From Acidisoma sp. PAMC 29798 (GTDB lineage Bacteria > Pseudomonadota > Alphaproteobacteria > Acetobacterales > Acetobacteraceae), in contig NZ_CP126994.1 in assembly GCF_030252425.1 (NCBI RefSeq), positions 1,736,001 to 1,800,000 on the forward strand: DNA of 64,000 bases. The letters run 5' to 3'. The position numbers were made by a program, and so were the translations under genes. Each line of letters begins with the position of its first letter. Position 1 is the stretch's first letter. Shown in pieces: positions 1-64,000 of the stretch. A model generated the notes under the pieces. The model searched no databases. It saw nothing but the letters and a program-made list of their open reading frames with translations, and was not told the origin of the DNA.

Positions 1-334
1 GAACAGCCCAATTGTTTCTAACTTTCGAAACTGCAATCTATCTTCCCCGCCGACGCCCAATCGCGCAGTGCGTTCACAATTTGTTCCATAGCATCCGTAG
101 GGTCGAGAAGCGAACGATAAGTTGTGACAGGACGTTGGATAGACAGCTTTACGATGCCATTCTTTTCGCTCCCATTGCCGCGAAGCCCAAGGTCCGCTGG
201 GTCAATATTTCTAAGCGCCTCATTGATCGTCGCTCGGGAAATTGGCTTCTTTTTTCTCTTTTCTTTGATGAAGACTCGGAAGAACCCTTCGATCCATCCA
301 TCATTGGGCACTTCTGATTGAAGGCTGGCAAGCG

Positions 335-360
335 TGAGCTGCTGCCGGTTTGGTGGACAC
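335..360. repeat. Left terminal inverted repeat of the IS element
   Basis: This 26-bp end begins TGAGCTGCTG and finishes TTTGGTGGACAC. It is the exact reverse complement of 1550-1575. The trinucleotide GCG immediately outside it (332-334) is repeated at 1576-1578, as expected of a target-site duplication. Confidence 0.92.
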
Positions 361-365
361 GCACC

Positions 366-1226
366 TTAGCCTGACGCTTTGTTCCGCTCGAATTCCATAG
401 GGCTGAGATAGCCGATGGTCGAGTGGCGTCGGCGTAAATTATAGAACCGTTCGATGTAGTCGAATACGTCGGCTCGAGCCTGGTCCCTCGTGCGATATAC
501 CTTGCGGGCTGTTCGCTCAGTTTTCAGCGAGGAGAAGAAGCTCTCCATTGCCGCATTGTCCCAGACATTCCCTGACCGACTCATGCTGCAACTAACGTTA
601 TGATCTGCCAAGAGCTTCTGGAACTGTTCACTGCTGTATTGGCTTCCCTGGTCCGAATGATGCATCAACGCATCTGGTTTGCCGCGGCGCCAGATCGCCA
701 TCATTAACGCGTCGGCCACCAACTGAGCTGTCATCGTGACGCTCATCGACCAGCCCACGACACGACGCGAGAAAAGGTCAATGACGGCAGCCACGTAGAG
801 CCAACCTTCTGCCGTCCAAAGATAGGTGAAGTCGGCGATCCACTTCTGGTTCGGTGCTGTAGCTACGAATTGGCGGTCCAGCACGTTGGCAGCCGCCTCG
901 TTCCGCTCGCCCTTGTCGGATGGCAGGCCTCTGCGGCGCGGTCGGGCCCGTAAGGCTTGCTCGCGCATGAGCCGCTCAATGCGGTGCAAGCCACACACGT
1001 CACCCTCGGCCAGGACGTCATGCCAGACGCGCCGGGCGCCATAGGTCCGGTCGCTGCCGACGAAGCTGGCCTTGACGTGCGCGCCGAGAATTTCGTCGCT
1101 GCGTGCCCGAGCGCTGGGCGATCGGGTGAGCCAGGCGTGGAATCCACTGCGTGAGACACCGAGCGCCTCGCAAAGCCACCGCACCGGCCAAATCCCTCGA
1201 TGCTTCGCCACGAAGCCGAATTTCAT
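366..1226 (-). CDS. IS3-family transposase OrfB (DDE catalytic subunit)
   Basis: The 286-residue product has an N-terminal HTH_21-like region (LCEALGVSRSGFHAWL) followed by an rve integrase core. The catalytic triad is visible: Asp in WIADFTYL, Asp in MHHSDQGSQY and Glu in DNAAMESFFSSLK, followed by the typical RRRHSTIGYLSP ending. In this family the active enzyme is normally an OrfAB fusion made by -1 frameshifting; OrfB alone starts at the ATGA overlap with orfA. Length is usual for the family and there is no sign of decay. Confidence 0.95.
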   Translation of the reverse strand: MKFGFVAKHRGIWPVRWLCEALGVSRSGFHAWLTRSPSARARSDEILGAHVKASFVGSDRTYGARRVWHDVLAEGDVCGLHRIERLMREQALRARPRRRGLPSDKGERNEAAANVLDRQFVATAPNQKWIADFTYLWTAEGWLYVAAVIDLFSRRVVGWSMSVTMTAQLVADALMMAIWRRGKPDALMHHSDQGSQYSSEQFQKLLADHNVSCSMSRSGNVWDNAAMESFFSSLKTERTARKVYRTRDQARADVFDYIERFYNLRRRHSTIGYLSPMEFERNKASG

Positions 1227-1519
1227 ATCGACTCCCTCGCGAAGTAGGCCGCGGCTTTTTTTAGGATATCGCGCTCCGCCTTGAGCTTTGCGACCTCACG
1301 CCGCAGACGATCTATCTCCTGCTGATCCGGCTTGAGCTGGCCCTGGCCCGGAAATGCCTGCCCAGGATCCGAGGTAACCTCCTTGATCCATCGTCGCAGA
1401 ATGCTTTCGCCCACATCCAGGTCCCGGCTGGCCTGCACCAATGAAATCCCACGTTCATTAACTAGCCGGACCGCCTCCAGCTTGAACTCCCGGCTGAACT
1501 GTCGTCGCGTCATTTGCAT
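1223..1519 (-). CDS. IS3-family transposase OrfA (DNA-binding subunit)
   Basis: The 98-residue product is an HTH_Tnp_1 protein: RREFSREFKLEAV-type start (here RRQFSREFKLEAVRLV), a helix-turn-helix around SLVQASRDLDVGESILRRWI, then a leucine-zipper-like coil (EIDRLRREVAKLKAERDILKKAAAYFA) used for oligomerisation. It binds the terminal repeats and, after -1 frameshifting in the A7G run near its end, forms the N-terminus of the OrfAB transposase. It lies 30 nt inside the right-hand repeat. Confidence 0.93.
   Translation of the reverse strand: MQMTRRQFSREFKLEAVRLVNERGISLVQASRDLDVGESILRRWIKEVTSDPGQAFPGQGQLKPDQQEIDRLRREVAKLKAERDILKKAAAYFARESI
1255..1262 (-). other. Probable -1 ribosomal frameshift site (A7G)
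   Basis: On the coding strand a run of seven A followed by G falls in the codons for LKKA near the end of orfA, about 30 nt before the orfB start. A6G/A7G heptamers are the standard slippery sequence used by IS3-family elements to make the OrfAB fusion. No pseudoknot or stem was verified downstream. Confidence 0.7.
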
Positions 1520-1549
1520 CCTCCAATCTCGCGAAACACCTTAATCTCG

Positions 1550-1575
1550 GTGTCCACCAAACCGGCAGCAGCTCA
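1550..1575. repeat. Right terminal inverted repeat of the IS element
   Basis: This end is the exact reverse complement of 335-360. The trinucleotide GCG at 1576-1578 matches 332-334, completing the target duplication. Confidence 0.92.
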
Positions 1576-2473
1576 GCGCTTCCGAACTCCAACCTAGCGT
1601 TCTAAGAACGTCGAACACCGTCGAACCCCTTTCGCGAGCGGACGCGGCTTCCCGCTCGACGATTTCTGCCGCCCGCTCGGTCGTGCTTGCCGCCGGACCG
1701 CCACGATTCGGTATGGCGGCGACGGTGATTTCAGAGGATTGATCAAGCTCCTTTCCATCGCCGGTCATAAACTTGCTGTTTAAGATAATTGCTTGCCCCG
1801 GTTCCAACTCGCCGGCTTGTTGTAGTAAGGCGGTCAGATATCGCTCTAGCGTTCGCCCTCGCACTTGCTGGCCTTCAATAAGCCCAACGTGGTTGCCTAC
1901 GATCGCAAAGTAAAGCGCCCCTTTGAGTACGCGCGCCTCTGCGCCGACATCGAGGCTTTGCAATAGATATTCAGAAGTGTCTTCATCCAGAGACTGCAAG
2001 ACTGCGGTAACATCCGAACCTTCTTGCAGATGGATGATTTGACCAGCAAATACGGGCCCATCCCAACTATCGGGCACTGAGAGCTTGTTGAGGATGACAA
2101 AGCTCTGATCTTGGTCAAGGTCCATAATACGAAGCTTTGCGTTATCTGCCCATCCCCGGCGGCGAAGGACGTCGACTACCATCGTCTTCAGCTCCAGGCT
2201 TTCCCAGAGGTTATCAAGCTTCAATTGGCGATATTGAATCGTGGTATTTTTTATTGGCACCAAACAGCTCCCTGTGCGACTTCGTATCGAAGCCACAGGA
2301 AAACGGAAGAGTCGAGGGTGAGTGTACGTCAGATGGTTGTCCTCCAGGCAATTATGTCCCTGGATGCGTCCTACTGACCCCAGACAAGCCAAATCCTAAG
2401 GGGGGTTCCAAGCTAGACCTTCGTCCAAGCCTGAAGCCGTAAGCCAGCAATTTCAGGACGCTAGGATGCGGGG

Positions 2474-2549
2474 TGGTGGAGCCAATCGGAATCGAACCGA
2501 CGACCTCCTGAATGCCATTCAGGCGCTCTCCCAACTGAGCTATGGCCCC
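2474..2549 (-). tRNA. tRNA-Ala (anticodon GGC)
   Basis: The 76-nt cloverleaf includes an encoded CCA (2476-2474). The acceptor GGGGCCA pairs with TGGCTCC, with one G-U pair. The D arm has AGCTCAGTTGGGAGAGC, the anticodon stem CCTGA/TCAGG carries loop ATGGCAT, and the T arm has GGTTCGATTCC. The 3' end points at the AT-richer, IS-bearing tip of the window, the usual geometry for a tRNA used as an integration site. Confidence 0.96.
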
Positions 2550-2629
2550 GCCTTGGGTGGGCGGGGTATAGACGCCGCCGTGCGATCTGATCAACCCCTC
2601 CCGTGTCGGAAAGATGACAGGCCCCGCGC

Positions 2630-3049
2630 ATGGCTGGGTCAGGGCCCGAGCCCGTGGACCTGAACCCCTCTGCCGAGGAACGCGAAGCCACCACGAATCG
2701 CGCCGCCTACCGCCATTGGCTGCGCGCCGTGCATGGCCTCATCCAAGGCAATGCGGCGCTCCGCCAAGCCTTCGCCGGCACCGCAACACCATACGAAGAT
2801 GCGCTGCTGTTGGAGGCGGACCTCCGCCCCGATGACCGCATCTTCCTGGAAGGCGCCGCGCCCGACTGGCTGGATCAGGCGCTCCAACGCGCCAGCGCCG
2901 CCACGACGCGCGCCGAAGCCACCGTGCTGGTCACGGACACGCCCGCCGAACCGCTCCCCCAACACCTCCGCGTGGTGATCCAAACCGCCGGCGAACCGGT
3001 GGCCCTGCCGCCGCATATCCACGTCACGCGGCCGGACGAGTGGAGCTAG
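2630..3049 (+). CDS. Hypothetical protein, 139 residues
   Basis: This is a small soluble protein without signal peptide or membrane helix. It is Ala/Arg-rich, with a predicted helical first half (NRAAYRHWLRAVHGLIQGN) and a more mixed C-terminus ending PHIHVTRPDEWS. The codon pattern is that of a real GC-rich gene. Its TAG stop shares the palindrome CTAG with the stop of the convergent ruvX, so the 3' ends overlap by four bases. The start is uncertain; ATG 2630 is the best candidate. I do not recognise a family. Confidence 0.6.
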   Translation: MAGSGPEPVDLNPSAEEREATTNRAAYRHWLRAVHGLIQGNAALRQAFAGTATPYEDALLLEADLRPDDRIFLEGAAPDWLDQALQRASAATTRAEATVLVTDTPAEPLPQHLRVVIQTAGEPVALPPHIHVTRPDEWS

Positions 3050-3507
3050 CCGAGCGAATCGATCGCCGACTGAAGAATCCGCGCCGCGGCCATACGGTCG
3101 ATCACGGCGGCCCGGCGCTTGCGACCGAGATCGGCCTCGCCGATCAGCATGTCATGCACCTCGGCCGAAGACAGCGTCTCGTCCCACAGCGCCGCCGGCA
3201 GGCCCACGGCATCCGATACGGCCCAGGCCCAGTCTCGCGCCGCCTGGGCGGCCGGACCCATATGGCCGTCCGAGGCAAGCGGAAGACCAATGACCAAGCC
3301 GCCGGCATCCTCCCGCTCCGCCAGCTTGGCGATCTGGGCGGCGATGCCCGCAAGCTTGCCGCGCGTGATGGTGCCGAAGGGGCTCGCCACCTTCAGCCGC
3401 ACGTCCGAGAGCGCGACGCCGATGATCTTGGAGCCGAGGTCGAGGCCAATGAGGCGCTGTTCAGCCTCCAGGCCGGCGCAGAGGTCGCTTAGGTTGATGA
3501 TGGGCAT
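3046..3507 (-). CDS. ruvX: RuvX/YqgF, putative Holliday junction resolvase / pre-16S rRNA nuclease
   Basis: The 153-residue protein has an RNase H-like fold, the normal size for YqgF. The first catalytic Asp is Asp23 in LIGLDLGSKIIGVA, the Glu-containing DETLSS motif is central, and the final Asp lies in the helix DRMAAARILQSA. Family members act as nucleases in 16S rRNA 5' maturation and have been proposed to cut recombination intermediates. The start MPIINLSD (ATG 3507) was chosen; a much longer open frame upstream is antisense to gatCA and is not credible. It is divergent from gatC with only 66 nt between them, so the two promoters must overlap or face each other there. Confidence 0.92.
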   Translation of the reverse strand: MPIINLSDLCAGLEAEQRLIGLDLGSKIIGVALSDVRLKVASPFGTITRGKLAGIAAQIAKLAEREDAGGLVIGLPLASDGHMGPAAQAARDWAWAVSDAVGLPAALWDETLSSAEVHDMLIGEADLGRKRRAAVIDRMAAARILQSAIDSLG

Positions 3508-3573
3508 GGGCGCCTTTATGGTCCGCGGCCATCCATTCACCAAGCGTCCACTCCCCAAGGATCTTCTGGTTCC

Positions 3574-3876
3574 ATGACGTCCGCATCCGCCGCCCTCGAC
3601 CCCGCCGCCGTCCGCCGCATTGCGCGGCTGGCGCGCATCCGCCTGCCGGAAGAGGACGTCGCGCAACTCCAAACCGAACTCGGCGCCATCCTGGGCTGGA
3701 TCGAGCAGCTGGATGAGGTCGATGTCTCCGGCATCGATCCGCTCGCCTCGGTCGGCCAGGCGACGCTTGCGATGCGCGACGATGTGGTCACCGATGGCGG
3801 CCAAACCGAGGCGGTGCTGGCCAATGCCCCGGCCCGCAACGGAACCTTTTATACCGTGCCGAAGGTGGTCGAATAA
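3574..3876 (+). CDS. gatC: Asp-tRNA(Asn)/Glu-tRNA(Gln) amidotransferase subunit C
   Basis: This 100-residue GatC is the small wrapping subunit that stabilises the GatA-GatB complex. It shows the typical [14 protein letters not shown] start, [22 protein letters not shown] core and a C-terminal FYTVPKVVE tail. The heterotrimer converts misacylated Glu-tRNA(Gln) and/or Asp-tRNA(Asn) to the amide forms in bacteria lacking the direct synthetase. It is first in a three-gene operon: gatA starts one base after the gatC stop (TAAC-ATG). Confidence 0.96.
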
Positions 3877-3877
3877 C

Positions 3878-5359
3878 ATGACCTTGGAACTGACCATTGC
3901 CGGCGCGCGCGATGCGCTGCGGGCGAAAACCTTGTCCGCGCGGGAACTGACCGACGCCCATCTGGCGGCGATCGAACAGCTCGACCCCCAGCTCAATGCC
4001 TTCATCACGGTGACGGCCGATGCCGCGCGCGCCCAGGCCGATGCCGCCGATGCGGCGATCGGGCGGGGCGAGGGCGGGCCGCTGACGGGCATTCCCATCG
4101 CCATCAAGGATCTCTTCTGCACCAAGGGCGTGCGGACCACGGCGGCCAGCCGCATCCTGGAGCCGTTCATTCCGCCCTATGAGAGCACGGTCACCAGCCA
4201 GTTGCTGCGCGATGGCGCGGTGTTTCTCGGCAAGACCAATCTCGATGAATTCGCCATGGGCTCCTCGACCATGACCTCGGCCTTCGGGCCGACCATCAAC
4301 CCGTGGCAGCGGACAGGGGATGACACCCGTCTCGTGCCCGGCGGGTCGTCCGGCGGGTCCGCCGCCGCCGTCGCGGCCGGCATGGCCCTGGGCTCGACCG
4401 GCACGGATACCGGCGGCTCCATCCGCCAGCCGGCGTCCTTCTGCGGCATCGTGGGCATGAAGCCGACCTATGGCCGCTGCTCGCGCTTCGGCGTGGTCGC
4501 CTTCGCCTCCTCACTGGATCAGCCGGGGCCCTTCGCCCGCACGGTGGAGGATACCGCCATCCTGCTCGGTTCCATGGCCGGGCATGACCCCAAGGACAGC
4601 ACCAGCATGGACCGGCCGGTGCCCGATTTCGCGGCCGCCTGTCGCCGGGGCGTGCGTGGCCTGCGCATCGGCGTGCCGCGCGAATATCGTGCGGACGGCA
4701 TGCCGGCGGAGATCGAGCGTTTGTGGCAGCAGGGGTTGGACTGGCTGCGCGATGCTGGCGCCGAGATCGTGGACGTGTCCTTGCCGCATACGAAATACGG
4801 CCTCGCCACCTATTACATCGTCGCGCCGGCCGAAGCCTCCTCCAACCTCGCGCGGTATGACGGCGTGCGTTTCGGCTTGCGCGTGCCAGCGAATGACCTG
4901 ACCGATCTCTATGAGGGCACGCGCGCCGCCGGTTTCGGCGCGGAAGTGCGGCGCCGTATTCTCATCGGCACCTATGTGCTGTCGGCAGGTTATTACGACG
5001 CTTATTACCTCAAGGCGCAGAAAGTGCGCGCCCTGATCCTGAAGGATTTCACCGATGCCTTCGGCCGTGTCGATGCGTTGCTGACACCCACGGCGCCTTC
5101 GGCCGCCTTCGGCCTGGGCGAGAATATGGATGATCCGCTCAAGATGTATTTGAACGACGTGTTCACCGTGCCAGCCAATATCGCGGGCGTGCCGGGCATT
5201 TCCGTGCCGGCCGGTCTGGACGCGGATGGCCTGCCTTTGGGCTTGCAGGTCATTAGCCGTCATTTCGACGAAGAAACGGTCTTCGCGGTCGGTCAGGTGC
5301 TGGAGGATGCGGCGGGTTTCACGGCCAAACCCGCCATCCGCGCGAAGGTGCTGTCATGA
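3878..5359 (+). CDS. gatA: Amidotransferase subunit A (glutamine amidase)
   Basis: The 493-residue amidase-signature enzyme releases ammonia from glutamine for the GatB transamidation step. The Ser-cisSer-Lys triad is visible: Lys77 in IPIAIKDLF, cis-Ser157 in the GGSSGGSA loop, and nucleophile Ser181 in DTGGSIRQP. Start is ATG 3878, directly after gatC; a longer in-frame extension would run antiparallel through gatC and is rejected. The stop overlaps the gatB start (ATGA, 5356-5359), indicating translational coupling. Confidence 0.97.
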
Positions 5360-6804
5360 GCTATATCATTGAGGGCGCAACCGGCCCCTGGGAGTTGGTG
5401 ATCGGGCTGGAAGTTCATGCCCAGATCGTCTCGAACGCGAAACTCTTCAGCGGGGCTTCGGCCGAATACGGGGCCGAGCCGAACAGCCAGGTGAGCTTCA
5501 TCGATGCCGGCTTCCCCGGCATGCTGCCGGTGATCAACCGCGCCTGCGTGGCGCAGGCGGTGCGCACGGGCCTCGGCTTGCAGGCGGAGATCAATCTCGT
5601 CAGTCGGTTCGACCGCAAGAACTACTTCTATGCCGATCTGCCGCAGGGCTATCAGATCAGCCAGTTCGCGCATCCCATCGTCGGCAAGGGCGTGGTCGAG
5701 ATTCTGCTGGAGAGTGGCGAGACGCGCCATATCGGCGTCACGCGCCTGCATCTGGAGCAGGATGCGGGCAAGTCCCTGCATGACCAGGACCCAGCGCTGT
5801 CCTTCATCGATCTCAATCGCGCCGGTGTCGCGCTGATGGAAATCGTGAGTGAGCCGGATATGCGCACGCCGGAGGAGGCGGGGGCCTATCTGCGCAAGCT
5901 GCGCACCATCATGCGTTATCTCGGCACCTGCGACGGCAATATGGAAGAAGGCTCCATGCGCGCCGACGTGAATGTGTCCGTCCGCAAAGCCGGCGAGGAA
6001 TTCCGCACGCGGTGCGAGATCAAAAACGTCAATTCAGTGCGCTTCGTCATGCATGCGATCGAGGCTGAGGCCCAGCGCCAGGTGGCGGTCTGGGAAAGCG
6101 GGCAGGTGGTGCGGCAGGAAACGCGCCTCTATGACCCCGCGCGGGGCGAAACGCGGTCCATGCGCAGCAAGGAAGATGCGCATGACTATCGTTACTTCCC
6201 CGATCCAGATCTGCTGCCTTTGGTGATCGACCAGGCCTGGGTGGATGGATTGTTTGCGGCACTGCCGGAACTGCCGGACGCCAAGAAGGCGCGCTTCATG
6301 AGCGCCTATGGTCTGCCGTCCTATGATGCCGGCGTTTTGGTGATGGAGCAGGCGACCGCCGATTTCTATGAAGCGGTGGCGCAGGGCAGGGACGGCAAGA
6401 TTGCTGCCAACTGGATGCTGGGCGATTTCTTCGCCGGCCTGAACCGCATGGGGCGGAGCATTGCCGACAGCCCGGTCTCGGCCGAGGGGTTGGGCGGCTT
6501 GCTCGACCTTCTGGCGGACGCGACCATCAACGGCCGCATCGCCAAGGAGGTGATGGAGGCGATGATGGAGACCGGGGAGAGTGCCGGCGCCATTGTGGAG
6601 GCGAAGGGCCTTCGCCAGGTCACGGACACGGGTGCGATCGACGCGGCGGTGGATTCGGTCTTGGCGGCGAATCCCGACAAGCTGGCGGAATACAAGGCGG
6701 GGAAGGAGAAGCTGTTCGGCTTCTTCGTGGGCCAGGTGATGAAGGCCATGGCCGGGAAGGGTAACCCGGCGCTGGTGAACGACGCGATTAGAAAGAAGCT
6801 GTGA
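5356..6804 (+). CDS. gatB: Amidotransferase subunit B (tRNA-dependent kinase/transamidase)
   Basis: The 482-residue GatB binds the misacylated tRNA, phosphorylates its side-chain carboxylate and transfers ammonia from GatA. The N-terminal catalytic domain carries [18 protein letters not shown] and [10 protein letters not shown], then RADVNVSVR and the EIKNVNS signature. The C-terminal helical/YqeY domain (about residues 330-482) ends [19 protein letters not shown]. Length and motifs are complete. It is the last gene of gatCAB; no T-rich terminator follows, only the palindrome at 6826-6854. Confidence 0.97.
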
Positions 6805-6825
6805 GGCAGGCTGGACAACACACTT

Positions 6826-6854
6826 CGTCTATACGGCATTTTGCCGTATAGACG
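6826..6854. promoter_or_regulatory. Perfect 13-bp inverted repeat, probable toxin-antitoxin operator
   Basis: The arms CGTCTATACGGCA (6826-6838) and TGCCGTATAGACG (6842-6854) are separated by TTT. The repeat ends 18 nt before the ATG of the ribbon-helix-helix antitoxin. Such antitoxins normally repress their own operon at a palindrome in this position. The arms contain TATAC and GTATA, compatible with an overlapping -10 element. A terminator for gatB is the alternative, but no T-tract follows. Confidence 0.75.
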
Positions 6855-6872
6855 AGAGAAAGTGAGTGGACC

Positions 6873-7163
6873 ATGCCAAAATCCGTTGCTGAAGCCGACA
6901 CCGCTCGTTTGGAAGCGCGTATCCCGGTCCAGGTCTATGACCAGATGCAGCGCGCCGCGCGTCTGCGTGGCATGACCATGACCGGCTATGTCATCGCGAC
7001 GGCGGGCGAGGATGCGCGGCGCGTCGTCGAGGACGCTGACATCCTGCGTCTGGCACGTGAGGATCAAATCCGCTTCGCTGAAGCGCTCATCGATCCACCA
7101 AAGCCGAATGAGCGGCTGGCCCGTGCGGCGAAACGCCATGCCGAATTGATCGAGCGCCGGTGA
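6873..7163 (+). CDS. DUF1778 (TacA-type) antitoxin, ribbon-helix-helix
   Basis: The 96-residue protein has an N-terminal RHH DNA-binding segment (TARLEARIPVQVYDQMQRAARLRGMTMTGYV) followed by an acidic/basic C-terminal tail (ALIDPPKPNERLARAAKRHAEL), the part that in TacA homologues wraps the acetyltransferase and blocks its active site. It overlaps the toxin gene by 4 nt (GTGA) and sits just downstream of a perfect palindrome, the expected auto-repression site. Assignment rests on family motifs plus partner; the symbol is left blank because subfamily is uncertain. Confidence 0.9.
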   Translation: MPKSVAEADTARLEARIPVQVYDQMQRAARLRGMTMTGYVIATAGEDARRVVEDADILRLAREDQIRFAEALIDPPKPNERLARAAKRHAELIERR

Positions 7164-7666
7164 GCCTCCGCTTCGCCATCGAGCCGCTGGCGAAGGCGCA
7201 TAAGCGGTCAGGCTTCACTTGCGGTAATGACCGTATCGACCTCTACTTCCGTGACACGGTGTTGCAGGATGTGAAGCGCAAATACGCGACGTGCTTTGTC
7301 GCCCGCGATTTGCCGACGACTCAAATCGCCGGTTTTTATACTCTATCCTCCAGCAATGTACCCTTGAGCGAGATTCCTGAACCACTGGCGCAAAAGCTGC
7401 CGCGCTACCCGACTGTTCCGGCCGTGTTGATCGGCTGGCTTGGCCGACACAGCGCTTATACCGGGCAGGGACTTGGGGAGGCCTTGTTGTTCGATGCCAT
7501 CAAGACCGTCACCACTGCGCCCATCGGGGCGCACGCCATTTTTGCAGATGTTATCGATAACAAAGCGGCAGCGTTTTACGCGGCCTGCGGTTTCACGCCT
7601 TTAGTTCAGCGCCCTCGCAGGCTTTACTTGCCTGTGGCGACGGCACTTGAGCAACTATCGCTATGA
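7160..7666 (+). CDS. GNAT-family toxin (TacT-like tRNA acetyltransferase)
   Basis: The 168-residue GNAT domain protein has the acetyl-CoA pyrophosphate loop GQGLGEALL (about 103-110) and Tyr140 in AAAFYAACGF, the position of the catalytic Tyr in TacT. Homologues acetylate the amino group of aminoacyl-tRNA and stop translation. The start codon is GTG at 7160, overlapping the antitoxin stop, so synthesis is coupled to the antitoxin. Downstream sequence to tRNA-Ser is AT-richer and gene-free, hinting that the pair came in as part of a larger insertion. Confidence 0.9.
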   Translation: MSLRFAIEPLAKAHKRSGFTCGNDRIDLYFRDTVLQDVKRKYATCFVARDLPTTQIAGFYTLSSSNVPLSEIPEPLAQKLPRYPTVPAVLIGWLGRHSAYTGQGLGEALLFDAIKTVTTAPIGAHAIFADVIDNKAAAFYAACGFTPLVQRPRRLYLPVATALEQLSL

Positions 7667-7884
7667 CACGTTGCCAGGGTCAGGGATCCCGCAGTTGGAA
7701 CCGTTCTACCATCTCTTCTATTTGTGCCAGATAAAAATTTGGGCCATGGAAACGTATTACTATGCACAAGAATGCTGACGCATGGCGAAAGTGCCGTCGC
7801 CACAGCGGCATGACGCTCTAGAACCTGTCATCGGTCTACGCGCCGAAATCAGAGAACACTTAACGACTTCGATATTTTAAAAAT

Positions 7885-7977
7885 TGGCGGAGGGGATGAG
7901 ATTCGAACTCACGGTACGGGTTGACCCCGTACAACGGTTTAGCAAACCGCCGCCTTCAGCCACTCGGCCACCCCTCC
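7885..7977 (-). tRNA. tRNA-Ser (anticodon GCT)
   Basis: This is a 93-nt class II tRNA including encoded CCA. The acceptor GGAGGGG pairs with CCCCTCC and the discriminator is G. The anticodon arm reads GGTTTGCTAAACC with GCT, a long variable arm (TTGTACGGGGTCAACCCGTACC) follows, and the T arm is GAGTTCGAATCTC. Its 3' end faces the gene-free, AT-richer stretch 7667-7884 and the TacAT pair beyond it. That stretch holds no coding frame or tRNA that I can support. Confidence 0.96.
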
Positions 7978-8106
7978 GCCGGGAAGAGCAATGCCATTTA
8001 CACGACGTTTGCGGGCGGAGTGATACCTGCCCGCAGGACCCTGGTCAATGTCTCCTGCCACCGAGGATACCAGATGGCTTTTGGGCTTGGGGCGTCCTGA
8101 CCACAC

Positions 8107-8439
8107 TCAAATAGCGGTCGTCATCTCCTTGTCCGCCGGTTCCGACGCAATCTCGGCCCGCAGGGGCTTCAGCATCTCGTCCCTCGACATCGGCGGGACG
8201 TGAAGCCCCCCTTGCAAAGACGTCCGTCGCCGAACGCAGGCTTGCACCGTTGCCAAAATCGCTTCGCGATAAACGATCTCCTGCCGAAGCCCATCGATCT
8301 CGGATCGCATCGTCATCGCTTGATCAATGCGACCCATATCGAGAAGGTTCTGCAGAAGAGCCAGCCGCCGTTCCAGCCGCGCAGTTGCGTCTGCAAAGCG
8401 ACGTTCGGCTGAGGCTAAGTGACATTGCAACCACGTCAT
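8107..8439 (-). CDS. Hypothetical coiled-coil protein, 110 residues
   Basis: This is a small soluble protein whose first two-thirds is strongly helical and heptad-like (SAERRFADATARLERRLALLQNLL, then IDGLRQEIVYREAILATVQACVRRR). No signal peptide or membrane segment is seen, and I recognise no family. No good ribosome-binding site precedes ATG 8439, so the start may be internal. The gene is isolated between tRNA-Ser and a 309-bp gap. Confidence 0.45.
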   Translation of the reverse strand: MTWLQCHLASAERRFADATARLERRLALLQNLLDMGRIDQAMTMRSEIDGLRQEIVYREAILATVQACVRRRTSLQGGLHVPPMSRDEMLKPLRAEIASEPADKEMTTAI

Positions 8440-8748
8440 GGGTCTGCCCGTCTACATCATTCTATGGCGATTATTATCTTGTTAGCGCAGAGGCTCAAGT
8501 CATTTCTGCGTCGCGCTCCGTAACGACGCAGCAATCCTCTAGAATACTTCACCCAAAGAGGTGATTTCCTGGCCCCATTATGCGCCTTTAGAGGTAGGGA
8601 CGGCCAAGCGCTTACCGGATGGCCTAAGCCAGTCGGCTCTTGCCCGGCCATGTCTGCGGCGGATACTGTCTACCCGCCAAGGTCGGCCTAGGCTGGCACC
8701 CGTCGGCGCCGCGACCAGGCGGTCGCATCAGTCGAATGAGGATCGCGT
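8440..8748. other. Intergenic region, divergent, no gene seen
   Basis: This 309-bp gap lies between two divergent genes. Its left half is AT-richer than the surroundings and contains an 8-bp stem (CTGCGTCG 8506-8513 with CGACGCAG 8524-8531). GAGG at 8739-8742 is the probable ribosome-binding site of the next gene. Nothing else supportable was found. Confidence 0.5.
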
Positions 8749-10065
8749 ATGGACGGAGCCGCCGGTTTGGATGCCCGACCGGATCAGCCCGCAGACCCGG
8801 CCCCGGTGTTGGCCAAGCCTGAGGTCATCGCTTCGGCTCCCACCCCGCCGCCCGCGCCCAATTTTCCGCCACCTGCCGAACAGCCGACCGAGGTGGGGCC
8901 GCGCGGCCTGCGCTATGACTTCAACTTCGGTGCCCGTGTCACCCTGCCCAATCGCACGATCGGCAAATGGCTGGTCCGGCTGCGCGACCTCGATACTGGC
9001 AATGTCCTGTTCCAGAGTGAGAACCAGGGCGCCTTCGTCCGCTCGTCGAAACGCTTCTTCGTCCGTTTCTCCGTCGAGGTCTTCGATGTCGATGGCGCCA
9101 ATCCACCAACCTCCATCCTGCTTCACGACTATGATGCCCGTGATCGTGAGGTTCTGATCCAGTTTCCCATTGGCACCCTGGGCGACACCCTGGGCTGGTT
9201 TCCCTATGCGGCGCGGTTCGCGGCCGTCCATGGCTGCCGGCTCACCTGCGCCATGTCGGGCCTCATCATCCCGATCCTGAAGGACTCCTATCCGCATATT
9301 CGCTTTCTCACCCACGACCAGGTCATCGAGCAGAAGGTCGCCGAAACGGCCTATGCCACCTATTGCCTCGGCCTGTTTTTCGACGATGTGGAATGTACCC
9401 AGCAGCCGACCGATTTCCGCCATGTCGGGCTGCACCGGACCGCCGGCTATATCCTGGGTGTCGATCCGACGGAGGAATCGCCGCGCCTCACGTTGCCCGA
9501 CGAAAGCCGGCCCATCGCCGAGCCTTATGTCTGCATCGCCGTCCAGGCCTCAACCCAATGCAAGCAGTGGAACAACCCCAATGGCTGGCATGAGGTCATT
9601 TCCTACCTCAAGAGCCACGGCTACCGAGTGATTTGCATCGATCAGAAGGCGGTCGGCGGCCAGGGCATTGTCTGGACTCACATCCCGCATGGCGCGGAAG
9701 ATCAGACCGGCGATCGGCCTTTGGCGGAGCGCGCGCGCTGGCTGCGCCACGCCACAGGCTTCATCGGCACCAGCAGCGGCCTCGCCTGGCTGGCCTGGGC
9801 CGCCGGCTGCCCGGTGGGGCTGATCAGCGGCTTCACCCATCCCACCAATGAATTCGCCACGCCGTACCGGGTCATCAACTGGCATGCCTGCAATTCCTGC
9901 TGGAACGATCCGCGCCTGCGCTTTGACCACAAGGACTTTCTGTGGTGCCCGCGTCATGCGGGCACGCCCCGGCAGTTTGAGTGTTCAAAGTTGATCACCG
10001 CGGCGCATGTGATCGGCGTAATGAAGTCCGTGTTCGAAAGGGCGAACGCGGATGGACAAGACTGA
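8749..10065 (+). CDS. Autotransporter-type protein O-heptosyltransferase (TibC-like)
   Basis: The 438-residue protein resembles the autotransporter strand-loop-strand O-heptosyltransferases (TibC/Aah group), which add heptose to Ser residues of adhesins in the cytoplasm. After a Pro/Ala-rich leader (about 1-55) come a beta-rich N-terminal domain and a GT-B core (QFPIGTLGDTLGWFPYAARF; IGTSSGLAWLAWAAGCPVG). Four Cys (381, 384, 400, 412; spacing CNSC, then LWC, then FEC) match the ferric-iron site of TibC. No autotransporter substrate lies in the window. The GT9 gene at 13540 could be functionally related. The end overlaps the proposed putA start by 14 nt, so coupling is possible. Confidence 0.85.
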   Translation: MDGAAGLDARPDQPADPAPVLAKPEVIASAPTPPPAPNFPPPAEQPTEVGPRGLRYDFNFGARVTLPNRTIGKWLVRLRDLDTGNVLFQSENQGAFVRSSKRFFVRFSVEVFDVDGANPPTSILLHDYDARDREVLIQFPIGTLGDTLGWFPYAARFAAVHGCRLTCAMSGLIIPILKDSYPHIRFLTHDQVIEQKVAETAYATYCLGLFFDDVECTQQPTDFRHVGLHRTAGYILGVDPTEESPRLTLPDESRPIAEPYVCIAVQASTQCKQWNNPNGWHEVISYLKSHGYRVICIDQKAVGGQGIVWTHIPHGAEDQTGDRPLAERARWLRHATGFIGTSSGLAWLAWAAGCPVGLISGFTHPTNEFATPYRVINWHACNSCWNDPRLRFDHKDFLWCPRHAGTPRQFECSKLITAAHVIGVMKSVFERANADGQD

Positions 10066-13000
10066 AGTCAGGCGTCCGCTTTATGCGGCCGGCGCGCAGA
10101 CGCCGCTCCGCACAGCGATCACCGCCGCCTATCGCCGCGCCGAGCCCTTGTGCCTGCGGCCGCTGCTCGATGCCGCGACCCTGTCCCCCGAAGCCGCGAC
10201 TGCGGCCGAGGCCCAGGCGCGCCAATTGGTCGAGGCTTTGCGGGGCAAGAAGCGCAGCGGGGGCGTCGATGGCCTCGTGCAGGAATATGCCCTGTCGAGC
10301 CAGGAGGGGGTGGCGCTGATGTGCCTGGCGGAGGCGCTGCTGCGCATCCCCGATGCCGCCACGCGGGACGCCCTGATCCGCGACAAGATCGCACCCGGCG
10401 ATTGGCGCGCCCATGTCGGCCATAGCCCGTCGCTCTTCGTCAATGCCGCCACCTGGGGCCTCGTCGTCACCGGTAAGCTGGTCGGCAGCACGAATGAGAC
10501 GACCCTGTCGGCGGCGCTGACACGGCTGATCGGCCGGGGCGGGGAGCCGGTGATCCGCCGTGGTGTCGACATGGCCATGCGCATAATGGGCGAGCAGTTC
10601 GTGACGGGCCAGACCATCGACGAGGCGCTGAGGCGTGCCGGCAAGATGGAGGCGAAGGGGTTTCGCTATTCCTACGATATGCTGGGTGAGGCCGCGACCA
10701 CGGCGGCAGATGCCGAGCGCTATTTTGCCGACTACGAAACGGCCATCCATGCCATCGGCCGCGCGTCCAATCAGCGCGGGATTCTCGATGGCCCGGGCAT
10801 TTCGATCAAGCTCTCCGCCCTCCATCCGCGCTACAGCCGCGCGCAACGGGACCGCGTCATGGCGGAACTGCTGCCTCGGCTGCTGTCCTTGGCGCGGCTC
10901 GCGCATGGCTATGACATCGGCCTCAATATCGACGCGGAGGAGGCAGACCGGCTCGACCTCTCCCTCGACCTGTTGGAGGCGCTGTGCCTGGACCCGGATT
11001 TGGCCGGGTGGAACGGCATCGGTTTCGTCGTGCAGGCCTATCAGAAACGCGCGCCCTTCGTGCTCGACTGGATCATCGATCTCGGCCGCCGCACCGGCCA
11101 TCGGCTGATGCTACGACTTGTCAAAGGCGCTTACTGGGACAGCGAAATCAAGCGTGCGCAGATCGATGGGCAGGACGGCTTTCCGGTGTTTACGCGCAAG
11201 CTCTATACCGACGTGTCCTATCTCGCCTGCGCTCAGAAACTGCTGAGCGCGCCGGACGCCGTCTTTCCGCAATTCGCCACCCATAATGCGCAGACCCTCG
11301 CTGCCGTCATGGCCATGGCGCCGGGCGCGTTTCACGCGGGCCAATACGAGTTCCAATGCCTGCATGGCATGGGCGAGCCGCTGTACGAGGAGGTCGTGGG
11401 CCCCGACAAGCTCGGCCGGCCCTGCCGCATCTACGCCCCGGTCGGCACGCATGAGACGCTGCTGGCCTATCTCGTCCGCCGCTTGCTGGAGAATGGCGCC
11501 AACTCCTCCTTCGTCAATCGCATTTCTGACGCCGCCGTGCCGGTGGCGGCGCTGATCGCCGATCCGGTCGCGACCGTGCGCGCGCAACACCCGGACGGCG
11601 CGCCGCATCCCGCCATTGCCGATCCGCGTGCCCTGTTCGGCGCGGAGCGGCGGAATTCCCGAGGCCTCGATCTCTCCAACGAGCAGACCCTCATCCTGCT
11701 GGATGCGCTGCGCGCGGACATGACCTGGCGCGCGGGCACCGGCGAGGACGGGCGGCCGGTGCTCAACCCGGCGGACCACCGGGACGAGGTCGGTTGGGTC
11801 TATGAGGCGACGGTCACCGAGGCCACGGCGGCGATGGGTCGCGCGGACGCGGCGGCGGCGGCCTGGGCCGCGACGCCGGTTGCGGATCGCGCTGCCTGCC
11901 TCGGCCGGGCCGCCGACTCCCTCGAAGATCGGATGCCGATGCTCCTCGGCCTACTCGCGCGGGAAGCCGGCAAGACCCTGCCAAATGCGATCGGTGAGGT
12001 GAGGGAGGCGGTCGATTTCCTGCGCTATTACGGCGCCGAGGCCGCACGGACACTCGGCGGCAGCCGACCGCTCGGTCCCGTCGCCTGCATTAGCCCTTGG
12101 AACTTTCCACTCGCCATCTTCATCGGCCAGGTCGCGGCGGCGCTGGCGGCCGGCAATACCGTGCTCGCCAAGCCGGCGGAAGAAACGCCCCTGATTGCGG
12201 CCGAGGCCGTGCGTCTTCTCCACGAGGCCGGAATTCCCGCCGATGTCCTGCAATTGGTACCCGGTGACGGCGCGGTTGGCGCCGCCCTCGTCGCGGATCC
12301 CCGCATCCAGGGCGTGATCTTCACAGGCTCGACTGAGGTCGCGCGCGCCATTCAGCGGCAACTCGCTGAGAGGCTGACGACGGAGGGCCGGCCGGTGCCG
12401 CTGATCGCCGAAACCGGCGGGCAGAATGCCCTGGTGGTCGATAGTTCCGCCTTGGCCGAGCAGGTGGTGGGCGACGTGTTGTCCTCGGCCTTCGATTCCG
12501 CCGGCCAGCGCTGCTCGGCGCTGCGGATCCTGTGTTTGCAGGAGGATATCGCCGAGCGGACGCTGACTATGCTGCGCGGTGCGATGCGGGAATTGGCGAT
12601 CGGGCGACCCGACCGTCTCGAGGTCGATATCGGGCCGGTCATCACGGCCGAGGCGCAGACGATGCTGCTCGCTCATGTCGCAGCGATGCGGGCGCGGGGT
12701 TTTCCGGTCGAAACCCTGGCGCTGCCGGAGGATAGCGCCCATGGCACCTTCGTGGCGCCGACGCTCATCGAGCTCGGCGCCGTCAGCGATGTCACGCGGG
12801 AGGTGTTCGGCCCGGTGCTCCATGTGCTGCGCTTTCCGCGCGGTGGCTTGGATGCGCTGATCGACGCCATTAACGCGACCGGCTACGGCCTCACCTTCGG
12901 GCTGCATACCCGGATCGATGAGACCGCGTCGCGTGTGCTGAAGCGGATTTCTGCCGGCAATATCTACGTCAATCGCAATATCATCGGCGCCGTCGTGGGC

Positions 13001-13543
13001 GTGCAGCCCTTCGGCGGCGGCGGCCTGTCCGGCACGGGGCCGAAGGCCGGCGGGCCTTTGTATCTCAGGCGCCTCGTCTCGGCCTTGCCGTCCATGGCGC
13101 CGATTGGCGGCACCATCGACCTGCCGGGCCCGGCCGGGGAGTCGAACCTCTACCGCCTGCATCCGCGCGGCCGGATCGCGGTTTTGGCACGGACGGAAGC
13201 AGGTCTGGCCGAGCAACTCGATGCGGTGCTCGGCACCGGCAATACGGCCCTGGTGGAGGGCGACAATCCGGCGCTCGGCGTGCTGGATGGCATGACGCCG
13301 GAACGCGCGGCGCGCGTCACGGTCACCGATCATTGGCTGGCGACGCCCCATCTGCGTGGGGTCCTGTTCGACGGCGACAGCGCGGCGCTGATAGCGCTCA
13401 ACCGTCAGGTCGCCGCACGGCCCGGCGCCATCCTGATAGTCCAGACCAGGCCCTATCGCCGGGAATGGCTGCTGGAGGAAACCTCCGTCAGCACCAATAC
13501 CGCCGCTGCCGGCGGCAATGCGACGCTGATGGCGATCAGCTAG
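10052..13543 (+). CDS. putA: Bifunctional proline dehydrogenase / glutamate-semialdehyde dehydrogenase
   Basis: The 1163-residue PutA oxidises proline to glutamate in two channelled steps (FAD proline dehydrogenase, then NAD aldehyde dehydrogenase). The PRODH barrel spans about residues 150-470 (HRLMLRLVKGAYWDSEIK; FATHNAQT). The ALDH domain spans about 570-1010, with the catalytic Cys821 in AGQRCSALR and the general-base Glu in AETGGQNAL about 34 residues before it. There is no N-terminal ribbon-helix-helix, so it cannot act as its own repressor. An additional ~150-residue C-terminal domain, as in long type-B PutA, covers the tunnel. Its stop shares CTAG with the convergent GT9 gene. The nearby N-methylproline-demethylase-like gene may supply proline. 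Confidence 0.96.
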   Translation: MDKTEVRRPLYAAGAQTPLRTAITAAYRRAEPLCLRPLLDAATLSPEAATAAEAQARQLVEALRGKKRSGGVDGLVQEYALSSQEGVALMCLAEALLRIPDAATRDALIRDKIAPGDWRAHVGHSPSLFVNAATWGLVVTGKLVGSTNETTLSAALTRLIGRGGEPVIRRGVDMAMRIMGEQFVTGQTIDEALRRAGKMEAKGFRYSYDMLGEAATTAADAERYFADYETAIHAIGRASNQRGILDGPGISIKLSALHPRYSRAQRDRVMAELLPRLLSLARLAHGYDIGLNIDAEEADRLDLSLDLLEALCLDPDLAGWNGIGFVVQAYQKRAPFVLDWIIDLGRRTGHRLMLRLVKGAYWDSEIKRAQIDGQDGFPVFTRKLYTDVSYLACAQKLLSAPDAVFPQFATHNAQTLAAVMAMAPGAFHAGQYEFQCLHGMGEPLYEEVVGPDKLGRPCRIYAPVGTHETLLAYLVRRLLENGANSSFVNRISDAAVPVAALIADPVATVRAQHPDGAPHPAIADPRALFGAERRNSRGLDLSNEQTLILLDALRADMTWRAGTGEDGRPVLNPADHRDEVGWVYEATVTEATAAMGRADAAAAAWAATPVADRAACLGRAADSLEDRMPMLLGLLAREAGKTLPNAIGEVREAVDFLRYYGAEAARTLGGSRPLGPVACISPWNFPLAIFIGQVAAALAAGNTVLAKPAEETPLIAAEAVRLLHEAGIPADVLQLVPGDGAVGAALVADPRIQGVIFTGSTEVARAIQRQLAERLTTEGRPVPLIAETGGQNALVVDSSALAEQVVGDVLSSAFDSAGQRCSALRILCLQEDIAERTLTMLRGAMRELAIGRPDRLEVDIGPVITAEAQTMLLAHVAAMRARGFPVETLALPEDSAHGTFVAPTLIELGAVSDVTREVFGPVLHVLRFPRGGLDALIDAINATGYGLTFGLHTRIDETASRVLKRISAGNIYVNRNIIGAVVGVQPFGGGGLSGTGPKAGGPLYLRRLVSALPSMAPIGGTIDLPGPAGESNLYRLHPRGRIAVLARTEAGLAEQLDAVLGTGNTALVEGDNPALGVLDGMTPERAARVTVTDHWLATPHLRGVLFDGDSAALIALNRQVAARPGAILIVQTRPYRREWLLEETSVSTNTAAAGGNATLMAIS

Positions 13544-14430
13544 ACCGAGGCCAGCATCTTCAGGCAGGCGGCATAAGCGGTCTCGACGGACAGGCTTTCC
13601 ATCGTCGTGCCATCCGCCAGCGCCCAGGCGGCGCGCAGGCCGGCCGGCGCCATTTCCTCCGCGCGGTCGATGGTCGTGCCGCAGAGGCCGATGGTCGGCG
13701 TGCCGGAGGCAGCGGCGAGATGCATGAGGCCGCTGTCATTGCCGACATACAGGGCGCAGCGCTGGATGCAGGCCGCCACTTCGGGCAACGCCAGAGTACC
13801 GCATAGATCGATGGCGCTGGGCAGGGCGGCGAGCAGCGGCGCGGCCATGGCGCGTTCCGCCTCCCCCGGTCCCGCGAAAACGGCGACGGCGGCATTCGGC
13901 AGCGGCCCTGCGCAGAGCCTCTCATAGAGCGCGGCGAAGCGCTCCGCCGGCCAGACCTTGGGCGCCCAATTGGCTGTAGCGCCGAAGGCAATGACCGGGC
14001 GGTCCGCCGGCAGAATGGCCTGGGCGCGGGCGCGATCCTCCGGCGCGGTCCAGACCACAGGGAGGGGGGCGGGGGTGATGCCGAGGATATGGGCATATTG
14101 CTCGAACATGCGGCCGGGCACCCGGCGGCGCACGGCGCGCCGCTTGGCGGGCAGGAAATAGACGAGCAGGGAGCCGCGCATATCCACGACGAGATCCCAG
14201 ACGGTGGAGACCGTCGCCCACCACAGCTTCATCCAATGGCTGTCGTTCTTGTGCTTGACGACAAGGATGGTGCGTTCGCGGTTCGGCATGCGCGCGAAGA
14301 CGCCCTCGGCGGCCGGCCCACAGGCGATGGTGATGCGCGCCTGCGGATAGGTGCGGATCAGGTGATCCAGGACTCCGCAGGTGATGACGGCGTCACCGAT
14401 GCGGTTGGAGGAGACGAAGAGGATGCGCAT
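13540..14430 (-). CDS. Glycosyltransferase family 9 (heptosyltransferase-like)
   Basis: The 296-residue GT-B enzyme of the ADP-heptose:LPS heptosyltransferase family begins MRILFVSSNRIGDAV, the classic GT9 start. The C-terminal nucleotide-sugar half shows FGATANWAPKVWPAERFA and VGNDSGLMHLAAASGTPTIGL. These enzymes normally extend the lipopolysaccharide core at the inner membrane. Start at ATG 14430 was chosen since the family motif begins there. It is downstream of the EEP gene in the same direction (67-nt gap) and convergent with putA, sharing the stop palindrome CTAG. A precise acceptor cannot be read from the sequence. Confidence 0.88.
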   Translation of the reverse strand: MRILFVSSNRIGDAVITCGVLDHLIRTYPQARITIACGPAAEGVFARMPNRERTILVVKHKNDSHWMKLWWATVSTVWDLVVDMRGSLLVYFLPAKRRAVRRRVPGRMFEQYAHILGITPAPLPVVWTAPEDRARAQAILPADRPVIAFGATANWAPKVWPAERFAALYERLCAGPLPNAAVAVFAGPGEAERAMAAPLLAALPSAIDLCGTLALPEVAACIQRCALYVGNDSGLMHLAAASGTPTIGLCGTTIDRAEEMAPAGLRAAWALADGTTMESLSVETAYAACLKMLASV

Positions 14431-14497
14431 GCGGGCGGCATGCTCCGTCCGGCGAAGTGCCGTCAAGGCAGGGCAGGTTCGATGGTGGGGCACGGTC

Positions 14498-15163
14498 TCA
14501 CCCCACCTCCACGACGATCGGCTTATGGTCCGACCGTCCCTTCGGCAAGGCGCGGGCCGACCGGGGTTCCCAATCCCGCACCATGCAGCGGTCGAGGCGG
14601 AAGGGCAGAACGCCGCGCGCCATATGCGTGATCGCCCTCGGCCCGCAATCCTGCCAGCCGCTGCGGGTCAGCCACCCGACGGCATTGAAATCCCCGATGA
14701 TGATCGCGCGCGGCGCGCACACCGTGGCGACGGAGGCGAATTGTCGGCGGAGGAGCCGCTGGTTATGGGCGAGATGAATATTGGCCAGCGTATAGGTCGG
14801 GAAGCGCAGGATCATGGCGTAGCGACGGCGCTTATGGGGCTGCGCCGGGTTGTGTTCGAGGGTGAGATACTCGATCGGCGGCAGTGCCGTTGGGGACCAC
14901 ACGGCCAGGCCATCCGCCCCACCCACGAAGGCCCGAAAGGCAACAACCCCGCCGATCAACCCCGGAAGATCGACACTCTGCGCACTCGCTTCCTGAAGCA
15001 GCAGGATATCCGGCTGTTCCTGGCCGACCAGGGCTGCGATATCTTGCAGCGTCGCGCCCGTCAGCCTCAACACGTTCCAACTCACGATTTTCAGCGTCTT
15101 GCCCCAGAAGGTTGTGCGAGCGGCAGTTCTGCCACCGCCGGCCTGTCCGCTCCACGGTGACAC
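14498..15163 (-). CDS. Endonuclease/exonuclease/phosphatase (EEP) family hydrolase
   Basis: The protein has up to 221 residues with the DNase I-like EEP signature: IVSWNVLRL, QPDILLLQE (metal Glu), GDFNAVGW (Asp/Asn pair) and a terminal SDHKPIVVEV (Asp-His). It is compact, with no signal peptide or membrane helix. Members range from phosphodiesterases to nucleases, so the substrate is open. The true start is unclear: GTG 15163 is the outermost, but family homology starts about 25 residues later, near KTLKIVSW, so a non-ATG internal start is possible. Probably co-transcribed with the GT9 gene that follows. Confidence 0.8.
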   Translation of the reverse strand: MSPWSGQAGGGRTAARTTFWGKTLKIVSWNVLRLTGATLQDIAALVGQEQPDILLLQEASAQSVDLPGLIGGVVAFRAFVGGADGLAVWSPTALPPIEYLTLEHNPAQPHKRRRYAMILRFPTYTLANIHLAHNQRLLRRQFASVATVCAPRAIIIGDFNAVGWLTRSGWQDCGPRAITHMARGVLPFRLDRCMVRDWEPRSARALPKGRSDHKPIVVEVG

Positions 15164-15222
15164 AGATGAAACCTCACGACCGCCTCTATGCGCAGGAGCC
15201 CTAACTGAGGCTGCCGCACGCC

Positions 15223-15522
15223 GTGTCCATCCGCCAGGGTGCGGCCACCATGAGCGATATCAACACCGAACGTCCTTTCCTTGCAGGCGCCTTTACCAAG
15301 CCGAAACAGACGGCTGGGGCGACGCCTCATTGCCGCCCGCCACACCAGGCGGTGAATGGGTCCCTCCACTGGGTCGGCAAACCCGGCCAGAAGCCAATCG
15401 CCGCCGAATGGGTGTCTGGCTTTTGGGTCGCGGTCGGCCGCACAGACTGGGACGCGCCGCTGGCGCTCGCGTCGGATCGCTGGCGCTACCTGGGGGCCGC
15501 GTCGCCAGCCCCGCTGCAATGA
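15223..15522 (+). CDS. Small hypothetical protein, up to 99 residues
   Basis: A short frame begins GTG 15223, or more likely ATG 15250 ([13 protein letters not shown], 90 residues). The product is Trp- and Pro-containing ([41 protein letters not shown]) and has no membrane segment. The 3' end overlaps the convergent queC by 37 nt. The repeated W/G spacing suggests a small beta-rich domain, but no family is recognised. Confidence 0.45.
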
Positions 15523-16247
15523 CCCGTTCCTCCACCATCCTGCCAACGCGCCCATCCCGCGCCGCGTAAGTCGCAGGCGGGGCAAGTGCCGCAGCCATAG
15601 CCCCAGGCGTGCCGGTGCTGGCGATCGCCGAGGTAGCAGCTATGGGTCAGGTCGCGCACAAGGTTCACTAAAGGCGCACCGCCAAGATCCTCGGCCATTT
15701 GCCAGGTCGCGGCCTTGTCGATCCACATCAATGGCATTTCCAGCACGAAGCGCCGCTGCATGCCGAGGTTGAGCGCCACCTGCATCGCCTTGATGGTATC
15801 GTCCCTGCAATCCGGATACCCGGAATAATCCGTCTCACACATGCCGCCGATGATGTGCTTGATGTTGCGGCGCCAGGCGATCGCGGCTGCCGCTGTCATG
15901 AACATAAGGTTGCGGCCGGGCACAAACGTGTTCGGCAGGCCTTCTTCATTGATGACGATCTCCATCTCCGCCGTCATGGCTGTGCTACCGACGCCCGCGA
16001 GTGCCCCGGACAGATCGATCAGGTGGTCCATGCCGAGATGCGCACCCCAATCCTCCAATCTGGCAATGGCTTCGCGGATCGGCGCACGGCAGGCAAGTTC
16101 CACACTGTGGCGCTGCCCATAGTCAAACCCGACGGTCTCGACATGATCGAAGGTTTGCAGCGCCCAGGCGAGGCATGTGGTGGAATCCTGCCCGCCCGAA
16201 AACATGACGAGGGCAGAGCCTGTTCTGCGCTGATGGCCGAGTGACAT
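15486..16247 (-). CDS. queC: 7-cyano-7-deazaguanine (preQ0) synthase
   Basis: The 253-residue QueC converts 7-carboxy-7-deazaguanine plus ammonia and ATP to preQ0 for queuosine tRNA modification. The PP-loop SGGQDS is at residues 17-22. The C-terminal zinc site includes HSCYLGD and [16 protein letters not shown] 16247 (MSLGHQ) was chosen over ATG 16253 because AAGGA then sits 7 nt upstream. The C-terminus after CDLR runs about 20 residues (ending [12 protein letters not shown]). No other queuosine gene is in the window. It is divergent from the ABC importer operon. Confidence 0.95.
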
Positions 16248-16583
16248 TCTCATGTCCTTTTCGTTCTGATGCGTCGTCGGCTTTGCCCATGCGCTGCTTG
16301 ACGGATGTTGCAAAGCCTGGAGATGCGTCCTGGGCAATGCCTCGCGACGGAATGCGCACGATCACCAAACCGTCAAAATTCGCTTGCCGAAGCCGACCTG
16401 CCCGAACAAGATACCCGCAGACACTGAGACGTGTCCGCGATCAGCGCCGTGCATCGGAACGCATAGAACCGTTCATAACGGTGAATGTGCCTGCGCGCGC
16501 GTTTGAACTGAGTGGTCACCGTGGGCGCCTGAACTATCTGACGCTAACCGATGCAAACGATCGATGAGAAGGGGCCTTTGGTC
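16248..16583. other. Divergent intergenic region queC / ABC importer
   Basis: This 336-bp stretch contains the start regions of two divergent units. It has no coding frame of credible length and no recognisable riboswitch fold for preQ1. The only clear structure is the inverted repeat at 16468-16482. Confidence 0.5.
16468..16482. promoter_or_regulatory. Short perfect palindrome, candidate operator
   Basis: ACCGTT-CAT-AACGGT is a 6-bp perfect inverted repeat with a 3-nt spacer, about 100 bp before the binding-protein start. It has the size of a dimeric repressor half-site pair, but no regulator gene lies nearby, so this is only a candidate. Confidence 0.35.
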
Positions 16584-18158
16584 ATGTCTGATATCCCGAA
16601 TGTTTTGACACCGAGCGGCCTGAAGCGACGCAGCCTGTTGGGTGGCGCCGCCGCCTTCGGTTTGGCGGTGCCCTTCGCCGGTGCATTGGGTCGTGCCCGC
16701 GCGGCGGATGCCACGCCCGTCAAGGGCGGCAACCTCAAAATCGGCATGAGCGGCGGCCAAAGCTCTGACTCTCTCGATCCCGCTCTGCTGACGAATTATG
16801 CGCCGACGCTCTTCAACTATTGCTGGGGTGAGACGCTGATCAATGTCGGTCTCGATGGCACGCCGCAGCCCAACCTCGCTGAATCCTGGACATCGTCCAA
16901 GGACGCGAAGATCTGGACGCTGAAGATTCGCAAGGGCGTGACCTTCCATAACGGCCAGACCCTGACCGCTGACGATTGCGTGAAAACCTTGCAGCGGCAT
17001 ATGGACCCGAAGACCAAGTCCGGCGCGCTTGGCGTGCTGGGTGGTATCGCAAGTGTCGCGACGGATGGTGACGCCATGGTCATCACGCTTAGTGGCGCGA
17101 ATGCGGATCTGCCACTGCTGGTCACGGATTATCACCTCGTTGTGCAGCCCGGCGGCGGCATCGACAAGCCGACGGCCGGCATCGGCACTGGCCCGTACAA
17201 GGTCGGCAATGTTCAGCCGGGCGTGCGGTATTCCGGCACGAAATATGCCGGCTACTGGAACAGCGAACTCGGCCATGTCGATTCAGTCGATGTCATCGTC
17301 ATGAATGACGACACGGCCCGCTCGGCCGCCCTGCAATCCGGCCAGGTGCATATCATCAACCAGGTCGATCCGAAGATCGTCAGCTTCATGAAGCGCAATC
17401 CGCGCGTGGTGATCGAGACGGTGGCGGGTCGTGGCCAGAACATCTTCAACATGTTCTGCGACACCGGGCCCTTCAAGAACAACGATGTCCGCATGGCGCT
17501 GAAGCTCGCGATGGACCGTGAGCAGCTCACCAAGCAGATCATGTTGGGCTATGCCTCGATCGGTAATGATTTCCCGATCAACAAGGCCTATCCGCTCTTT
17601 CCGTCCGACATTCCGCAGCGCACCTGCGATCCGGATCAAGCGAAGTTCTTCTACAAGAAGTCCGGCAATACCGATCCCATCGTGTTGCGCAGCGCCGAAG
17701 TCGCTTTCTCGGGCGCCGTCGATGCCGCCACGCTGTTTCAGCAGCAGGCACAGAAGGCCGGCATTCCCGTGCAAGTCGTACGTGAGCCCGATGATGGCTA
17801 TTGGTCGAACGTCTGGAACAAGAAGCCCTTCTCGGCCTCCTATTGGGGTGGCCGCGCAACGCAGGACCAGATGTATTCCACCGCCTATCTCTCCAAGGCC
17901 GATTGGAACGACACGCATTTCTTCCATCCGGAATTCGACACGATGCTGTTGCAAGCCCGTGGCGAACTCGATACCGCCAAGCGCGCCGAGATGTATCACG
18001 ACATGGGCATGCTGGTGCGTGACCAGGGCGGCTCGCTGCTGCCCTTCTTCAACGACTTCATCGATGCACGGTCCAGCACGGTGATGGGCTGGGTTACCGA
18101 TGCAAACGGTCCGCTGTCGAATTACCAGGCACCGTTGCGCGTCTGGCTGAAGGCCTAA
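16584..18158 (+). CDS. ABC importer solute-binding protein (family 5, peptide/opine type)
   Basis: The 524-residue periplasmic binding protein carries a twin-arginine-like export signal (LKRRSLLGGAAAFGLAVPFAGALGRARA) cleaved after ARA. The mature part has the SBP_bac_5 layout: GGNLKIGMSGG, ESWTSSKDAKIWTLKIRKGVTFHNG, GTGPYKV and RMALKLAMDREQL. Family ligands are di/oligopeptides, opines, nickel or related amines. ATG 16584 is preferred over ATG 16551 because AAGGGG lies 9 nt before it. It heads a four-gene transporter operon and is separated from the first permease by a strong hairpin with a T-run. Confidence 0.94.
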   Translation: MSDIPNVLTPSGLKRRSLLGGAAAFGLAVPFAGALGRARAADATPVKGGNLKIGMSGGQSSDSLDPALLTNYAPTLFNYCWGETLINVGLDGTPQPNLAESWTSSKDAKIWTLKIRKGVTFHNGQTLTADDCVKTLQRHMDPKTKSGALGVLGGIASVATDGDAMVITLSGANADLPLLVTDYHLVVQPGGGIDKPTAGIGTGPYKVGNVQPGVRYSGTKYAGYWNSELGHVDSVDVIVMNDDTARSAALQSGQVHIINQVDPKIVSFMKRNPRVVIETVAGRGQNIFNMFCDTGPFKNNDVRMALKLAMDREQLTKQIMLGYASIGNDFPINKAYPLFPSDIPQRTCDPDQAKFFYKKSGNTDPIVLRSAEVAFSGAVDAATLFQQQAQKAGIPVQVVREPDDGYWSNVWNKKPFSASYWGGRATQDQMYSTAYLSKADWNDTHFFHPEFDTMLLQARGELDTAKRAEMYHDMGMLVRDQGGSLLPFFNDFIDARSSTVMGWVTDANGPLSNYQAPLRVWLKA

Positions 18159-18168
18159 ATCCTTGCGG

Positions 18169-18218
18169 GCGCCCGGTGCAGCCTCTCTCTCCGATACCAA
18201 TGGCACCGGGCGCTTTTT
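18169..18218 (+). terminator. Intra-operon hairpin with T-run (partial terminator)
   Basis: GCGCCCGGTGC (18169-18179) pairs perfectly with GCACCGGGCGC (18203-18213), followed by five T. It lies between the binding-protein stop and the permease ATG at 18222. Such attenuators typically lower permease/ATPase expression relative to the abundant binding protein and also protect the upstream mRNA 3' end. Confidence 0.85.
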
Positions 18219-18221
18219 GCG

Positions 18222-19181
18222 ATGAGGTCACCGCTTTTTCGGCTGATCGGCCAACGCATCGCTATCGGCATCATCCTGCTCTGGGCCGTGTCGGGGCTCA
18301 TTTTCACAGGCACGCAGATTCTGCCCGGTGACGTGGCGCAGGCGATCCTTGGCCAGCAGGCGACCAAGGATTCGCTCGCCGCCGTACGCATCGAACTCGG
18401 CCTGAACAAGCCGGCCATCGTTCGGTATGGCGAGTGGCTGGAAGGCGCCGTGCAAGGCGATTTCGGTCGCAGCTACGTCAACCAGGATGATATCGCGACG
18501 GCAATCGGCCACCGGCTGGGCAATACGCTGTTCCTGGCCTTCTGGGCGGCGGTGATTTCCGTGCCGCTCGCGCTGCTGCTCGGCATGCTGTCGGTGCTTT
18601 ATCGGGACACGCTCCTCGATCGTATTCTATCCATCGTCACGCTGAGTACGGTGTCACTACCAGAATTCTTCTCGGGCTATTTGCTGATCTACATCTTCGG
18701 TGTGCAGCTCCGGTGGTTTCCCGCCAGTGCGCTCATCTACAACGGCATGGGGATCTGGGATCGGCTCTATGCCATCGCCTTGCCCTGCGCCACGCTGGTG
18801 CTCGTCATCGTCGGCTATATGATGCGCATGACCCGCGCGGCCATCCTGAATGTCATGTCATCGGCCTATGTCGAGACGGCGGAACTCAAGGGCCTGTCGA
18901 AGTTCCGCATCATCTGGCGGCACGCCTTGCCCAATGCGGTGGCGCCGATCATTCAGGTGATCGCGCTCAACCTCGCCTATCTCGTCGTCGGCGTTGTCGT
19001 CGTCGAAGTCATCTTCGTCTATCCAGGCATGGGCCAGTATATGGTTGACAGCGTTGCCAAGCGCGATGTGCCGGTCGTGCAGGCGTGCGGCCTCATCTTC
19101 GCGGCGGTCTATATCGTGCTCAATCTCGTGGCCGATGTCGCGGCCATCCTCGCCAACCCCCGACTGCGGCATCCGCGATGA
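18222..19181 (+). CDS. ABC importer permease (DppB-type)
   Basis: The 319-residue inner-membrane permease has six predicted helices. The N-terminal TM and ADVAQAILGQ-type segment precede the BPD_transp_1 domain (about 95-315). The EAA coupling motif reads AYVETAELKGLSKFRIIWRHALPNAVAP, the surface that contacts the ATPase. It forms the channel with the next gene; the overlap ATGA (19178-19181) indicates coupled translation. Confidence 0.95.
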   Translation: MRSPLFRLIGQRIAIGIILLWAVSGLIFTGTQILPGDVAQAILGQQATKDSLAAVRIELGLNKPAIVRYGEWLEGAVQGDFGRSYVNQDDIATAIGHRLGNTLFLAFWAAVISVPLALLLGMLSVLYRDTLLDRILSIVTLSTVSLPEFFSGYLLIYIFGVQLRWFPASALIYNGMGIWDRLYAIALPCATLVLVIVGYMMRMTRAAILNVMSSAYVETAELKGLSKFRIIWRHALPNAVAPIIQVIALNLAYLVVGVVVVEVIFVYPGMGQYMVDSVAKRDVPVVQACGLIFAAVYIVLNLVADVAAILANPRLRHPR

Positions 19182-20011
19182 TCACTATGATACGTCGCAT
19201 GCCAGTGTCTGCGATGATTGGCCTCACCGTCGTGATCATCATGGTGGCGGGTGCAATCCTGGCCCCCGTCATCTCGCCCTATGGCATGGCCGATATCGTC
19301 GGTGGGGTCTGGGATCCTTGGTCTCACAAGGACCTTCTCGGCACCGACAACCTCGGCCGCGATCTACTCTCCCGCATGATCTGGGGCGGGCGCATTACTA
19401 TTTTCGTCGCTGCCGCCGCGACTTTGCTGTCCTTCAGCATCGGCGTCACCCTCGGCTTTATCGCCGCCGTCACGCGGGGCTGGACCGAACAGATCCTGTC
19501 ACGCGCAGTGGATTTGGTGATGGCCGTGCCGACGCTGATTTTCGCTCTCGTGGTGCTGTCTGTGCTGCCGAGCGCCGTTTATGTGCTGATCCTGGTCATC
19601 GCCCTGCTCGACGCGACGCGGGTCTTTCGTGTCAGCCGGTCGATCGCCGCCGATATCGTCGTCATGGATTATGTCGAGGCCGCGCGTCTGCGTGGCGAAA
19701 AGATCGGCTGGATCATGCTGCGGGAGATTCTGCCCAACGCGATTTCACCGCTGCTCGCCGAAATCAGCCTGCGCTTCGTCTTTGCAGTGCTGTTCCTGTC
19801 CACGCTCTCCTTCCTCGGCCTCGGTATTCAGCCACCGACGCCCGATTGGGGCGGCATGGTGAAGGACAATAAGGACGGCATCGTCTTCGGCGTTTCGGCC
19901 GCTCTCATTCCGGGCGCTGCGATCGCGGCCCTGTCGATCTCGGTCAATCTGGTGGCCGATTGGATCCTCAACCACACCACCAGCCTTAGGGGAGGACGGG
20001 ACGCTGTCTGA
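19178..20011 (+). CDS. ABC importer permease (DppC-type)
   Basis: The 277-residue second permease has an N-terminal TM (IGLTVVIIMVAGAILAPVI), the LGTDNLGRDLLSRMIWGGR signature of DppC/OppC proteins, then the transporter domain with the EAA loop DYVEAARLRGEKIGWIMLREILPNAISP. ATG 19178 overlaps the dppB-like stop; an in-frame extension upstream would overlap dppB deeply and is rejected. The stop lies 8 nt inside the proposed start of the ATPase gene. Confidence 0.95.
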   Translation: MITMIRRMPVSAMIGLTVVIIMVAGAILAPVISPYGMADIVGGVWDPWSHKDLLGTDNLGRDLLSRMIWGGRITIFVAAAATLLSFSIGVTLGFIAAVTRGWTEQILSRAVDLVMAVPTLIFALVVLSVLPSAVYVLILVIALLDATRVFRVSRSIAADIVVMDYVEAARLRGEKIGWIMLREILPNAISPLLAEISLRFVFAVLFLSTLSFLGLGIQPPTPDWGGMVKDNKDGIVFGVSAALIPGAAIAALSISVNLVADWILNHTTSLRGGRDAV

Positions 20012-21659
20012 CGCTCCTTCTGCCCGCCTTCTCACGGTCGATGACCTGCGCATCGAAGTCACGCTCTATCCGCCCGGTGAGCCTTCCAAGAACGTCGCCA
20101 TTGTCGATGGCGTGTCTTTCACGCTCGATCGCGGCAAGGTTCTTGGCCTGATCGGCGAATCCGGCGCCGGCAAATCCACCATCGGTCTCGCCGCCATGGC
20201 GTATGGGCGGGGCGGTTGCCGCATCACCGGTGGCGTCATCGATTTCGACGGGCGGGATATGCGGGCCTTGTCGCGCACCGGCATTCGCGCCGTGCGTGGC
20301 AACAAGGTCTCTTACGTCGCGCAATCGGCGGCCTCTGCCCTCAATCCGTCGCGCCGCATTACCGATCAGGTGATCGAAGCAGCGGTGCGCCACGGGCTGA
20401 TGTCGCCCAAGGAAGCGACGGAGCGCGCGCGCTGGCTGTTCAAGATGCTGGAACTGCCGTCACCGGAGACGATCGGGGAGCGCTTTCCGCACCAGCTGTC
20501 CGGTGGGCAGTTGCAGCGTATCGCGACGGCCCTCGCACTGTGTCCGAAGCCTGACCTGATCGTCTTCGATGAGCCGACAACGGCGCTGGATGTGACGACG
20601 CAGATCGGCGTGCTCGCCGTCATCAAGCGCGTGATCGAGGAGTCCGGCACGGCCGCGCTTTATATTTCCCATGACCTCGCGGTCGTCGCGCAGATCGCCG
20701 ATGACATCATGGTACTGCGCCACGGCAAGATGGTGGAATACGGCACAGCGCGACAGATCATCGAAGCGCCGCGCGAGGAGTATACGCGCAAGCTGGTTTC
20801 GGTGCGTCGCATTCCGAACCTGACCCATGCCGATCCGACATCGCCGAATCTGCTGCGCGTGCAGAACATCAATGCGTCTTACGGCCCGGTGCCGGTGTTA
20901 ATGGATGTGTCCTTCGATGTGCCGGTCGGTCAGACGGTCGCGATCGTGGGCGAATCGGGTTCGGGTAAATCGACCCTCGCGCGTGTCGTCACCGGGTTGC
21001 TAAAACCCACCGGTGGCAGCGTCAGTTTCAAAGGCAAGCCGCTCGCGCCCGACTACCATAGGCGTCCGCGCGAGGAGCTGCGGCTGCTGCAGATGATTTA
21101 CCAAATCCCCGATGTCGCCATCAATCCGCGGCAGACAGTGCGCCATATCATTGGCCGTCCACTGAGCTTCTATTTCGGTCTTTCCGGTCGGGCGCGGGAA
21201 ACGCGCATTCGCGAATTGATGGACTCCATCGAACTGCCGGTGGCCCTGGTGGATCGCTATCCGGCCGAGCTATCCGGTGGCCAGAAGCAGCGCGTTTGCA
21301 TCGCGCGTGCGCTCGCCGCAAAGCCGGAACTCATCATTTGCGATGAGCCGACATCGGCGCTCGATCCCCTGGTTGCGGACGGCATTCTGACGCTGCTGAT
21401 GAAGCTGCAAGCCGAGACCAAGGTGTCCTACCTCTTCATCACGCATGACATTGAAACCGTGCGCGCCATTGCCGATCATGTCGTGGTCATGCATCGCGGC
21501 CGGCTGGTGCGCAGTGGCCCGAAGGCTATCGCCCTCGCGCCACCCTTCGATGATTACACCGATCTGCTTTTGGCTTCGGTACCGGAAATGCATGTCGGTT
21601 GGTTGGAACAGGCCGTAGAGCGCAAGCGCGTAGCGCTTGCGACGCAATTGACGAAGTAG
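20004..21659 (+). CDS. Fused two-domain ABC importer ATPase (DppD-DppF type)
   Basis: The 551-residue protein carries two complete nucleotide-binding domains: the first with Walker A GESGAGKST, signature LSGGQLQRIA and DEPTTALD; the second with GESGSGKST, LSGGQKQRVC and DEPTSALD. It energises uptake through the two permeases. No ATG or GTG gives a whole first domain. The GTG at 20112 would remove the first strands (LLTVDDLRIEVTLYPPGEPSKNVAIVDGV). In frame, CTG 20004 is preceded by AGGGGAGG (19988-19995) at 8 nt, giving the most coherent start, though CTG initiation is rare. The stop is followed directly by the convergent hydrolase stop. Confidence 0.9.
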   Translation: MSDAPSARLLTVDDLRIEVTLYPPGEPSKNVAIVDGVSFTLDRGKVLGLIGESGAGKSTIGLAAMAYGRGGCRITGGVIDFDGRDMRALSRTGIRAVRGNKVSYVAQSAASALNPSRRITDQVIEAAVRHGLMSPKEATERARWLFKMLELPSPETIGERFPHQLSGGQLQRIATALALCPKPDLIVFDEPTTALDVTTQIGVLAVIKRVIEESGTAALYISHDLAVVAQIADDIMVLRHGKMVEYGTARQIIEAPREEYTRKLVSVRRIPNLTHADPTSPNLLRVQNINASYGPVPVLMDVSFDVPVGQTVAIVGESGSGKSTLARVVTGLLKPTGGSVSFKGKPLAPDYHRRPREELRLLQMIYQIPDVAINPRQTVRHIIGRPLSFYFGLSGRARETRIRELMDSIELPVALVDRYPAELSGGQKQRVCIARALAAKPELIICDEPTSALDPLVADGILTLLMKLQAETKVSYLFITHDIETVRAIADHVVVMHRGRLVRSGPKAIALAPPFDDYTDLLLASVPEMHVGWLEQAVERKRVALATQLTK

Positions 21660-23660
21660 CTAAACCCCGTCACGGGGAATGCGTGTCGACCAAGTGCGGG
21701 AGGCGACGCGTGTATCCCCCTCGAAGGCGTCGAGCGTCGCATCGATCACGAACTCCGTCTTCGTCGCCGTCATGACCGTGCGGCTATCGGCGCGCGTTTG
21801 CCAATCGCCACGCCCGACGGCCAGGGTGCAACTCACCTCCACAGACGCGGACAGCGGATCGCGCGCCTGGATGCGATAGACCTCCCGCTGGATCGATTCC
21901 GTCTCCAGCCCATGCGGCAGGATGGTCGAGCGGCCGGTGTCGTTGAGGGAGGAGATCACCATCTCCCCGGTCGCGGCATCATGGGTGACGGTCCGATAGC
22001 TGTCAGCCGGGCGCTGCCATGTCCGCTCCAAAGGCGGTGCGCCCTCGGCTGGTTGCCATGTCACCGCCGCATCCTCGGCGCGCGGCGCGCGGACGGGAAG
22101 CGAGATAGTGGAGACGCCGGCAAACAGGCTGAGCGTGACGGCTTCCGGCGACGGCCAGATGATCGGCCAATAGGTGGTGGAGACAGCGATGCGCAGCCGA
22201 TGGCCAGGCGCGAAGCTATGCGCCGCATCGTTCAGGGCGATCCTGATCCGCGTGCGCTGGCCGGGGATCATCTCCTCCGGCTGCTCGTGCCCGTTGCGAT
22301 GTGTGAGGTTGAGCAAACCGTAGCTCACCCGAAGGGAGCCGCCGGTGGGTGACACGTCATTCAACCGCACGCAGAGTGTGGCGAGCGGGCGATCGACCGC
22401 CAGCTCCAACTCCAACACGGGCGTGCCGAGAATCTCCAGCCGCTCCGTCAGCGGCTCGGTGTCGAAGACCAGCGAACGGCCGTCATCGACCAGTTGATCG
22501 GTCGGCTGATCGGGGATCAGGCCGAAGCTGAACCAAGTGCCGGAGGCTTCGCCCAGGTTCTGCGGAGACGACCAATCGAGCTGCGTCTCCGGTCCCGGTT
22601 GCGCGCGCAAGCCCTCGGCATTGAGGGCCAGTGTCACGCCCGTGCGCGGCCAGGCGTCTTCCGCCACCCAGCGGCCGGGTCTCTCGGCATATTGGGCGAG
22701 AGGTTCCGCCCAATCCTGCAGCCAGATGCGATACAGCGGTTCCGCCATCACACCGGTGTCTTTTCCGGCGAGATGCTGGTCGAACCAGCGCAGGCATTCC
22801 TGCAAGAAGCCGATGCGCGGCGCGGGTTTGGCGAAATGCGGATATTTATGCGCCCAGGGACCGGTGATGCCCTTGCGTGGCACATGCGCCAGACCTTCGA
22901 CGAGACGCGACACGGTGTTCGAATAGCCGTCGGCCCAGCCGCCGACCACGAGCACGGGCGCGGTGACATCGGCGAAATTCTCGCAAATCGAGCCGTGCTT
23001 CCAATAGGCGTCACGGCGTTGATGACGCAGCCAGGTATCGATCAGCAGCGGCATGGTGTCGAGGCGGTTGAGCCACATCTCCCGCCACCGGTCACCCACC
23101 AGCGCGGCGTCCGGCGGGCGGGACATATAGCCGAGCATGGTCGAAGACCATTGCAAATTGTCATTGAGCAGACATCCGCCCATGTAGTGGATGTCATCTG
23201 CATAACGATCGTCGGTGGAACAGATGGTGACGACGGCGCCGAGCGCGGGCGGCCGCCGCGCCGCGATCTGCAAGCCGTTGAAGCCGCCCCAGGAAATGCC
23301 GATGATGCCGACCTTGCCGGAAGACCAAGGCTGGGACGCGATCCAGGCGATCACCTCCAGCGCGTCATCCTGTTCCTGCGCGATGTATTCGTCTTCGAGC
23401 AGGCCATCAGATTCGCCACTGCCGCGCATATCGACGCGAACACAGGCATAGCCATTGCCGGCGAAATAGGGATGCGTCAAGGCATCGCGATCGACCGTTC
23501 CATCCCGCTTGCGATAGGGCAGGAACTCAAGGATCGCAGGGGCTTTCGGTGCATCGATGGGCAGCCAAATGCGGGCGGCGAGGCAGGTGCCGTCGGCCAA
23601 GGGAATCCAGACGTTCTCCAGCTCCTGCACGCCGTAGGGAAAGCGATCGATAACCTGCAC
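21660..23660 (-). CDS. CocE/NonD family serine hydrolase (peptidase S15-like)
   Basis: The 666-residue alpha/beta hydrolase is in the X-Pro dipeptidyl-peptidase/cocaine-esterase family. Ser123 lies in the GISWGGF elbow, Asp in the GGWADGYSN segment and His in ITGPWAHKYPH complete the triad. The C-terminal half is the usual jelly-roll beta domain. No signal peptide is seen, so it is probably cytoplasmic. GTG 23660 was chosen since GGAGG lies 8 nt upstream and homology begins at VIDRFPYGVQELENVWIPLADGT; a longer frame would overlap the divergent gene's start. Members cut esters, amides or X-Pro peptides. Placement inside an importer/catabolic block suggests it processes the imported compound. 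Confidence 0.88.
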   Translation of the reverse strand: MQVIDRFPYGVQELENVWIPLADGTCLAARIWLPIDAPKAPAILEFLPYRKRDGTVDRDALTHPYFAGNGYACVRVDMRGSGESDGLLEDEYIAQEQDDALEVIAWIASQPWSSGKVGIIGISWGGFNGLQIAARRPPALGAVVTICSTDDRYADDIHYMGGCLLNDNLQWSSTMLGYMSRPPDAALVGDRWREMWLNRLDTMPLLIDTWLRHQRRDAYWKHGSICENFADVTAPVLVVGGWADGYSNTVSRLVEGLAHVPRKGITGPWAHKYPHFAKPAPRIGFLQECLRWFDQHLAGKDTGVMAEPLYRIWLQDWAEPLAQYAERPGRWVAEDAWPRTGVTLALNAEGLRAQPGPETQLDWSSPQNLGEASGTWFSFGLIPDQPTDQLVDDGRSLVFDTEPLTERLEILGTPVLELELAVDRPLATLCVRLNDVSPTGGSLRVSYGLLNLTHRNGHEQPEEMIPGQRTRIRIALNDAAHSFAPGHRLRIAVSTTYWPIIWPSPEAVTLSLFAGVSTISLPVRAPRAEDAAVTWQPAEGAPPLERTWQRPADSYRTVTHDAATGEMVISSLNDTGRSTILPHGLETESIQREVYRIQARDPLSASVEVSCTLAVGRGDWQTRADSRTVMTATKTEFVIDATLDAFEGDTRVASRTWSTRIPRDGV

Positions 23661-23748
23661 GCGGAAGACCTCCAGGAGGGCGAATTGCGGCACAATGGAG
23701 CGGCGGACGCGGCTTGGGAAGGCTGTCCCGATGGTGTAGTTTGGCGCC

Positions 23749-25788
23749 ATGTCCAGCGACCCGCTTCTACAGCCTTTCACCTTGAAACACCTTGTGTTGC
23801 GCAATCGATTTATGTCGACGGCGCATGAGCCGGCCTATACCGATGATGGCCTACCGAAGGCGCGCTACCGGCTTTATCATGAGGAGAAGGCGCGCGGTGG
23901 CATTGCGCTGACGATGATCGGCGGCTCCGCCGTGGTCGCGCCGGATAGTCCGCAATCCTTCGGCAATATCCTGCTCTACAAGGATGAGAGCGTCGGTTGG
24001 TTGCGCGAACTGGCTGATGGCGTGCACAACCACGGTGCGGCCGTCATGATCCAGATCACCCATCTCGGCCGCCGCACGAGTTGGAGCAAGGCCGATTGGC
24101 TGCCGGTGCTCGCACCCTCCAATGTGCGCGAGGCCGCGCATCGCGCCTTTCCGAAAATCATTGAAGATTGGGACATTGCGCGTGTGGTCGCGGCCTATGC
24201 CGATGGTGCCGAGCGCGCGAAGGCAGCCGGTCTCGATGGGATCGAACTCGAAGCCTACGGTCATCTCATTGACCAGTTCTGGTCGCCCGCTACCAATAGG
24301 CGCGACGACGAATACGGCGGTTCGATCGAGAACCGCATGCGGTTCGGCATGGAGGTTTTGGTCGCCATCCGCGTGCGCGTGGGTCCCGACTTCCTCGTCG
24401 GTGTCAGGATGGTTTGCGATGAGGAATGGGAGCAGGGGTTGACGCGCGCAGATGGCATCTCCATCGCGCAACGTCTGACGCAGTCGGGCCTGATCGATTT
24501 CGTCAATGTCATTCGCGGCCATATCGATACCGATGAAGCGCTGAGCCATGTCATTCCCGGCATGGGCGCGCGGTCTGCACCGCATCTCGATTTCGCCGGT
24601 GAGATCCGTGCGGCGACACGACTGCCGACATTTCATGCCGCGCGCATTCAGGATGTTGCGACGGCGCGTTATGCGGTGGAGAGCGGTAAGCTCGACATGG
24701 TCGGCATGACGCGACCCCATATGGCCGATCCGCATATTGCGCGAAAGGTTATCGAAAAGCGTGAGCATGAAATCCGTCCCTGCGTCGGCATGGGGTATTG
24801 CATCGATTCCATCTATTCCTCCGGCGAAGGGCATTGCATCCATAATGCCGCGACCGGCCGCGAAGACAGCATTCCTCATGTCATTTTTAAAAGCATAGGT
24901 GCGCGCAGGAAGGTGGTGGTGGTTGGCGCAGGCCCTGCGGGGTTGGAAGCGGCGCGCGTCGCCGCCGAGCGTGGGCATGAGGTGGTGGTCTTCGAAGCCG
25001 CACCGAATGCCGGCGGGCAGGTGCATCTCACCGCCGCTCTCAAACGCCGTCGCGAGATCCTCGGCATTATCGATTGGCGCATATCGGAATGCACGCGGCT
25101 CGGCGTGCGATTCCACTACAACCTCTATGCCGAGGCCGGCGATGTCCTGGCGGAGGCACCGGATTGCGTCGTGATCGCGACCGGCGGCATTCCGGACACG
25201 AGTTTTCTCGAAACGGGCGCCGAGTTTGCGACATCAAGCTGGGATATACTGTCCGGTGCCGTGCGGCCTGCGGCCTCCGTCATTCTCTATGACGACAATG
25301 GTGGCCATTCCGGCATGACGGTGGCGGAGTTCCTGGCCGAGGCGGGTTCAGCGCTCGAGGTGGTGACGCCGGAGCGTACGCTGGCACCCGATGTCGGCGG
25401 CACCAGCTATCCGCCCTATTTCAAATCCTTGAACCAGCACAATGCGGCGATTACCATCAACCTACGGCTTCGCGCCCTCAAACGGACAGGCAATAGGATC
25501 ACCGGCGTGTTTTTCGATGAGTATGGCAAGCGTGATATCGAGAAAGAGGCCGACCAGATCGTGGTCGATCATGGTACTCTCCCTCTCGATGCGTTGTATT
25601 TCGCGTTGAAGCCCGCATCGGTCAATCTCGGTGAGGTCGATTACACTGCGCTGATCGCGGGCCGGCCGCAGACGGTGATGCGCAACGCTGACGGCGGTTA
25701 CAGGCTGTTTCGCATCGGCGATGCGGTGTCGAGCCGCAACATCCATGCCGCGATCTATGACGCTATCCGTCTCATGAAAGACATCTGA
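23749..25788 (+). CDS. Flavin/Fe-S oxidoreductase, N-methylproline-demethylase-like
   Basis: The 679-residue protein has an Old Yellow Enzyme FMN barrel (about 5-340, LRNRFMSTAHEPAYTDDGLPKARYRLYHEEKARGG) and a C-terminal FAD/NAD-binding half (VVVVGAGPAGLEAARVAAERG), the architecture of trimethylamine dehydrogenase and 2,4-dienoyl-CoA reductase. The N-terminal sequence closely resembles proteins annotated N-methylproline demethylase in alphaproteobacterial proline-betaine catabolism. The cluster loop RPCVGMGYC...GHC shows only three of the four usual Cys. It lies one base before the molybdoenzyme gene and opposite the S15-type hydrolase. The exact substrate is inferred, not shown. Confidence 0.82.
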   Translation: MSSDPLLQPFTLKHLVLRNRFMSTAHEPAYTDDGLPKARYRLYHEEKARGGIALTMIGGSAVVAPDSPQSFGNILLYKDESVGWLRELADGVHNHGAAVMIQITHLGRRTSWSKADWLPVLAPSNVREAAHRAFPKIIEDWDIARVVAAYADGAERAKAAGLDGIELEAYGHLIDQFWSPATNRRDDEYGGSIENRMRFGMEVLVAIRVRVGPDFLVGVRMVCDEEWEQGLTRADGISIAQRLTQSGLIDFVNVIRGHIDTDEALSHVIPGMGARSAPHLDFAGEIRAATRLPTFHAARIQDVATARYAVESGKLDMVGMTRPHMADPHIARKVIEKREHEIRPCVGMGYCIDSIYSSGEGHCIHNAATGREDSIPHVIFKSIGARRKVVVVGAGPAGLEAARVAAERGHEVVVFEAAPNAGGQVHLTAALKRRREILGIIDWRISECTRLGVRFHYNLYAEAGDVLAEAPDCVVIATGGIPDTSFLETGAEFATSSWDILSGAVRPAASVILYDDNGGHSGMTVAEFLAEAGSALEVVTPERTLAPDVGGTSYPPYFKSLNQHNAAITINLRLRALKRTGNRITGVFFDEYGKRDIEKEADQIVVDHGTLPLDALYFALKPASVNLGEVDYTALIAGRPQTVMRNADGGYRLFRIGDAVSSRNIHAAIYDAIRLMKDI

Positions 25789-25789
25789 G

Positions 25790-28063
25790 ATGAATGTCCC
25801 GTTCAAGCCGCATGCCGCCCATTGGGGAACCTTCTCCGCCCGTTGGCAGGACGGCAAGCTGGAGGTTCGCAACTTCGCCGGGGACCCTGATCCTAACGGC
25901 ATTGTTGAGAACTTTCCTGCGGCGCTGCGCCATCGCGCACGCATCGCCCAGCCGATGGTCCGTCGCGGCTGGCTGGAAGGCGGCGCAGGGCCGGACGCAC
26001 GGCGCGGTCGGGATGGGTTCGTGGCGGTCGGCTGGGATGAGGTGCTCGACCGCCTCGGCGACGAACTTCGTCGGCTGCGGCCGGAACAGGTGTTCGGCGG
26101 CTCCTATGGCTGGGCCAGCGCCGGGCGCTTCCACCATGCGCAGAGCCAGTTGCATCGGTTCCTCAATACCGCGATCGGCGGCTATGTGCGGTCAATCAAT
26201 AGCTATAGCGCCGGCGCCTCTGCCGTCATCGTGCCCCATGTCCTCGGCGATTATTCTGACCTGACGATGCACAACGTCACCTGGGAGCAGATCGCGGAGC
26301 ATAGCGACATCGTCCTCGCCTTCGGCGGCATGGCGCTGAAGAACAGCATGATCGCGGGCGGCGGCGTCAGCGCCCATGTCGAGCGTGGCGCGATGGACCG
26401 CGCCGTCGCGCGGGGTTGCCAATTCGTGCTTGTCGGGCCGCAGCGCAGCGACCTTCAGGACTCGGTGCATGCCGATTGGGTCAGCAATATCCCTGGCACC
26501 GATACGGCGCTGATGATGGCGCTGGTGCATACGCTGGTTGCCGAGAACCTGCATGATCGCGACTTCCTTGCGCGCTACACGGAAGGTTGGCCGATCTTCG
26601 AGGATTATCTGCGTGGCGTGACGGATGGCCAGCCGAAAGACGCCGCCTGGGCGGCCAAGATTACGGATATCCCGGCCGATGACATCATCGCTTTGGCGCA
26701 GCGCCTGCACGGCAAGCGTTGCGTCGTCGTCGTCGCGCATGCCCTGCAGCGCGCTGAACATGGCGAGCAGCCGGTCTGGATGGGCGCCGTGTTGGCGGCG
26801 GCGCTTGGCCAGATCGGCCTGCCCGGCGGCGGTTACGCCTATGGTCTCGGTGCCATCGCCTATTACGGGCGGCGGCAGAATGCCGTGCCGATGCCGACCT
26901 TGGGACAAGGCCGCAACGGCGTCGGCGATTACATTCCCGTCGCGCGCATCGCGGATATGCTGCTCAACCCCGGCACGCCCTATCGCTACAATGGCGAGAC
27001 CAGATCCTATCCCGAGATCAAGCTGATCTATTGGGCGGGCGGAAACCCCTTTCACCATCACCAGGATCTCAATCGTCTGCGCCGCGCCGTCGCGCAGGTC
27101 GATACATTCGTCGTGCATGAACTGGCCTGGACCGCGACGGCGCGCCACGCCGATATCGTGCTACCCTGTACGATGACCTTTGAGCGTGAGGATATCGGTG
27201 GCAATCCGCAAGATCCTTTGCTGGTTGCCATGCATCAAATCGCCGAACCTTACGGCGAAGCGCGAGACGATTACGCCATCTTCTGCGATCTGGCCGAACG
27301 GCTCGGCAAGCGTGACGCCTTCAGTGAGGGTCGCACGCCGCGCGAGTGGCTGGAGCATTTGTACGAGCGCACGCGAGACGGGTTGATCAAGCAAGACCTT
27401 ACGGCGCCGACATTTTCCGAATTCTGGGAAGCGGAGAGTCTCGTTCTACCGCAGAAGCCGGATGACGGCGGCAAGCTGCGGCGGTTTCGCGAAGACCCCG
27501 CGGGCTATCCGCTGACGACGCCGAGCGGTCGCCTCGAAATCTACTCTGCCACTGTGGCCAGCTTCAATGAGGCGGATTGCCCGGGTCACCCGGCCTGGCT
27601 GCCGCCGGCGGATGTGCCGAGTGCGGAGGCCCCGCTGTTCCTGGTCGCCAACCAGCCGGCGACACGGCTGCATAGTCAACTCGACTTCGGCGGTCATAGT
27701 GACGGCGCCAAGCGTCGGGGCAGGGAAGTGGCAAGCATGCACCCCGATGATGCGGCGGCGCGTGGCTTGGCGGACGGCGACATCATTCGGCTGTTCAATG
27801 CGCGCGGCGCTTGTCTCGCGTCGCTGCGCATCACCGATGGCATTCGTGCCGGCGTCATGCAGATTCCCACCGGCGCTTGGTATGATCCGCAGGATCCGGA
27901 GGAGGACATGCCGTTATGTGTGCATGGCAATCCGAATGTGCTGACGCGCGATGTCGGCAGTTCCTCGCTCGCACAGGGCTGCACGGGGCAATTGACCACC
28001 GTGCAGGTGGAGAAGTTCACCGGCAATCTGCCGCCCATCCGGGCGTTTGACCCGCCAAGCTAG
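25790..28063 (+). CDS. Molybdopterin oxidoreductase, biotin-sulfoxide-reductase (BisC) type
   Basis: The 757-residue DMSO-reductase-family enzyme lacks both an N-terminal Fe-S motif and a Tat signal, as in cytosolic BisC/MsrP-unrelated sulfoxide reductases. SYGWASAGRFH and NSYSAGASAVIVPHVLG match the active-site region, with Ser140 as the likely molybdenum ligand. The C-terminal molydopterin domain (about 625-745) ends with NVLTRDVGSSSLAQGCTGQ. Relatives reduce S- or N-oxides. ATG at 25790 is one base after the flavoprotein stop, so they are co-translated. The electron donor is not evident, but the adjacent flavoprotein is a candidate. Confidence 0.88.
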   Translation: MNVPFKPHAAHWGTFSARWQDGKLEVRNFAGDPDPNGIVENFPAALRHRARIAQPMVRRGWLEGGAGPDARRGRDGFVAVGWDEVLDRLGDELRRLRPEQVFGGSYGWASAGRFHHAQSQLHRFLNTAIGGYVRSINSYSAGASAVIVPHVLGDYSDLTMHNVTWEQIAEHSDIVLAFGGMALKNSMIAGGGVSAHVERGAMDRAVARGCQFVLVGPQRSDLQDSVHADWVSNIPGTDTALMMALVHTLVAENLHDRDFLARYTEGWPIFEDYLRGVTDGQPKDAAWAAKITDIPADDIIALAQRLHGKRCVVVVAHALQRAEHGEQPVWMGAVLAAALGQIGLPGGGYAYGLGAIAYYGRRQNAVPMPTLGQGRNGVGDYIPVARIADMLLNPGTPYRYNGETRSYPEIKLIYWAGGNPFHHHQDLNRLRRAVAQVDTFVVHELAWTATARHADIVLPCTMTFEREDIGGNPQDPLLVAMHQIAEPYGEARDDYAIFCDLAERLGKRDAFSEGRTPREWLEHLYERTRDGLIKQDLTAPTFSEFWEAESLVLPQKPDDGGKLRRFREDPAGYPLTTPSGRLEIYSATVASFNEADCPGHPAWLPPADVPSAEAPLFLVANQPATRLHSQLDFGGHSDGAKRRGREVASMHPDDAAARGLADGDIIRLFNARGACLASLRITDGIRAGVMQIPTGAWYDPQDPEEDMPLCVHGNPNVLTRDVGSSSLAQGCTGQLTTVQVEKFTGNLPPIRAFDPPS

Positions 28064-28064
28064 A

Positions 28065-28133
28065 GGGTGGAATACGCTGCGCTTTTCCACCCTACGATGT
28101 GTAGTAGGGCGGAAGAGCGTAGCGTTATCCGCC
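28065..28133. repeat. Inverted pair of REP-like palindromic repeats
   Basis: Two copies of a ~30-bp element face each other: a reverse copy (28065-28094) and a forward copy (28104-28133, GTAGGGCGGA ... TTATCCGCC). They sit between convergent stops and overlap the last 9 bases of the M3 peptidase gene. The pair can fold into a long hairpin and may terminate both transcripts. Further copies are at 30247, 37560, 41467 and 56360. Confidence 0.8.
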
Positions 28134-30152
28134 AGCTAATCCCCGGCTCTGCAGCAAGGCCGCCGTGCTCGGTGCGCGGCCACGGAAGGCCATATACAAC
28201 GCCATCGGGTCGCGCGTGTCGCCGGCGCTGAGGATATCGCGCAGCCGCCCGGCCGTGGCGGCGTCAAAGTAATCGCCGGCGTCCTTGAACGCCTCGAACC
28301 CGTCTTCGTCCAAGACCTGCGCCCAGAGATAGGAATAATAGCCCGCCGCATAACCGCCGCCGGAAAACAGATGCTGGAAATGCGCAGGGCGATGACGAAT
28401 GCCGATTTCCGCGGGCATGCCGATGCCGCCCAGAAACTCTCGCTCATAGGCCTCCAGGTCGAGCGTCTCCGGTGCCGGATGACGATGCAAGGCCATGTCG
28501 ATCAGCGCGGCGGCGGTATATTCCACGGTGCCGAAACCCTCGTTGAAGCCGCGTGCCGCGAGCAGGCGCGTGATCAAAGCCTCGGGGATCGGCGCACCCG
28601 TTTCGTGATGGACCGCGTAGGTCCGCAGCGTTTCCGGCAGCGCCATCCAGTGCTCGTAGATTTGCGAGGGCAACTCGACGAAATCGCGACGGACGGAAGT
28701 GCCGGACTGGCCGGGGTAGCGCACCTTACTCAGCAGCCCATGCAGGGCATGGCCGAATTCGTGAAACAGCGTCTCGGCATCGTCGAAGCTCAGCAGCGTC
28801 GGCTCTGATTTGGCGAAGTTGTTGTTATTGACGATGATCGGCGAAATCACCTCATCCATCGCCTCCTGGTCGCGGTAGCTGCTCATCCAGGCGCCGGAGC
28901 GCTTGTCCGGCCGCGCATAATGATCCGCGATAAACACGCCGACATGGCCATCCGCGTCCCGCACTTCATAAGCACGGACATCGGGATGATAGGTGGGAAC
29001 CTCCGGCCGGGGCGTGAAGGTGACGCCGAACAGCCGCGTTGCCGTGTCAAAGGCCGCTTGCTGGATGTTCTCCAGCACGAAATAGGGCTTCATCTCCGTC
29101 TCATCGACGGCGTAATCGGCCTGGCGCACCTTCTCGGCATAGTAGCGCCAGTCCCACGGCGCCAGCGCCCCGTTGAAGCCATCACGGCGGGCCACAGCGA
29201 GCAAGCGGTCCCGCTCTTCGGCCGCCTTGTGCTTCGCGGGCTCCCACACTTCCGCGAGCAGGCTTTCGGCCGCCGCCGGTGACCCCGCCATGCTGTCCGC
29301 GAGGCGGAAATCCGCGAAGCTCTCATAGCCTAACAGCTTCGCCCGCTCGCGCCGTAGAGACAGAATCTCGGGGATCAGCGCCCGATTATCATGCGCACCA
29401 GGATGGGTACCGCGCGCGATCCAGGCCTCATAGGCCGTCTCGCGCAGGTCGCGGCGGGCCGAAAATGTCAGGAAGGGTTCGATCAGCGAGCGCGACAGCG
29501 TCACAGCATAGCCGTCCAGGCCACGCTCGGTGGCCGCCTGGCGCGCGCCGGCGCGCACGAAGTCGGGCAATCCGTCGAGGTCGGTCTCGGCCAGCGGCAG
29601 GTGCCAGGCCTTTTCGTCATGCAACACGTTCTGGCCGAAGGCGGTGTGCAGCACGGCGAGCCGCTCGGAGATTTCGGTCATGCGCGTCTTCTCGGCGGGT
29701 CCGAGCGCCGCGCCGCTGCGCACGAAACTCAGATGCAGCCGGTCGAGCAGGCGCATCTGCGCCTCGTCCAGCCCCAGCGCCTCCCGCCGCCCGTGCAGCG
29801 CGTCGATGCGCTTGAACAGAGCCGGGTCGAGCGAGACCTGCATGCCGTGCTGTGCGAGCTTGGGGGACATGTCGCGGTCCAGCGCTTCCAGCGCTTCACC
29901 GCCGTAACTGGCGACGAGGTTGTGGAACACCGCGCCGACGCGGCCCAGCGCCCGGCCACTGCGCTCCAGCGCCTCGACCGTATTGGCGAAGGTAGGCGCC
30001 GCGGGGTCCGTGCCGATGGCCGCGATCTCGGCCAGGTTGTCGGCCATCGCGCTCTCGAAGGCCGGCGCAAAATGCGCTGGCGCGATGAGGTCAAAGGGCG
30101 GGGCGCCGAAAGGCGTGGTCCAGGGGGAGAGAAGGGGGTTGCTGTCGTCCAT
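28125..30152 (-). CDS. M3 family zinc metallopeptidase (peptidyl-dipeptidase Dcp-like)
   Basis: The 675-residue thimet-oligopeptidase-fold enzyme carries the zinc motif HEFGH (in DAETLFHEFGHALHGLLSKVRY), with the third ligand Glu in the GTSVRRDFVELPSQIYEHW helix. The N-terminus PLLSPWTTPFGAPPFDLI resembles Dcp. It degrades short peptides in the cytoplasm by releasing C-terminal dipeptides (Dcp) or cutting internally (oligopeptidase A); the two are hard to separate by eye. No signal peptide. Its stop lies within the palindromic repeat pair. Confidence 0.93.
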   Translation of the reverse strand: MDDSNPLLSPWTTPFGAPPFDLIAPAHFAPAFESAMADNLAEIAAIGTDPAAPTFANTVEALERSGRALGRVGAVFHNLVASYGGEALEALDRDMSPKLAQHGMQVSLDPALFKRIDALHGRREALGLDEAQMRLLDRLHLSFVRSGAALGPAEKTRMTEISERLAVLHTAFGQNVLHDEKAWHLPLAETDLDGLPDFVRAGARQAATERGLDGYAVTLSRSLIEPFLTFSARRDLRETAYEAWIARGTHPGAHDNRALIPEILSLRRERAKLLGYESFADFRLADSMAGSPAAAESLLAEVWEPAKHKAAEERDRLLAVARRDGFNGALAPWDWRYYAEKVRQADYAVDETEMKPYFVLENIQQAAFDTATRLFGVTFTPRPEVPTYHPDVRAYEVRDADGHVGVFIADHYARPDKRSGAWMSSYRDQEAMDEVISPIIVNNNNFAKSEPTLLSFDDAETLFHEFGHALHGLLSKVRYPGQSGTSVRRDFVELPSQIYEHWMALPETLRTYAVHHETGAPIPEALITRLLAARGFNEGFGTVEYTAAALIDMALHRHPAPETLDLEAYEREFLGGIGMPAEIGIRHRPAHFQHLFSGGGYAAGYYSYLWAQVLDEDGFEAFKDAGDYFDAATAGRLRDILSAGDTRDPMALYMAFRGRAPSTAALLQSRGLAGG

Positions 30153-30246
30153 GCATCAACTCGGTGCAGAAGGCGCGCGCCGGGTCAAGTTTCAAGCAGG
30201 AAAGGTCACGAGGATGAGGGCAGTCTGCGACCAGAACAGGGTGTCA

Positions 30247-30271
30247 GGTGGAATGCACTGCGCATTCCACC
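30247..30271. repeat. Palindromic repeat (REP-like family, shortened copy)
   Basis: GGTGGAATGC-ACTGC-GCATTCCACC is an imperfect palindrome related in sequence to the copy at 28065. It lies just downstream of the secA stop, between secA and the M3 peptidase gene. Confidence 0.65.
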
Positions 30272-30286
30272 GTCAGGCTCACCCGC

Positions 30287-33004
30287 CTAATTGAGCCGCC
30301 CGTGGCATTGCTTGAACTTCTTGCCCGAGCCGCAGGGGCAGGGCGCGTTGCGCGGCGTGTTGCGCCATTCCGGCGGCACGTCGGCGAGCATCGTGCCCGG
30401 CTCGTCCCGCTCGGCGGCCGGCGCTTCCAGCATCTGCGAAAAGATCGACGACGTCATCGGCTGCTGCAGCGCATCCTCGGGGTGGTTTTCGAACATCGGC
30501 GGCAGCGGCGGCGGATCGACCGGCTGCTGGAAATCGACCCGGGCGAGCAGCGCCGTCACCCGCTCCTTCAGGTCCTCCAGCAAGGCGCCAAACAGGGCGA
30601 AAGCCTCGGACTTGTATTCGCGCAAGGGGTCAAGCTGGCCATACGCGCGCAAGCCGATGCCTTGGCGCAGATGGTCGAGGTTGAGCAGATGCTCCTTCCA
30701 AACCTGGTCCAGCGTCTGGAGCAGCAGCGATTTTTCGACCATGCGCATCAGCTCGATGCCGAAATTGGCGGCCTTGGCGGCCATCATTTCATTGGCGGCC
30801 TGCTCGACGCGCTCGCGGATATGAGTCTCGTCGATTCCTTCCTCGCGGCCCCAGGCGACGATCGGCAGATCGAGGCCGAGGACACGGTTCATATCTTCGG
30901 CGAGTTCAGCGGTTTCCCATTGCTCGGCGAAGGCCTTCTCGGGGATGCGGGCAGAAACCATCTGCGAAATCACTTCGGCGCGCATCTGGTCGATGGTGTC
31001 CGACACGTCTTCCGAGGTCATGAACTCGCGGCGCTGGGCATAGACCTCGCGGCGCTGGTCGTTCATCACGTCATCGTATTTCAGCAAGTTCTTGCGGGTG
31101 TCGAAGTTCCGCGCCTCGACCTTCTTCTGCGCCTTCTCCAGCGCCCGGTTGATCCAGGGATGGGTGATCGCCTCGCCTTCCTTCAGGCCAAGGCGCTGCA
31201 ACATGCCGCCCATCCGGTCGGAACCGAAGATGCGCATCAGGTCGTCTTCCAAGGACAGGAAGAAGCGGGAATGGCCCGGATCGCCCTGACGGCCTGAGCG
31301 GCCGCGCAGCTGATTGTCCACGCGCCGGCTCTCGTGGCGCTCGGTGCCGACCACGAACAAGCCGCCCGCCGCGACCACGGCGTCATGCGCCTGGGCAACC
31401 TCGGCCACCATGGCCGCGTCCCGCGCCGCGTATTCCTCGGCGTCGGCGATGGAGGCGAGCTCCAGCTTGCGTCGCATTTCGATATTGCCGCCGAGTTTGA
31501 TGTCGGTGCCACGGCCGGCCATATTGGTGGCGATGGTCACCGCGCCCGGCGCGCCGGCCTGGGAGATGATGGTCGCTTCCTGCTCATGGAAGCGCGCGTT
31601 CAGCACGGCGTGCGGCACCTGCTCCTTGGTCAGCAGCTCGCTCAGCATCTCGCTCTTTTCGATGCTGGTGGTGCCGACCAGAACCGGCTGGCCGCGCTTG
31701 CGCGTCTCGGCGATCAGGGCGGCGAGGGCGGCATATTTCTCCTTCGCGGAGCGATAGACCTCGTCATCCTCGTCCTTGCGGACCACCGAGACGTTGGTGG
31801 GGATATCGACCACCGACAGCTTGTAGATCTCCTCGAACTCATCGGCTTCCGTCATGGCCGTGCCGGTCATGCCGGCAAGCTTGGGATAGAGCCGGAAGTA
31901 GTTCTGGAAGGTGATGGAGGCGAGGGTCTGATTCTCGGGCTGGACGGTGACGTGTTCCTTGGCCTCCAGCGCCTGATGCAGGCCTTCGGAATAGCGCCGG
32001 CCTTCCATCATGCGGCCAGTGAACTCATCGATGATGATCACCTTGTCGTCGCGCACGATGTAATCCACGTCGCGGGCGAACAGCGTATGGGCGCGCAGGC
32101 TCTGCTGGGCGTGATGGACGACGGAGATATTGAAGACGTCATAGAGGTTACCCTCCGTGATGATGCCGGCGTCGCGCAGCATTTCCTCGACGCGCTCGGA
32201 GCCCGCCTCGGTCATGGTGACTGCCTTCTGCTTCTCGTCCTTCTCGAAGGTCTCTGGGTCCAGCACGAGGCGAACGACGACCTCATCGACCTGGCGATAG
32301 AGGTCCGAGGAATCCTCGGCCGGGCCGGAGATGATCAGCGGCGTCCGGGCTTCGTCGATCAGAATGCTGTCTACCTCATCGACGATGGCATAGTGGAAGT
32401 CGCGCTGGACCATGTCTTCCAGCCGGTACTTCATATTGTCGCGCAGATAGTCGAAGCCGAATTCGTTGTTGGTGCCATAGGTAATGTCGCAGGCGTAGCT
32501 CGCCCGGCGCTGATTATCCTCCATCCCATGGACGATGATGCCGGTGGACAGACCGAGGAAGGAATAAAGCTCCCCCATCGTCTCGGCGTCGCGGCGGGCC
32601 AGGTAGTCGTTCACCGTCACGACATGGACGCCACGGCCCGATAGGGCATTGAGATAGACGGGCAGGGTGCCGACCAGGGTTTTGCCCTCGCCGGTCTTCA
32701 TTTCAGCGATCCGCCCGGAATGGAGCACCAGGCCGCCGACGAGCTGAACGTCGAAATGGCGCAGGCCGAGGACGCGCTTGGAGGCTTCGCGGACAGTGGC
32801 GAAGGCCTCGGCCATGATATTGTCGAGCGCCTCGCCGCCAAGGATACGGCCCTTGAACTCTTCGGTTTTGGCGCGAAGCTCGTCATTCGTCAGCGCCGCC
32901 ATGGCAGGTTCCAGGGCATTGACCGCTGGCACGATGCGGCGATAGCCCTTGAGGGAGCGATCGTTGCTGCTTCCGAAAATGACGCGGGCAAGTGATCCGA
33001 ACAT
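30287..33004 (-). CDS. secA: Protein translocase ATPase SecA
   Basis: The 905-residue preprotein translocase motor drives Sec substrates through SecYEG. NBD1 has Walker [13 protein letters not shown]-like [16 protein letters not shown] and [11 protein letters not shown]2 has [22 protein letters not shown] and [11 protein letters not shown]. The C-terminal tail carries the zinc-binding [14 protein letters not shown], which also binds SecB. Length is standard. It is divergent from the parvulin gene (268-bp gap), so export motor and periplasmic foldase are neighbours. Confidence 0.98.
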
Positions 33005-33272
33005 GACAACCTTGGGTCAAAGGGCCGGGAGTCGAAGGCCGACCGGTGGCGGCGGGCCGCCTTGAGGCACCGCCCGGAACGTGGCACGGCGCCTGTGGGG
33101 CATATTGGGGCGCCAGTGATAGGACTGGCGCATAGCCCGGTCAACGCGCCGGCGCAGGCTGGGGCTTTTGTCATGGTTTGGATAGGCTAGGGACAGGCGC
33201 GCCGGCTTGTGGTGCCCCGGCTCTTCGGCCATTGTCCGCCGCCTTTCCCGCCCCGCTCCTTCGAGGTTTCTT

Positions 33273-34184
33273 ATGCGCTCACGCCTGTCGCTGACCCTTC
33301 TGGCAAGTTCCGCCATCGTACTTTCGCTCGCGGCGCAGGGGGCTCGGGCGCAGACCACCCCGCCCGCGCCTCCGGCCCCCGCCACGGCGGCGCCGACCGA
33401 CCCCGTGGTTGCCATCGTCAATGGCGACGATGTCCATCTGTCGGACCTCTCGGCGCTGACGCGCAACCTGCCGCAGCAGCTTCAGGGCATGACGCCCGAT
33501 CAGCTCTATCCGATTCTGCTTGAGCAGCTTGTGGATCAGAAGGCCATGGCGATCGCAGCCAACAAGCAGGGCCTGGAGAACGACCCCGAGGTCAAGAAGC
33601 GGATCGCCGCCGGCATTGAGCAGGTGATGCAGGCCGCGCTGATCACCAAGTCCGTCGGCCCGGAAATCGGCGAGGCTCAGATCCAGGCGCGCTACAAAAG
33701 CGAATATGCCGACAAGCCTGGCGTCGAGGAGGTGCATGCGCGCCATATCCTGGTCGCGACCCAAGCCGAAGCCGAGGACATCATCAAGCAACTCAATCAT
33801 GGCGGGGACTTCGGCAAGCTCGCGATCAAGGACAGCAAGGATCCCGGCGCGTCCAACGGCGGCGACCTTGGGTTCTTCAAGAAGACCGACATGGTGCCTG
33901 AATTCGCCAATGCCGCCTTCGCCTTGAAGGACGGGCAGATCACCCCGACCCCCGTGCACACGCAGTTCGGCTATCACGTGATCCAGGTGCTGGGCCACAA
34001 GACCGATGCGGCCCCGGCCTTGGCCGATGTGCATGACAAGATCCGCAACGAGCTGATCCAGGAAGGCGTCCATCGCCTCCTCGCGCAGGTTCGCAGCGCC
34101 GTCACCATCAAGGAGTTCGGGCCCGACGGTCAGCCCCTGCCGCCGCAGCCCGCGATACCGGCCGCGCCCGCCACCGGCAATTAA
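33273..34184 (+). CDS. Periplasmic peptidyl-prolyl isomerase, parvulin type (PpiC/SurA-like)
   Basis: The 303-residue protein has an N-terminal signal peptide (MRSRLSLTLLASSAIVLSLAAQGARA, cut after ARA), a Pro/Ala-rich linker, a helical chaperone segment and one rotamase domain (VHARHILVATQAEAEDII ... GGDLGFFKKTDMVPEF ... TQFGYHVIQV). It ends in a Pro-rich tail. It should fold exported proteins in the periplasm. ATG 33273 was chosen for the signal peptide and an upstream GAGG. It precedes argJ by 15 nt, so co-transcription is likely. Confidence 0.92.
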   Translation: MRSRLSLTLLASSAIVLSLAAQGARAQTTPPAPPAPATAAPTDPVVAIVNGDDVHLSDLSALTRNLPQQLQGMTPDQLYPILLEQLVDQKAMAIAANKQGLENDPEVKKRIAAGIEQVMQAALITKSVGPEIGEAQIQARYKSEYADKPGVEEVHARHILVATQAEAEDIIKQLNHGGDFGKLAIKDSKDPGASNGGDLGFFKKTDMVPEFANAAFALKDGQITPTPVHTQFGYHVIQVLGHKTDAAPALADVHDKIRNELIQEGVHRLLAQVRSAVTIKEFGPDGQPLPPQPAIPAAPATGN

Positions 34185-34199
34185 GCAAAGACAGGCGGC

Positions 34200-35435
34200 A
34201 TGGCCAAGATCACGAGCGTTTCGCCCCTCGCGGTGCCTCTGCCGGCCCTGGGGCCAGTGGCGGGCGTCCGCCTCGGCGCCTTTGAGGCGGGCATCCGCTA
34301 CACGGGGCGGCGCGACCTCATGATGATGGTCTTTCCGCGCGGGACGACGGTCGCGGGGGTCTTCACCCGCAACCGCTGTCCCGGTGCGCCGATTGACTGG
34401 TGCCGATCGTCGCTGGCCGGCGGCAAGGCGCGTGCGCTGGTCGTCAATGCCGGCAATGCCAATGTCTTCACGGGCAAGGCCGGCATCGCCACGGTGAAAG
34501 CAACCGCCAAGGCGGCCGCCGACCTCGTCGGCTGCCCACCGAAGCAGGTGTTTCTGTCCTCCACCGGCGTCATCGGCGAAGTTCTCCCCGCCGAGCGGAT
34601 CACTGCGTCCCTGCCGGCGCTGCATGAGACGCTGACCGAGGATGGCTGGGAAGACGCTGCCCGCGCCATCATGACGACCGACACCTTCCCCAAGGCGAGT
34701 GTCCGCACCGCCGAGATCGGCGGCGTCACCGTTACCATCAACGGCATCGCCAAGGGCAGCGGCATGATCGCGCCCGATATGGCGACGATGCTGTGCTTCA
34801 TCGCGACAGACGCGGCCATTCCGTCCGAGGCGCTGCAGACGATGCTCGCGAAGGGCGTCGGCCCCAGCTTCAATTCCGTGACGGTCGACAGTGACACCTC
34901 GACCAGTGACACGGTTCTTCTGTTTGCGACCGGCTTGGCGGGCAACCCGGACGTGACGGTAAGCGGCGGCGCCATGCTGAAGGATTTTCGCCGCGCCTTG
35001 AACGAGGTGCTTCAGGACCTCGCCTTGCAAGTGGTGCGGGATGGGGAGGGGGCGCGCAAGCTCGTCCGCATTTCCGTCCAGGCGGCGACTTCCGCCAAAT
35101 CCGCGCGGGCCATTGCCTTCGCCATCGCCAATTCGCCCCTGGTGAAAACCGCCATCGCCGGTGAGGACGCCAATTGGGGCCGCATCGTCATGGCCGTCGG
35201 AAAGTCGGGCGAGCCGGCGGACCGCGACCTGCTGGGCGTCGCCATCGGCGGCACCTGGATGGCCCGCAACGGCACCGTGGTCGATGGCTATGACGAGGCA
35301 CCCGTCGTCGCCCATATGAAGGGGCAGGAGATCGAGATCGCGGTCGATATCGGCCTCGGCGCCGGCGCCGCGACCGTCTGGACCTGCGATCTCACTCACG
35401 GCTACATCGATATCAATGGCAGTTACCGAAGCTGA
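34200..35435 (+). CDS. argJ: Glutamate N-acetyltransferase / amino-acid acetyltransferase
   Basis: The 411-residue ArgJ transfers acetyl from N-acetylornithine to glutamate in cyclic arginine biosynthesis. Autoproteolysis site is visible in [16 protein letters not shown], where Thr after Ala becomes the N-terminal nucleophile of the beta chain. Also conserved: [12 protein letters not shown] and [14 protein letters not shown]. Whether it also has acetyl-CoA activity cannot be judged. The last 20 nt overlap the GNAT-NUDIX gene. Confidence 0.97.
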
Positions 35436-36411
35436 GGCCGCGCCCTTCCGACTGACGACCGAGCGGCTGACGCTCCGGCCCGTCGCGCCGGAAGATGCGG
35501 AACAGCTTCACCGCCTGCTCAATGACTGGGAGGTCTGCCGCATGTTGCAGACCGTGCCCTTCCCCTATCCGCGCGCCCTGGCCGATCAATGGATCGCCGA
35601 TGCCGTCATCCGCCGCAGCGAAGGCACGGCCTATGACCTCGTCATCACTGGCGAGGAGAATGGCGCGGAAATGCTGGTTGGCGCCCTCAGTCTGAAGCCC
35701 ATCGCCGGCCAGCGGCGGGCGACCCTCGGGTATTGGATCGGGCGCCGATTCTGGGGCCATGGCGTGGCGACGGAAGCCGCCAGCCGCGTCGTGCATTGGG
35801 CCTTGGCCAACCTCGCTTTCGAGGGTGTGGACGCGCTGGTCGCGACCGATAACCCGTCCTCCGCCGCCGTGCTGCTGCGGATAGGCTTTCGCGAAACCGG
35901 CACGGGGCAGGAGATGTTCCTGTCGCGCGGCGGTCCCCATCCGGTGCGGCGCTTTTCCGTCAGCCGGCGTGATCTCTCGGCCGATCCAGACCTGCCGGCG
36001 TCAGAGACGGGCTTGCCGCTGTTGCTGGTCGCGGCCTGCGTGCTGATCGACGGCGCTGGCCGCGTGCTGATCGCGCGGCGGCCGGAGGGGCGGGCCATGG
36101 CGGGGCTTTGGGAGTTTCCCGGCGGCAAGCTCGAGCCAGGCGAAAGCCCGGAGGAGGCGCTGGCCCGCGAACTGCACGAGGAGCTGGGCATCGACGTCTC
36201 ACGCTCCTGCCTCGCGCCCTTTGTCTTCGCCTCGCATTCCTACGAACGTTTCCACTTGCTGATGCCGTTGTTTCTCTGCCGTTTGTGGCAAGGTATTCCA
36301 TCACCGCGTGAAGGTCAGACGATTCGCTGGGTCAAGCCCGACGAATTGGCCGACTATCCGATGCTGCCCGCCGACAAGCCGCTGATCCCGATGCTGCGGG
36401 ATCTTCTCTGA
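35416..36411 (+). CDS. GNAT acetyltransferase fused to MutT-type NUDIX hydrolase
   Basis: In this 331-residue two-domain protein, residues 10-190 form a RimJ-like GNAT ([56 protein letters not shown]). Residues 200-331 form an 8-oxo-dGTP-diphosphatase-like NUDIX with [20 protein letters not shown] and then ELGID, a complete NUDIX box. The NUDIX half should clear oxidised nucleotides; the acetyltransferase substrate is unknown. The ATG lies inside argJ in another frame (20-nt overlap). Confidence 0.9.
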
Positions 36412-36440
36412 ATCCCCTTTGCGTCATTGAGGCTCATTCC

Positions 36441-37193
36441 ATGCCGAACCCGACCGCCTGCCTGCTGGTGATTGGCAACGAGATCCTCTCGGGCCGCACG
36501 CAGGATATCAACATCAAGTTCCTGGCGACGCGGCTGGGGGAGCTTGGCATTCCCCTGCGTGAAGTGCGGGTGATCCCGGATGTCGCCGAGACCATCATCA
36601 CAACGGTGAACACGGTGCGGGCGAGTTTCGACCATGTCTTCACCACCGGCGGCATCGGGCCGACGCATGACGACATCACCAGCGAATGCATCTCAGCCGC
36701 CTTCGGTGTGCCGTGGGAGATCAACGACGAAGCCTACGCCATCATGAACGCCCGCTACCCCAAGGGCGAGTTCAACGCAGCCCGCCAACGGATGGCGACG
36801 ATGCCGCGTGGCGCGACGCTGATCGAGAATCCGGTCTCGGCCGCGCCCGGCTTCACCATCGGCAATGTCCATGTCATGGCCGGCGTGCCCCGCATCATGC
36901 AGGCGATGTTCGAGTGTCTGGCCCCGACGCTGGAGGGCGGATTGCCGGTCATCTCCCGCGCTGTCTACGCCATGGGATTGCTGGAGGGTGCCATCGCCGC
37001 CGACCTGGAGGCTGTGCAGAAGCGCTATCCGGATCTCGATGTCGGCAGCTATCCCTTCGCCCGCGAGATCGGCACCGGCGTCGCGATCGTGACCAAGGGC
37101 ACGGATGCTGCCGCCGCAGAAGCCGCGACGGCGGAGGTCACGGCCATGATGACCCGTCTGGGCCTTACCCCGATTCAAGGCGAACCGGCATGA
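36441..37193 (+). CDS. CinA/MoaB-like molybdopterin-binding-fold protein
   Basis: The 250-residue protein comprises a MoCF_biosynth domain (CLLVIGNEILSGRTQDINI; VFTTGGIGPTHDDITSECISAAFG; VMAGVPRIMQAMFE) plus a short C-terminal part. It lacks the nicotinamide-mononucleotide amidase domain of full CinA. Stand-alone versions are usually annotated as competence/damage-inducible protein A; some hydrolyse ADP-ribose or NAD-related compounds. It lies 29 nt after the NUDIX fusion, and a shared nucleotide-housecleaning role is plausible but inferred. Confidence 0.85.
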   Translation: MPNPTACLLVIGNEILSGRTQDINIKFLATRLGELGIPLREVRVIPDVAETIITTVNTVRASFDHVFTTGGIGPTHDDITSECISAAFGVPWEINDEAYAIMNARYPKGEFNAARQRMATMPRGATLIENPVSAAPGFTIGNVHVMAGVPRIMQAMFECLAPTLEGGLPVISRAVYAMGLLEGAIAADLEAVQKRYPDLDVGSYPFAREIGTGVAIVTKGTDAAAAEAATAEVTAMMTRLGLTPIQGEPA

Positions 37194-37214
37194 CGACCGG
37201 TCTGGTGGCGTAGG

Positions 37215-37535
37215 ATGGCCTGGCTGCTGCTCGTGTTTTCGGGCTGTTGCGAGCCGGTGTGGTCCTATTTCTTAAAGGAATCGCACGGTTTCACGAAATG
37301 GCTGCCCGCGGCGATCACCCTTGTGGTGTCCGGTGCGAGTTTCGTGGCGTTGAGTTTTGCGTTGAAGTCCCTGCCGCTCGGCACGGGCTACGCTGTCTGG
37401 ACGGGGATCGGCACCGTCGGCACGGCGATCGTGGGCATCTTCGTTTTTGGGGAAGCGGCGAGCGCCGTTCGCTTGCTGTGCATCGCCGCCATCGTGGCCG
37501 GCGCCATCGGGTTGCGGCTCACCGCCAAAGGGTGA
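37215..37535 (+). CDS. SMR transporter, Gdx/SugE (guanidinium exporter)-like
   Basis: The 106-residue small multidrug resistance protein has four TM helices. Glu13, the essential proton/substrate carboxylate, sits in CCEPVW with Trp16; KSLPLGTGYAVWTGIGTVG and GEAASAVRLLCI resemble the SugE/Gdx subtype that exports guanidinium rather than the EmrE subtype. A guanidine riboswitch was not seen in the short 21-nt upstream gap. It is probably in the same transcript as the CinA-like gene. A REP-like copy follows at 37560. Confidence 0.88.
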   Translation: MAWLLLVFSGCCEPVWSYFLKESHGFTKWLPAAITLVVSGASFVALSFALKSLPLGTGYAVWTGIGTVGTAIVGIFVFGEAASAVRLLCIAAIVAGAIGLRLTAKG

Positions 37536-37559
37536 CGCGGCGCGATGGCAATACGAATC

Positions 37560-37589
37560 GTAGGGCGGATGAGCGCAGCGCTATACGCC
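37560..37589 (+). repeat. REP-like palindromic repeat copy
   Basis: A 30-bp element starting GTAGGGCGGATGAGCG and ending CTATACGCC lies between the SMR gene and the HicAB promoter. It is a forward copy of the family seen at 28104, 41517 and 56360. Confidence 0.75.
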
Positions 37590-37592
37590 AAC

Positions 37593-37621
37593 TAGACTTG
37601 GACCTCGACCGTGTGTATAAT
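37593..37621 (+). promoter_or_regulatory. Promoter of hicAB
   Basis: TAGACT (37593-37598) and a perfect TATAAT (37616-37621) are separated by 17 nt. Transcription would begin about 7 nt later, at or next to the hicA ATG at 37629, and no ribosome-binding site precedes it. This points to leaderless or near-leaderless translation of the toxin. Confidence 0.65.
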
Positions 37622-37628
37622 GCGCACG

Positions 37629-37808
37629 ATGAGCAGCGCCGATATCATCCGCCAATTGAAGGCTGCTGGACGGTTTCTGGATCGCGTTCGGGGCTCGCAT
37701 CATGTGTTCAAACATCCCAATCGCGGGGGGCGCGTCGTCGTGCCACACCCGAAGAAGGATCTGGGAACCGGTCTTGTCGCCACGATCCGTAAGCAAGCGG
37801 GCCTTTAG
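37629..37808 (+). CDS. hicA: HicA-type toxin (mRNA interferase)
   Basis: The 59-residue dsRBD-like HicA protein has SADIIRQLKAAGRFLDRVRGSHHVFKHP and HPKKDLGTGLVATIRKQAGL. His24 in the GSHH motif is the catalytic residue of this family, which cleaves mRNA and tmRNA. ATG 37629 was selected; ATG 37620 is 9 nt upstream but overlaps the -10 box. It precedes hicB by 14 nt, the canonical toxin-first order. Confidence 0.92.
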   Translation: MSSADIIRQLKAAGRFLDRVRGSHHVFKHPNRGGRVVVPHPKKDLGTGLVATIRKQAGL

Positions 37809-37822
37809 GAGGCACCACCCTC

Positions 37823-38227
37823 ATGCGTTTTCCTGTCGCGATTGAACTGGGCACGGATACGACCGCCTTCGGCATCGTCGTGCCGGATCTGCCTGGGTGC
37901 TTTTCGGCCGGCGATACCTTGGATGAGGCCATGATGGCGGCCGAGGAAGCCGCCGCCGCCTGGATCGATTCGGCGCTCGACGCGGGTGACGCTGTTCCCG
38001 CGCCCAGCAGCCTGGAGACTATTCGCCAGCACGCCGACTTTGAAGGCTGGACGTTCGGCGTCATTACCCTGGACCCGGCGCTTCTCGACGATGCTGTGGA
38101 GCGGGTGAATATCACGCTCCCGCGTCGTGTCTTGAAGCGCCTCGATGCCTTGGCGCGTGCCGCCGGTGAAAGCCGTTCGGGCTATATCGCGCACCTGACG
38201 CTGGAGGAGCCTCGCCGGGTGGCGTGA
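37823..38227 (+). CDS. hicB: HicB-type antitoxin
   Basis: The 134-residue antitoxin has an N-terminal RNase H-like HicB domain (MRFPVAIELG ... FGIVVPDLPGCFSAGDTLDEAMMAAEEAAAAWID) that occludes HicA, and a C-terminal ribbon-helix-helix (VNITLPRRVLKRLDALARAAGESRSGYIAHL) that would repress the operon. AGGAGG-like bases (TTTAGGAGGCACC) precede the ATG. Convergent with the aspartoacylase gene, with one base between the stops. Confidence 0.93.
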   Translation: MRFPVAIELGTDTTAFGIVVPDLPGCFSAGDTLDEAMMAAEEAAAAWIDSALDAGDAVPAPSSLETIRQHADFEGWTFGVITLDPALLDDAVERVNITLPRRVLKRLDALARAAGESRSGYIAHLTLEEPRRVA

Positions 38228-38228
38228 C

Positions 38229-39203
38229 CTACATCACCCGCGCAAGCCTTACGGCCGTATGGCCACGGCTCGGGCGGAGGCTCGGCATCACCAGCAGGCA
38301 ATTATTATACGGTGTGCGAATATCGGTCGCGCCGTCCACCGCCAGCAACGTGTCGCGCTTGCGAATGATCTGGCCGCCTCGATACGACTGCACGAAGGCA
38401 AACCCAGCCGTCTTCGCGGTCACGACGGTCGTCACTTCCGCAAAGGCTGACGGCATCCTGCCGGCGCGCGGCGGCAGGATGGGATCGTCCGGCGCCACCA
38501 TGCCCAGCAGGCGCAGCATCCCGGCGATGGCCTGAATGGTCGCCTCGACGGTCGCTGCCTCCCAATGCTGCCCGGCCTCGACCAGGATCGCGACCGGCGC
38601 CAATTCGTGATCCGCGAAGGGTGCGTAATCGATCAACCGGCGGCCGTTGCTATGGCCGGGATCGGAGACGACCAGGGCGGGCGTGCCGATCCCTTGCGCG
38701 ATCCGGCGCCCCTTCACCGTCGATCCGCACAGGATCAGCGGGTCGGACGGCCATAACATCGAATGCAGGTCGAGCAGCACGTCCGCCGTGTCGATCAACG
38801 GTCGCATGTCGCGCGCGCGATCGAGTTCTACGGATCGTCGTGAGCCGCCGAGCCAGGTCCTGTCCCAAACCCGATTGAGGTCTTCCTCGACATAGCGGGA
38901 GGCGATCGGCTCCGCCGGGTCGAAGCGGTCGAAGGCCGCGACATTGGCGAAGCCAAAGGTCAGTTTGCCGCGCAAGGGCTGCAAATCGCCCCGCAGCAGC
39001 CGGTCGAGGGCGATCGCACCCGCAATCTCATTGCCGTGCATGAGGGACGTCAGAACGACATGCGGCCCGGCCACGCCACTGTCGCGCGTCGTGAAACCGC
39101 GCACGCCGGTGTTGCCCTCACGCCAAGGGTCGAGGTCAGGTGCGGACACATCCACGAGGAAGCGCGGTATGGCAGGTGGGACGGCCGTGGCGACGGTATT
39201 CAT
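38229..39203 (-). CDS. Succinylglutamate desuccinylase/aspartoacylase family (M14) hydrolase
   Basis: The 324-residue zinc carboxypeptidase-fold protein has zinc ligands in SLMHGNEIAGAIALDRLL (His, Glu) and VLLDLHSMLWPSD (His); Glu in AILVEAGQHWE is the likely catalytic residue. Family members remove acyl groups from amino acids (AstE, aspartoacylase) or act on other amides. The ATG (39203) overlaps the argE stop by ATGA, so the two deacylases form an operon. ATG 39203 was chosen for this coupling. Confidence 0.88.
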   Translation of the reverse strand: MNTVATAVPPAIPRFLVDVSAPDLDPWREGNTGVRGFTTRDSGVAGPHVVLTSLMHGNEIAGAIALDRLLRGDLQPLRGKLTFGFANVAAFDRFDPAEPIASRYVEEDLNRVWDRTWLGGSRRSVELDRARDMRPLIDTADVLLDLHSMLWPSDPLILCGSTVKGRRIAQGIGTPALVVSDPGHSNGRRLIDYAPFADHELAPVAILVEAGQHWEAATVEATIQAIAGMLRLLGMVAPDDPILPPRAGRMPSAFAEVTTVVTAKTAGFAFVQSYRGGQIIRKRDTLLAVDGATDIRTPYNNCLLVMPSLRPSRGHTAVRLARVM

Positions 39204-40396
39204 CCGCAGGCCCGCACAGCGAGGCGGCGGATGAAGCTGTCGCAGGCCGCCAACTGGCTCGCGGCGATCCACTCGTCGCCTTGATGCGCTTGGGCAATGT
39301 CGCCCGGTCCGCAGACGATCGTCGGAATGCCGGCGTTGCTGTAGAGGCCAGCCTCGGTCCCGTAACTGACGCGACCGGCGCCGTTCGCGCCCGTGGTCTG
39401 GCGAATGAGATCGGCGAGGGGATGCGTCTCCTCCAACGACAGCCCGGGAATCCAGTTCATGACCTCGAAGCTGAAACCGGCGGCGGGATCGACGGCCTTC
39501 ATGGCGGGCTCGATCGCTTCGGCGACATAGGCGCGGAAACGATCCAGCTCCGCGAACAAGTCGTCACCGGGCACGGTGCGCCACTCCATCTCGAACCAGG
39601 CATGGTCGGGGATGATGTTGAGGATCGTGCCGCCACCCATCAGACCGACATGGCACGTCGTATGGGGTGGCTCGTAGCCGGGGTGGAAGGGGCCGTTGCC
39701 GGCGAAACGCGCCGCTTCCCGACTGACCCAACCGACCGCTTCCGACGCCGCCTGCAAGGCGTTGACGCCCTTGCCGGGGGTCGAGGAATGGCCGCCGCGC
39801 CCGCGTACCGTCACGCGTAATGCCAGCCGCCCTTTGTGGCCGGTGATCGGCTGCAACAGGCTTGGCTCACCCACGAGGCAAAGGTCGGGGGTCCAGCCGC
39901 TGAGCTGCATATCCTCGATCAGCCGGCGCGCGCCGTTGCAATTGACCTCCTCGTCGTAGCTGATGAAGAGATGGACGGGACGCTTGAGCCGCGCCGCCTG
40001 GAGGTCGGGAATGGCGCAGAGACAGGACGCGACGAAACCCTTCATATCGGCGGTTCCACGGCCATAAAGGCGGCCGCCCGTGGCGCGGAGCGTGAAGGGA
40101 TCGCTGGTCCAGCTTTGACCTTCGACAGGCACTGTATCGACATGACCCGACAGCGCGATGCCGCCCGGGCCGGGCGTGCCGATGATGGCGTGGATATTCG
40201 CTTTGGTGCCGGTGTCATCATTGCTCAGGCGAAAGGGGACGTCCAAGCCGTTCAAATAATCACTGATGAAGGCAATAAGCGGCAGATTGCTGTTGCGGCT
40301 GGTGCTGTCGAAAGAGACGAGGCGGGCCAGCATCTCCACGGTATCGGAGGATGCGTTCGCAGAGTCCGGCGCGCGTCGCAACAGGGTATCATCCAT
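39200..40396 (-). CDS. argE: ArgE-type N-acetylornithine deacetylase (M20 peptidase family)
   Basis: The 398-residue dizinc amidohydrolase shows LSGHVDTVPV (His/Asp), GTADMKGFVAS (bridging Asp), ISYDEEVNCNGAR (catalytic Glu-Glu) and VGEPSLLQPITGHKG, then the dimerisation domain and a late zinc His in AQAHQGDEW. ATG 40396 is preceded by AGGA at 8 nt; ATG 40405 is an alternative. With argJ in the same window, it is not strictly needed for arginine synthesis, so it may serve catabolism of N-acyl amino acids together with the next gene. Confidence 0.9.
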   Translation of the reverse strand: MDDTLLRRAPDSANASSDTVEMLARLVSFDSTSRNSNLPLIAFISDYLNGLDVPFRLSNDDTGTKANIHAIIGTPGPGGIALSGHVDTVPVEGQSWTSDPFTLRATGGRLYGRGTADMKGFVASCLCAIPDLQAARLKRPVHLFISYDEEVNCNGARRLIEDMQLSGWTPDLCLVGEPSLLQPITGHKGRLALRVTVRGRGGHSSTPGKGVNALQAASEAVGWVSREAARFAGNGPFHPGYEPPHTTCHVGLMGGGTILNIIPDHAWFEMEWRTVPGDDLFAELDRFRAYVAEAIEPAMKAVDPAAGFSFEVMNWIPGLSLEETHPLADLIRQTTGANGAGRVSYGTEAGLYSNAGIPTIVCGPGDIAQAHQGDEWIAASQLAACDSFIRRLAVRACG

Positions 40397-40495
40397 GTCG
40401 ATCATCCTATACCCGTCGCTCAAACCGGCAACCGGGCATCTGCGCTGAAGCGCATGCCGTTGACGGGTGGCCATGCCGCGCATCACAAAGTCCGC

Positions 40496-41461
40496 ATGTC
40501 CTCCACGGCCTCGCACGCTCCTGCGGCACCTCCCTCATCCTGGATTCTCACCGAGCCTTATGCCGGCTTACAGTCGCAGGCCCTCGGCCTCGCCGAGGCG
40601 GCGGGGCTCAACCCCGGTGTGCGCACTCTGCAACCGCGTTGGCCTTGGACCTTGGTCTCCGCGCCGCGCTGGCCCTGGCCGTTGCGATCCGTCGATAGTG
40701 CGGCTCTGGCGGGACCGATGCCGGATGTCATCTTCGGCTGCGGCGGCATGGCCGGGGCGGTAGGCGCCGCGCTGCGCCGACCGGACCGCCGCATCGTGCA
40801 TATTCAGCATCCGCGCATGCCGCTGCGGCGCTTCGACCTCGTCGTGGTCAATCGCCATGACGAGATCGATGGCCCCAATGTCATCGTCACTCGCACTGCC
40901 TTGCACCGCGCGACCCCGGCGCGACTGGCGGAAGCGGCTGAGATATGGCGGCCGGTCTTCGCCCCGCTGGCGCGCCCGCTGGTCGCCGTTCTGGTCGGCG
41001 GCACCAATGGCCGTTTCAAGCTGGATGCGGCGGTGGCGGACGGGCTGGCCCAATCGCTGGTGGGCATGATGCGAAAGGACCGCGTCGGCGTGGTACTGAC
41101 GCCGTCACGACGGACCGACCCTGCCGCTATGCGCGTGCTGCGGGAAACGCTGGAGCCGCTCGGCGCCTTTGTGTGGAACGGGGAGGGCGACAATCCCTAT
41201 TTCGGGATGCTGGCTTTGGCCGACATGATCATCAGCACCATCGACTCGGTGTCCATGGTGTCGGAAGCGGTGGCGACGACCGCGCCGGTCATGCTGGCGC
41301 CGCTGCCGGGTCGGTCACGCCGGATCGGCTTGTTCACGCGGCACCTCATTGCCGAGGGTCGGGTGCGGCCGTTCGAGGGGCGGTATGAGCATTGGCCGGT
41401 CTCGCCTCTGGACGACACGCTGGCTGCGGCGCAGGAAATGCGCCACCGGCTGGACTTCTAG
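40496..41461 (+). CDS. Mitochondrial-fission ELM1 family protein (DUF1022)
   Basis: The 321-residue protein resembles alphaproteobacterial ELM1-like proteins, named after the plant mitochondrial-fission factor. Characteristic segments: SWILTEPYAGLQSQALGLAEAAG, VIFGCGGMAGAVGAALRR, VVLTPSRRTDP and ADMIISTIDSVSMVSEA. The fold looks GT-B-like, but bacterial function is unknown. ATG 40496 was chosen; longer upstream frame lies antisense to argE and is discarded. Divergent from argE with a 99-bp gap. Confidence 0.88.
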   Translation: MSSTASHAPAAPPSSWILTEPYAGLQSQALGLAEAAGLNPGVRTLQPRWPWTLVSAPRWPWPLRSVDSAALAGPMPDVIFGCGGMAGAVGAALRRPDRRIVHIQHPRMPLRRFDLVVVNRHDEIDGPNVIVTRTALHRATPARLAEAAEIWRPVFAPLARPLVAVLVGGTNGRFKLDAAVADGLAQSLVGMMRKDRVGVVLTPSRRTDPAAMRVLRETLEPLGAFVWNGEGDNPYFGMLALADMIISTIDSVSMVSEAVATTAPVMLAPLPGRSRRIGLFTRHLIAEGRVRPFEGRYEHWPVSPLDDTLAAAQEMRHRLDF

Positions 41462-41466
41462 AGGCC

Positions 41467-41546
41467 GGCGGATAGCGCTTCGCTCGAGACGATGTGCGGT
41501 ACGATCGATGCGCGGTGTAGGGCGGATGAGCGAAGCGTTATCCGCC
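41467..41546. repeat. Inverted pair of REP-like palindromic repeats
   Basis: A reverse partial copy (41467-41485, GGCGGATAGCGCTTCGCTC) faces a full forward copy (41517-41546, GTAGGGCGGATGAGCG to TTATCCGCC). The arrangement repeats that at 28065-28133. It follows the ELM1 stop and may act as its terminator. Confidence 0.75.
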
Positions 41547-41592
41547 ATGACACGCTATGGGCTTCCGATTTCACGATAGGCAGTTTCCGACG

Positions 41593-43491
41593 ATGCTCGA
41601 TATCCAGACCTTCGACGCAGCCAGTGGCGGCAATGTTCTCTACAAGGCCCTGGCGCATCCTCTCGCGGCCGAAGCCATGGCGCGGTTGGCGGAGCGCTTG
41701 GGCGACGCCGGGCCCGTCATGCTGTTCGATCCGGACGGCGTCGCCTCGCCTTTGCTGACGCTGTATCCGGCGCTGCCGATCGCCGGTCTGTTTGTGCAAG
41801 ACGTCCGCGCCCTGGGTGCGGTGCGCGCCGGCCTCACCGCTCAGCCCGTCACCCAGTTGGCCGCCAGCGGCGCCCGCACGGTGCTCGTGGCGGCCTTTGA
41901 CGCGGGGCGTACCATCGCCCGCCTGCGCGCCTGGCTGCCCGAAGACATGACGATCCTGAGCCTCGATGAGGCGCGCCTGCCCGCGGCGATGCTCACCAAC
42001 ACGCGCCGCTACCTCGATCCCCTGAACTTCGCCATGAACTTCGCCTTCTTCCGTGACGAGCGCGGTTTGTCCTCTCGTCTCGTCACCGCCAATTACTGGG
42101 CCGGATATGGCGCGACCAATGTGCGCTTCTGGCTGCGTCTCTATGACGGTGCGGGCGAAGTGATGGCAGAGTGGGAGGCGCCGGCGCCGCGCGGGCCTGG
42201 CGGCATCGCCTTCGACAGCACCGAGATCCGCGCGCGATTCGGCCTGGGGGCGTTCACCGGCCAGTTGTTCATCCACGCCATCGGCGTCGCCGGCCATGAC
42301 ATCGTCAAATACGCGCTCGACACGCGGGGATCGGGGAATGACGGCAGCCTGTCCTGCACCCATGACGCGAATGCCTGGCCGTCCAACCGCTATGCCGGCC
42401 TGCCGGCCCCGCGCGATGATGAGCGCGTGGTGCTTTGGGTGCAGAACAGCCATGGCACGGTGATCCCGGCGGGCGCCATCGCCCTCGACCGGATGGGCCG
42501 GGGCGAGCCGGTGGCCCTCGCCGAACCGATCGGCCCCTTTGCCAGCCGCGCGCTCGATGTCGCGGAACTGCTGCCGGGCCTGCGCTGGCCCGAGCAGGTC
42601 GAGGTATTGTCGGGTCGCCACATCGTGCGGCCGCGTTACGAAGTCACGCGCCGGGGCCGCACACGCATCGCCCATGTGAATGTGGAACGCGCCGATCTTC
42701 GGCCCGATCCGGGCATTGCGACCCTTCCCGATCTGCTGGGGCGGGGATTCCTGCTGCCTTTCCCGATTCTGCCTCGCCGCGACCTGCGCAGCATCGTTCT
42801 GCCGACGCCGATGGCCGAGACCGAAACCGCGCTGCCGGTGCGGCTGGATATCTTCGACGCCGAAGGGGTGCCGCTGGGCCAGAGCTTCCTTGGCTGCCTG
42901 CCGCGCGACCATGCGGTGGCGGTGGATTTCGATGCGCTTCTGGATGCGACGGCGCTTCAGGACATCGGCGGCCATGCCGAGCTGGTCTACGATTTCCGCG
43001 ACGGAGGGGAAGCGAATGGCTGGCTGCATGCCCTGGTGCGCTACGAGATGCGGGACGGCAGCCACGCGGCCGAGACCAGTTTCGGCGCGCATATCTTCAA
43101 CACCTTGATGACCTACAAGGGCGAGCCGCAATCCTATTCCGGGCCGCCGCCGGGCCTGACCACGCGGTTGTTCCTGAAATTGGGCGAGCCGGGCCGCGCG
43201 AGCTTCGCGCATCTGATCTATTCGACCTCGGCCCAGTGGAAGCCGCGTTCGGAGACGATGCTCACCCTGCATGACAGCGCGGGCGACGTGGTGACCGAGG
43301 AGAGCATTTCCATCGCCGCCTCCGGCTCAATGCTGGTGCGCCCAGACCGCATCTTTTCCAAGGCGGCGATCGAGCAAGCCGGACCATGCGGCTATGTGCT
43401 GATCCGCGACACGACCTGCCGGCTGTTCGGCTATCACGGCCTGGTGGACGAGTGCGGAGGCTTCTCGCTCGACCATATGTTCGGGTTCTAG
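41593..43491 (+). CDS. Large protein of unknown function, 632 residues
   Basis: The protein is soluble-looking, without signal peptide or membrane helices, and has mixed alpha/beta composition. The N-terminal 110 residues (MLDIQTFDAASGGNVLYKALAHPLAAEAMARLAERLGDAGPVMLFDPDGVASPLLTLYP) look like a Rossmann-like domain. The rest is beta-rich, with repeated segments of the kind RLYDGAGEVMAEWEAPAPRGPGGIAFDSTEIRARFG, compatible with immunoglobulin-like sandwich domains. ATG 41593 was preferred to 41557. I cannot assign a family. It stands alone between palindromic repeats, with its own promoter presumably in 41547-41592. Confidence 0.75.
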   Translation: MLDIQTFDAASGGNVLYKALAHPLAAEAMARLAERLGDAGPVMLFDPDGVASPLLTLYPALPIAGLFVQDVRALGAVRAGLTAQPVTQLAASGARTVLVAAFDAGRTIARLRAWLPEDMTILSLDEARLPAAMLTNTRRYLDPLNFAMNFAFFRDERGLSSRLVTANYWAGYGATNVRFWLRLYDGAGEVMAEWEAPAPRGPGGIAFDSTEIRARFGLGAFTGQLFIHAIGVAGHDIVKYALDTRGSGNDGSLSCTHDANAWPSNRYAGLPAPRDDERVVLWVQNSHGTVIPAGAIALDRMGRGEPVALAEPIGPFASRALDVAELLPGLRWPEQVEVLSGRHIVRPRYEVTRRGRTRIAHVNVERADLRPDPGIATLPDLLGRGFLLPFPILPRRDLRSIVLPTPMAETETALPVRLDIFDAEGVPLGQSFLGCLPRDHAVAVDFDALLDATALQDIGGHAELVYDFRDGGEANGWLHALVRYEMRDGSHAAETSFGAHIFNTLMTYKGEPQSYSGPPPGLTTRLFLKLGEPGRASFAHLIYSTSAQWKPRSETMLTLHDSAGDVVTEESISIAASGSMLVRPDRIFSKAAIEQAGPCGYVLIRDTTCRLFGYHGLVDECGGFSLDHMFGF

Positions 43492-43520
43492 AAGCTAGCG
43501 CCCGCAGCCGAATGCCTTTC

Positions 43521-43588
43521 GTCATCCCCCGACTTGATCGGGGGATCCATGGGCGCCAATGGATCCGCGCATCAAGTGCGCGGATGAC
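43521..43588. repeat. Composite palindromic repeat (alphaproteobacterial intergenic type)
   Basis: GTCATCCCCCGACTTGATCGGGGGATCCATGG runs into a mirrored partner ending GGATCCGCGCATCAAGTGCGCGGATGAC. Each half is itself a hairpin with a CTTGATC/ATCAAG core. A second composite copy with exchanged arms is at 61765-61834. Confidence 0.85.
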
Positions 43589-43627
43589 GGTGCAATAGGG
43601 TCAGGAGGCTGCCTACCGGACGCGGAC

Positions 43628-43702
43628 TGGTGGGTGCGACAGGGATTGAACCTGTGACCCCCGCCGTGTGAAGGCGATGCTCTACCGCTGAGCTACGCAC
43701 CC
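43628..43702 (-). tRNA. tRNA-Val (anticodon CAC)
   Basis: 75-nt cloverleaf with encoded CCA. The acceptor GGGTGCG pairs with CGCACCC, discriminator A; D arm AGCTCAGCGGTAGAGC; anticodon loop TTCACAC; T arm CAGGTTCAATCCCTG. The remaining bases of this gap (43703-43866) hold nothing else I can support. Confidence 0.95.
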
Positions 43703-43866
43703 AATCCGCGTCGGGAGGCCGGTCTCTAAGGTTTTTCGGGGGGGCGGGCAAGCCCCCGATTGCCGACGAGGCGACAGGTCAGCCGATCACGCGCTTTGGA
43801 GGTCCGGGCCGGCTCTGCTAGCCATGCGCCCGACGGCGAACCGGCACAGCGATCAGGCGATACATC

Positions 43867-44907
43867 ATGATAATGACGGTTAGTCCGCAATACCTCCGAT
43901 GGCAGGCCAAATCGATTCCGGCGAGGAGCGATTTTCGCGGCGTCTTCTTCCTCGGCCTGCTGGCGGCCGGCTTCTTCTTCCTGTGGCAGGTCATGGCCTT
44001 GCCGCCGTTTTCGGCCATGGCCGAGAGGTTGGGACCACTGAGCAGGTCGGCCCTCGACAAGGGGCAGTTCATGCCGGAGTTCGGCGCGGTCATTGCGGGC
44101 TTCATCGCCGTCCACTTCCGTCGGGAGTTTCAGACCTCACTCGATCGGCGGATCGCCGTGCCGGTCGCACTGGCAGTGATCGCGGCGCTCCTGATCCCTT
44201 TGCTCGTCTCGATCGGCGCGCAGGATGGGCTGCATCTGGCAGCCGGGCAGGCGGTGGTGCCGCCGTGGCAGGATACGCTGTTCCACATCCAGTTCCGCGT
44301 CATCGCCACGGTCCTGGTTCTAACGGTCCTGCTCCCGCTCGCCATCTTCATGATGTGGACGACGCAACCGGATATCTGCTGGGCAGGGGTTGTGCTGTCC
44401 GCGATCCTGTACGGCTTCACCTTCTACCTCCATAGCTATCGACTGGAATGGATGTGGCCGCCGCGCATTCTGATCGATCTGGTGATGGGCATTTCGCTGT
44501 GCGCCACCTTGTTCCGGGCGGCGGAGTATTTCGTGGCGGTGCGTTTCACCGCCATCATCATCGGTATCATGGCCCTCCTCGGTGGTTCGATCCTGGCCGG
44601 CCCCAGCCTCTTTTTCCTCGGCTTCCTGATGGTCCTCAGCGGCTGTGCCTTGAGCGAGCGCACATGGTCGGTCGCCGGTGAGGGCGCGCTGCTCGGCTGG
44701 TCGCGCACCGCCTATGCTTTCATTCTGGCGCAGCCGATCGTGCTCAGCGCCTGGCTTATCTGGGGTGGCCGCTTTTCCTTGTCGCGCCCGCTGCTGTTTG
44801 CGGCCCTCGCCATCGTGACGCAAGTGGTCGCGGTGCTGCTGTACGCCCTGGTGCAGCGGCCTGTGCTTGCGGTGCTGCTGAGCCGAGTGCCGAAACCGAT
44901 AAAGTAA
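43867..44907 (+). CDS. Integral membrane protein of unknown function, 346 residues
   Basis: About nine predicted helices (for example GVFFLGLLAAGFFFLWQVM, PVALAVIAALLIPLLVSIG, VIATVLVLTVLLPLAIFMMW, IIGIMALLGGSILAGPSLFFLGFLMVLSG, LFAALAIVTQVVAVLLYALV). The last three helices and the segment EGALLGWSRTAYAFILAQP loosely recall acyltransferase-3 proteins, but the N-terminal catalytic His motif is missing, so it is not assigned. ATG 43867; no operon partners upstream. Confidence 0.7.
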   Translation: MIMTVSPQYLRWQAKSIPARSDFRGVFFLGLLAAGFFFLWQVMALPPFSAMAERLGPLSRSALDKGQFMPEFGAVIAGFIAVHFRREFQTSLDRRIAVPVALAVIAALLIPLLVSIGAQDGLHLAAGQAVVPPWQDTLFHIQFRVIATVLVLTVLLPLAIFMMWTTQPDICWAGVVLSAILYGFTFYLHSYRLEWMWPPRILIDLVMGISLCATLFRAAEYFVAVRFTAIIIGIMALLGGSILAGPSLFFLGFLMVLSGCALSERTWSVAGEGALLGWSRTAYAFILAQPIVLSAWLIWGGRFSLSRPLLFAALAIVTQVVAVLLYALVQRPVLAVLLSRVPKPIK

Positions 44908-45020
44908 GTGTCAGACCCGGAAGTCTTTGACGCTTATTGCGTTTTGCCATCCGGGCCCCAAGTTCGGACTATCCGACCGAGTGTCGTCACCCATCAATTG
45001 CTTTAGTGAGGAAGACCGTC

Positions 45021-45329
45021 ATGAGCGACTTTCAGTCCGAAACCGCGCCCGAAGCGAAGAACGTCGCCGACGACCTCTCGATGCTCAAGCAGGACGTCGC
45101 CTCCCTGATCAAGCAGATGAAGGACATGGCGATGCGGGAGGGGAGCCGGCTGGGCCAGGACGCTGCCGACAAGATCAGCGGTCGTGCCTCCGACCTTTAC
45201 GAAACGGTGTCCGAGAAGAGCAAGAAGTCGGCCGAGGCAGTGACAGCGCATGTGGAGGAGCAGCCGCTGTCGAGCCTGCTGATCGCATTCGCAGCGGGCT
45301 TCATCTTCAGCAAAATCATCACCCGCTGA
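45021..45329 (+). CDS. DUF883 family (ElaB/YqjD-like) membrane-anchored protein
   Basis: The 102-residue protein has an amphipathic helical N-terminus (DDLSMLKQDVASLIKQMKDMA), a Ser/Lys/Ala-rich helix and one C-terminal TM (LLIAFAAGFIFSKIITR). YqjD/ElaB proteins bind ribosomes or the inner membrane in stationary phase. ATG 45021 has GAGGAAG upstream. It is followed 13 nt later by a YqjE-like gene, the same order as in E. coli yqjD-yqjE. Confidence 0.8.
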   Translation: MSDFQSETAPEAKNVADDLSMLKQDVASLIKQMKDMAMREGSRLGQDAADKISGRASDLYETVSEKSKKSAEAVTAHVEEQPLSSLLIAFAAGFIFSKIITR

Positions 45330-45342
45330 CCCGGCGGCTCAG

Positions 45343-45855
45343 GTGATGGCAAACATTTCGCGGTTGCTGCGCATCGGCGCGCTCCTCGCCTTCAATCCGG
45401 TGGTGATCGTCGAGGACGCAGCGGCGGCGGCCAAGCGTGTCGCCATCCTCAGCATCTGCGCCCTGGTCGCGGGTCTGATTCTGTTGCCGGCGGCCGGCTG
45501 CGGTGCGGCGGCGCTGTGGATCTTTATTCAGGAACGCCTTGGCCCGGTCTGGGCGGCCGTCATCACGGCCGCAGCCCTGGTGCTGCTGGCGCTCATCATC
45601 CTCGGCATCGGCATCGCCCAGAGTAAGGCGCCTCGTGATCGACAGGAGAAGAAGCAGATGCGGAAGGCCGGCAATGCCGCCGCGGCTTGGCCGGCGGCTG
45701 CCGCCTCGGTCCTGGCATCACTGCCGCCACCCCAGGAGGTCGGCGCCGCCGGAAAGAGCTTCTTTCGCAAGCACAAGGGCACAGCCATGTTAGCAGCCGT
45801 CGTCGCCGGGTTGATCTTCGGCCAGGATCTGGTGCGTCCGCGCCGACGCCGCTAA
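45343..45855 (+). CDS. YqjE/holin-X-like membrane protein
   Basis: 170 residues with two N-terminal TM helices (VAILSICALVAGLILLPAAGCGAAALWIFI and WAAVITAAALVLLALIILGIGIA), a charged linker, then a third hydrophobic segment (GTAMLAAVVAGLIFGQDLV) and an Arg-rich end. Placement after the ElaB/YqjD-like gene supports a phage-holin-superfamily YqjE-type partner. GTG 45343 or ATG 45346 may be the start. Confidence 0.65.
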   Translation: MMANISRLLRIGALLAFNPVVIVEDAAAAAKRVAILSICALVAGLILLPAAGCGAAALWIFIQERLGPVWAAVITAAALVLLALIILGIGIAQSKAPRDRQEKKQMRKAGNAAAAWPAAAASVLASLPPPQEVGAAGKSFFRKHKGTAMLAAVVAGLIFGQDLVRPRRRR

Positions 45856-45874
45856 CGGGTCCTTCATCTTCAAA

Positions 45875-45911
45875 GGGTATGACTCGGGTGCCATTCGCCC
45901 GGTTCATACCC
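45875..45911 (+). terminator. Hairpin after the YqjE-like gene, candidate terminator
   Basis: GGGTATGA (45875-45882) pairs with TCATACCC (45904-45911), with an inner CGGGTG/CGCCCG stem. A T-rich stretch (GTTCTGCTTTTC) follows, but no pure T-run. The 301-bp gap to rpoH (45856-46156) also holds the rpoH promoter region, where TATAAA at 46070-46075 is a possible -10; no clear -35 was found. Confidence 0.5.
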
Positions 45912-46156
45912 GTTCTGCTTTTCAAAAAACGCGTCACCACCGGCTCGCTCACGGCGTATAGTGGGTAACCCGATGCGGATAACCGGTCGGGACTACCATC
46001 ACGGAACGGTTACTGCCTGGTGAGGGGTAATCTCTTCCTCGTGATGGGGCTGACTCGTTGGTTGCTGACTATAAAAGTTCAACAGCCTTCGCTGGCGTTC
46101 GCTCAAGATGACGCTGATTTCAGGTCGTTTTCGTCGAAGAATATAGGAGTCTCTCT

Positions 46157-47065
46157 ATGGCCCTTGGCATTAACATCGCTCCGGAAGGCAATCTTTCTCG
46201 CTACCTACAAGAAATTCGTAAGTTTCCGATGCTGACTTCGGAAGAGGAACTCAGCCTGTCGAAGTCATGGCGCGACAATAATGATGTCGAAGCCGCTCAC
46301 AAGCTGGTCACCTCGCATCTTCGCCTCGTCGCCAAGATCGCCATGGGCTACCGCGGTTACGGCTTGCCGGTCGGCGAGCTGGTGAGCGAAGGCAATGTCG
46401 GCATGATGCAGGCTGTCAAGCGCTTTGACCCCGAGCGCGGCTTCCGCCTCGCCACCTACGCCATGTGGTGGATCCGCGCGGCGATACAGGAATATATTCT
46501 GCATAGCTGGTCGCTGGTTAAGATGGGAACCACTGCTGCGCAGAAGAAGCTGTTCTTCAACCTGCGCCGCCTGAAGGGGCAGATGCAGGCGATCGACGAC
46601 GGCGATCTTCAGCCCGAGCAGGTGGCCGAAATCTCCCGCGTGCTCGCGGTGCCGGAGCAGGATGTGGTGAACATGAACCGCCGCCTGTCGGCGCCGGATC
46701 ATAGCCTGAACGCCCCGGTCCGCATGGACAGCGAAGGCGAGTGGCAAGATTGGCTCGTCGATGAGAGCGAGACGCAGGAAGACACCCTGGCCGAGCGCGA
46801 GGAAATGTCCGACCGCAAGGCGCTTCTGGCCAATGCGCTGAAGACGCTGAACGAGCGGGAACGTCATATCCTCATCGAGCGGCGCCTCAAGGATGAGGCC
46901 ACGACTCTGGAAGACCTGTCGCAGCAGTATCGCATTTCGCGTGAGCGGGTGCGCCAGATCGAGGTTCGGGCTTTCGAGAAGTTGCAGAAGTCGATGAAGA
47001 CCCAGATCACAGATCGCCGTCAGGCGATGGCCTCGACCTATGAGGCGGCCCGCATCGCGGCCTGA
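46157..47065 (+). CDS. rpoH: RNA polymerase sigma-32 factor (heat shock)
   Basis: The 302-residue group-3 sigma factor directs transcription of heat-shock genes. Region 2 carries RLVAKIAMGYRGYGLPVGEL and FRLATYAMWWIRAAIQEYIL; the RpoH box QKKLFFNLRRLK (129-140) is diagnostic. Region 4 ends TTLEDLSQQYRISRERVRQIEVRAFEKLQ. AGGAG at 46145-46149 lies 7 nt before ATG 46157. A strong terminator follows. Alphaproteobacteria often have more than one rpoH; a second copy is not in this window. Confidence 0.97.
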   Translation: MALGINIAPEGNLSRYLQEIRKFPMLTSEEELSLSKSWRDNNDVEAAHKLVTSHLRLVAKIAMGYRGYGLPVGELVSEGNVGMMQAVKRFDPERGFRLATYAMWWIRAAIQEYILHSWSLVKMGTTAAQKKLFFNLRRLKGQMQAIDDGDLQPEQVAEISRVLAVPEQDVVNMNRRLSAPDHSLNAPVRMDSEGEWQDWLVDESETQEDTLAEREEMSDRKALLANALKTLNERERHILIERRLKDEATTLEDLSQQYRISRERVRQIEVRAFEKLQKSMKTQITDRRQAMASTYEAARIAA

Positions 47066-47082
47066 TCGCCATCACGCTTTAA

Positions 47083-47116
47083 AGGCCGGCCCCGGAAACA
47101 GGGCCGGCCTTTTTTT
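47083..47116 (+). terminator. Rho-independent terminator of rpoH
   Basis: AGGCCGGCCC (47083-47092) and GGGCCGGCCT (47101-47110) form a perfect 10-bp stem with an 8-nt loop, followed by a T-run to 47116. The end overlaps the stop codon of the convergent MFS gene, so it may serve both directions. Confidence 0.95.
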
Positions 47117-48329
47117 ATGCCGCTTCGCTATGCGTGGCGGCGGCCCTGAACCCGGCTTTGCGAGTCTCACGTCGGCGCTGGCTGCGGCGTTCCAGCCAAA
47201 GGGCAGTGACGATCACGCCCAAGGCGACGACACTGAACGCACTGCCCAGCCAGGGCAGTTGCGCGTAACCGGCGCCGGCCGACACCATGAAGCCGCCGGC
47301 GGACGCGCCGATGGCATTGCCGAGATTGAAGGCGCTTTGGTTCATGGTGGAGGCAAGGCTGGGCGCCGCCCGGGCTTGATCCACCACCCGCATCTGGAGG
47401 GGTGGCGCCACGCCGAAGGCGAAAGCGCCCCAGACCATGATCGTGATGACGGCCGGAACCGCACTGTGGCTGGTGGCGGTGAAGACGATCTGAACGATGA
47501 TGAGCAGGCAGAGGCTGAGGATGATCGACGGCATCAGACGCCAATCCGCCAGACGTCCGCCGACCAGATTGCCCAGCGTGATGCCCACGCCGAACAGCAG
47601 CAGGGCGATGCTGACGCCGTGCGGACTGATGCCGGACACGGTCTCCAAAAGTGGCGTGATATAGGTGAAGACCGTGAACAGCGCGGCTGAACACAGCACG
47701 CTTGTACCCATGGCAAGCAGGACCTGCGGGTGGCCGAGTGCCGCGACCTCGCGCTTCAGGCGCATCCGCCGCGCCTGACGCACCTCCGGCACCCAGATCA
47801 ACAAGGCCACAAAGGCGGCCACGCCGATGATCACCACAGCCCAGAAGGTCGTGCGCCAGCCATAGGCCTGACCGAGCAGCGTTCCGAATGGCACGCCCAG
47901 CACATTGGCGAGGGTCAGACCCGAGAACATCAGCGAAATCGCCATCGCCCGCTGATGTTTGGGCACCACTTCAGCCGCGACCACCGCGCCGATACCGAAG
48001 AAGGCGCCGTGGGCGAGGGCGGTGAAGATACGCGCCGCCATCAGCGTGTCATAGCCATGGGCGAGGGCGCAGAACGCGTTGCCGATGATGAAGACGGCCA
48101 TCAGGATCAGCAGGGAGAGGCGGCGGGGAAAGCGCGCCATCAGGACGGCCATGAAAGGCGAGCCGATGGTGACGGCCAGGGCATAGCTCGACACGAGTTG
48201 CCCGGCTTGCGGGATGGAAACGCCGAGGCTGTGCCCGATCTCAGGAAGCAGCCCCATGATGACGAATTCCGTGGTGCCGATACCGAAAGCGGCGGCTGCC
48301 AGGGCGAGCAGGGCGGGGGGTAGCGACAC
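47115..48329 (-). CDS. MFS exporter, DHA1 family (12 TM)
   Basis: The 404-residue drug:H+ antiporter-1-like protein has ALAAAAFGIGTTEFVIMGLLPEIG in helix 1 and motif A-like VLMARFPRRLSLL after helix 2. AraJ/YdhP-type exporters (sugars, chloramphenicol, arabinose efflux) match best. The GTG start at 48329 was used. Its stop TAA lies within the rpoH terminator. It is the last gene of a leftward operon beginning at pqiA. Confidence 0.92.
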   Translation of the reverse strand: MSLPPALLALAAAAFGIGTTEFVIMGLLPEIGHSLGVSIPQAGQLVSSYALAVTIGSPFMAVLMARFPRRLSLLILMAVFIIGNAFCALAHGYDTLMAARIFTALAHGAFFGIGAVVAAEVVPKHQRAMAISLMFSGLTLANVLGVPFGTLLGQAYGWRTTFWAVVIIGVAAFVALLIWVPEVRQARRMRLKREVAALGHPQVLLAMGTSVLCSAALFTVFTYITPLLETVSGISPHGVSIALLLFGVGITLGNLVGGRLADWRLMPSIILSLCLLIIVQIVFTATSHSAVPAVITIMVWGAFAFGVAPPLQMRVVDQARAAPSLASTMNQSAFNLGNAIGASAGGFMVSAGAGYAQLPWLGSAFSVVALGVIVTALWLERRSQRRRETRKAGFRAAATHSEAA

Positions 48330-48376
48330 GGCTTGGGAACTCCCGGTGAAGGCCCCGAACTATAACGCCAAGATGG

Positions 48377-49804
48377 CTAGATGGAGGCCGCTTTTGCACC
48401 TGCGAAGGCAGTTGTTCGCGCCCGCAGCAAAAGACCCATCAGGAAGCAGACGACACCCAGGGCCGTAGCCACGACGAAGCAAACAAGCCCCGCCCGAATG
48501 ACCACCGTGATCGGTGCGCCTTCGACCAAGCCGGCTGCATTGGCGGCCACGCCGCCCAGCGCAGCACCGATCGCGAGGCCGGCGGACAGAACTGTGGGCA
48601 ACATGCCGGAGGCCCGATCACGATCGGCGGGCACGGCGCCCGTCATGATCGTCTGGCTCAGGAAACCCCAGGTCAGGCCATAGGCGATGCCCACGAAAGC
48701 CTGTCCCACAAGCAGCCAGACGAGCTGCTGCGCCATGAGGGCGGGAATATCGATGGCCAAGCCGAGAGCCAGCATCAGCGGGCCGACCCAAAGGCAGCCG
48801 CGTGACAGTCTGGGCGGCAGCCTGCTGGCCATGATGCCTACGGCGCTCCAGGCGATGACCATGGCGGCGCCCAGGAAGCTGGCCGTCAATGGATCGTACC
48901 CCCAGACGCGTTCGAGGATGTAAATCAGGTAGACGCCCGGCCCCGTATGGGCGGTGGGCATCAGCAGCACGACCCAGAACGCGAGGCCGGTGCGGGTCCG
49001 CAGTGAAAATGCGTCGCGCGGCAACAGCCGGTTGGGGGCATGCCGGTCGCGTGCCACCAGCAAGGCGAGCACGGACAAGGCGGCCAGCACGCTGGCCACC
49101 CGCATCCACAAGGCGGGCTCGATCGCCGCCAAGGACAGCAGCAAGATCGCCAGCCCGACGCCGATCAGCCGCAGCATCGGCAGGCCATGGTGCGTGACGC
49201 TGGAGAACATGCGGGGAATGGTCAGGCGCACGAGAAGCATGAACACCAGGATCAGCGGCACTTCGATCAGGAAGGCCGCGCGCCAGGAGATGGCCTGCGT
49301 GAGGACGCCGCCCAGCATCGGCCCGAGCATGGAGCCGCCTGCCCAAATGACCGCTTCCACGCCAAAGACGGCCGGGATCAACACGGCGGGGAACATTTCG
49401 GGGATCAGGATATAGCTCAGGCCTGAGATGGCGCCTTCGCCGACGCCCTGAAGGGCCCGGCCAAACAGCAAAACCCAGATGGTAGGCGCGAAGCCGCAGG
49501 CGAAGGTGCCGAGAAGATAGGCGACTCCCGCGTATTGGAAGGAGGTCTGGGCGCCCCAACGCTGCTTCAGCGACGAGGCGATGGTGCCCGCGACGATCGC
49601 CGCGATCAGATAGAAAGTGAAGCCCCAGCTGATCAGATTGAGGTGGCCCAACTGCTGCACGGCGGAGGGCATCGCCGACGAGACCAGAAAGGCCGAGAAG
49701 GCATACAGCGCCGAGCCCAGGCTGAAGGTCGCCAGGAAGGCGCCGTGGCGCCGGCCGAACAAGACCTTCCAACCGCCCGTCGTGGCTGTGATCGAACCCG
49801 TCAT
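48377..49804 (-). CDS. MFS exporter, DHA2 family (14 TM)
   Basis: 475 residues with 14 predicted helices. Motif C-like GRALQGVGEGAISGLSYILIPEMFP is typical of drug:H+ antiporter-2 proteins such as EmrB/QacA relatives; ligand unknown. It lies 18 nt after ycgN and 47 nt before the DHA1 gene, pointing to co-transcription. No periplasmic adaptor gene is next to it. Confidence 0.9.
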   Translation of the reverse strand: MTGSITATTGGWKVLFGRRHGAFLATFSLGSALYAFSAFLVSSAMPSAVQQLGHLNLISWGFTFYLIAAIVAGTIASSLKQRWGAQTSFQYAGVAYLLGTFACGFAPTIWVLLFGRALQGVGEGAISGLSYILIPEMFPAVLIPAVFGVEAVIWAGGSMLGPMLGGVLTQAISWRAAFLIEVPLILVFMLLVRLTIPRMFSSVTHHGLPMLRLIGVGLAILLLSLAAIEPALWMRVASVLAALSVLALLVARDRHAPNRLLPRDAFSLRTRTGLAFWVVLLMPTAHTGPGVYLIYILERVWGYDPLTASFLGAAMVIAWSAVGIMASRLPPRLSRGCLWVGPLMLALGLAIDIPALMAQQLVWLLVGQAFVGIAYGLTWGFLSQTIMTGAVPADRDRASGMLPTVLSAGLAIGAALGGVAANAAGLVEGAPITVVIRAGLVCFVVATALGVVCFLMGLLLRARTTAFAGAKAASI

Positions 49805-49822
49805 TGCAGTGCGGCCGATGGA

Positions 49823-50284
49823 TCAGCGCGGACGCGGCAGTCGGGGTGGCCGCCCTGGCCAGTCCACGACATGATGCTCAAGCGCCCCCGCATCGCGCTC
49901 ACTGATGATGCGGCCCCGCGCCGAGGCGCCGGATTTCATCACCGTCTCTGCCGTTCCGGACACGAGGGGATGCCAATCCGGCAGATCGCGGCCTTCCTCG
50001 ATCCGGCGATAGGCGCAGGAGGGCGGCAGCCAATCGATATCGCGCAAGGCAACCGGTGTCAGTTGCACGCAGTCGGGCACCTTGCTCTGGCGGCTCGGGT
50101 AGTCGGAGCAGCGGCAGGTGTCGATATCGAGCAGCCGGCAGGCGACATTGGTGAAGGACAGTTCGTCGGTATCCTCGTGCCGCAGCTTATGCAGACAGCA
50201 GCGACCGCAGCCGTCACAGAGGGATTCCCATTCCTCTTGCGACATCTCGTCGAGCGTCTTGGTCTTCCAGAACGGCAACGTCAT
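49823..50284 (-). CDS. ycgN: YcgN family cysteine-cluster protein (UPF0260)
   Basis: 153 residues with the conserved N-terminal [15 protein letters not shown] (Cys23, 26, 29, 30), later [17 protein letters not shown] and PDCVQLTP, which suggest a zinc or Fe-S site. Widespread in proteobacteria; the function remains unestablished. The first residues [16 protein letters not shown] are typical of the family. Gap to cdd is 27 nt. Confidence 0.92.
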
Positions 50285-50311
50285 CCCCAGCCTATAGCAG
50301 AGGAGATGCCG

Positions 50312-51151
50312 TCAGGAGGAGAGGGCCGAGCGCCACGTCACAGTGTCAAATCCGGCATGAGGGGCCAGGAGACCCAGGAGACGCGCCGTTCCGGGCGCAT
50401 GATCGATGGCGCCCGCCGCCTCGCTGCCCAAAATGCCCAGGTCGATCTCATCATATTGGCGCCCGGCGGCGATGAGATTGATGAGCGCCGACTGGATCGG
50501 GCGCAGACCGGGATTGTAGGCGGCGTTCTCGATCGCCGATCCGGTGATCACCGTGCCGTCCGTCAGCCGGAGCAAGACCGCCGATGGGCTGCGGCTATAC
50601 GGGGCATGGGCGCGGGCGCCGGCCACCCGCAGCGCGTCCAGTAATGCCGGTGCGATATCGCCGGTGAGTACCGTCGGCAGGGCATGGGCGATGGCGGCAG
50701 TGGCGCCGGTTTCACCCAGATCGGCGGGGCTGAAGTTGAAGGGCAGCATCGTGTTCAGGCTCAGCCGGTCGCCGCCGGAATCCAGGATCATCAACCGGTC
50801 GCGCCCCGCGAATTCGGTCATGAACTGCCGGCAATGGCCGCAGGGACGCGCCGACACCGCGATCAGGTCGAGGGTCGCACCACGGTGGAAGGCGCGCGAG
50901 AACAGGAATTGCTCGGCATGGATCGTCTCCCCCAAGTCAGCGCCCAGGAACTCGACATTGGCGCCCATCACCAGCGCCCCGGTTTCCGCCTCTCGGCCTA
51001 CGGCGCCGACGCGAAATGCCGACAAGGGTGGCCGCGCCAAGGCCTGGGCCTCGGGCAGCAGCGCCAGCATCAAGGCCTCGACCGTCTCCAGGCCGAGGCG
51101 TCGCATCATCGGCGCGATCGCTTCCGGCGGAATGACGTGACCTTCGGTCAT
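50312..51151 (-). CDS. cdd: Cytidine deaminase, two-domain dimeric type
   Basis: 279 residues, the length of the E. coli-type enzyme. Zn site: His78 and Glu80 (HAEQ), Cys104 and Cys107 (PCGHC). The C-terminal half is the inactive repeat domain (PYSRSPSAVLLRLTDGTVITGSAIENAAYNPGLRPIQ). It salvages cytidine/deoxycytidine to uridine. It lies 6 nt after pqiC. Confidence 0.95.
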   Translation of the reverse strand: MTEGHVIPPEAIAPMMRRLGLETVEALMLALLPEAQALARPPLSAFRVGAVGREAETGALVMGANVEFLGADLGETIHAEQFLFSRAFHRGATLDLIAVSARPCGHCRQFMTEFAGRDRLMILDSGGDRLSLNTMLPFNFSPADLGETGATAAIAHALPTVLTGDIAPALLDALRVAGARAHAPYSRSPSAVLLRLTDGTVITGSAIENAAYNPGLRPIQSALINLIAAGRQYDEIDLGILGSEAAGAIDHAPGTARLLGLLAPHAGFDTVTWRSALSS

Positions 51152-51157
51152 CGCGGA

Positions 51158-51781
51158 CTAACCGCCGGCGGCGCCCAAGCGCCAGTTCCGCACGACGAGG
51201 CCTGCGATATCATCCGCTGCCTGACCCCAGAGCGCGCTCATGCCATTGGCGATGCCGGTGACGGTGGGTCCGCCAGACGGGCCCGTGCGACGGATCGACT
51301 GCGTCATCAGCGTCTTGAGCGTGGCGCCGTCGCGAATCGCGACCTGCGCGCTCAAGACCATGGTGCCGGTGGCATCAGGATCGAAGCCGAGCACATTGAT
51401 CTCGACCAGAATGGCGGGGTTCGCGCCGATGGCGCCGCCTGAGCCGATCACGGTGCTGCCGGTCAGCCGCTGGGCTAGGTCCTGGACCACCGTCGCTTGC
51501 AGCATATCCGCGAGGGGCTCGGCCCAGAGGTCGTTGCTATGGATGTCGAGCTTGGTCTCGGCGGCGCTTTTAATGATGCCGTCGCGGTCCAGATAGCCGG
51601 GAATGCTGATGCTGCGCACTTCGATGACACCCGGCGCGCCTGGCATGGCCGTGCCGGGCGCCATGACGATCCGGTAGTAGTTGGGATTGGCGGAGGCACA
51701 GCCCGCCAGCCCGGAGGTGGCGAGGGCCGCCAGCGAGAGGGCGCTCATAGAGCGGAGGAAGGTTCGGCGCGGGCTTGTCAT
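51158..51781 (-). CDS. pqiC: PqiC-type outer-membrane lipoprotein (DUF330)
   Basis: The 207-residue precursor has a basic start (SPRRTFLRSM), hydrophobic stretch and lipobox LAGC, cleaved before Cys. The mature part PNYYRIVMAPGTA and IEVRSISIPGYLDRDGIIKS is typical of the ABC-type transport auxiliary lipoprotein family. In PqiABC it anchors the PqiB tube at the outer membrane. ATG 51781 overlaps the pqiB stop (ATGA). Confidence 0.9.
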   Translation of the reverse strand: MTSPRRTFLRSMSALSLAALATSGLAGCASANPNYYRIVMAPGTAMPGAPGVIEVRSISIPGYLDRDGIIKSAAETKLDIHSNDLWAEPLADMLQATVVQDLAQRLTGSTVIGSGGAIGANPAILVEINVLGFDPDATGTMVLSAQVAIRDGATLKTLMTQSIRRTGPSGGPTVTGIANGMSALWGQAADDIAGLVVRNWRLGAAGG

Positions 51782-53529
51782 TGTCCACCTGTGGCATGGC
51801 CGGTACGGCCGAGGATCAAGGCTTCCGGATGGCGGTCCAGGAAGGTGGCCAATTCTTTGACCGACCGAAGCGCGCCATTCGCCTGATCCATGAGCTGCGC
51901 CAGACTGCGCTGGAAGTCGGAGTCGTTGCCATAGCCCCGCGCGAGTCCGGTGACGGCCACGTTGGCGCCGCGCAGCGTGCCCTGCAGGTTGGCCATCAGC
52001 GCCGGCAACTGGCGCATGACGGGCGTCAGCCCCTGGTCGGTCTTGGCGACCAGATGCTGCACGCTCTGCAAGGTCTGCGACAGGGACGTGAGCGCACCCT
52101 GCACCTTCTCTCCGCCGATGGTGGTGTTCGCCGTCACCAGCAGGCCATTCAGATTGTTGCCAATCTGGGTGAAGGGAATGGCGTTGAGCTTGGCCATGAG
52201 CTGCGATGCCGAGGCCAGGATGCCTTCCAGCCCGCCGCCCTCGCTCGGCAAGACCAGCGCGCCGCCCTCCATGGTGATTGCAGCGGGGCCTGCTTTCGGC
52301 ACGAAGGTCAAGGAAATGACCTTCTGGCCGGTAATGAAGCTTGCGGTGTCCAGCTCGGCGCGCATGCCGTTATCCACCATCTTCTGCAAGACGGCCTCAG
52401 GCTTGAGCGACTTGTCGAAGGTTTTCAGGTCGAAGACCCGCTCCGGCTGGAGCTGCATCGCGACCCGTATCCGCGCCTTTCCGGTGGCCGGGTCGAGCAA
52501 CAGCCGGACGTCGGAGACTGTGCCGACCTGAATACCGAAGATCTGAACGGGTGCGCCGCGCCCGAGACCGGCGACGGAGTCCGTGAAATAGGAGACAGCG
52601 GCGAGCTGGTTCGCATAGCCGGCAGAGTCCGCGTCATCCTTGGACGCGTAGAGGTGGAAGGTCGCGTTATTCGGACTGGGCGGCGTATTTTCCGCATCGT
52701 GCCGCAGATCGAAGGTCACACCCCCAGCGATAAGGGCCTGGAGCGACTGAAGCTCGATATGGAACTGCCCCCCCTGAATACCGGCGCTGATGCCGGAGGA
52801 GTTCCAGAAATGGCTGGTCGGCTTCACTAGGCGGTCATAGGGCGCGCGGACGAAGATATTGATCGGCACCGGCCCGAGGCCGTCCCCTAGGTCGTAGCCC
52901 AGGACTTCGCCCACAACCACGTCGCGGTAGAAGACCGGCGAGCCTGAACTCAGGGAGCCGATGCTCTCGGCACGCAGCACGTAGGTATGGCCAGGTTCAT
53001 CCGACCGGATGCCCGGTGGCTCGGCCAGACCATCGAACTTGGCCTTGTATCGACCCCCCTTCGGTCCGGGATCGACTTCGATATAGGCGCCGGACACCAG
53101 CGTATCGAGGCCGGAGAAGCTGCTCGCGGAGATCCGTGGCCGCACTACCCAGAAGCGGGCATGGTCGGTCAGGAAGCGCGTACCGATGCCATTCATCCTG
53201 ACCTTGACGACGACATGCGTATTGTCGGGGCTGAGATCGATACTCTCGACCGTGCCGAGCGCCACCGCCTTGTATTTGACCTGGGTTTGGCCCTCCGCGA
53301 GGCCTTCACCATTGTTGAAGGTAATGGTGACCAGCGGCCCCTGCTGAATGATGGTCCGGTATCCGAGATAGAGCGCGATGGCGGCTGCCACGAGCGGGAT
53401 GATCCAGACGAAGGAAAACCGGCGCTGGCGCAGATGCGCTGGTGGTGGTGGCATATCGCGCTGGGGCGGCGCCTCATCCACGGTCGCGGGTGTCGGCGGC
53501 GTCTCGCCCGGCGTCACAGGATCGGTCAT
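51778..53529 (-). CDS. pqiB: PqiB-type MCE-domain protein
   Basis: 583 residues: an N-terminal TM (FVWIIPLVAAAIALYLGY) followed by three MlaD/MCE domains in the periplasm (starts near residues 45, 165 and 290; motifs GPLVTITFNNGEGLAEGQTQVKYKAVALGTVESI and GAPVQIFGIQVGTVSDVRL), then a long helical C-terminus. PqiB hexamers form a tunnel carrying lipids between membranes. ATG 53529 overlaps the pqiA stop, so pqiABC is one transcript. Confidence 0.95.
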   Translation of the reverse strand: MTDPVTPGETPPTPATVDEAPPQRDMPPPPAHLRQRRFSFVWIIPLVAAAIALYLGYRTIIQQGPLVTITFNNGEGLAEGQTQVKYKAVALGTVESIDLSPDNTHVVVKVRMNGIGTRFLTDHARFWVVRPRISASSFSGLDTLVSGAYIEVDPGPKGGRYKAKFDGLAEPPGIRSDEPGHTYVLRAESIGSLSSGSPVFYRDVVVGEVLGYDLGDGLGPVPINIFVRAPYDRLVKPTSHFWNSSGISAGIQGGQFHIELQSLQALIAGGVTFDLRHDAENTPPSPNNATFHLYASKDDADSAGYANQLAAVSYFTDSVAGLGRGAPVQIFGIQVGTVSDVRLLLDPATGKARIRVAMQLQPERVFDLKTFDKSLKPEAVLQKMVDNGMRAELDTASFITGQKVISLTFVPKAGPAAITMEGGALVLPSEGGGLEGILASASQLMAKLNAIPFTQIGNNLNGLLVTANTTIGGEKVQGALTSLSQTLQSVQHLVAKTDQGLTPVMRQLPALMANLQGTLRGANVAVTGLARGYGNDSDFQRSLAQLMDQANGALRSVKELATFLDRHPEALILGRTGHATGGQ

Positions 53530-54923
53530 GCAGGAACGCCTTTGGAGGATTGGCTCAGGGGGGCGCCGCGTTCAGGCGCAGGGGCGGCGGGGGCTGCGCG
53601 CCGCGGCGCATCCCACATCAGGCGCGAGTCGAAGGTGATCACCGAAAACATCGTCAGGATCACGACGGCCGCGAAACACGGCGCACCGGAATAGGGGTTG
53701 ATGTTCGCGAACTGCCCGAAGCGGACCAGGGCCACCAGGATGGAGATCATGAAGATGTCGATCATCGACCACCGGCCGATGAAGTCGATGACACGGAAGG
53801 CGCGCGTGCGTCCGTTCAGGTGGGTGGGGGAATTGCGCTGGGTTTGCACCAGCAGGTAGCCAAGCGTGAACAGCTTTGCCAAGGGAATCGTGATACTCGC
53901 AAGAAAGACCAGGGCGGCCAGAGGCCATAGCCCGTAGGCCATAAGCTCCTGAATACCACCAAAAATCGTGTAATTGGTGGTCTTGGTCAATTGAGTGATC
54001 TGCATCACCGGATAGATATTGGCCGGCACATAGAGGGCCACTGCGGACAGGGACAGGGCCCAGGTCCGGCTCACGCTATTGCCTTTCCTGGCATGCAAGC
54101 GAGTATGGCAACGACGGCACAGGTCACCATCCACCGCACGATTGACCAGATGGCAGGTGTGGCAGCCGATGACGCCCTCGGTCGACATATTGGCGATCGG
54201 CGCATCCTCCGGCCACGGAACCTCGGGATGGTGCTGGTGATAGCGCTCGTCGGTATGGACCTTTGCGCGTTCCAAGGCCCGCCAGACCGCTTCGGTATCC
54301 ATCGCGCCATCTGCCGCCGCCATCGCGATCATCAGCCCCACCAGGGCATAGAGCGAGGTATCGAGATGCACGGTCGCTATGGCCGCAAGCCGCGTATAGG
54401 CCACCAGGAAGCCGAGCAGATAGACGTCGATCATCGACCAGGGCGTGATGCGCGCATACCAACGGAACAGGGCGATCATGAGCCGCGAGGGCACGGTCCG
54501 CGTCTCCAAGCCAAACAGCGTCAGGAGCATGATGCCGAGCTTGATACCCGGGAAGATCGCCGTGACGGCCAGGACCAGAAACCCCAGCAGCGTATAGCCA
54601 TGCAGTGTCAGTTCGTGCGGTCCGGTTTCGAGGCGCGCGAGCTGGAAGCGGCCATAGGCCGATATTTCCAGGAAGGGCGCGACCAGGGCATAGGTGTAAA
54701 ACAGCAAACCTGACAGGCCGCAGGCGATGGGAAAGCTGAACGGCGCGCGCCGCATCCGCCACAGCGTCTTGCCGCAGCGTGGGCATTCCGCCACCAAGCC
54801 CGGGCGCATCTCCGGCAAGGTGGAGAGCAACCCGCAATCCGGGCATTCGCGCCATTGATCCAACGGCCGCGCCACATCCGGCGCGCCATGGCGGCTCTGG
54901 ACGCTCGCCTCAGTCGTGATCAT
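53526..54923 (-). CDS. pqiA: PqiA-type integral membrane protein
   Basis: 465 residues in two homologous halves, each led by a zinc-ribbon (ECPDCGLL...ECPRCG and CHTCHLVN...CRRCH) and four TM helices (for example LLFYTYALVAPFLEI, VIDFIGRWSMIDIFMISILVALV). First gene of pqiABC, which maintains the envelope and responds to membrane stress in E. coli. ATG 54923 is the chosen start; the open frame extends to 55154, overlapping the next gene's end. A 7-gene leftward unit runs from here to 47115. Confidence 0.93.
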   Translation of the reverse strand: MITTEASVQSRHGAPDVARPLDQWRECPDCGLLSTLPEMRPGLVAECPRCGKTLWRMRRAPFSFPIACGLSGLLFYTYALVAPFLEISAYGRFQLARLETGPHELTLHGYTLLGFLVLAVTAIFPGIKLGIMLLTLFGLETRTVPSRLMIALFRWYARITPWSMIDVYLLGFLVAYTRLAAIATVHLDTSLYALVGLMIAMAAADGAMDTEAVWRALERAKVHTDERYHQHHPEVPWPEDAPIANMSTEGVIGCHTCHLVNRAVDGDLCRRCHTRLHARKGNSVSRTWALSLSAVALYVPANIYPVMQITQLTKTTNYTIFGGIQELMAYGLWPLAALVFLASITIPLAKLFTLGYLLVQTQRNSPTHLNGRTRAFRVIDFIGRWSMIDIFMISILVALVRFGQFANINPYSGAPCFAAVVILTMFSVITFDSRLMWDAPRRAAPAAPAPERGAPLSQSSKGVPA

Positions 54924-55011
54924 CGGGAAACCGCAGAGTTTTGCGCACAGCGTGTCATGTGACGCCTGTGAGACGGCGTCAATGCCACAGAGGCGTGTGG
55001 GCCGCGCCGCC

Positions 55012-56340
55012 TCAGCGCGGCGGGCGGAAGCCGCGCTGTACGGCGATCTTGCGCGTGAACACACACACGCTTTCCAGCCGGCTCGACCACAGGAACTGGT
55101 CGATGGGCGTCGCGCGCAGCAGGGCGAAGCCAGCCGCGTGCAGAATGGCGGCATCGCGCGCCAGGGCGGCGGGGTTGCAGCTGACGTAGATGACGCGGGT
55201 CACCTTTGCCGCCGCAATCGCCTCGATCTGGGTCTGGGCCCCGGAAAACGGCGGGTCGAGCACGACGGCCGCCGCGTCCTTCAGGTCGGGTGCGGCCAGT
55301 GGCTGCCGGTTGAGATCGCGCTTATGCGCGAGGACCATGCCATGCAGCGCGGCCCGACCGGCGGCCTGCTCCAGCGCCGTGACCGCGCTCGCATCACCTT
55401 CATAGGCGATGACATGCGCCCGCGTCGCCATCGAAAAGGTCAATGTGCCGCAGCCGGCATGCAGTTCGACGACGCGTTCCTTCGGGCGGATCCCGTCGGG
55501 CAGGCCAGCGACGACCGCAGCCGCAATGGCCGTCGCACCCTCTGGGGTCGCTTGCAGGAAGGCGCCGGGCGGAGGCGAGACCGCAGTCCCGTCGAATGCA
55601 ATGGAGATCGGCGCCAGTTGCGCCGCGATTTCGGGCTGGCCGTCGCTCATCGCCCAGGCGATGCGGGGAATGGCATGCTCGGCCGCGAAGGCGGCCAGCA
55701 GCCGCCGGTCGGAGGCCGCGAGGTCACCATCTGTCCGCAACAGCAGGTCGAGTCCGGTGTCGAGCAGGTTGATCGCGCAGGACGCGTCCCGCTTGATCGC
55801 CTGAAGGCGTGGGATCAGGGCACGCAAGGGATCAAGCAAGGCGACGATGGCCGGCGCCGCGATCAGGCAGACCTGGATTGGCACGATTTCTGTCGAGCGA
55901 TGGGTATGAAACCCGAGGGAGACGATGCCGGCCTGCTTGCGGATGGCGAGATCGACCCGCCGCCGCGTCTGCGGCTGGCTCGGCACGAGAGGCTCGATGA
56001 CGGCATCGGCGTAACCGGCTTGGTGGAGCGCGGTGAGGAGTTCGTTCGCCTTCCAGCTTTCGAGCGCGGGCAAGGCCCAATGTTGCAGCGTGCAGCCGCC
56101 ACAGATGCCGAAATGCGGGCAGGGGGGCGCGACGCGATCGTCGCTCGGCTCCAGGATCGTCTCGGCGATGGCGGCCAGGCCGCCGCCACGACGGCTCATC
56201 GGCCGCGCCTCGACCATCTCGCCCGGCAGCGTATAGGGCAGATACAGCGGCCGACCGTCGGCCATGCGGCCGATGCCGTCGCCATCGCTGCCGATGCCGG
56301 AAATGCGCGTGCGCACGTTCGCAGGCGCGGCGGTCGTCAT
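55012..56340 (-). CDS. RumA/RlmD-type 23S rRNA (uracil-5-)-methyltransferase
   Basis: 442 residues with an N-terminal TRAM-like domain (about 5-65), then a [4Fe-4S] site (Cys74, 80, 83 and 158; CPHFGICGGC) and a SAM-binding domain (VVELHAGCGTLTF). Catalytic Cys lies in VSCNPAALARD. Such enzymes methylate U747 or U1939 of 23S rRNA; the position is not deduced here. ATG 56340 was chosen; longer upstream frame is not credible. REP-like copy at 56360 separates it from the helicase gene. Confidence 0.9.
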   Translation of the reverse strand: MTTAAPANVRTRISGIGSDGDGIGRMADGRPLYLPYTLPGEMVEARPMSRRGGGLAAIAETILEPSDDRVAPPCPHFGICGGCTLQHWALPALESWKANELLTALHQAGYADAVIEPLVPSQPQTRRRVDLAIRKQAGIVSLGFHTHRSTEIVPIQVCLIAAPAIVALLDPLRALIPRLQAIKRDASCAINLLDTGLDLLLRTDGDLAASDRRLLAAFAAEHAIPRIAWAMSDGQPEIAAQLAPISIAFDGTAVSPPPGAFLQATPEGATAIAAAVVAGLPDGIRPKERVVELHAGCGTLTFSMATRAHVIAYEGDASAVTALEQAAGRAALHGMVLAHKRDLNRQPLAAPDLKDAAAVVLDPPFSGAQTQIEAIAAAKVTRVIYVSCNPAALARDAAILHAAGFALLRATPIDQFLWSSRLESVCVFTRKIAVQRGFRPPR

Positions 56341-56359
56341 GTCGTAAGGTCCTGTTCGT

Positions 56360-56389
56360 GTAGGGCGGAAAAGCGCAGCGTATTCCGCC
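56360..56389 (+). repeat. REP-like palindromic repeat copy
   Basis: GTAGGGCGGAAAAGCGCAGC then GTATTCCGCC, 30 bp, between the helicase stop and the rRNA methyltransferase start. It matches the reverse copy at 28065-28094 almost base for base. Confidence 0.75.
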
Positions 56390-56407
56390 GGACCGCGAAG
56401 GGGGCGA

Positions 56408-58111
56408 TTAGTCCTGATCCTCGTCGCGCTCGGCTTTGTCGTCATCGACGTCGGCACTGGGCACGAAATTGGGCGCGTCGAGGCTTTCGGTGCCGCGCGA
56501 CTTGCGGCGGATGAGCATGAAGGCGGGAATCTCGTCCCCGAAGCCGATGACAGGGGCGGAGGTATCGCGATCCGGCTGTGCCTGCCGGCGGCCATCGGCC
56601 GGCGGCGGCGTGCGCGGTGCTTCTGCCCGATTGCCGCGATCCTGGCCACCACGTCCACCACGGGCGCGCTTCTCTGTCTCCGGCTTCGGCTTGCGCTCAC
56701 CGCGCGCGGGCGGTGCCACGGGCTCCGCCATCGGCGCGATGATCGCCTCTGCAGCCACGGGAAGCGGCGCCTCCTCGATCTCGACCACGCGGGGGCTGCG
56801 ACCGCGAGCGGCGGGACGCTCATCGGCGCGCCCACCCGAAGACGGTTTGCCCTTGCCTTTGCCGCCACGGCCACCGCGACCACGTGCGCCGCCACCCTCG
56901 GACCACTCCAAGGGTGCGATCCCTTCGAGATCGACGCGCGGAATGGGGGCGCCCGTTAGCTTTTCGATGGCTTCCACCGCCTCGCGCTCATCCGGCGTCG
57001 CCAGGGTGAAGGCATGGCCCGTGAGACCCGCGCGGCCGGTGCGGCCGATGCGATGGACGTAATCCTCGGCATGATGCGGCACGTCGAAGTTAAAGACATG
57101 CGACAGGCCGCCGATATCGATGCCGCGCGCCGCGACATCGCTGCAAACGAGCAGACGGATCTGGTTGGCGCGGAACTTCTCCAGCGTGGTGAAGCGGGCC
57201 GATTGCACCATGTCGCCATGCAACTGACCGACGCTGAAATCATGCCGCTGGAGGGACTTATAGAGGATGTCCACATCGCGCTTGCGGTTGCAGAAGATGA
57301 GGGCGTTCTGCACGTCCTCGGTCTTGATCAACTGGCGCAGCGTGCGGCGCTTGTCCTCCTCGGCGACCACGGCCAAACCGGCAACGATGGTCGGCGCGAC
57401 GGAGGCCGAGGCTGAGGTCGTGATTTCCTTGGGATTCTGGAGGAAAGCATCGGCGAGCCTGCGGATCGGCGGGGCGATGGTGGCGCTGAAGAACAGCGTC
57501 TGCCGGTTCGCGGGCAGCATGGCCACGATCCGCTCAACATCGGGGATGAAGCCCATGTCTAGCATACGGTCGGCTTCGTCGATCACCAGGATGCGGGCGT
57601 CACTCAGCAGCAACCCGCCGCGCTCAAACAAGTCGATCAACCGGCCGGGCGTCGCGATCAGCACGTCAACGCCGCGCATCAGCGCGTTCTTCTGGTCGAT
57701 CAGGCTTTCGCCGCCGATCAGCAGCGCGTGGTTGAGCTTGAGATGCTTGCCGTAGAGCACGAAGTTCTCAGCGACCTGAAGGGCAAGCTCCCGGGTCGGC
57801 TCCAGAATGAGGCTGCGGGGCATGCGCGCACGGGCACGGCTGCCGGACAGGATCTCCATCATGGGCAGCGTGAAGCTGGCGGTTTTGCCAGTGCCGGTCT
57901 GGGCGCAGCCCAAAACGTCCCGGCCCTGAAGCACGATCGGAATCGCCTGCTCCTGGATCGGTGTCGGGTAGATGTAACCTTTCTCGGCGATGGCGCGGAG
58001 AAGCAGATCCGACAAGCCGAGATCGGCGAAGGTCGTGCGCGGCGCATCCGGAGCGGTTTCGATGTCCGCAGTGGAGGTGGCGTCCTCGGAGGACGCTGCG
58101 TGAAGAGACAA
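56408..58111 (-). CDS. DEAD-box ATP-dependent RNA helicase
   Basis: 567 residues from TTG 58111, which has AGGGA 6 nt upstream; a longer ATG frame reaches 58237 but its N-terminus is low-complexity and unlike the family. Motifs in order: Q motif with YPTPIQEQAIP, Walker A AQTGTGKT (70-77), PTRELA, TPGRLID, VIDEADRMLDMG, SAT, ARGIDIGG and HRIGRTGRAG. An RG/K-rich tail (GGGARGRGGRGGKGKGK and further) binds RNA nonspecifically. Likely roles are ribosome assembly or mRNA decay (RhlE-like). Confidence 0.93.
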   Translation of the reverse strand: MSLHAASSEDATSTADIETAPDAPRTTFADLGLSDLLLRAIAEKGYIYPTPIQEQAIPIVLQGRDVLGCAQTGTGKTASFTLPMMEILSGSRARARMPRSLILEPTRELALQVAENFVLYGKHLKLNHALLIGGESLIDQKNALMRGVDVLIATPGRLIDLFERGGLLLSDARILVIDEADRMLDMGFIPDVERIVAMLPANRQTLFFSATIAPPIRRLADAFLQNPKEITTSASASVAPTIVAGLAVVAEEDKRRTLRQLIKTEDVQNALIFCNRKRDVDILYKSLQRHDFSVGQLHGDMVQSARFTTLEKFRANQIRLLVCSDVAARGIDIGGLSHVFNFDVPHHAEDYVHRIGRTGRAGLTGHAFTLATPDEREAVEAIEKLTGAPIPRVDLEGIAPLEWSEGGGARGRGGRGGKGKGKPSSGGRADERPAARGRSPRVVEIEEAPLPVAAEAIIAPMAEPVAPPARGERKPKPETEKRARGGRGGQDRGNRAEAPRTPPPADGRRQAQPDRDTSAPVIGFGDEIPAFMLIRRKSRGTESLDAPNFVPSADVDDDKAERDEDQD

Positions 58112-58357
58112 ATAAAATCCCTGGTCGGTTTGGCGTCGATTTCTAGGCCGTGACAACGCCGAACGCCGGCGGCGGGGATGCACGGTTTGAGGGCCGGAAC
58201 GCGGGCAGGCAAGTTTCGCCTGTGCGGAGACACGCATGCGAAGACCGGGCCTCGTTGCGGCGGATATCGCCGCGAGACCTGCACAAAGTCAACGTTTTTC
58301 ACGACATGGCCGCCACCGGGCGCCCCACGGTCGTTGATCGCACGACGCAGCCGCCGC

Positions 58358-58431
58358 TGGAGGTCCCGCCCGGAGTCGAACCGGGCTAGAGGGATTTGCA
58401 GTCCCTTACATAACCGATCTGCCACGGGACC
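58358..58431 (-). tRNA. tRNA-Cys (anticodon GCA)
   Basis: 74 nt with encoded CCA. The acceptor GGTCCCG pairs with CGGGACC, discriminator U as usual for tRNA-Cys; anticodon arm AGGGA-CTGCAAA-TCCCT; T arm CCCGGTTCGACTCCGGG. Confidence 0.95.
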
Positions 58432-58580
58432 AGCCGCAGAACTCGGCTTATCCGATCAAGGCGTGGTTCGGGTCAAGATCCGGGCGTCGCGCGCCAGCCG
58501 CGCCCCGGAGGAGGCGCCCGCTTGGCGGGTCTGCTTCCGCCGGCTATGGTCGCACGCGTATCCGTGATCGAGTGGAGACT

Positions 58581-59249
58581 ATGGCAAGCACGACCCTGCC
58601 TTTCGCGGCCGCGCGCCAGATGATGGCCGACAGCCAGCTTCGTCCCAACAAGGTGACGAACCCGGCCGTATTGGTCGCCATGCGCGACATCCCGCGGGAG
58701 ACCTTCCTGCCGCCAGCCCTCGGCGCCCTTGCTTATGCCGACCAGGATGTGCGCCTGGGTGACGATCGCGTTCTGATGTCACCCATGGCCTTCGCCCGCC
58801 TGGCGCAACTCATCGCGCCTGTCCCTGGCGAGCGCATCCTTGTGGTCTGTGGCGGCACTGGGTACGGCGCCGCCGTTCTGGCGCGCTGTGGCGCTCGCGT
58901 CACGGTGCTCGACACCGATGCGGGGCTGATGGACGTGGGTGCGGCCGCTGTGCGCGCGCTCGGCCTGTCCATCTCATTCCAGAAGGGCGATCCGGAGCAG
59001 GGGCTTCCCGGTGTCGAGCCTTGGGACGCGATCCTGATCGAAGGCGCCGTCGAAACAATCCCGCCGGTCTTCGCCGCGCAGTTGCGGCCGGGTCAAGGTC
59101 GTCTGGTGACGGTCGTCGCGAAGAGCGGGCATCCTGGGGTTGCCGTGCTCGCGGAGCGGCAGGGCACTGCGCTGGCCACGGCTGACATGTTCGATTGCAC
59201 CACCACCGTGCTGCCGGGTTTTCGCAAGGTCATCGAATTTCAATTCTAA
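58581..59249 (+). CDS. Protein-L-isoaspartate O-methyltransferase-like
   Basis: 222 residues from ATG 58581 (GTG 58572 also possible). The Rossmann SAM motif ILVVCGGTGYGAAVLARCG and post-motif VTVLDTDAGLM are clear, as is AILIEGAVETIPP. The usual catalytic loop with TxSQP is replaced by DDRVLMSPMAFAR, so true repair activity toward isoaspartate is uncertain. This PIMT variant is commonly found immediately before tolC in alphaproteobacteria. Confidence 0.85.
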   Translation: MASTTLPFAAARQMMADSQLRPNKVTNPAVLVAMRDIPRETFLPPALGALAYADQDVRLGDDRVLMSPMAFARLAQLIAPVPGERILVVCGGTGYGAAVLARCGARVTVLDTDAGLMDVGAAAVRALGLSISFQKGDPEQGLPGVEPWDAILIEGAVETIPPVFAAQLRPGQGRLVTVVAKSGHPGVAVLAERQGTALATADMFDCTTTVLPGFRKVIEFQF

Positions 59250-59296
59250 AGCACCAGTTGGTGCCCGTCTCTGCAGGTCGGTGCCGTCAAAGCATT

Positions 59297-59335
59297 GGCC
59301 TTCGGCCCTGTTTATGTGGCAAATGCCGAAAGGCC
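59297..59335. other. Inverted repeat between pcm-like gene and tolC
   Basis: GGCCTTCGGC (59297-59306) pairs with GCCGAAAGGCC (59325-59335) with one bulged base. The 239-bp gap 59250-59488 has also a short GCACCA-GT-TGGTGC palindrome just after the upstream stop. No T-run follows either. Could be transcript-end or leader structures. Confidence 0.4.
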
Positions 59336-59488
59336 GCCTATTCAGACTAACGGCCGGCGGATCAATCCCAGACAGCCGGGACGGCTGCGGGAAGGTTCAT
59401 CGGCCGGGCTCTGCCTAACCGAACTCTCGGTCAAGAGTGTGCGGGTCTTCGTATAGCGCGAAGGGCTGTGAAGATTGGAATGGGATAG

Positions 59489-60934
59489 ATGATTTCACGC
59501 ACAGGCATTCTGGTCGGATTGGGTCTTCTCGCAGCGGCAGCGGCAGCGGCGGCGCCTGCTTCGGCGCAGACCCTCAATGATGCGCTGGCGCAAGCCTATG
59601 CAAATAACCCGACCCTGCAGGCCGAACGGGCCAACCTGCGGGCCACCGATGAGTATGTTCCTGCCGCGCTGGCGGGGTGGCGGCCCCAGGTGGCCCTGAA
59701 CGGCAGCGCCGGCTACACGTCTGGCAACACGACGACCGGCTCGTCCCTGACAGGGACCAATGAAACCGTCTCCGCGAGCCGCGACCTTGCCCAGGTCGAG
59801 GCGACGGTGACGGAAACGCTCTATAATGGCGGTAAAACCAAGGCGACGACCGCGCAAGCCAAGGACCGTGTTCGGGCCGAGCGGGCCAACTTGATCAATA
59901 TCGAGCAGCAGGTTTTCTCCAGCGTCGTCACCGCCTATGTCACCGTCATTCAAAACCAGCAGCTTCTGGCGCTTGCCATCAACAACGCGCAGGTCCTGAA
60001 GGAGCAGCTCAAGGCGACGCAGGATCGTTTCAGCGTCGGCGAAATTACCCGCACGGACGTGGCCCAGAGCGAAAGCTCGCTGGCGCAGGCTGAAGCGGAG
60101 GTCCAGACCGCGAAAGGCAACCTAGAGACTGCGCGCGCGACCTATGAGCAAGTCGTCGGCTCGCCGCCTGGCAGGCTGACGCCGCCGCAGCCCTTGGCGC
60201 TGCCAGTGAACAGCCGACAAGAAGCGGCCTTGCAGGCGGCCGCGAACAACCCTGCGGTTATCCAGGCGAAGTTCGTGCAGTCCGAGGCGTCCGACTCTGT
60301 CGATGTTGCCTGGAGCGCGCTGATGCCCAAGTTGCAGCTTGAGGGCATCGGGTACGATCAGATCAACCAGTCTGAATCCAACTACACGACCACTGGCGCC
60401 GAGGTTGTGGCAACCCTGTCGGTGCCGATCTATCAGGGCGGTTCAGAATACGCCGGCATTCGCCAGGCGGTGCAGCAGCGTGAGCAGGCCCGCCAGCAGG
60501 TCGATATTCAGCGCCGGACGGCCGTGCAGACGGCCGAATCCAACTGGGAAAGCTTGGTCGCGACGCGGGCGACCATCACCAGCACGCGCGCGGAAATCGC
60601 CGCCAACGAAATTGCGCTGGACGGCACCGAGCGGGAGGCGATCGTCGGCAGCCGCACGACGCTCGATGTCCTGAACGCCCAACAATTGCTGCTGCAATCC
60701 CAGGTCACGCTGGTCCAGAACCTCGCGAACCTGGTGACGGCGTCCTATAACGTCGCAGGGGCAATCGGTCGTTTCACCGCACGCGATATCGGCCTGCATG
60801 TGCCGCTGTATGACGACAATGCCTATTACCGGGCAGTGAAGGACAGTTGGTTCGGCACAGGCGATCCGACGTCGAATACCGTTGGCAATCCGAATGGCAG
60901 CCCGGCCGACAATCTCCGCAACGACAACCACTGA
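59489..60934 (+). CDS. tolC: TolC family outer-membrane efflux/secretion channel
   Basis: 481 residues with signal peptide (GILVGLGLLAAAAAAAAPASA, cut after ASA) and two OEP repeats (about 30-220 and 240-440). Typical TLNDALAQAYANNPTLQAERANLRA, NGGKTKATTAQAKDRV and GEITRTDVAQSESSLAQAEAE; second repeat RTTLDVLNAQQLLLQSQ. It forms the trimeric outer-membrane exit for type I secretion and RND/MFS efflux, possibly including the exporters at 47-50 kb. ATG 59489 has GGAATGGGA upstream. Confidence 0.95.
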   Translation: MISRTGILVGLGLLAAAAAAAAPASAQTLNDALAQAYANNPTLQAERANLRATDEYVPAALAGWRPQVALNGSAGYTSGNTTTGSSLTGTNETVSASRDLAQVEATVTETLYNGGKTKATTAQAKDRVRAERANLINIEQQVFSSVVTAYVTVIQNQQLLALAINNAQVLKEQLKATQDRFSVGEITRTDVAQSESSLAQAEAEVQTAKGNLETARATYEQVVGSPPGRLTPPQPLALPVNSRQEAALQAAANNPAVIQAKFVQSEASDSVDVAWSALMPKLQLEGIGYDQINQSESNYTTTGAEVVATLSVPIYQGGSEYAGIRQAVQQREQARQQVDIQRRTAVQTAESNWESLVATRATITSTRAEIAANEIALDGTEREAIVGSRTTLDVLNAQQLLLQSQVTLVQNLANLVTASYNVAGAIGRFTARDIGLHVPLYDDNAYYRAVKDSWFGTGDPTSNTVGNPNGSPADNLRNDNH

Positions 60935-60959
60935 TGCGCATGTTCACGCCCCGGTTCGC

Positions 60960-61706
60960 ATGACAGACGATCAACGCGAAAAACCCGAGGGGGAGCAGTC
61001 CATGGACGACATTCTTGCGTCGATCCGGCGGATCATGCTCGACGAGCAGGCGAGACTTCAGACCGGCGCGCCCGCCGCTGAACACGCCGCCGCGGAACCT
61101 GATGCCGTCGAAGAGACGGAGCAGCCGAACGTCTTGATGCTGGATTCCTCGATGATCATCGAGGAATTGCCGCCAGCCCCCACCGTCAGCGCATTGGAGC
61201 CTGTGACCTTGCTCAATGAATTGTCGCGTCCACCCGAGGCTTTGCCGGATGCACCGGTGATCGTGGAACATGGGCCCGCGCCGATCGAACCGCCTCATCA
61301 CCTGCTTCAAATCTCGACCGAAGCCCTGCCGCCGGAACCGGCGTCAGACGATGTGCCGTCGCCCCCTGTCGAACAGGTGGTCTGGGCGCAGGAAGACGTG
61401 ACGGTGGCCGGGGGTGCTGGGTCCGCGCCGACGATGCAGGATCTGTTCTCGGTCCAGTCGATCGAAGCCCTGGTCGCACCAGCGGCGGCAGCGGCAGCGG
61501 CGGCTTCCGTGGAGGCATTGCTGAGGGAATTGCGGCAGGAGCGCGCTGAGTTGGTGCAGCAGCAGGCTCCGACGATCGAGGCAGTCGTGCGCTCCGAAAT
61601 CCGGCCGCTTCTGAAAAGCTGGCTCGACGAGCATCTGCCCACGTTGGTCGAGCGTCTGGTGCGGGCCGAGATCGAACGTCTGGTCGGCGGCCGCTCCGGG
61701 CGGTAG
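60960..61706 (+). CDS. PopZ family (DUF2497) polar organizing protein
   Basis: 248 residues: N-terminal SMDDILASIRRIMLDEQARL binding helix, a disordered acidic/Pro-rich middle, and a C-terminal oligomerisation helix region (VEALLRELRQERAEL ... EIRPLLKSWLDEHLPTLVERLVRAEIERL). PopZ-type proteins self-assemble at the cell pole and anchor the chromosome origin. Adjacent valS repeats the conserved alphaproteobacterial order. ATG 60960 chosen; the upstream extension overlaps tolC. Confidence 0.92.
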   Translation: MTDDQREKPEGEQSMDDILASIRRIMLDEQARLQTGAPAAEHAAAEPDAVEETEQPNVLMLDSSMIIEELPPAPTVSALEPVTLLNELSRPPEALPDAPVIVEHGPAPIEPPHHLLQISTEALPPEPASDDVPSPPVEQVVWAQEDVTVAGGAGSAPTMQDLFSVQSIEALVAPAAAAAAAASVEALLRELRQERAELVQQQAPTIEAVVRSEIRPLLKSWLDEHLPTLVERLVRAEIERLVGGRSGR

Positions 61707-61764
61707 GGCCTGCCGCTCGGCAGATTGCGCCGCAACCATTATCATACCGCTATCCATCCAACAC

Positions 61765-61834
61765 CGTCACCCGCGGACTTGATCCGCGGGCCCATGGGCG
61801 CCCATGGATCCCCCGATCAAGTCGGGGGATGACG
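61765..61834. repeat. Composite palindromic repeat, second copy
   Basis: CGTCACCCGCGGACTTGATCCGCGGG, then CCATGGGCGCCCATGG, then ATCCCCCGATCAAGTCGGGGGATGACG. It is the same design as 43521-43588 with the two arms exchanged: the GATCGGGGGA-type arm is here on the right. It separates the PopZ gene from valS. Confidence 0.85.
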
Positions 61835-61851
61835 ACGGGAATTGGGAGGTG

Positions 61852-61974
61852 ATGCGAAGTGGGATGTTTGACCAAATCGATGCGGCCCTCATGCGTGCCC
61901 CCCGGTCCAAACTGCCACGCGTGAAAACCAGCCTCGCTTCGCGCCCTCTTTCAGGCCTGCTGTCTGTCGGCTAG
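61852..61974 (+). CDS. Candidate 40-residue ORF just upstream of valS
   Basis: ATG 61852 (or 61864) to TAG 61974, ending 9 nt before the valS ATG. The product starts MRSGMFDQIDAALMRAP and is rich in Ser, Leu and Arg. GGAGGTGAT, fully complementary to the 16S 3' end, covers 61845-61853, suiting ATG 61864 (10 nt) better than 61852. It could be a leader peptide or a chance frame in the valS 5' region. Confidence 0.3.
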   Translation: MRSGMFDQIDAALMRAPRSKLPRVKTSLASRPLSGLLSVG

Positions 61975-61983
61975 TGCATATCG

Positions 61984-64000
61984 ATGCTCGAAAAATCATT
62001 CTCGCCGGCCGAGGCCGAAGCACGGCTCTATACGATCTGGGAAGAAAGCGGCGCGTTCAGCGCCGATCCTGCGGCTGCGGCCGAACCCTTCACCATCATG
62101 ATCCCGCCGCCCAATGTCACGGGCAGCCTTCATATGGGCCATGCGCTCACCTTCACGGTGCAAGACGCGCTGATCCGCTTCCGCCGGATGCAGGGGCGCG
62201 ACACGCTGTGGCAGCCCGGCACCGACCATGCCGGCATCGCGACGCAGATGGTGGTCGAGCGGCTGCTCGGCGCCGAAGGCACGACCCGGCAGGCCCAGGG
62301 GCGTGACGCGTTCCTGGAGCGCGTCTGGCAATGGAAGGCGGAATCGGGCGGGTCCATCACCCGCCAGCTGCGCCGGCTCGGCGCCTCGCTCGATTGGCCA
62401 CGCGAACGCTTTACGATGGACGAGGGCCTCAACCGTGCCGTGCGACGCGTCTTTGTCAGCATGCATGCCGAGGGGCTAATTTATCGCGACCGGCGCCTAG
62501 TGAACTGGGACCCGAAGTTCCAATCCGCGGTTTCCGACCTCGAAGTCGAAAATCGCGAAATGGACGGTAGCCTTTGGTATCTTCGTTATCCGATCGACGG
62601 CCTGGACGGACGCAGCATCACGGTCGCGACGACACGGCCCGAGACGCTGCCGGGGGACGTGGCGGTCGCGGTCAATCCCGCAGACGAGCGCTACAAGGAC
62701 CTGATCGGCCGCTTCGCGATCCTGCCTCTGGTGGGGCGGCGCATCCCCATCGTGGCGGATGAGTATTCGGATCCCGAAAAAGGCACCGGTGCGGTGAAGA
62801 TCACGCCCGCGCATGACTTCAACGATTTCCAGGTCGGCGCGCGGCACAATCTGCCAATGCCCTCCATCCTCGATCGCCGCGCCGCCTTCATGATCGAGGA
62901 GATCGAAGACGAGCTGGTGATGGTGCCCGGTATCGCCGATCCCGCCTTCCTGCGCAGTCTTGTGGGGGAAGACCGCGTGCCGCTGCGCGCCGCCATCGTC
63001 GCGGAATTGGAACGGCTGGAATTGCTGGTTCAGGTCGAGCGTCACCGCAATCAGGTGCCGCATGGCGATCGCTCCGGCGTGCCGATCGAGCCGCTGCTGA
63101 CCACGCAATGGTTTTGCAACGCCGCCGAACTCGCCAAGCCCGCCATCGCGGCGGTGGAGGAGGGGCGCACGGTCTTCGTTCCCAAGCAGTGGGAGAATAC
63201 CTTCTTCGCCTGGATGCGTGACATTCAGCCCTGGTGCATCAGCCGCCAGCTTTGGTGGGGGCATCGCATTCCGGCCTGGTACGGGCCCGATGGGCATGTC
63301 TTCGTCGCCGAGGACGAGGCGGTTGCCCGCGTTCAGGCCCTCAATCATTACGGCCGGGAGGAGATCCTGGCGCAGGACGAGGATGTGCTGGACACTTGGT
63401 TCAGTTCCGGCCTCTGGCCCTTTTCGACGCTTGGCTGGCCGGAAGAGACCGCGGAACTCGCGCGCTACTATCCGTCCGACGTGCTCGTCACCGCCTTCGA
63501 CATCATCTTCTTCTGGGTGGCCCGGATGATGATGATGGGCCTGCATGTCATGAAGGATGTGCCGTTCCGCACCGTCTATATCCACGGCCTGGTGCGTGAC
63601 GAGCGCGGCCAGAAGATGTCCAAGTCCAAGGGCAATGTCATCGATCCGCTGGACCTGATCGACCAATTCGGCACCGATGCGCTGCGCTTCGCGATTTGCG
63701 CACTGACCGGGCCGGGGCGGGATGTGAAGCTCGGCGCGGCGGCGGTGGAGAGCCAAAGATCCTTCGTCACCAAGCTGTGGAACGCCGCGCGCTTCTGCGA
63801 AATGAACGCCGTGCATCCGGTTCCGGGTTTTGACCCCGCAACCGTCAAGCTCCCCCTGTCGCGCTGGATCATCGCCAGCGCCAACCAAGCCGTTATGGAT
63901 GCGACAACGGCGCTGGATGCCTATCGCCTGAACGATTATGCCGCCGCCTGCTACCGCTTCACCTGGAACAGTTTCTGCGACTGGTTCCTGGAATTCGCGA
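61984..64000 (+). CDS. valS: Valyl-tRNA synthetase, 5' part (runs off window)
   Basis: 672 complete codons with no stop before the window end; a full enzyme has about 870-950. Class I motifs: [14 protein letters not shown] (HIGH equivalent) near residue 45 and QKMSKSKG near 545. The editing CP1 domain lies between ([33 protein letters not shown]). It charges tRNA-Val and hydrolyses mischarged Thr. ATG 61984 was chosen at the start of homology. The missing C-terminus would hold the anticodon-binding and coiled-coil parts. Confidence 0.96.

What the first reader, a model, noticed from the sequence alone, without database searches (positions are those of the whole stretch)
16584..28063. Uncharacterised uptake-and-catabolism module: importer, S15-type hydrolase, OYE-type flavoprotein, BisC-type molybdoenzyme
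Seven genes with little space between them: complete importer, a hydrolase that could cut an ester/amide/X-Pro bond, a TMADH-like demethylase and a cytosolic S-/N-oxide reductase read through a 1-nt gap with the flavoprotein. I know of no defined pathway with this combination. It suggests processing of an oxidised, N-methylated, acyl- or peptide-linked compound. This is the best candidate in the window for an undescribed system.
Basis: partly seen in the sequence, partly recalled or inferred. Interest (0 to 1): 0.75.

Follow-up and report, generated by a model that had tools for sequence, protein, structure and literature searches.

The report
N-methyl catabolism cluster with BisC reductase
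These seven bacterial genes look like a locally assembled set for importing a betaine-type compound and removing its methyl groups, with a molybdenum enzyme joined on behind; the core is a variant of known biology, and the odd pairing offers one testable new idea.

Summary
The seven genes are real and the coordinates good, but they are not one operon: the S15/CocE hydrolase (21660-23660) is on the minus strand between an Opp-type importer and the flavoprotein-molybdoenzyme pair. The flavoprotein belongs to the HpbA/StcD-type N-methylproline N-demethylase family (58-59% to two records annotated hpbA, 60.4% to the one close hit on S. meliloti pSymB). Of 107 other homologue loci, 46 have a Rieske, MttB or dimethylglycine-dehydrogenase-like gene within 11 kb, and 13 have importer or S15 genes of the window's type (4 have both importer and S15), against 0 of 40 molybdoenzyme loci. 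The BisC-type molybdoenzyme does not belong to that set: it adjoins the flavoprotein only here (1 of 108 loci) and in none of 14 other sampled genomes that hold both. Best reading: importer + hydrolase + N-demethylase for a conjugated N-methyl amino acid or betaine, with a BisC-type S-/N-oxide reductase recruited behind it. Most novel reading not excluded: the demethylase feeds electrons to BisC, whose natural donor is unknown. New variant of a known kind; substrate unproven.

The parts
16584..18158 (+). Solute-binding protein, family 5 (Opp/Nik type), twin-arginine-like leader
   Evidence: SBP_bac_5 E 1.9e-71; start chosen from the ribosome-binding site
18222..19181 (+). Importer permease 1 (OppB/NikB type)
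   Evidence: BPD_transp_1; Opp2B 269.7 bits, below its cutoff of 350
19178..20011 (+). Importer permease 2 (OppC/NikC type); start ATG overlaps permease 1 by 4 nt
   Evidence: BPD_transp_1; start read from the translation
20004..21659 (+). Fused double ABC ATPase; probable CTG start at 20004 (first ATG/GTG/TTG in frame is GTG 20112)
   Evidence: ABC_tran, two stretches; N-terminus compared by eye with relatives
21660..23660 (-). S15/CocE-NonD hydrolase, convergent with the importer, divergent from the flavoprotein
   Evidence: Peptidase_S15 + PepX_C; CocE_NonD 228.4 bits, over cutoff 66.3; GISWGG motif and GTG start
23661..23748 (.). 88-nt divergent intergenic region, likely holding promoters of hydrolase and flavoprotein
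   Evidence: gene boundaries; promoter role is inferred, no promoter scan was run
23749..25788 (+). HpbA/StcD-type FMN/FAD N-demethylase with three-cysteine motif CVGMGYC...C
   Evidence: Oxidored_FMN; 58.9% to an hpbA-annotated record; tree; motif
25790..28063 (+). Leaderless BisC/Dor/Tor-type molybdoenzyme (S-/N-oxide reductase), 1 nt after the flavoprotein stop
   Evidence: bisC_fam 888.7 bits, below curated cutoff 1017.55; Ser/Tyr/Trp active-site residues kept

Best explanation
The locus is a locally assembled catabolic module with a guest gene. The Opp-type importer brings in an amide-, ester- or peptide-linked N-methylated amino acid or betaine (inferred). The S15/CocE hydrolase, divergently placed, cuts off the acyl or peptidyl part (inferred from family; substrate unknown). 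The HpbA/StcD-type flavoprotein removes an N-methyl group from the released tertiary or secondary amino acid, of the N-methylproline / dimethylglycine kind, giving formaldehyde (inferred from family and neighbours). If the compound is quaternary, the first methyl would be removed by one of the Rieske oxygenases encoded elsewhere in the genome. The BisC-type molybdoenzyme was placed directly behind the demethylase in this lineage; most likely it is a general cytosolic S-/N-oxide reductase (methionine sulfoxide, biotin sulfoxide, N-oxides) now transcribed with the demethylase. Shown: gene identities, order, family placement, recurrence of importer or S15 genes near the demethylase, lack of molybdoenzyme linkage in the sampled relatives. 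Inferred: substrate, reaction order, co-transcription.
For: Flavoprotein: 58.9% over its full length to a record annotated HpbA, beside a betaine/proline-type importer, 58.2% to a second; 60.4% to the only place on S. meliloti 1021 pSymB at E<=1e-130, the replicon said to carry stcD, an N-methylproline demethylase (PMC12239276, passages). A 60% homologue in R. leguminosarum sits with a betaine importer, a pyrroline-5-carboxylate-reductase-like gene, ETF and three formaldehyde-oxidation genes (the ETF and two of the formaldehyde genes were found in that locus only, of 108). Rieske, MttB or DMGDH-like genes within 11 kb of 46 of 107 other homologues, importer or S15 genes near 13 of 107; 0 and 0 in 40 molybdoenzyme loci at the same thresholds. 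Both importer and S15 in 4 of 107: L034, L068, L090, L256. In congener G002 a 72% S15 ortholog lies in the order S15-Rieske-regulator-flavoprotein (the Rieske scores 409 of 670 bits with GbcA). In L068 and L253 flavoprotein and S15 are 3 nt apart and 1 nt overlapping. Six Ring_hydroxyl_A proteins in this genome, two 40-43% like the flavoprotein-associated type. No molybdoenzyme linkage elsewhere.
Against: No Rieske, MttB or DMGDH-like gene was seen beside this copy (gene starts listed, Pfam run only on 16551-30152), and 46 of 108 homologue loci show none of the tested partners. Only 4 of 107 loci show both a betaine-type gene and importer/S15 genes. The S15 family is functionally broad. The binding protein's best relative in 60 genomes is 49%. 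The control loci come largely from another family than the flavoprotein loci, and the loci are related to each other. The 1-nt gap suggests that the molybdoenzyme is not a mere bystander. No ligand or enzyme assay exists; the hpbA name is an annotation, and the window protein is in a sister subclade of that record.
Confidence: 0.55

Rival explanations
1. Electron relay: the flavoprotein hands the electrons from N-demethylation straight to the BisC-type enzyme, so that a sulfoxide or N-oxide serves as electron acceptor instead of ETF.
For: 1-nt spacing; no ETF in this cluster, while a homologue elsewhere sits with ETF genes and the related dgcAB are followed by fixAB (PMC12093977, passages); [quoted passage not shown]
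Against: The pairing was seen in this genome only (1 of 108); 14 other genomes with both genes keep them apart; ETF genes are themselves rare beside homologues (1 of 108), so their absence here says little.
Confidence: 0.12
2. N-oxide funnel: the imported compound is a tertiary-amine N-oxide; the molybdoenzyme reduces it, then the flavoprotein demethylates it.
For: Order and spacing of the two genes; most DMSO reductases accept a wide variety of S- and N-oxides (PMC8417374, passages).
Against: The Tyr/Trp/Ser residues are shared with BisC and TorZ, so they do not single out N-oxides; none of the 107 other flavoprotein loci has such a reductase.
Confidence: 0.15
3. Bystander: the molybdoenzyme is a housekeeping repair enzyme for methionine or biotin sulfoxide that only borrows transcription. 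This is compatible with the best explanation of the core.
For: It is the only full-length strong match in this genome, and in relatives it lies in changing places without a recurring neighbour. Of 37 relatives with at least 7 kb, 17 have a co-oriented gene upstream; measured to the window-equivalent start the gap is 34 nt in one (L196) and 59 nt or more in the others.
Against: Using the earliest possible start, 4 of those 37 (L196, L139, L278, L137) could overlap the upstream stop, and several have close co-oriented downstream genes (L263, L265, L266, L281, L195), so it is not strictly solitary. A 1-nt spacing is tight for a bystander.
Confidence: 0.45
4. Alkaloid-ester pathway: importer and CocE-like hydrolase take up and cut a plant alkaloid ester or its N-oxide, and the flavoprotein N-demethylates the amine.
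For: The closest solved relatives of the hydrolase are cocaine esterases, 100 bits.
Against: Low similarity; the neighbours of the flavoprotein's relatives speak for betaines and N-methyl amino acids.
Confidence: 0.05

Closest known systems
HpbA / StcD N-methyl-L-proline N-demethylase (proline betaine, stachydrine catabolism)
   Same: 58-60% identity over the full length, same three-cysteine motif, same best NCBIfam models at similar scores
   Different: The window protein is in a separate subclade (CVGMGYC, not CVGANYC); no Rieske partner, betaine importer or TetR gene seen beside it
Glycine betaine catabolism gbcAB / dgcAB-fixAB
   Same: OYE-type dehydrogenase for an N-methyl amino acid; the Rieske partner in congener G002 scores with the GbcA model, below its cutoff
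   Different: No DgcB, ETF or Rieske gene beside it; DgcA itself was not compared by sequence here
Importer + CocE/NonD cassettes of Alphaproteobacteria (Aureimonas AU20, Ketogulonicigenium vulgare)
   Same: Binding protein, two permeases, one ATPase gene and hydrolase in one run
   Different: No HpbA-type flavoprotein annotated within 9 kb; hydrolase co-oriented, not inverted
BisC / TorZ / TorA S-/N-oxide reductases
   Same: Same fold family, Ser, Tyr and Trp positions as BisC and TorZ; no leader, as in BisC
   Different: 39% to E. coli BisC, 38% to TorZ, 36% to TorA, separate clade; 1 nt behind a flavoprotein
Trimethylamine / histamine dehydrogenases
   Same: OYE barrel, Fe-S motif and nucleotide-binding domain, E about 1e-42
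   Different: One cluster cysteine missing; Glu at the TMADH Cys30 position

Membership tests
HpbA/StcD N-methylproline demethylase | Full-length homology over about 680 aa | tested here: met
   58.9% over 1-679 to an hpbA-annotated record; 60.4% to the pSymB hit
HpbA/StcD N-methylproline demethylase | Lies inside the subclade of the named members | tested here: not met
   Named member L186 is in the CVGANYC group; the window protein is in a separate 32-row subclade, 31 of them with the CVGM motif. Same family, not shown to be HpbA itself
HpbA/StcD N-methylproline demethylase | Demethylates N-methylproline | not testable with these tools
   needs an assay
Stachydrine/betaine catabolic cluster | Rieske or MttB demethylase and betaine importer adjacent | tested here: not met
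   none of these at the tested thresholds near the window copy (one search used a 5-kb copy of the locus); Rieske genes elsewhere in the genome
Trimethylamine dehydrogenase | Four cluster cysteines and 6-S-cysteinyl FMN (recalled) | tested here: not met
   second cluster cysteine replaced by Met, Glu at the Cys30 position
BisC family model TIGR00509 | Score above curated cutoff | tested here: not met
   888.7 bits, cutoff 1017.55
Dor/Tor/BisC type III S-/N-oxide reductases | Serine Mo ligand and conserved Trp | tested here: met
   Ser140 and Trp108 in 58 of 58 rows, Tyr106 in 56 of 58; that type III enzymes carry a serine ligand: PMC7759655; which serine is recalled
X-Pro dipeptidyl-peptidase PepX | PepX subfamily model above cutoff | tested here: not met
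   80.8 bits, cutoff 642; CocE_NonD met at 228.4 bits
Opp/Dpp/Nik importer of known ligand | Any equivalog binding-protein model above cutoff | tested here: not met
   best 152.1 bits to a nickel model, cutoff 600

The most novel reading that the evidence does not exclude
The N-demethylase flavoprotein is the electron donor of the BisC-type reductase: a soluble cytosolic couple in which removal of an N-methyl group drives reduction of a sulfoxide or N-oxide, with an S15 hydrolase and a dedicated importer supplying a substrate that carries both an N-methyl amine and an oxidised S or N. To my knowledge it would be the first genetically linked donor for a BisC-type enzyme.
Probability: 0.12. Interest if true: 0.75.

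Novelty: new variant of a known kind. Interest (0 to 1): 0.4.

Why it matters
The recurring importer or S15 genes near HpbA-type demethylases point to a class of conjugated N-methyl compounds (ester-, amide- or peptide-linked) that bacteria import and demethylate. I did not find it described, but only one completed paper search aimed at the S15 side (73 papers, the 8 listed were off the point). The 1-nt pair gives a concrete candidate for the open question of BisC's electron donor (PMC7759655, passages). The missing cluster cysteine in all 104 aligned demethylases raises a direct question about the metal centre of this demethylase family.

Tried and rejected
A TMADH or histamine dehydrogenase identity was rejected (missing cysteine). 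A mycofactocin OYE identity was rejected: 473.7 bits against a cutoff of 793.15. A single seven-gene operon was rejected (strand of S15). A conserved flavoprotein-molybdoenzyme pair was rejected (1 of 108; 0 of 14 other genomes).

Insertion: I looked for an empty site by placing the flanking M3 peptidase in four congeners; its neighbours there are not those of the window (three of the four share theirs with each other), so no insertion could be shown. GC of the seven genes (0.599-0.644) is only slightly below that of most neighbours; not decisive.

A guess that S15 frees N-terminally methylated X-Pro peptides was considered: the PepX models fail and the paper search listed only papers off the point (listing); kept as an idea only. 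Ergothioneine/hercynine was considered after a histidine-ammonia-lyase-like gene turned up near the flavoprotein in L034, but among the fetched loci it was found in that one only. No structure was predicted, because the tool returns no coordinates with which to measure the cluster site.

Limits: the neighbour survey uses a crude ORF caller and tblastn thresholds. Truncated loci lower the counts and can make the cassette look lost, so the 9 changes counted on the FastTree tree (26 of 105 inner branches under 80% support) are not 9 proven gains. At looser clustering a few window-like permease or ATPase genes do occur in molybdoenzyme loci (2 and 1 of 36; one is L195). Related loci make the Fisher values unreliable as probabilities. 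Two flavoprotein loci hold other, non-BisC molybdoenzymes (FdhF/YdeP type in L197, nitrate reductase in L186).

Papers: PMC7759655, PMC8417374, PMC12093977 and PMC12239276 passages; PMC12478193 abstract, outline and passages; all others search listings only. The original HpbA paper was not held and is recalled.
Full report
WHAT IS THERE. The window lies in a genome of 4.99 Mb in 5 contigs (G000, contig C1), whose nearest named flavoprotein relatives are Alphaproteobacteria. From 16584 to 28063 it holds a family-5 solute-binding protein, two permeases and a fused double ATPase (all +), an S15/CocE-NonD hydrolase (-), and then an OYE-type flavoprotein and a BisC-type molybdoenzyme (both +) separated by one nucleotide. 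The hydrolase start is best placed at GTG 23660, behind GGAGG and at the N-terminus of its 72% ortholog, leaving 88 nt before the flavoprotein ATG at 23749. Hydrolase and ATPase are convergent with touching stops. By strand there are three units; transcription was not measured.

FLAVOPROTEIN. Pfam gives Oxidored_FMN and NAD/FAD domains. No NCBIfam equivalog is met (best mycofact_OYE_2, 473.7 of 793.15 bits); the pSymB homologue and the hpbA-annotated protein score alike (501 and 466 bits). Identity is 58.9% to the Paracoccus record annotated 'N-methyl-L-proline N-demethylase HpbA', 58.2% to a second such record, and 60.4% to the only place on pSymB at E<=1e-130. That pSymB carries stcD, an N-methylproline demethylase, is from PMC12239276 (passages); that this hit is stcD is my inference, because the stored record has no gene table. 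On a FastTree tree of 108 rows the window protein is in a 32-row subclade (31 with a CVGM motif, 99% local support), apart from the CVGATYC and CVGANYC groups, the latter holding the hpbA record. Its closest rows are from Inquilinus limosus and Lichenibacterium minor (76%), whereas the four congeners carry 62-64% homologues of the other subclades, which suggests horizontal exchange of the flavoprotein.

THREE-CYSTEINE MOTIF. Where TMADH and histamine dehydrogenase have CxxCxxC, this protein has CVGMGYC. In 104 of 104 aligned homologues (window included; 3 of 107 rows were left out, as under 40% identity or holding a stop) three cysteines (345, 351, 363) are invariant and no other cysteine reaches 90%; the missing position is Met, Ala or Gln in the motifs printed. 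Two relatives of about 30% identity keep the full motif. TMADH numbering is recalled.

COMPANY OF THE FLAVOPROTEIN. In 107 other loci (mean length about 16.6 kb with the window's own, some truncated) Rieske, MttB or DMGDH-like genes lie within 11 kb in 46, these or betaine-importer genes in 52, importer or S15 genes of the window's type in 13, and both sets in 4. Of the 13, S15 is in 7, importer genes in 10, both in 4. The window-type molybdoenzyme was in none of the 107. With the same thresholds 40 molybdoenzyme loci showed none of these genes. The cassette label needs at least 9 changes on the tree, part of which may reflect truncated loci. Partner identities were checked with Pfam/NCBIfam on single representatives: Rieske + Ring_hydroxyl_A (GbcA model 409 of 670 bits), MTTB, DAO + GCV_T, DMSP_lyase, and in L046 TauD with GBBH-like_N. 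Congener G002 has S15 (72%)-Rieske-regulator-flavoprotein. L034 (Lichenibacterium minor) has two permeases and the ATPase, then S15 and flavoprotein 26 nt apart. In 46 of 108 loci none of the tested partners was seen.

MOLYBDOENZYME. It aligns almost end to end with DMSO reductase (603 bits), has the serine, tyrosine and tryptophan of BisC and TorZ, and is 39% like E. coli BisC, 38% TorZ, 36% TorA, outside their clade. In 299 family genomes 59 have a close copy (E<=1e-235) and 49 a flavoprotein homologue (E<=1e-190); 7 have both, this one included, where 9.7 would be expected. In 385 class genomes 30 have the molybdoenzyme, and 9 of these 30, this genome included, also a flavoprotein at E<=1e-150. 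Of the 14 other genomes with both, three have them on one contig (57 kb, 144 kb and 2.1 Mb apart) and the rest on different contigs. Among 37 relatives with at least 7 kb of locus (45 distinct sequences at 55% or more; 8 dropped as too short), 17 have a co-oriented upstream gene; measured to the window-equivalent start the gap is 34 nt in L196 and 59 nt or more in the others, but with the earliest possible start 4 of 37 would overlap the upstream stop. No recurring neighbour was found. [quoted passage not shown]

MECHANISM. Most likely: uptake of a conjugated N-methyl amino acid or betaine, hydrolysis by S15, N-demethylation by the flavoprotein with formaldehyde release; the molybdoenzyme is a lineage-specific addition, probably a general S-/N-oxide reductase. 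Shown: identities, order, recurrence. Inferred: substrate, reaction order, electron flow. This genome also encodes six Ring_hydroxyl_A proteins, two 40-43% like the flavoprotein-associated type, a DMGDH-like protein 43% like that of L251, and a second locus with two S15 genes, a 2-hydroxyacid dehydrogenase and a Rieske oxygenase, so a first betaine step could be supplied in trans.

NOVELTY. The core is a new variant of known N-methyl amino acid / betaine demethylation clusters, with an unusual importer and hydrolase. The flavoprotein-BisC pairing is new to me but seen once; the relay reading is bold, unproven and testable.

Noticed in passing
window 24781-24837 (codons 345-363 of the flavoprotein) and homologues: All 104 aligned HpbA/StcD-type demethylases keep only three of the four cluster cysteines of TMADH; the fourth is Met, Ala or Gln.
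   Followed up: partly
window 20004-20112: The fused ATPase seems to start at a CTG overlapping the permease stop; the relative L144 has ATG at that place.
   Followed up: partly
L303 (G000:C1:2920001-2939900): Second locus in the same genome with two S15/CocE genes, a 2-hydroxyacid dehydrogenase and a Rieske oxygenase in a row; one search reports one TAA inside the match of one of the two S15 copies.
   Followed up: partly
L046 4342-6514: Two TauD-type dioxygenases, one with a gamma-butyrobetaine-hydroxylase-like N-terminus, lie between the importer and the flavoprotein.
   Followed up: partly
L195 (Bosea sp. F3-2 plasmid): The molybdoenzyme lies near a gamma-glutamyltransferase and an Opp-type importer and overlaps a CoA-transferase gene by 4 nt.
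   Followed up: no
L196 (Pantoea dispersa plasmid): A 59% molybdoenzyme homologue starts 34 nt behind an amino-acid importer ATPase.
   Followed up: no
L197 and L288: HpbA-type flavoproteins are followed after about 30 nt by a DMSP-lyase-family gene.
   Followed up: no
L259 vs window 21660-25788: The same S15 ortholog (72%) sits beside flavoproteins of two different subclades in two species of one genus.
   Followed up: partly
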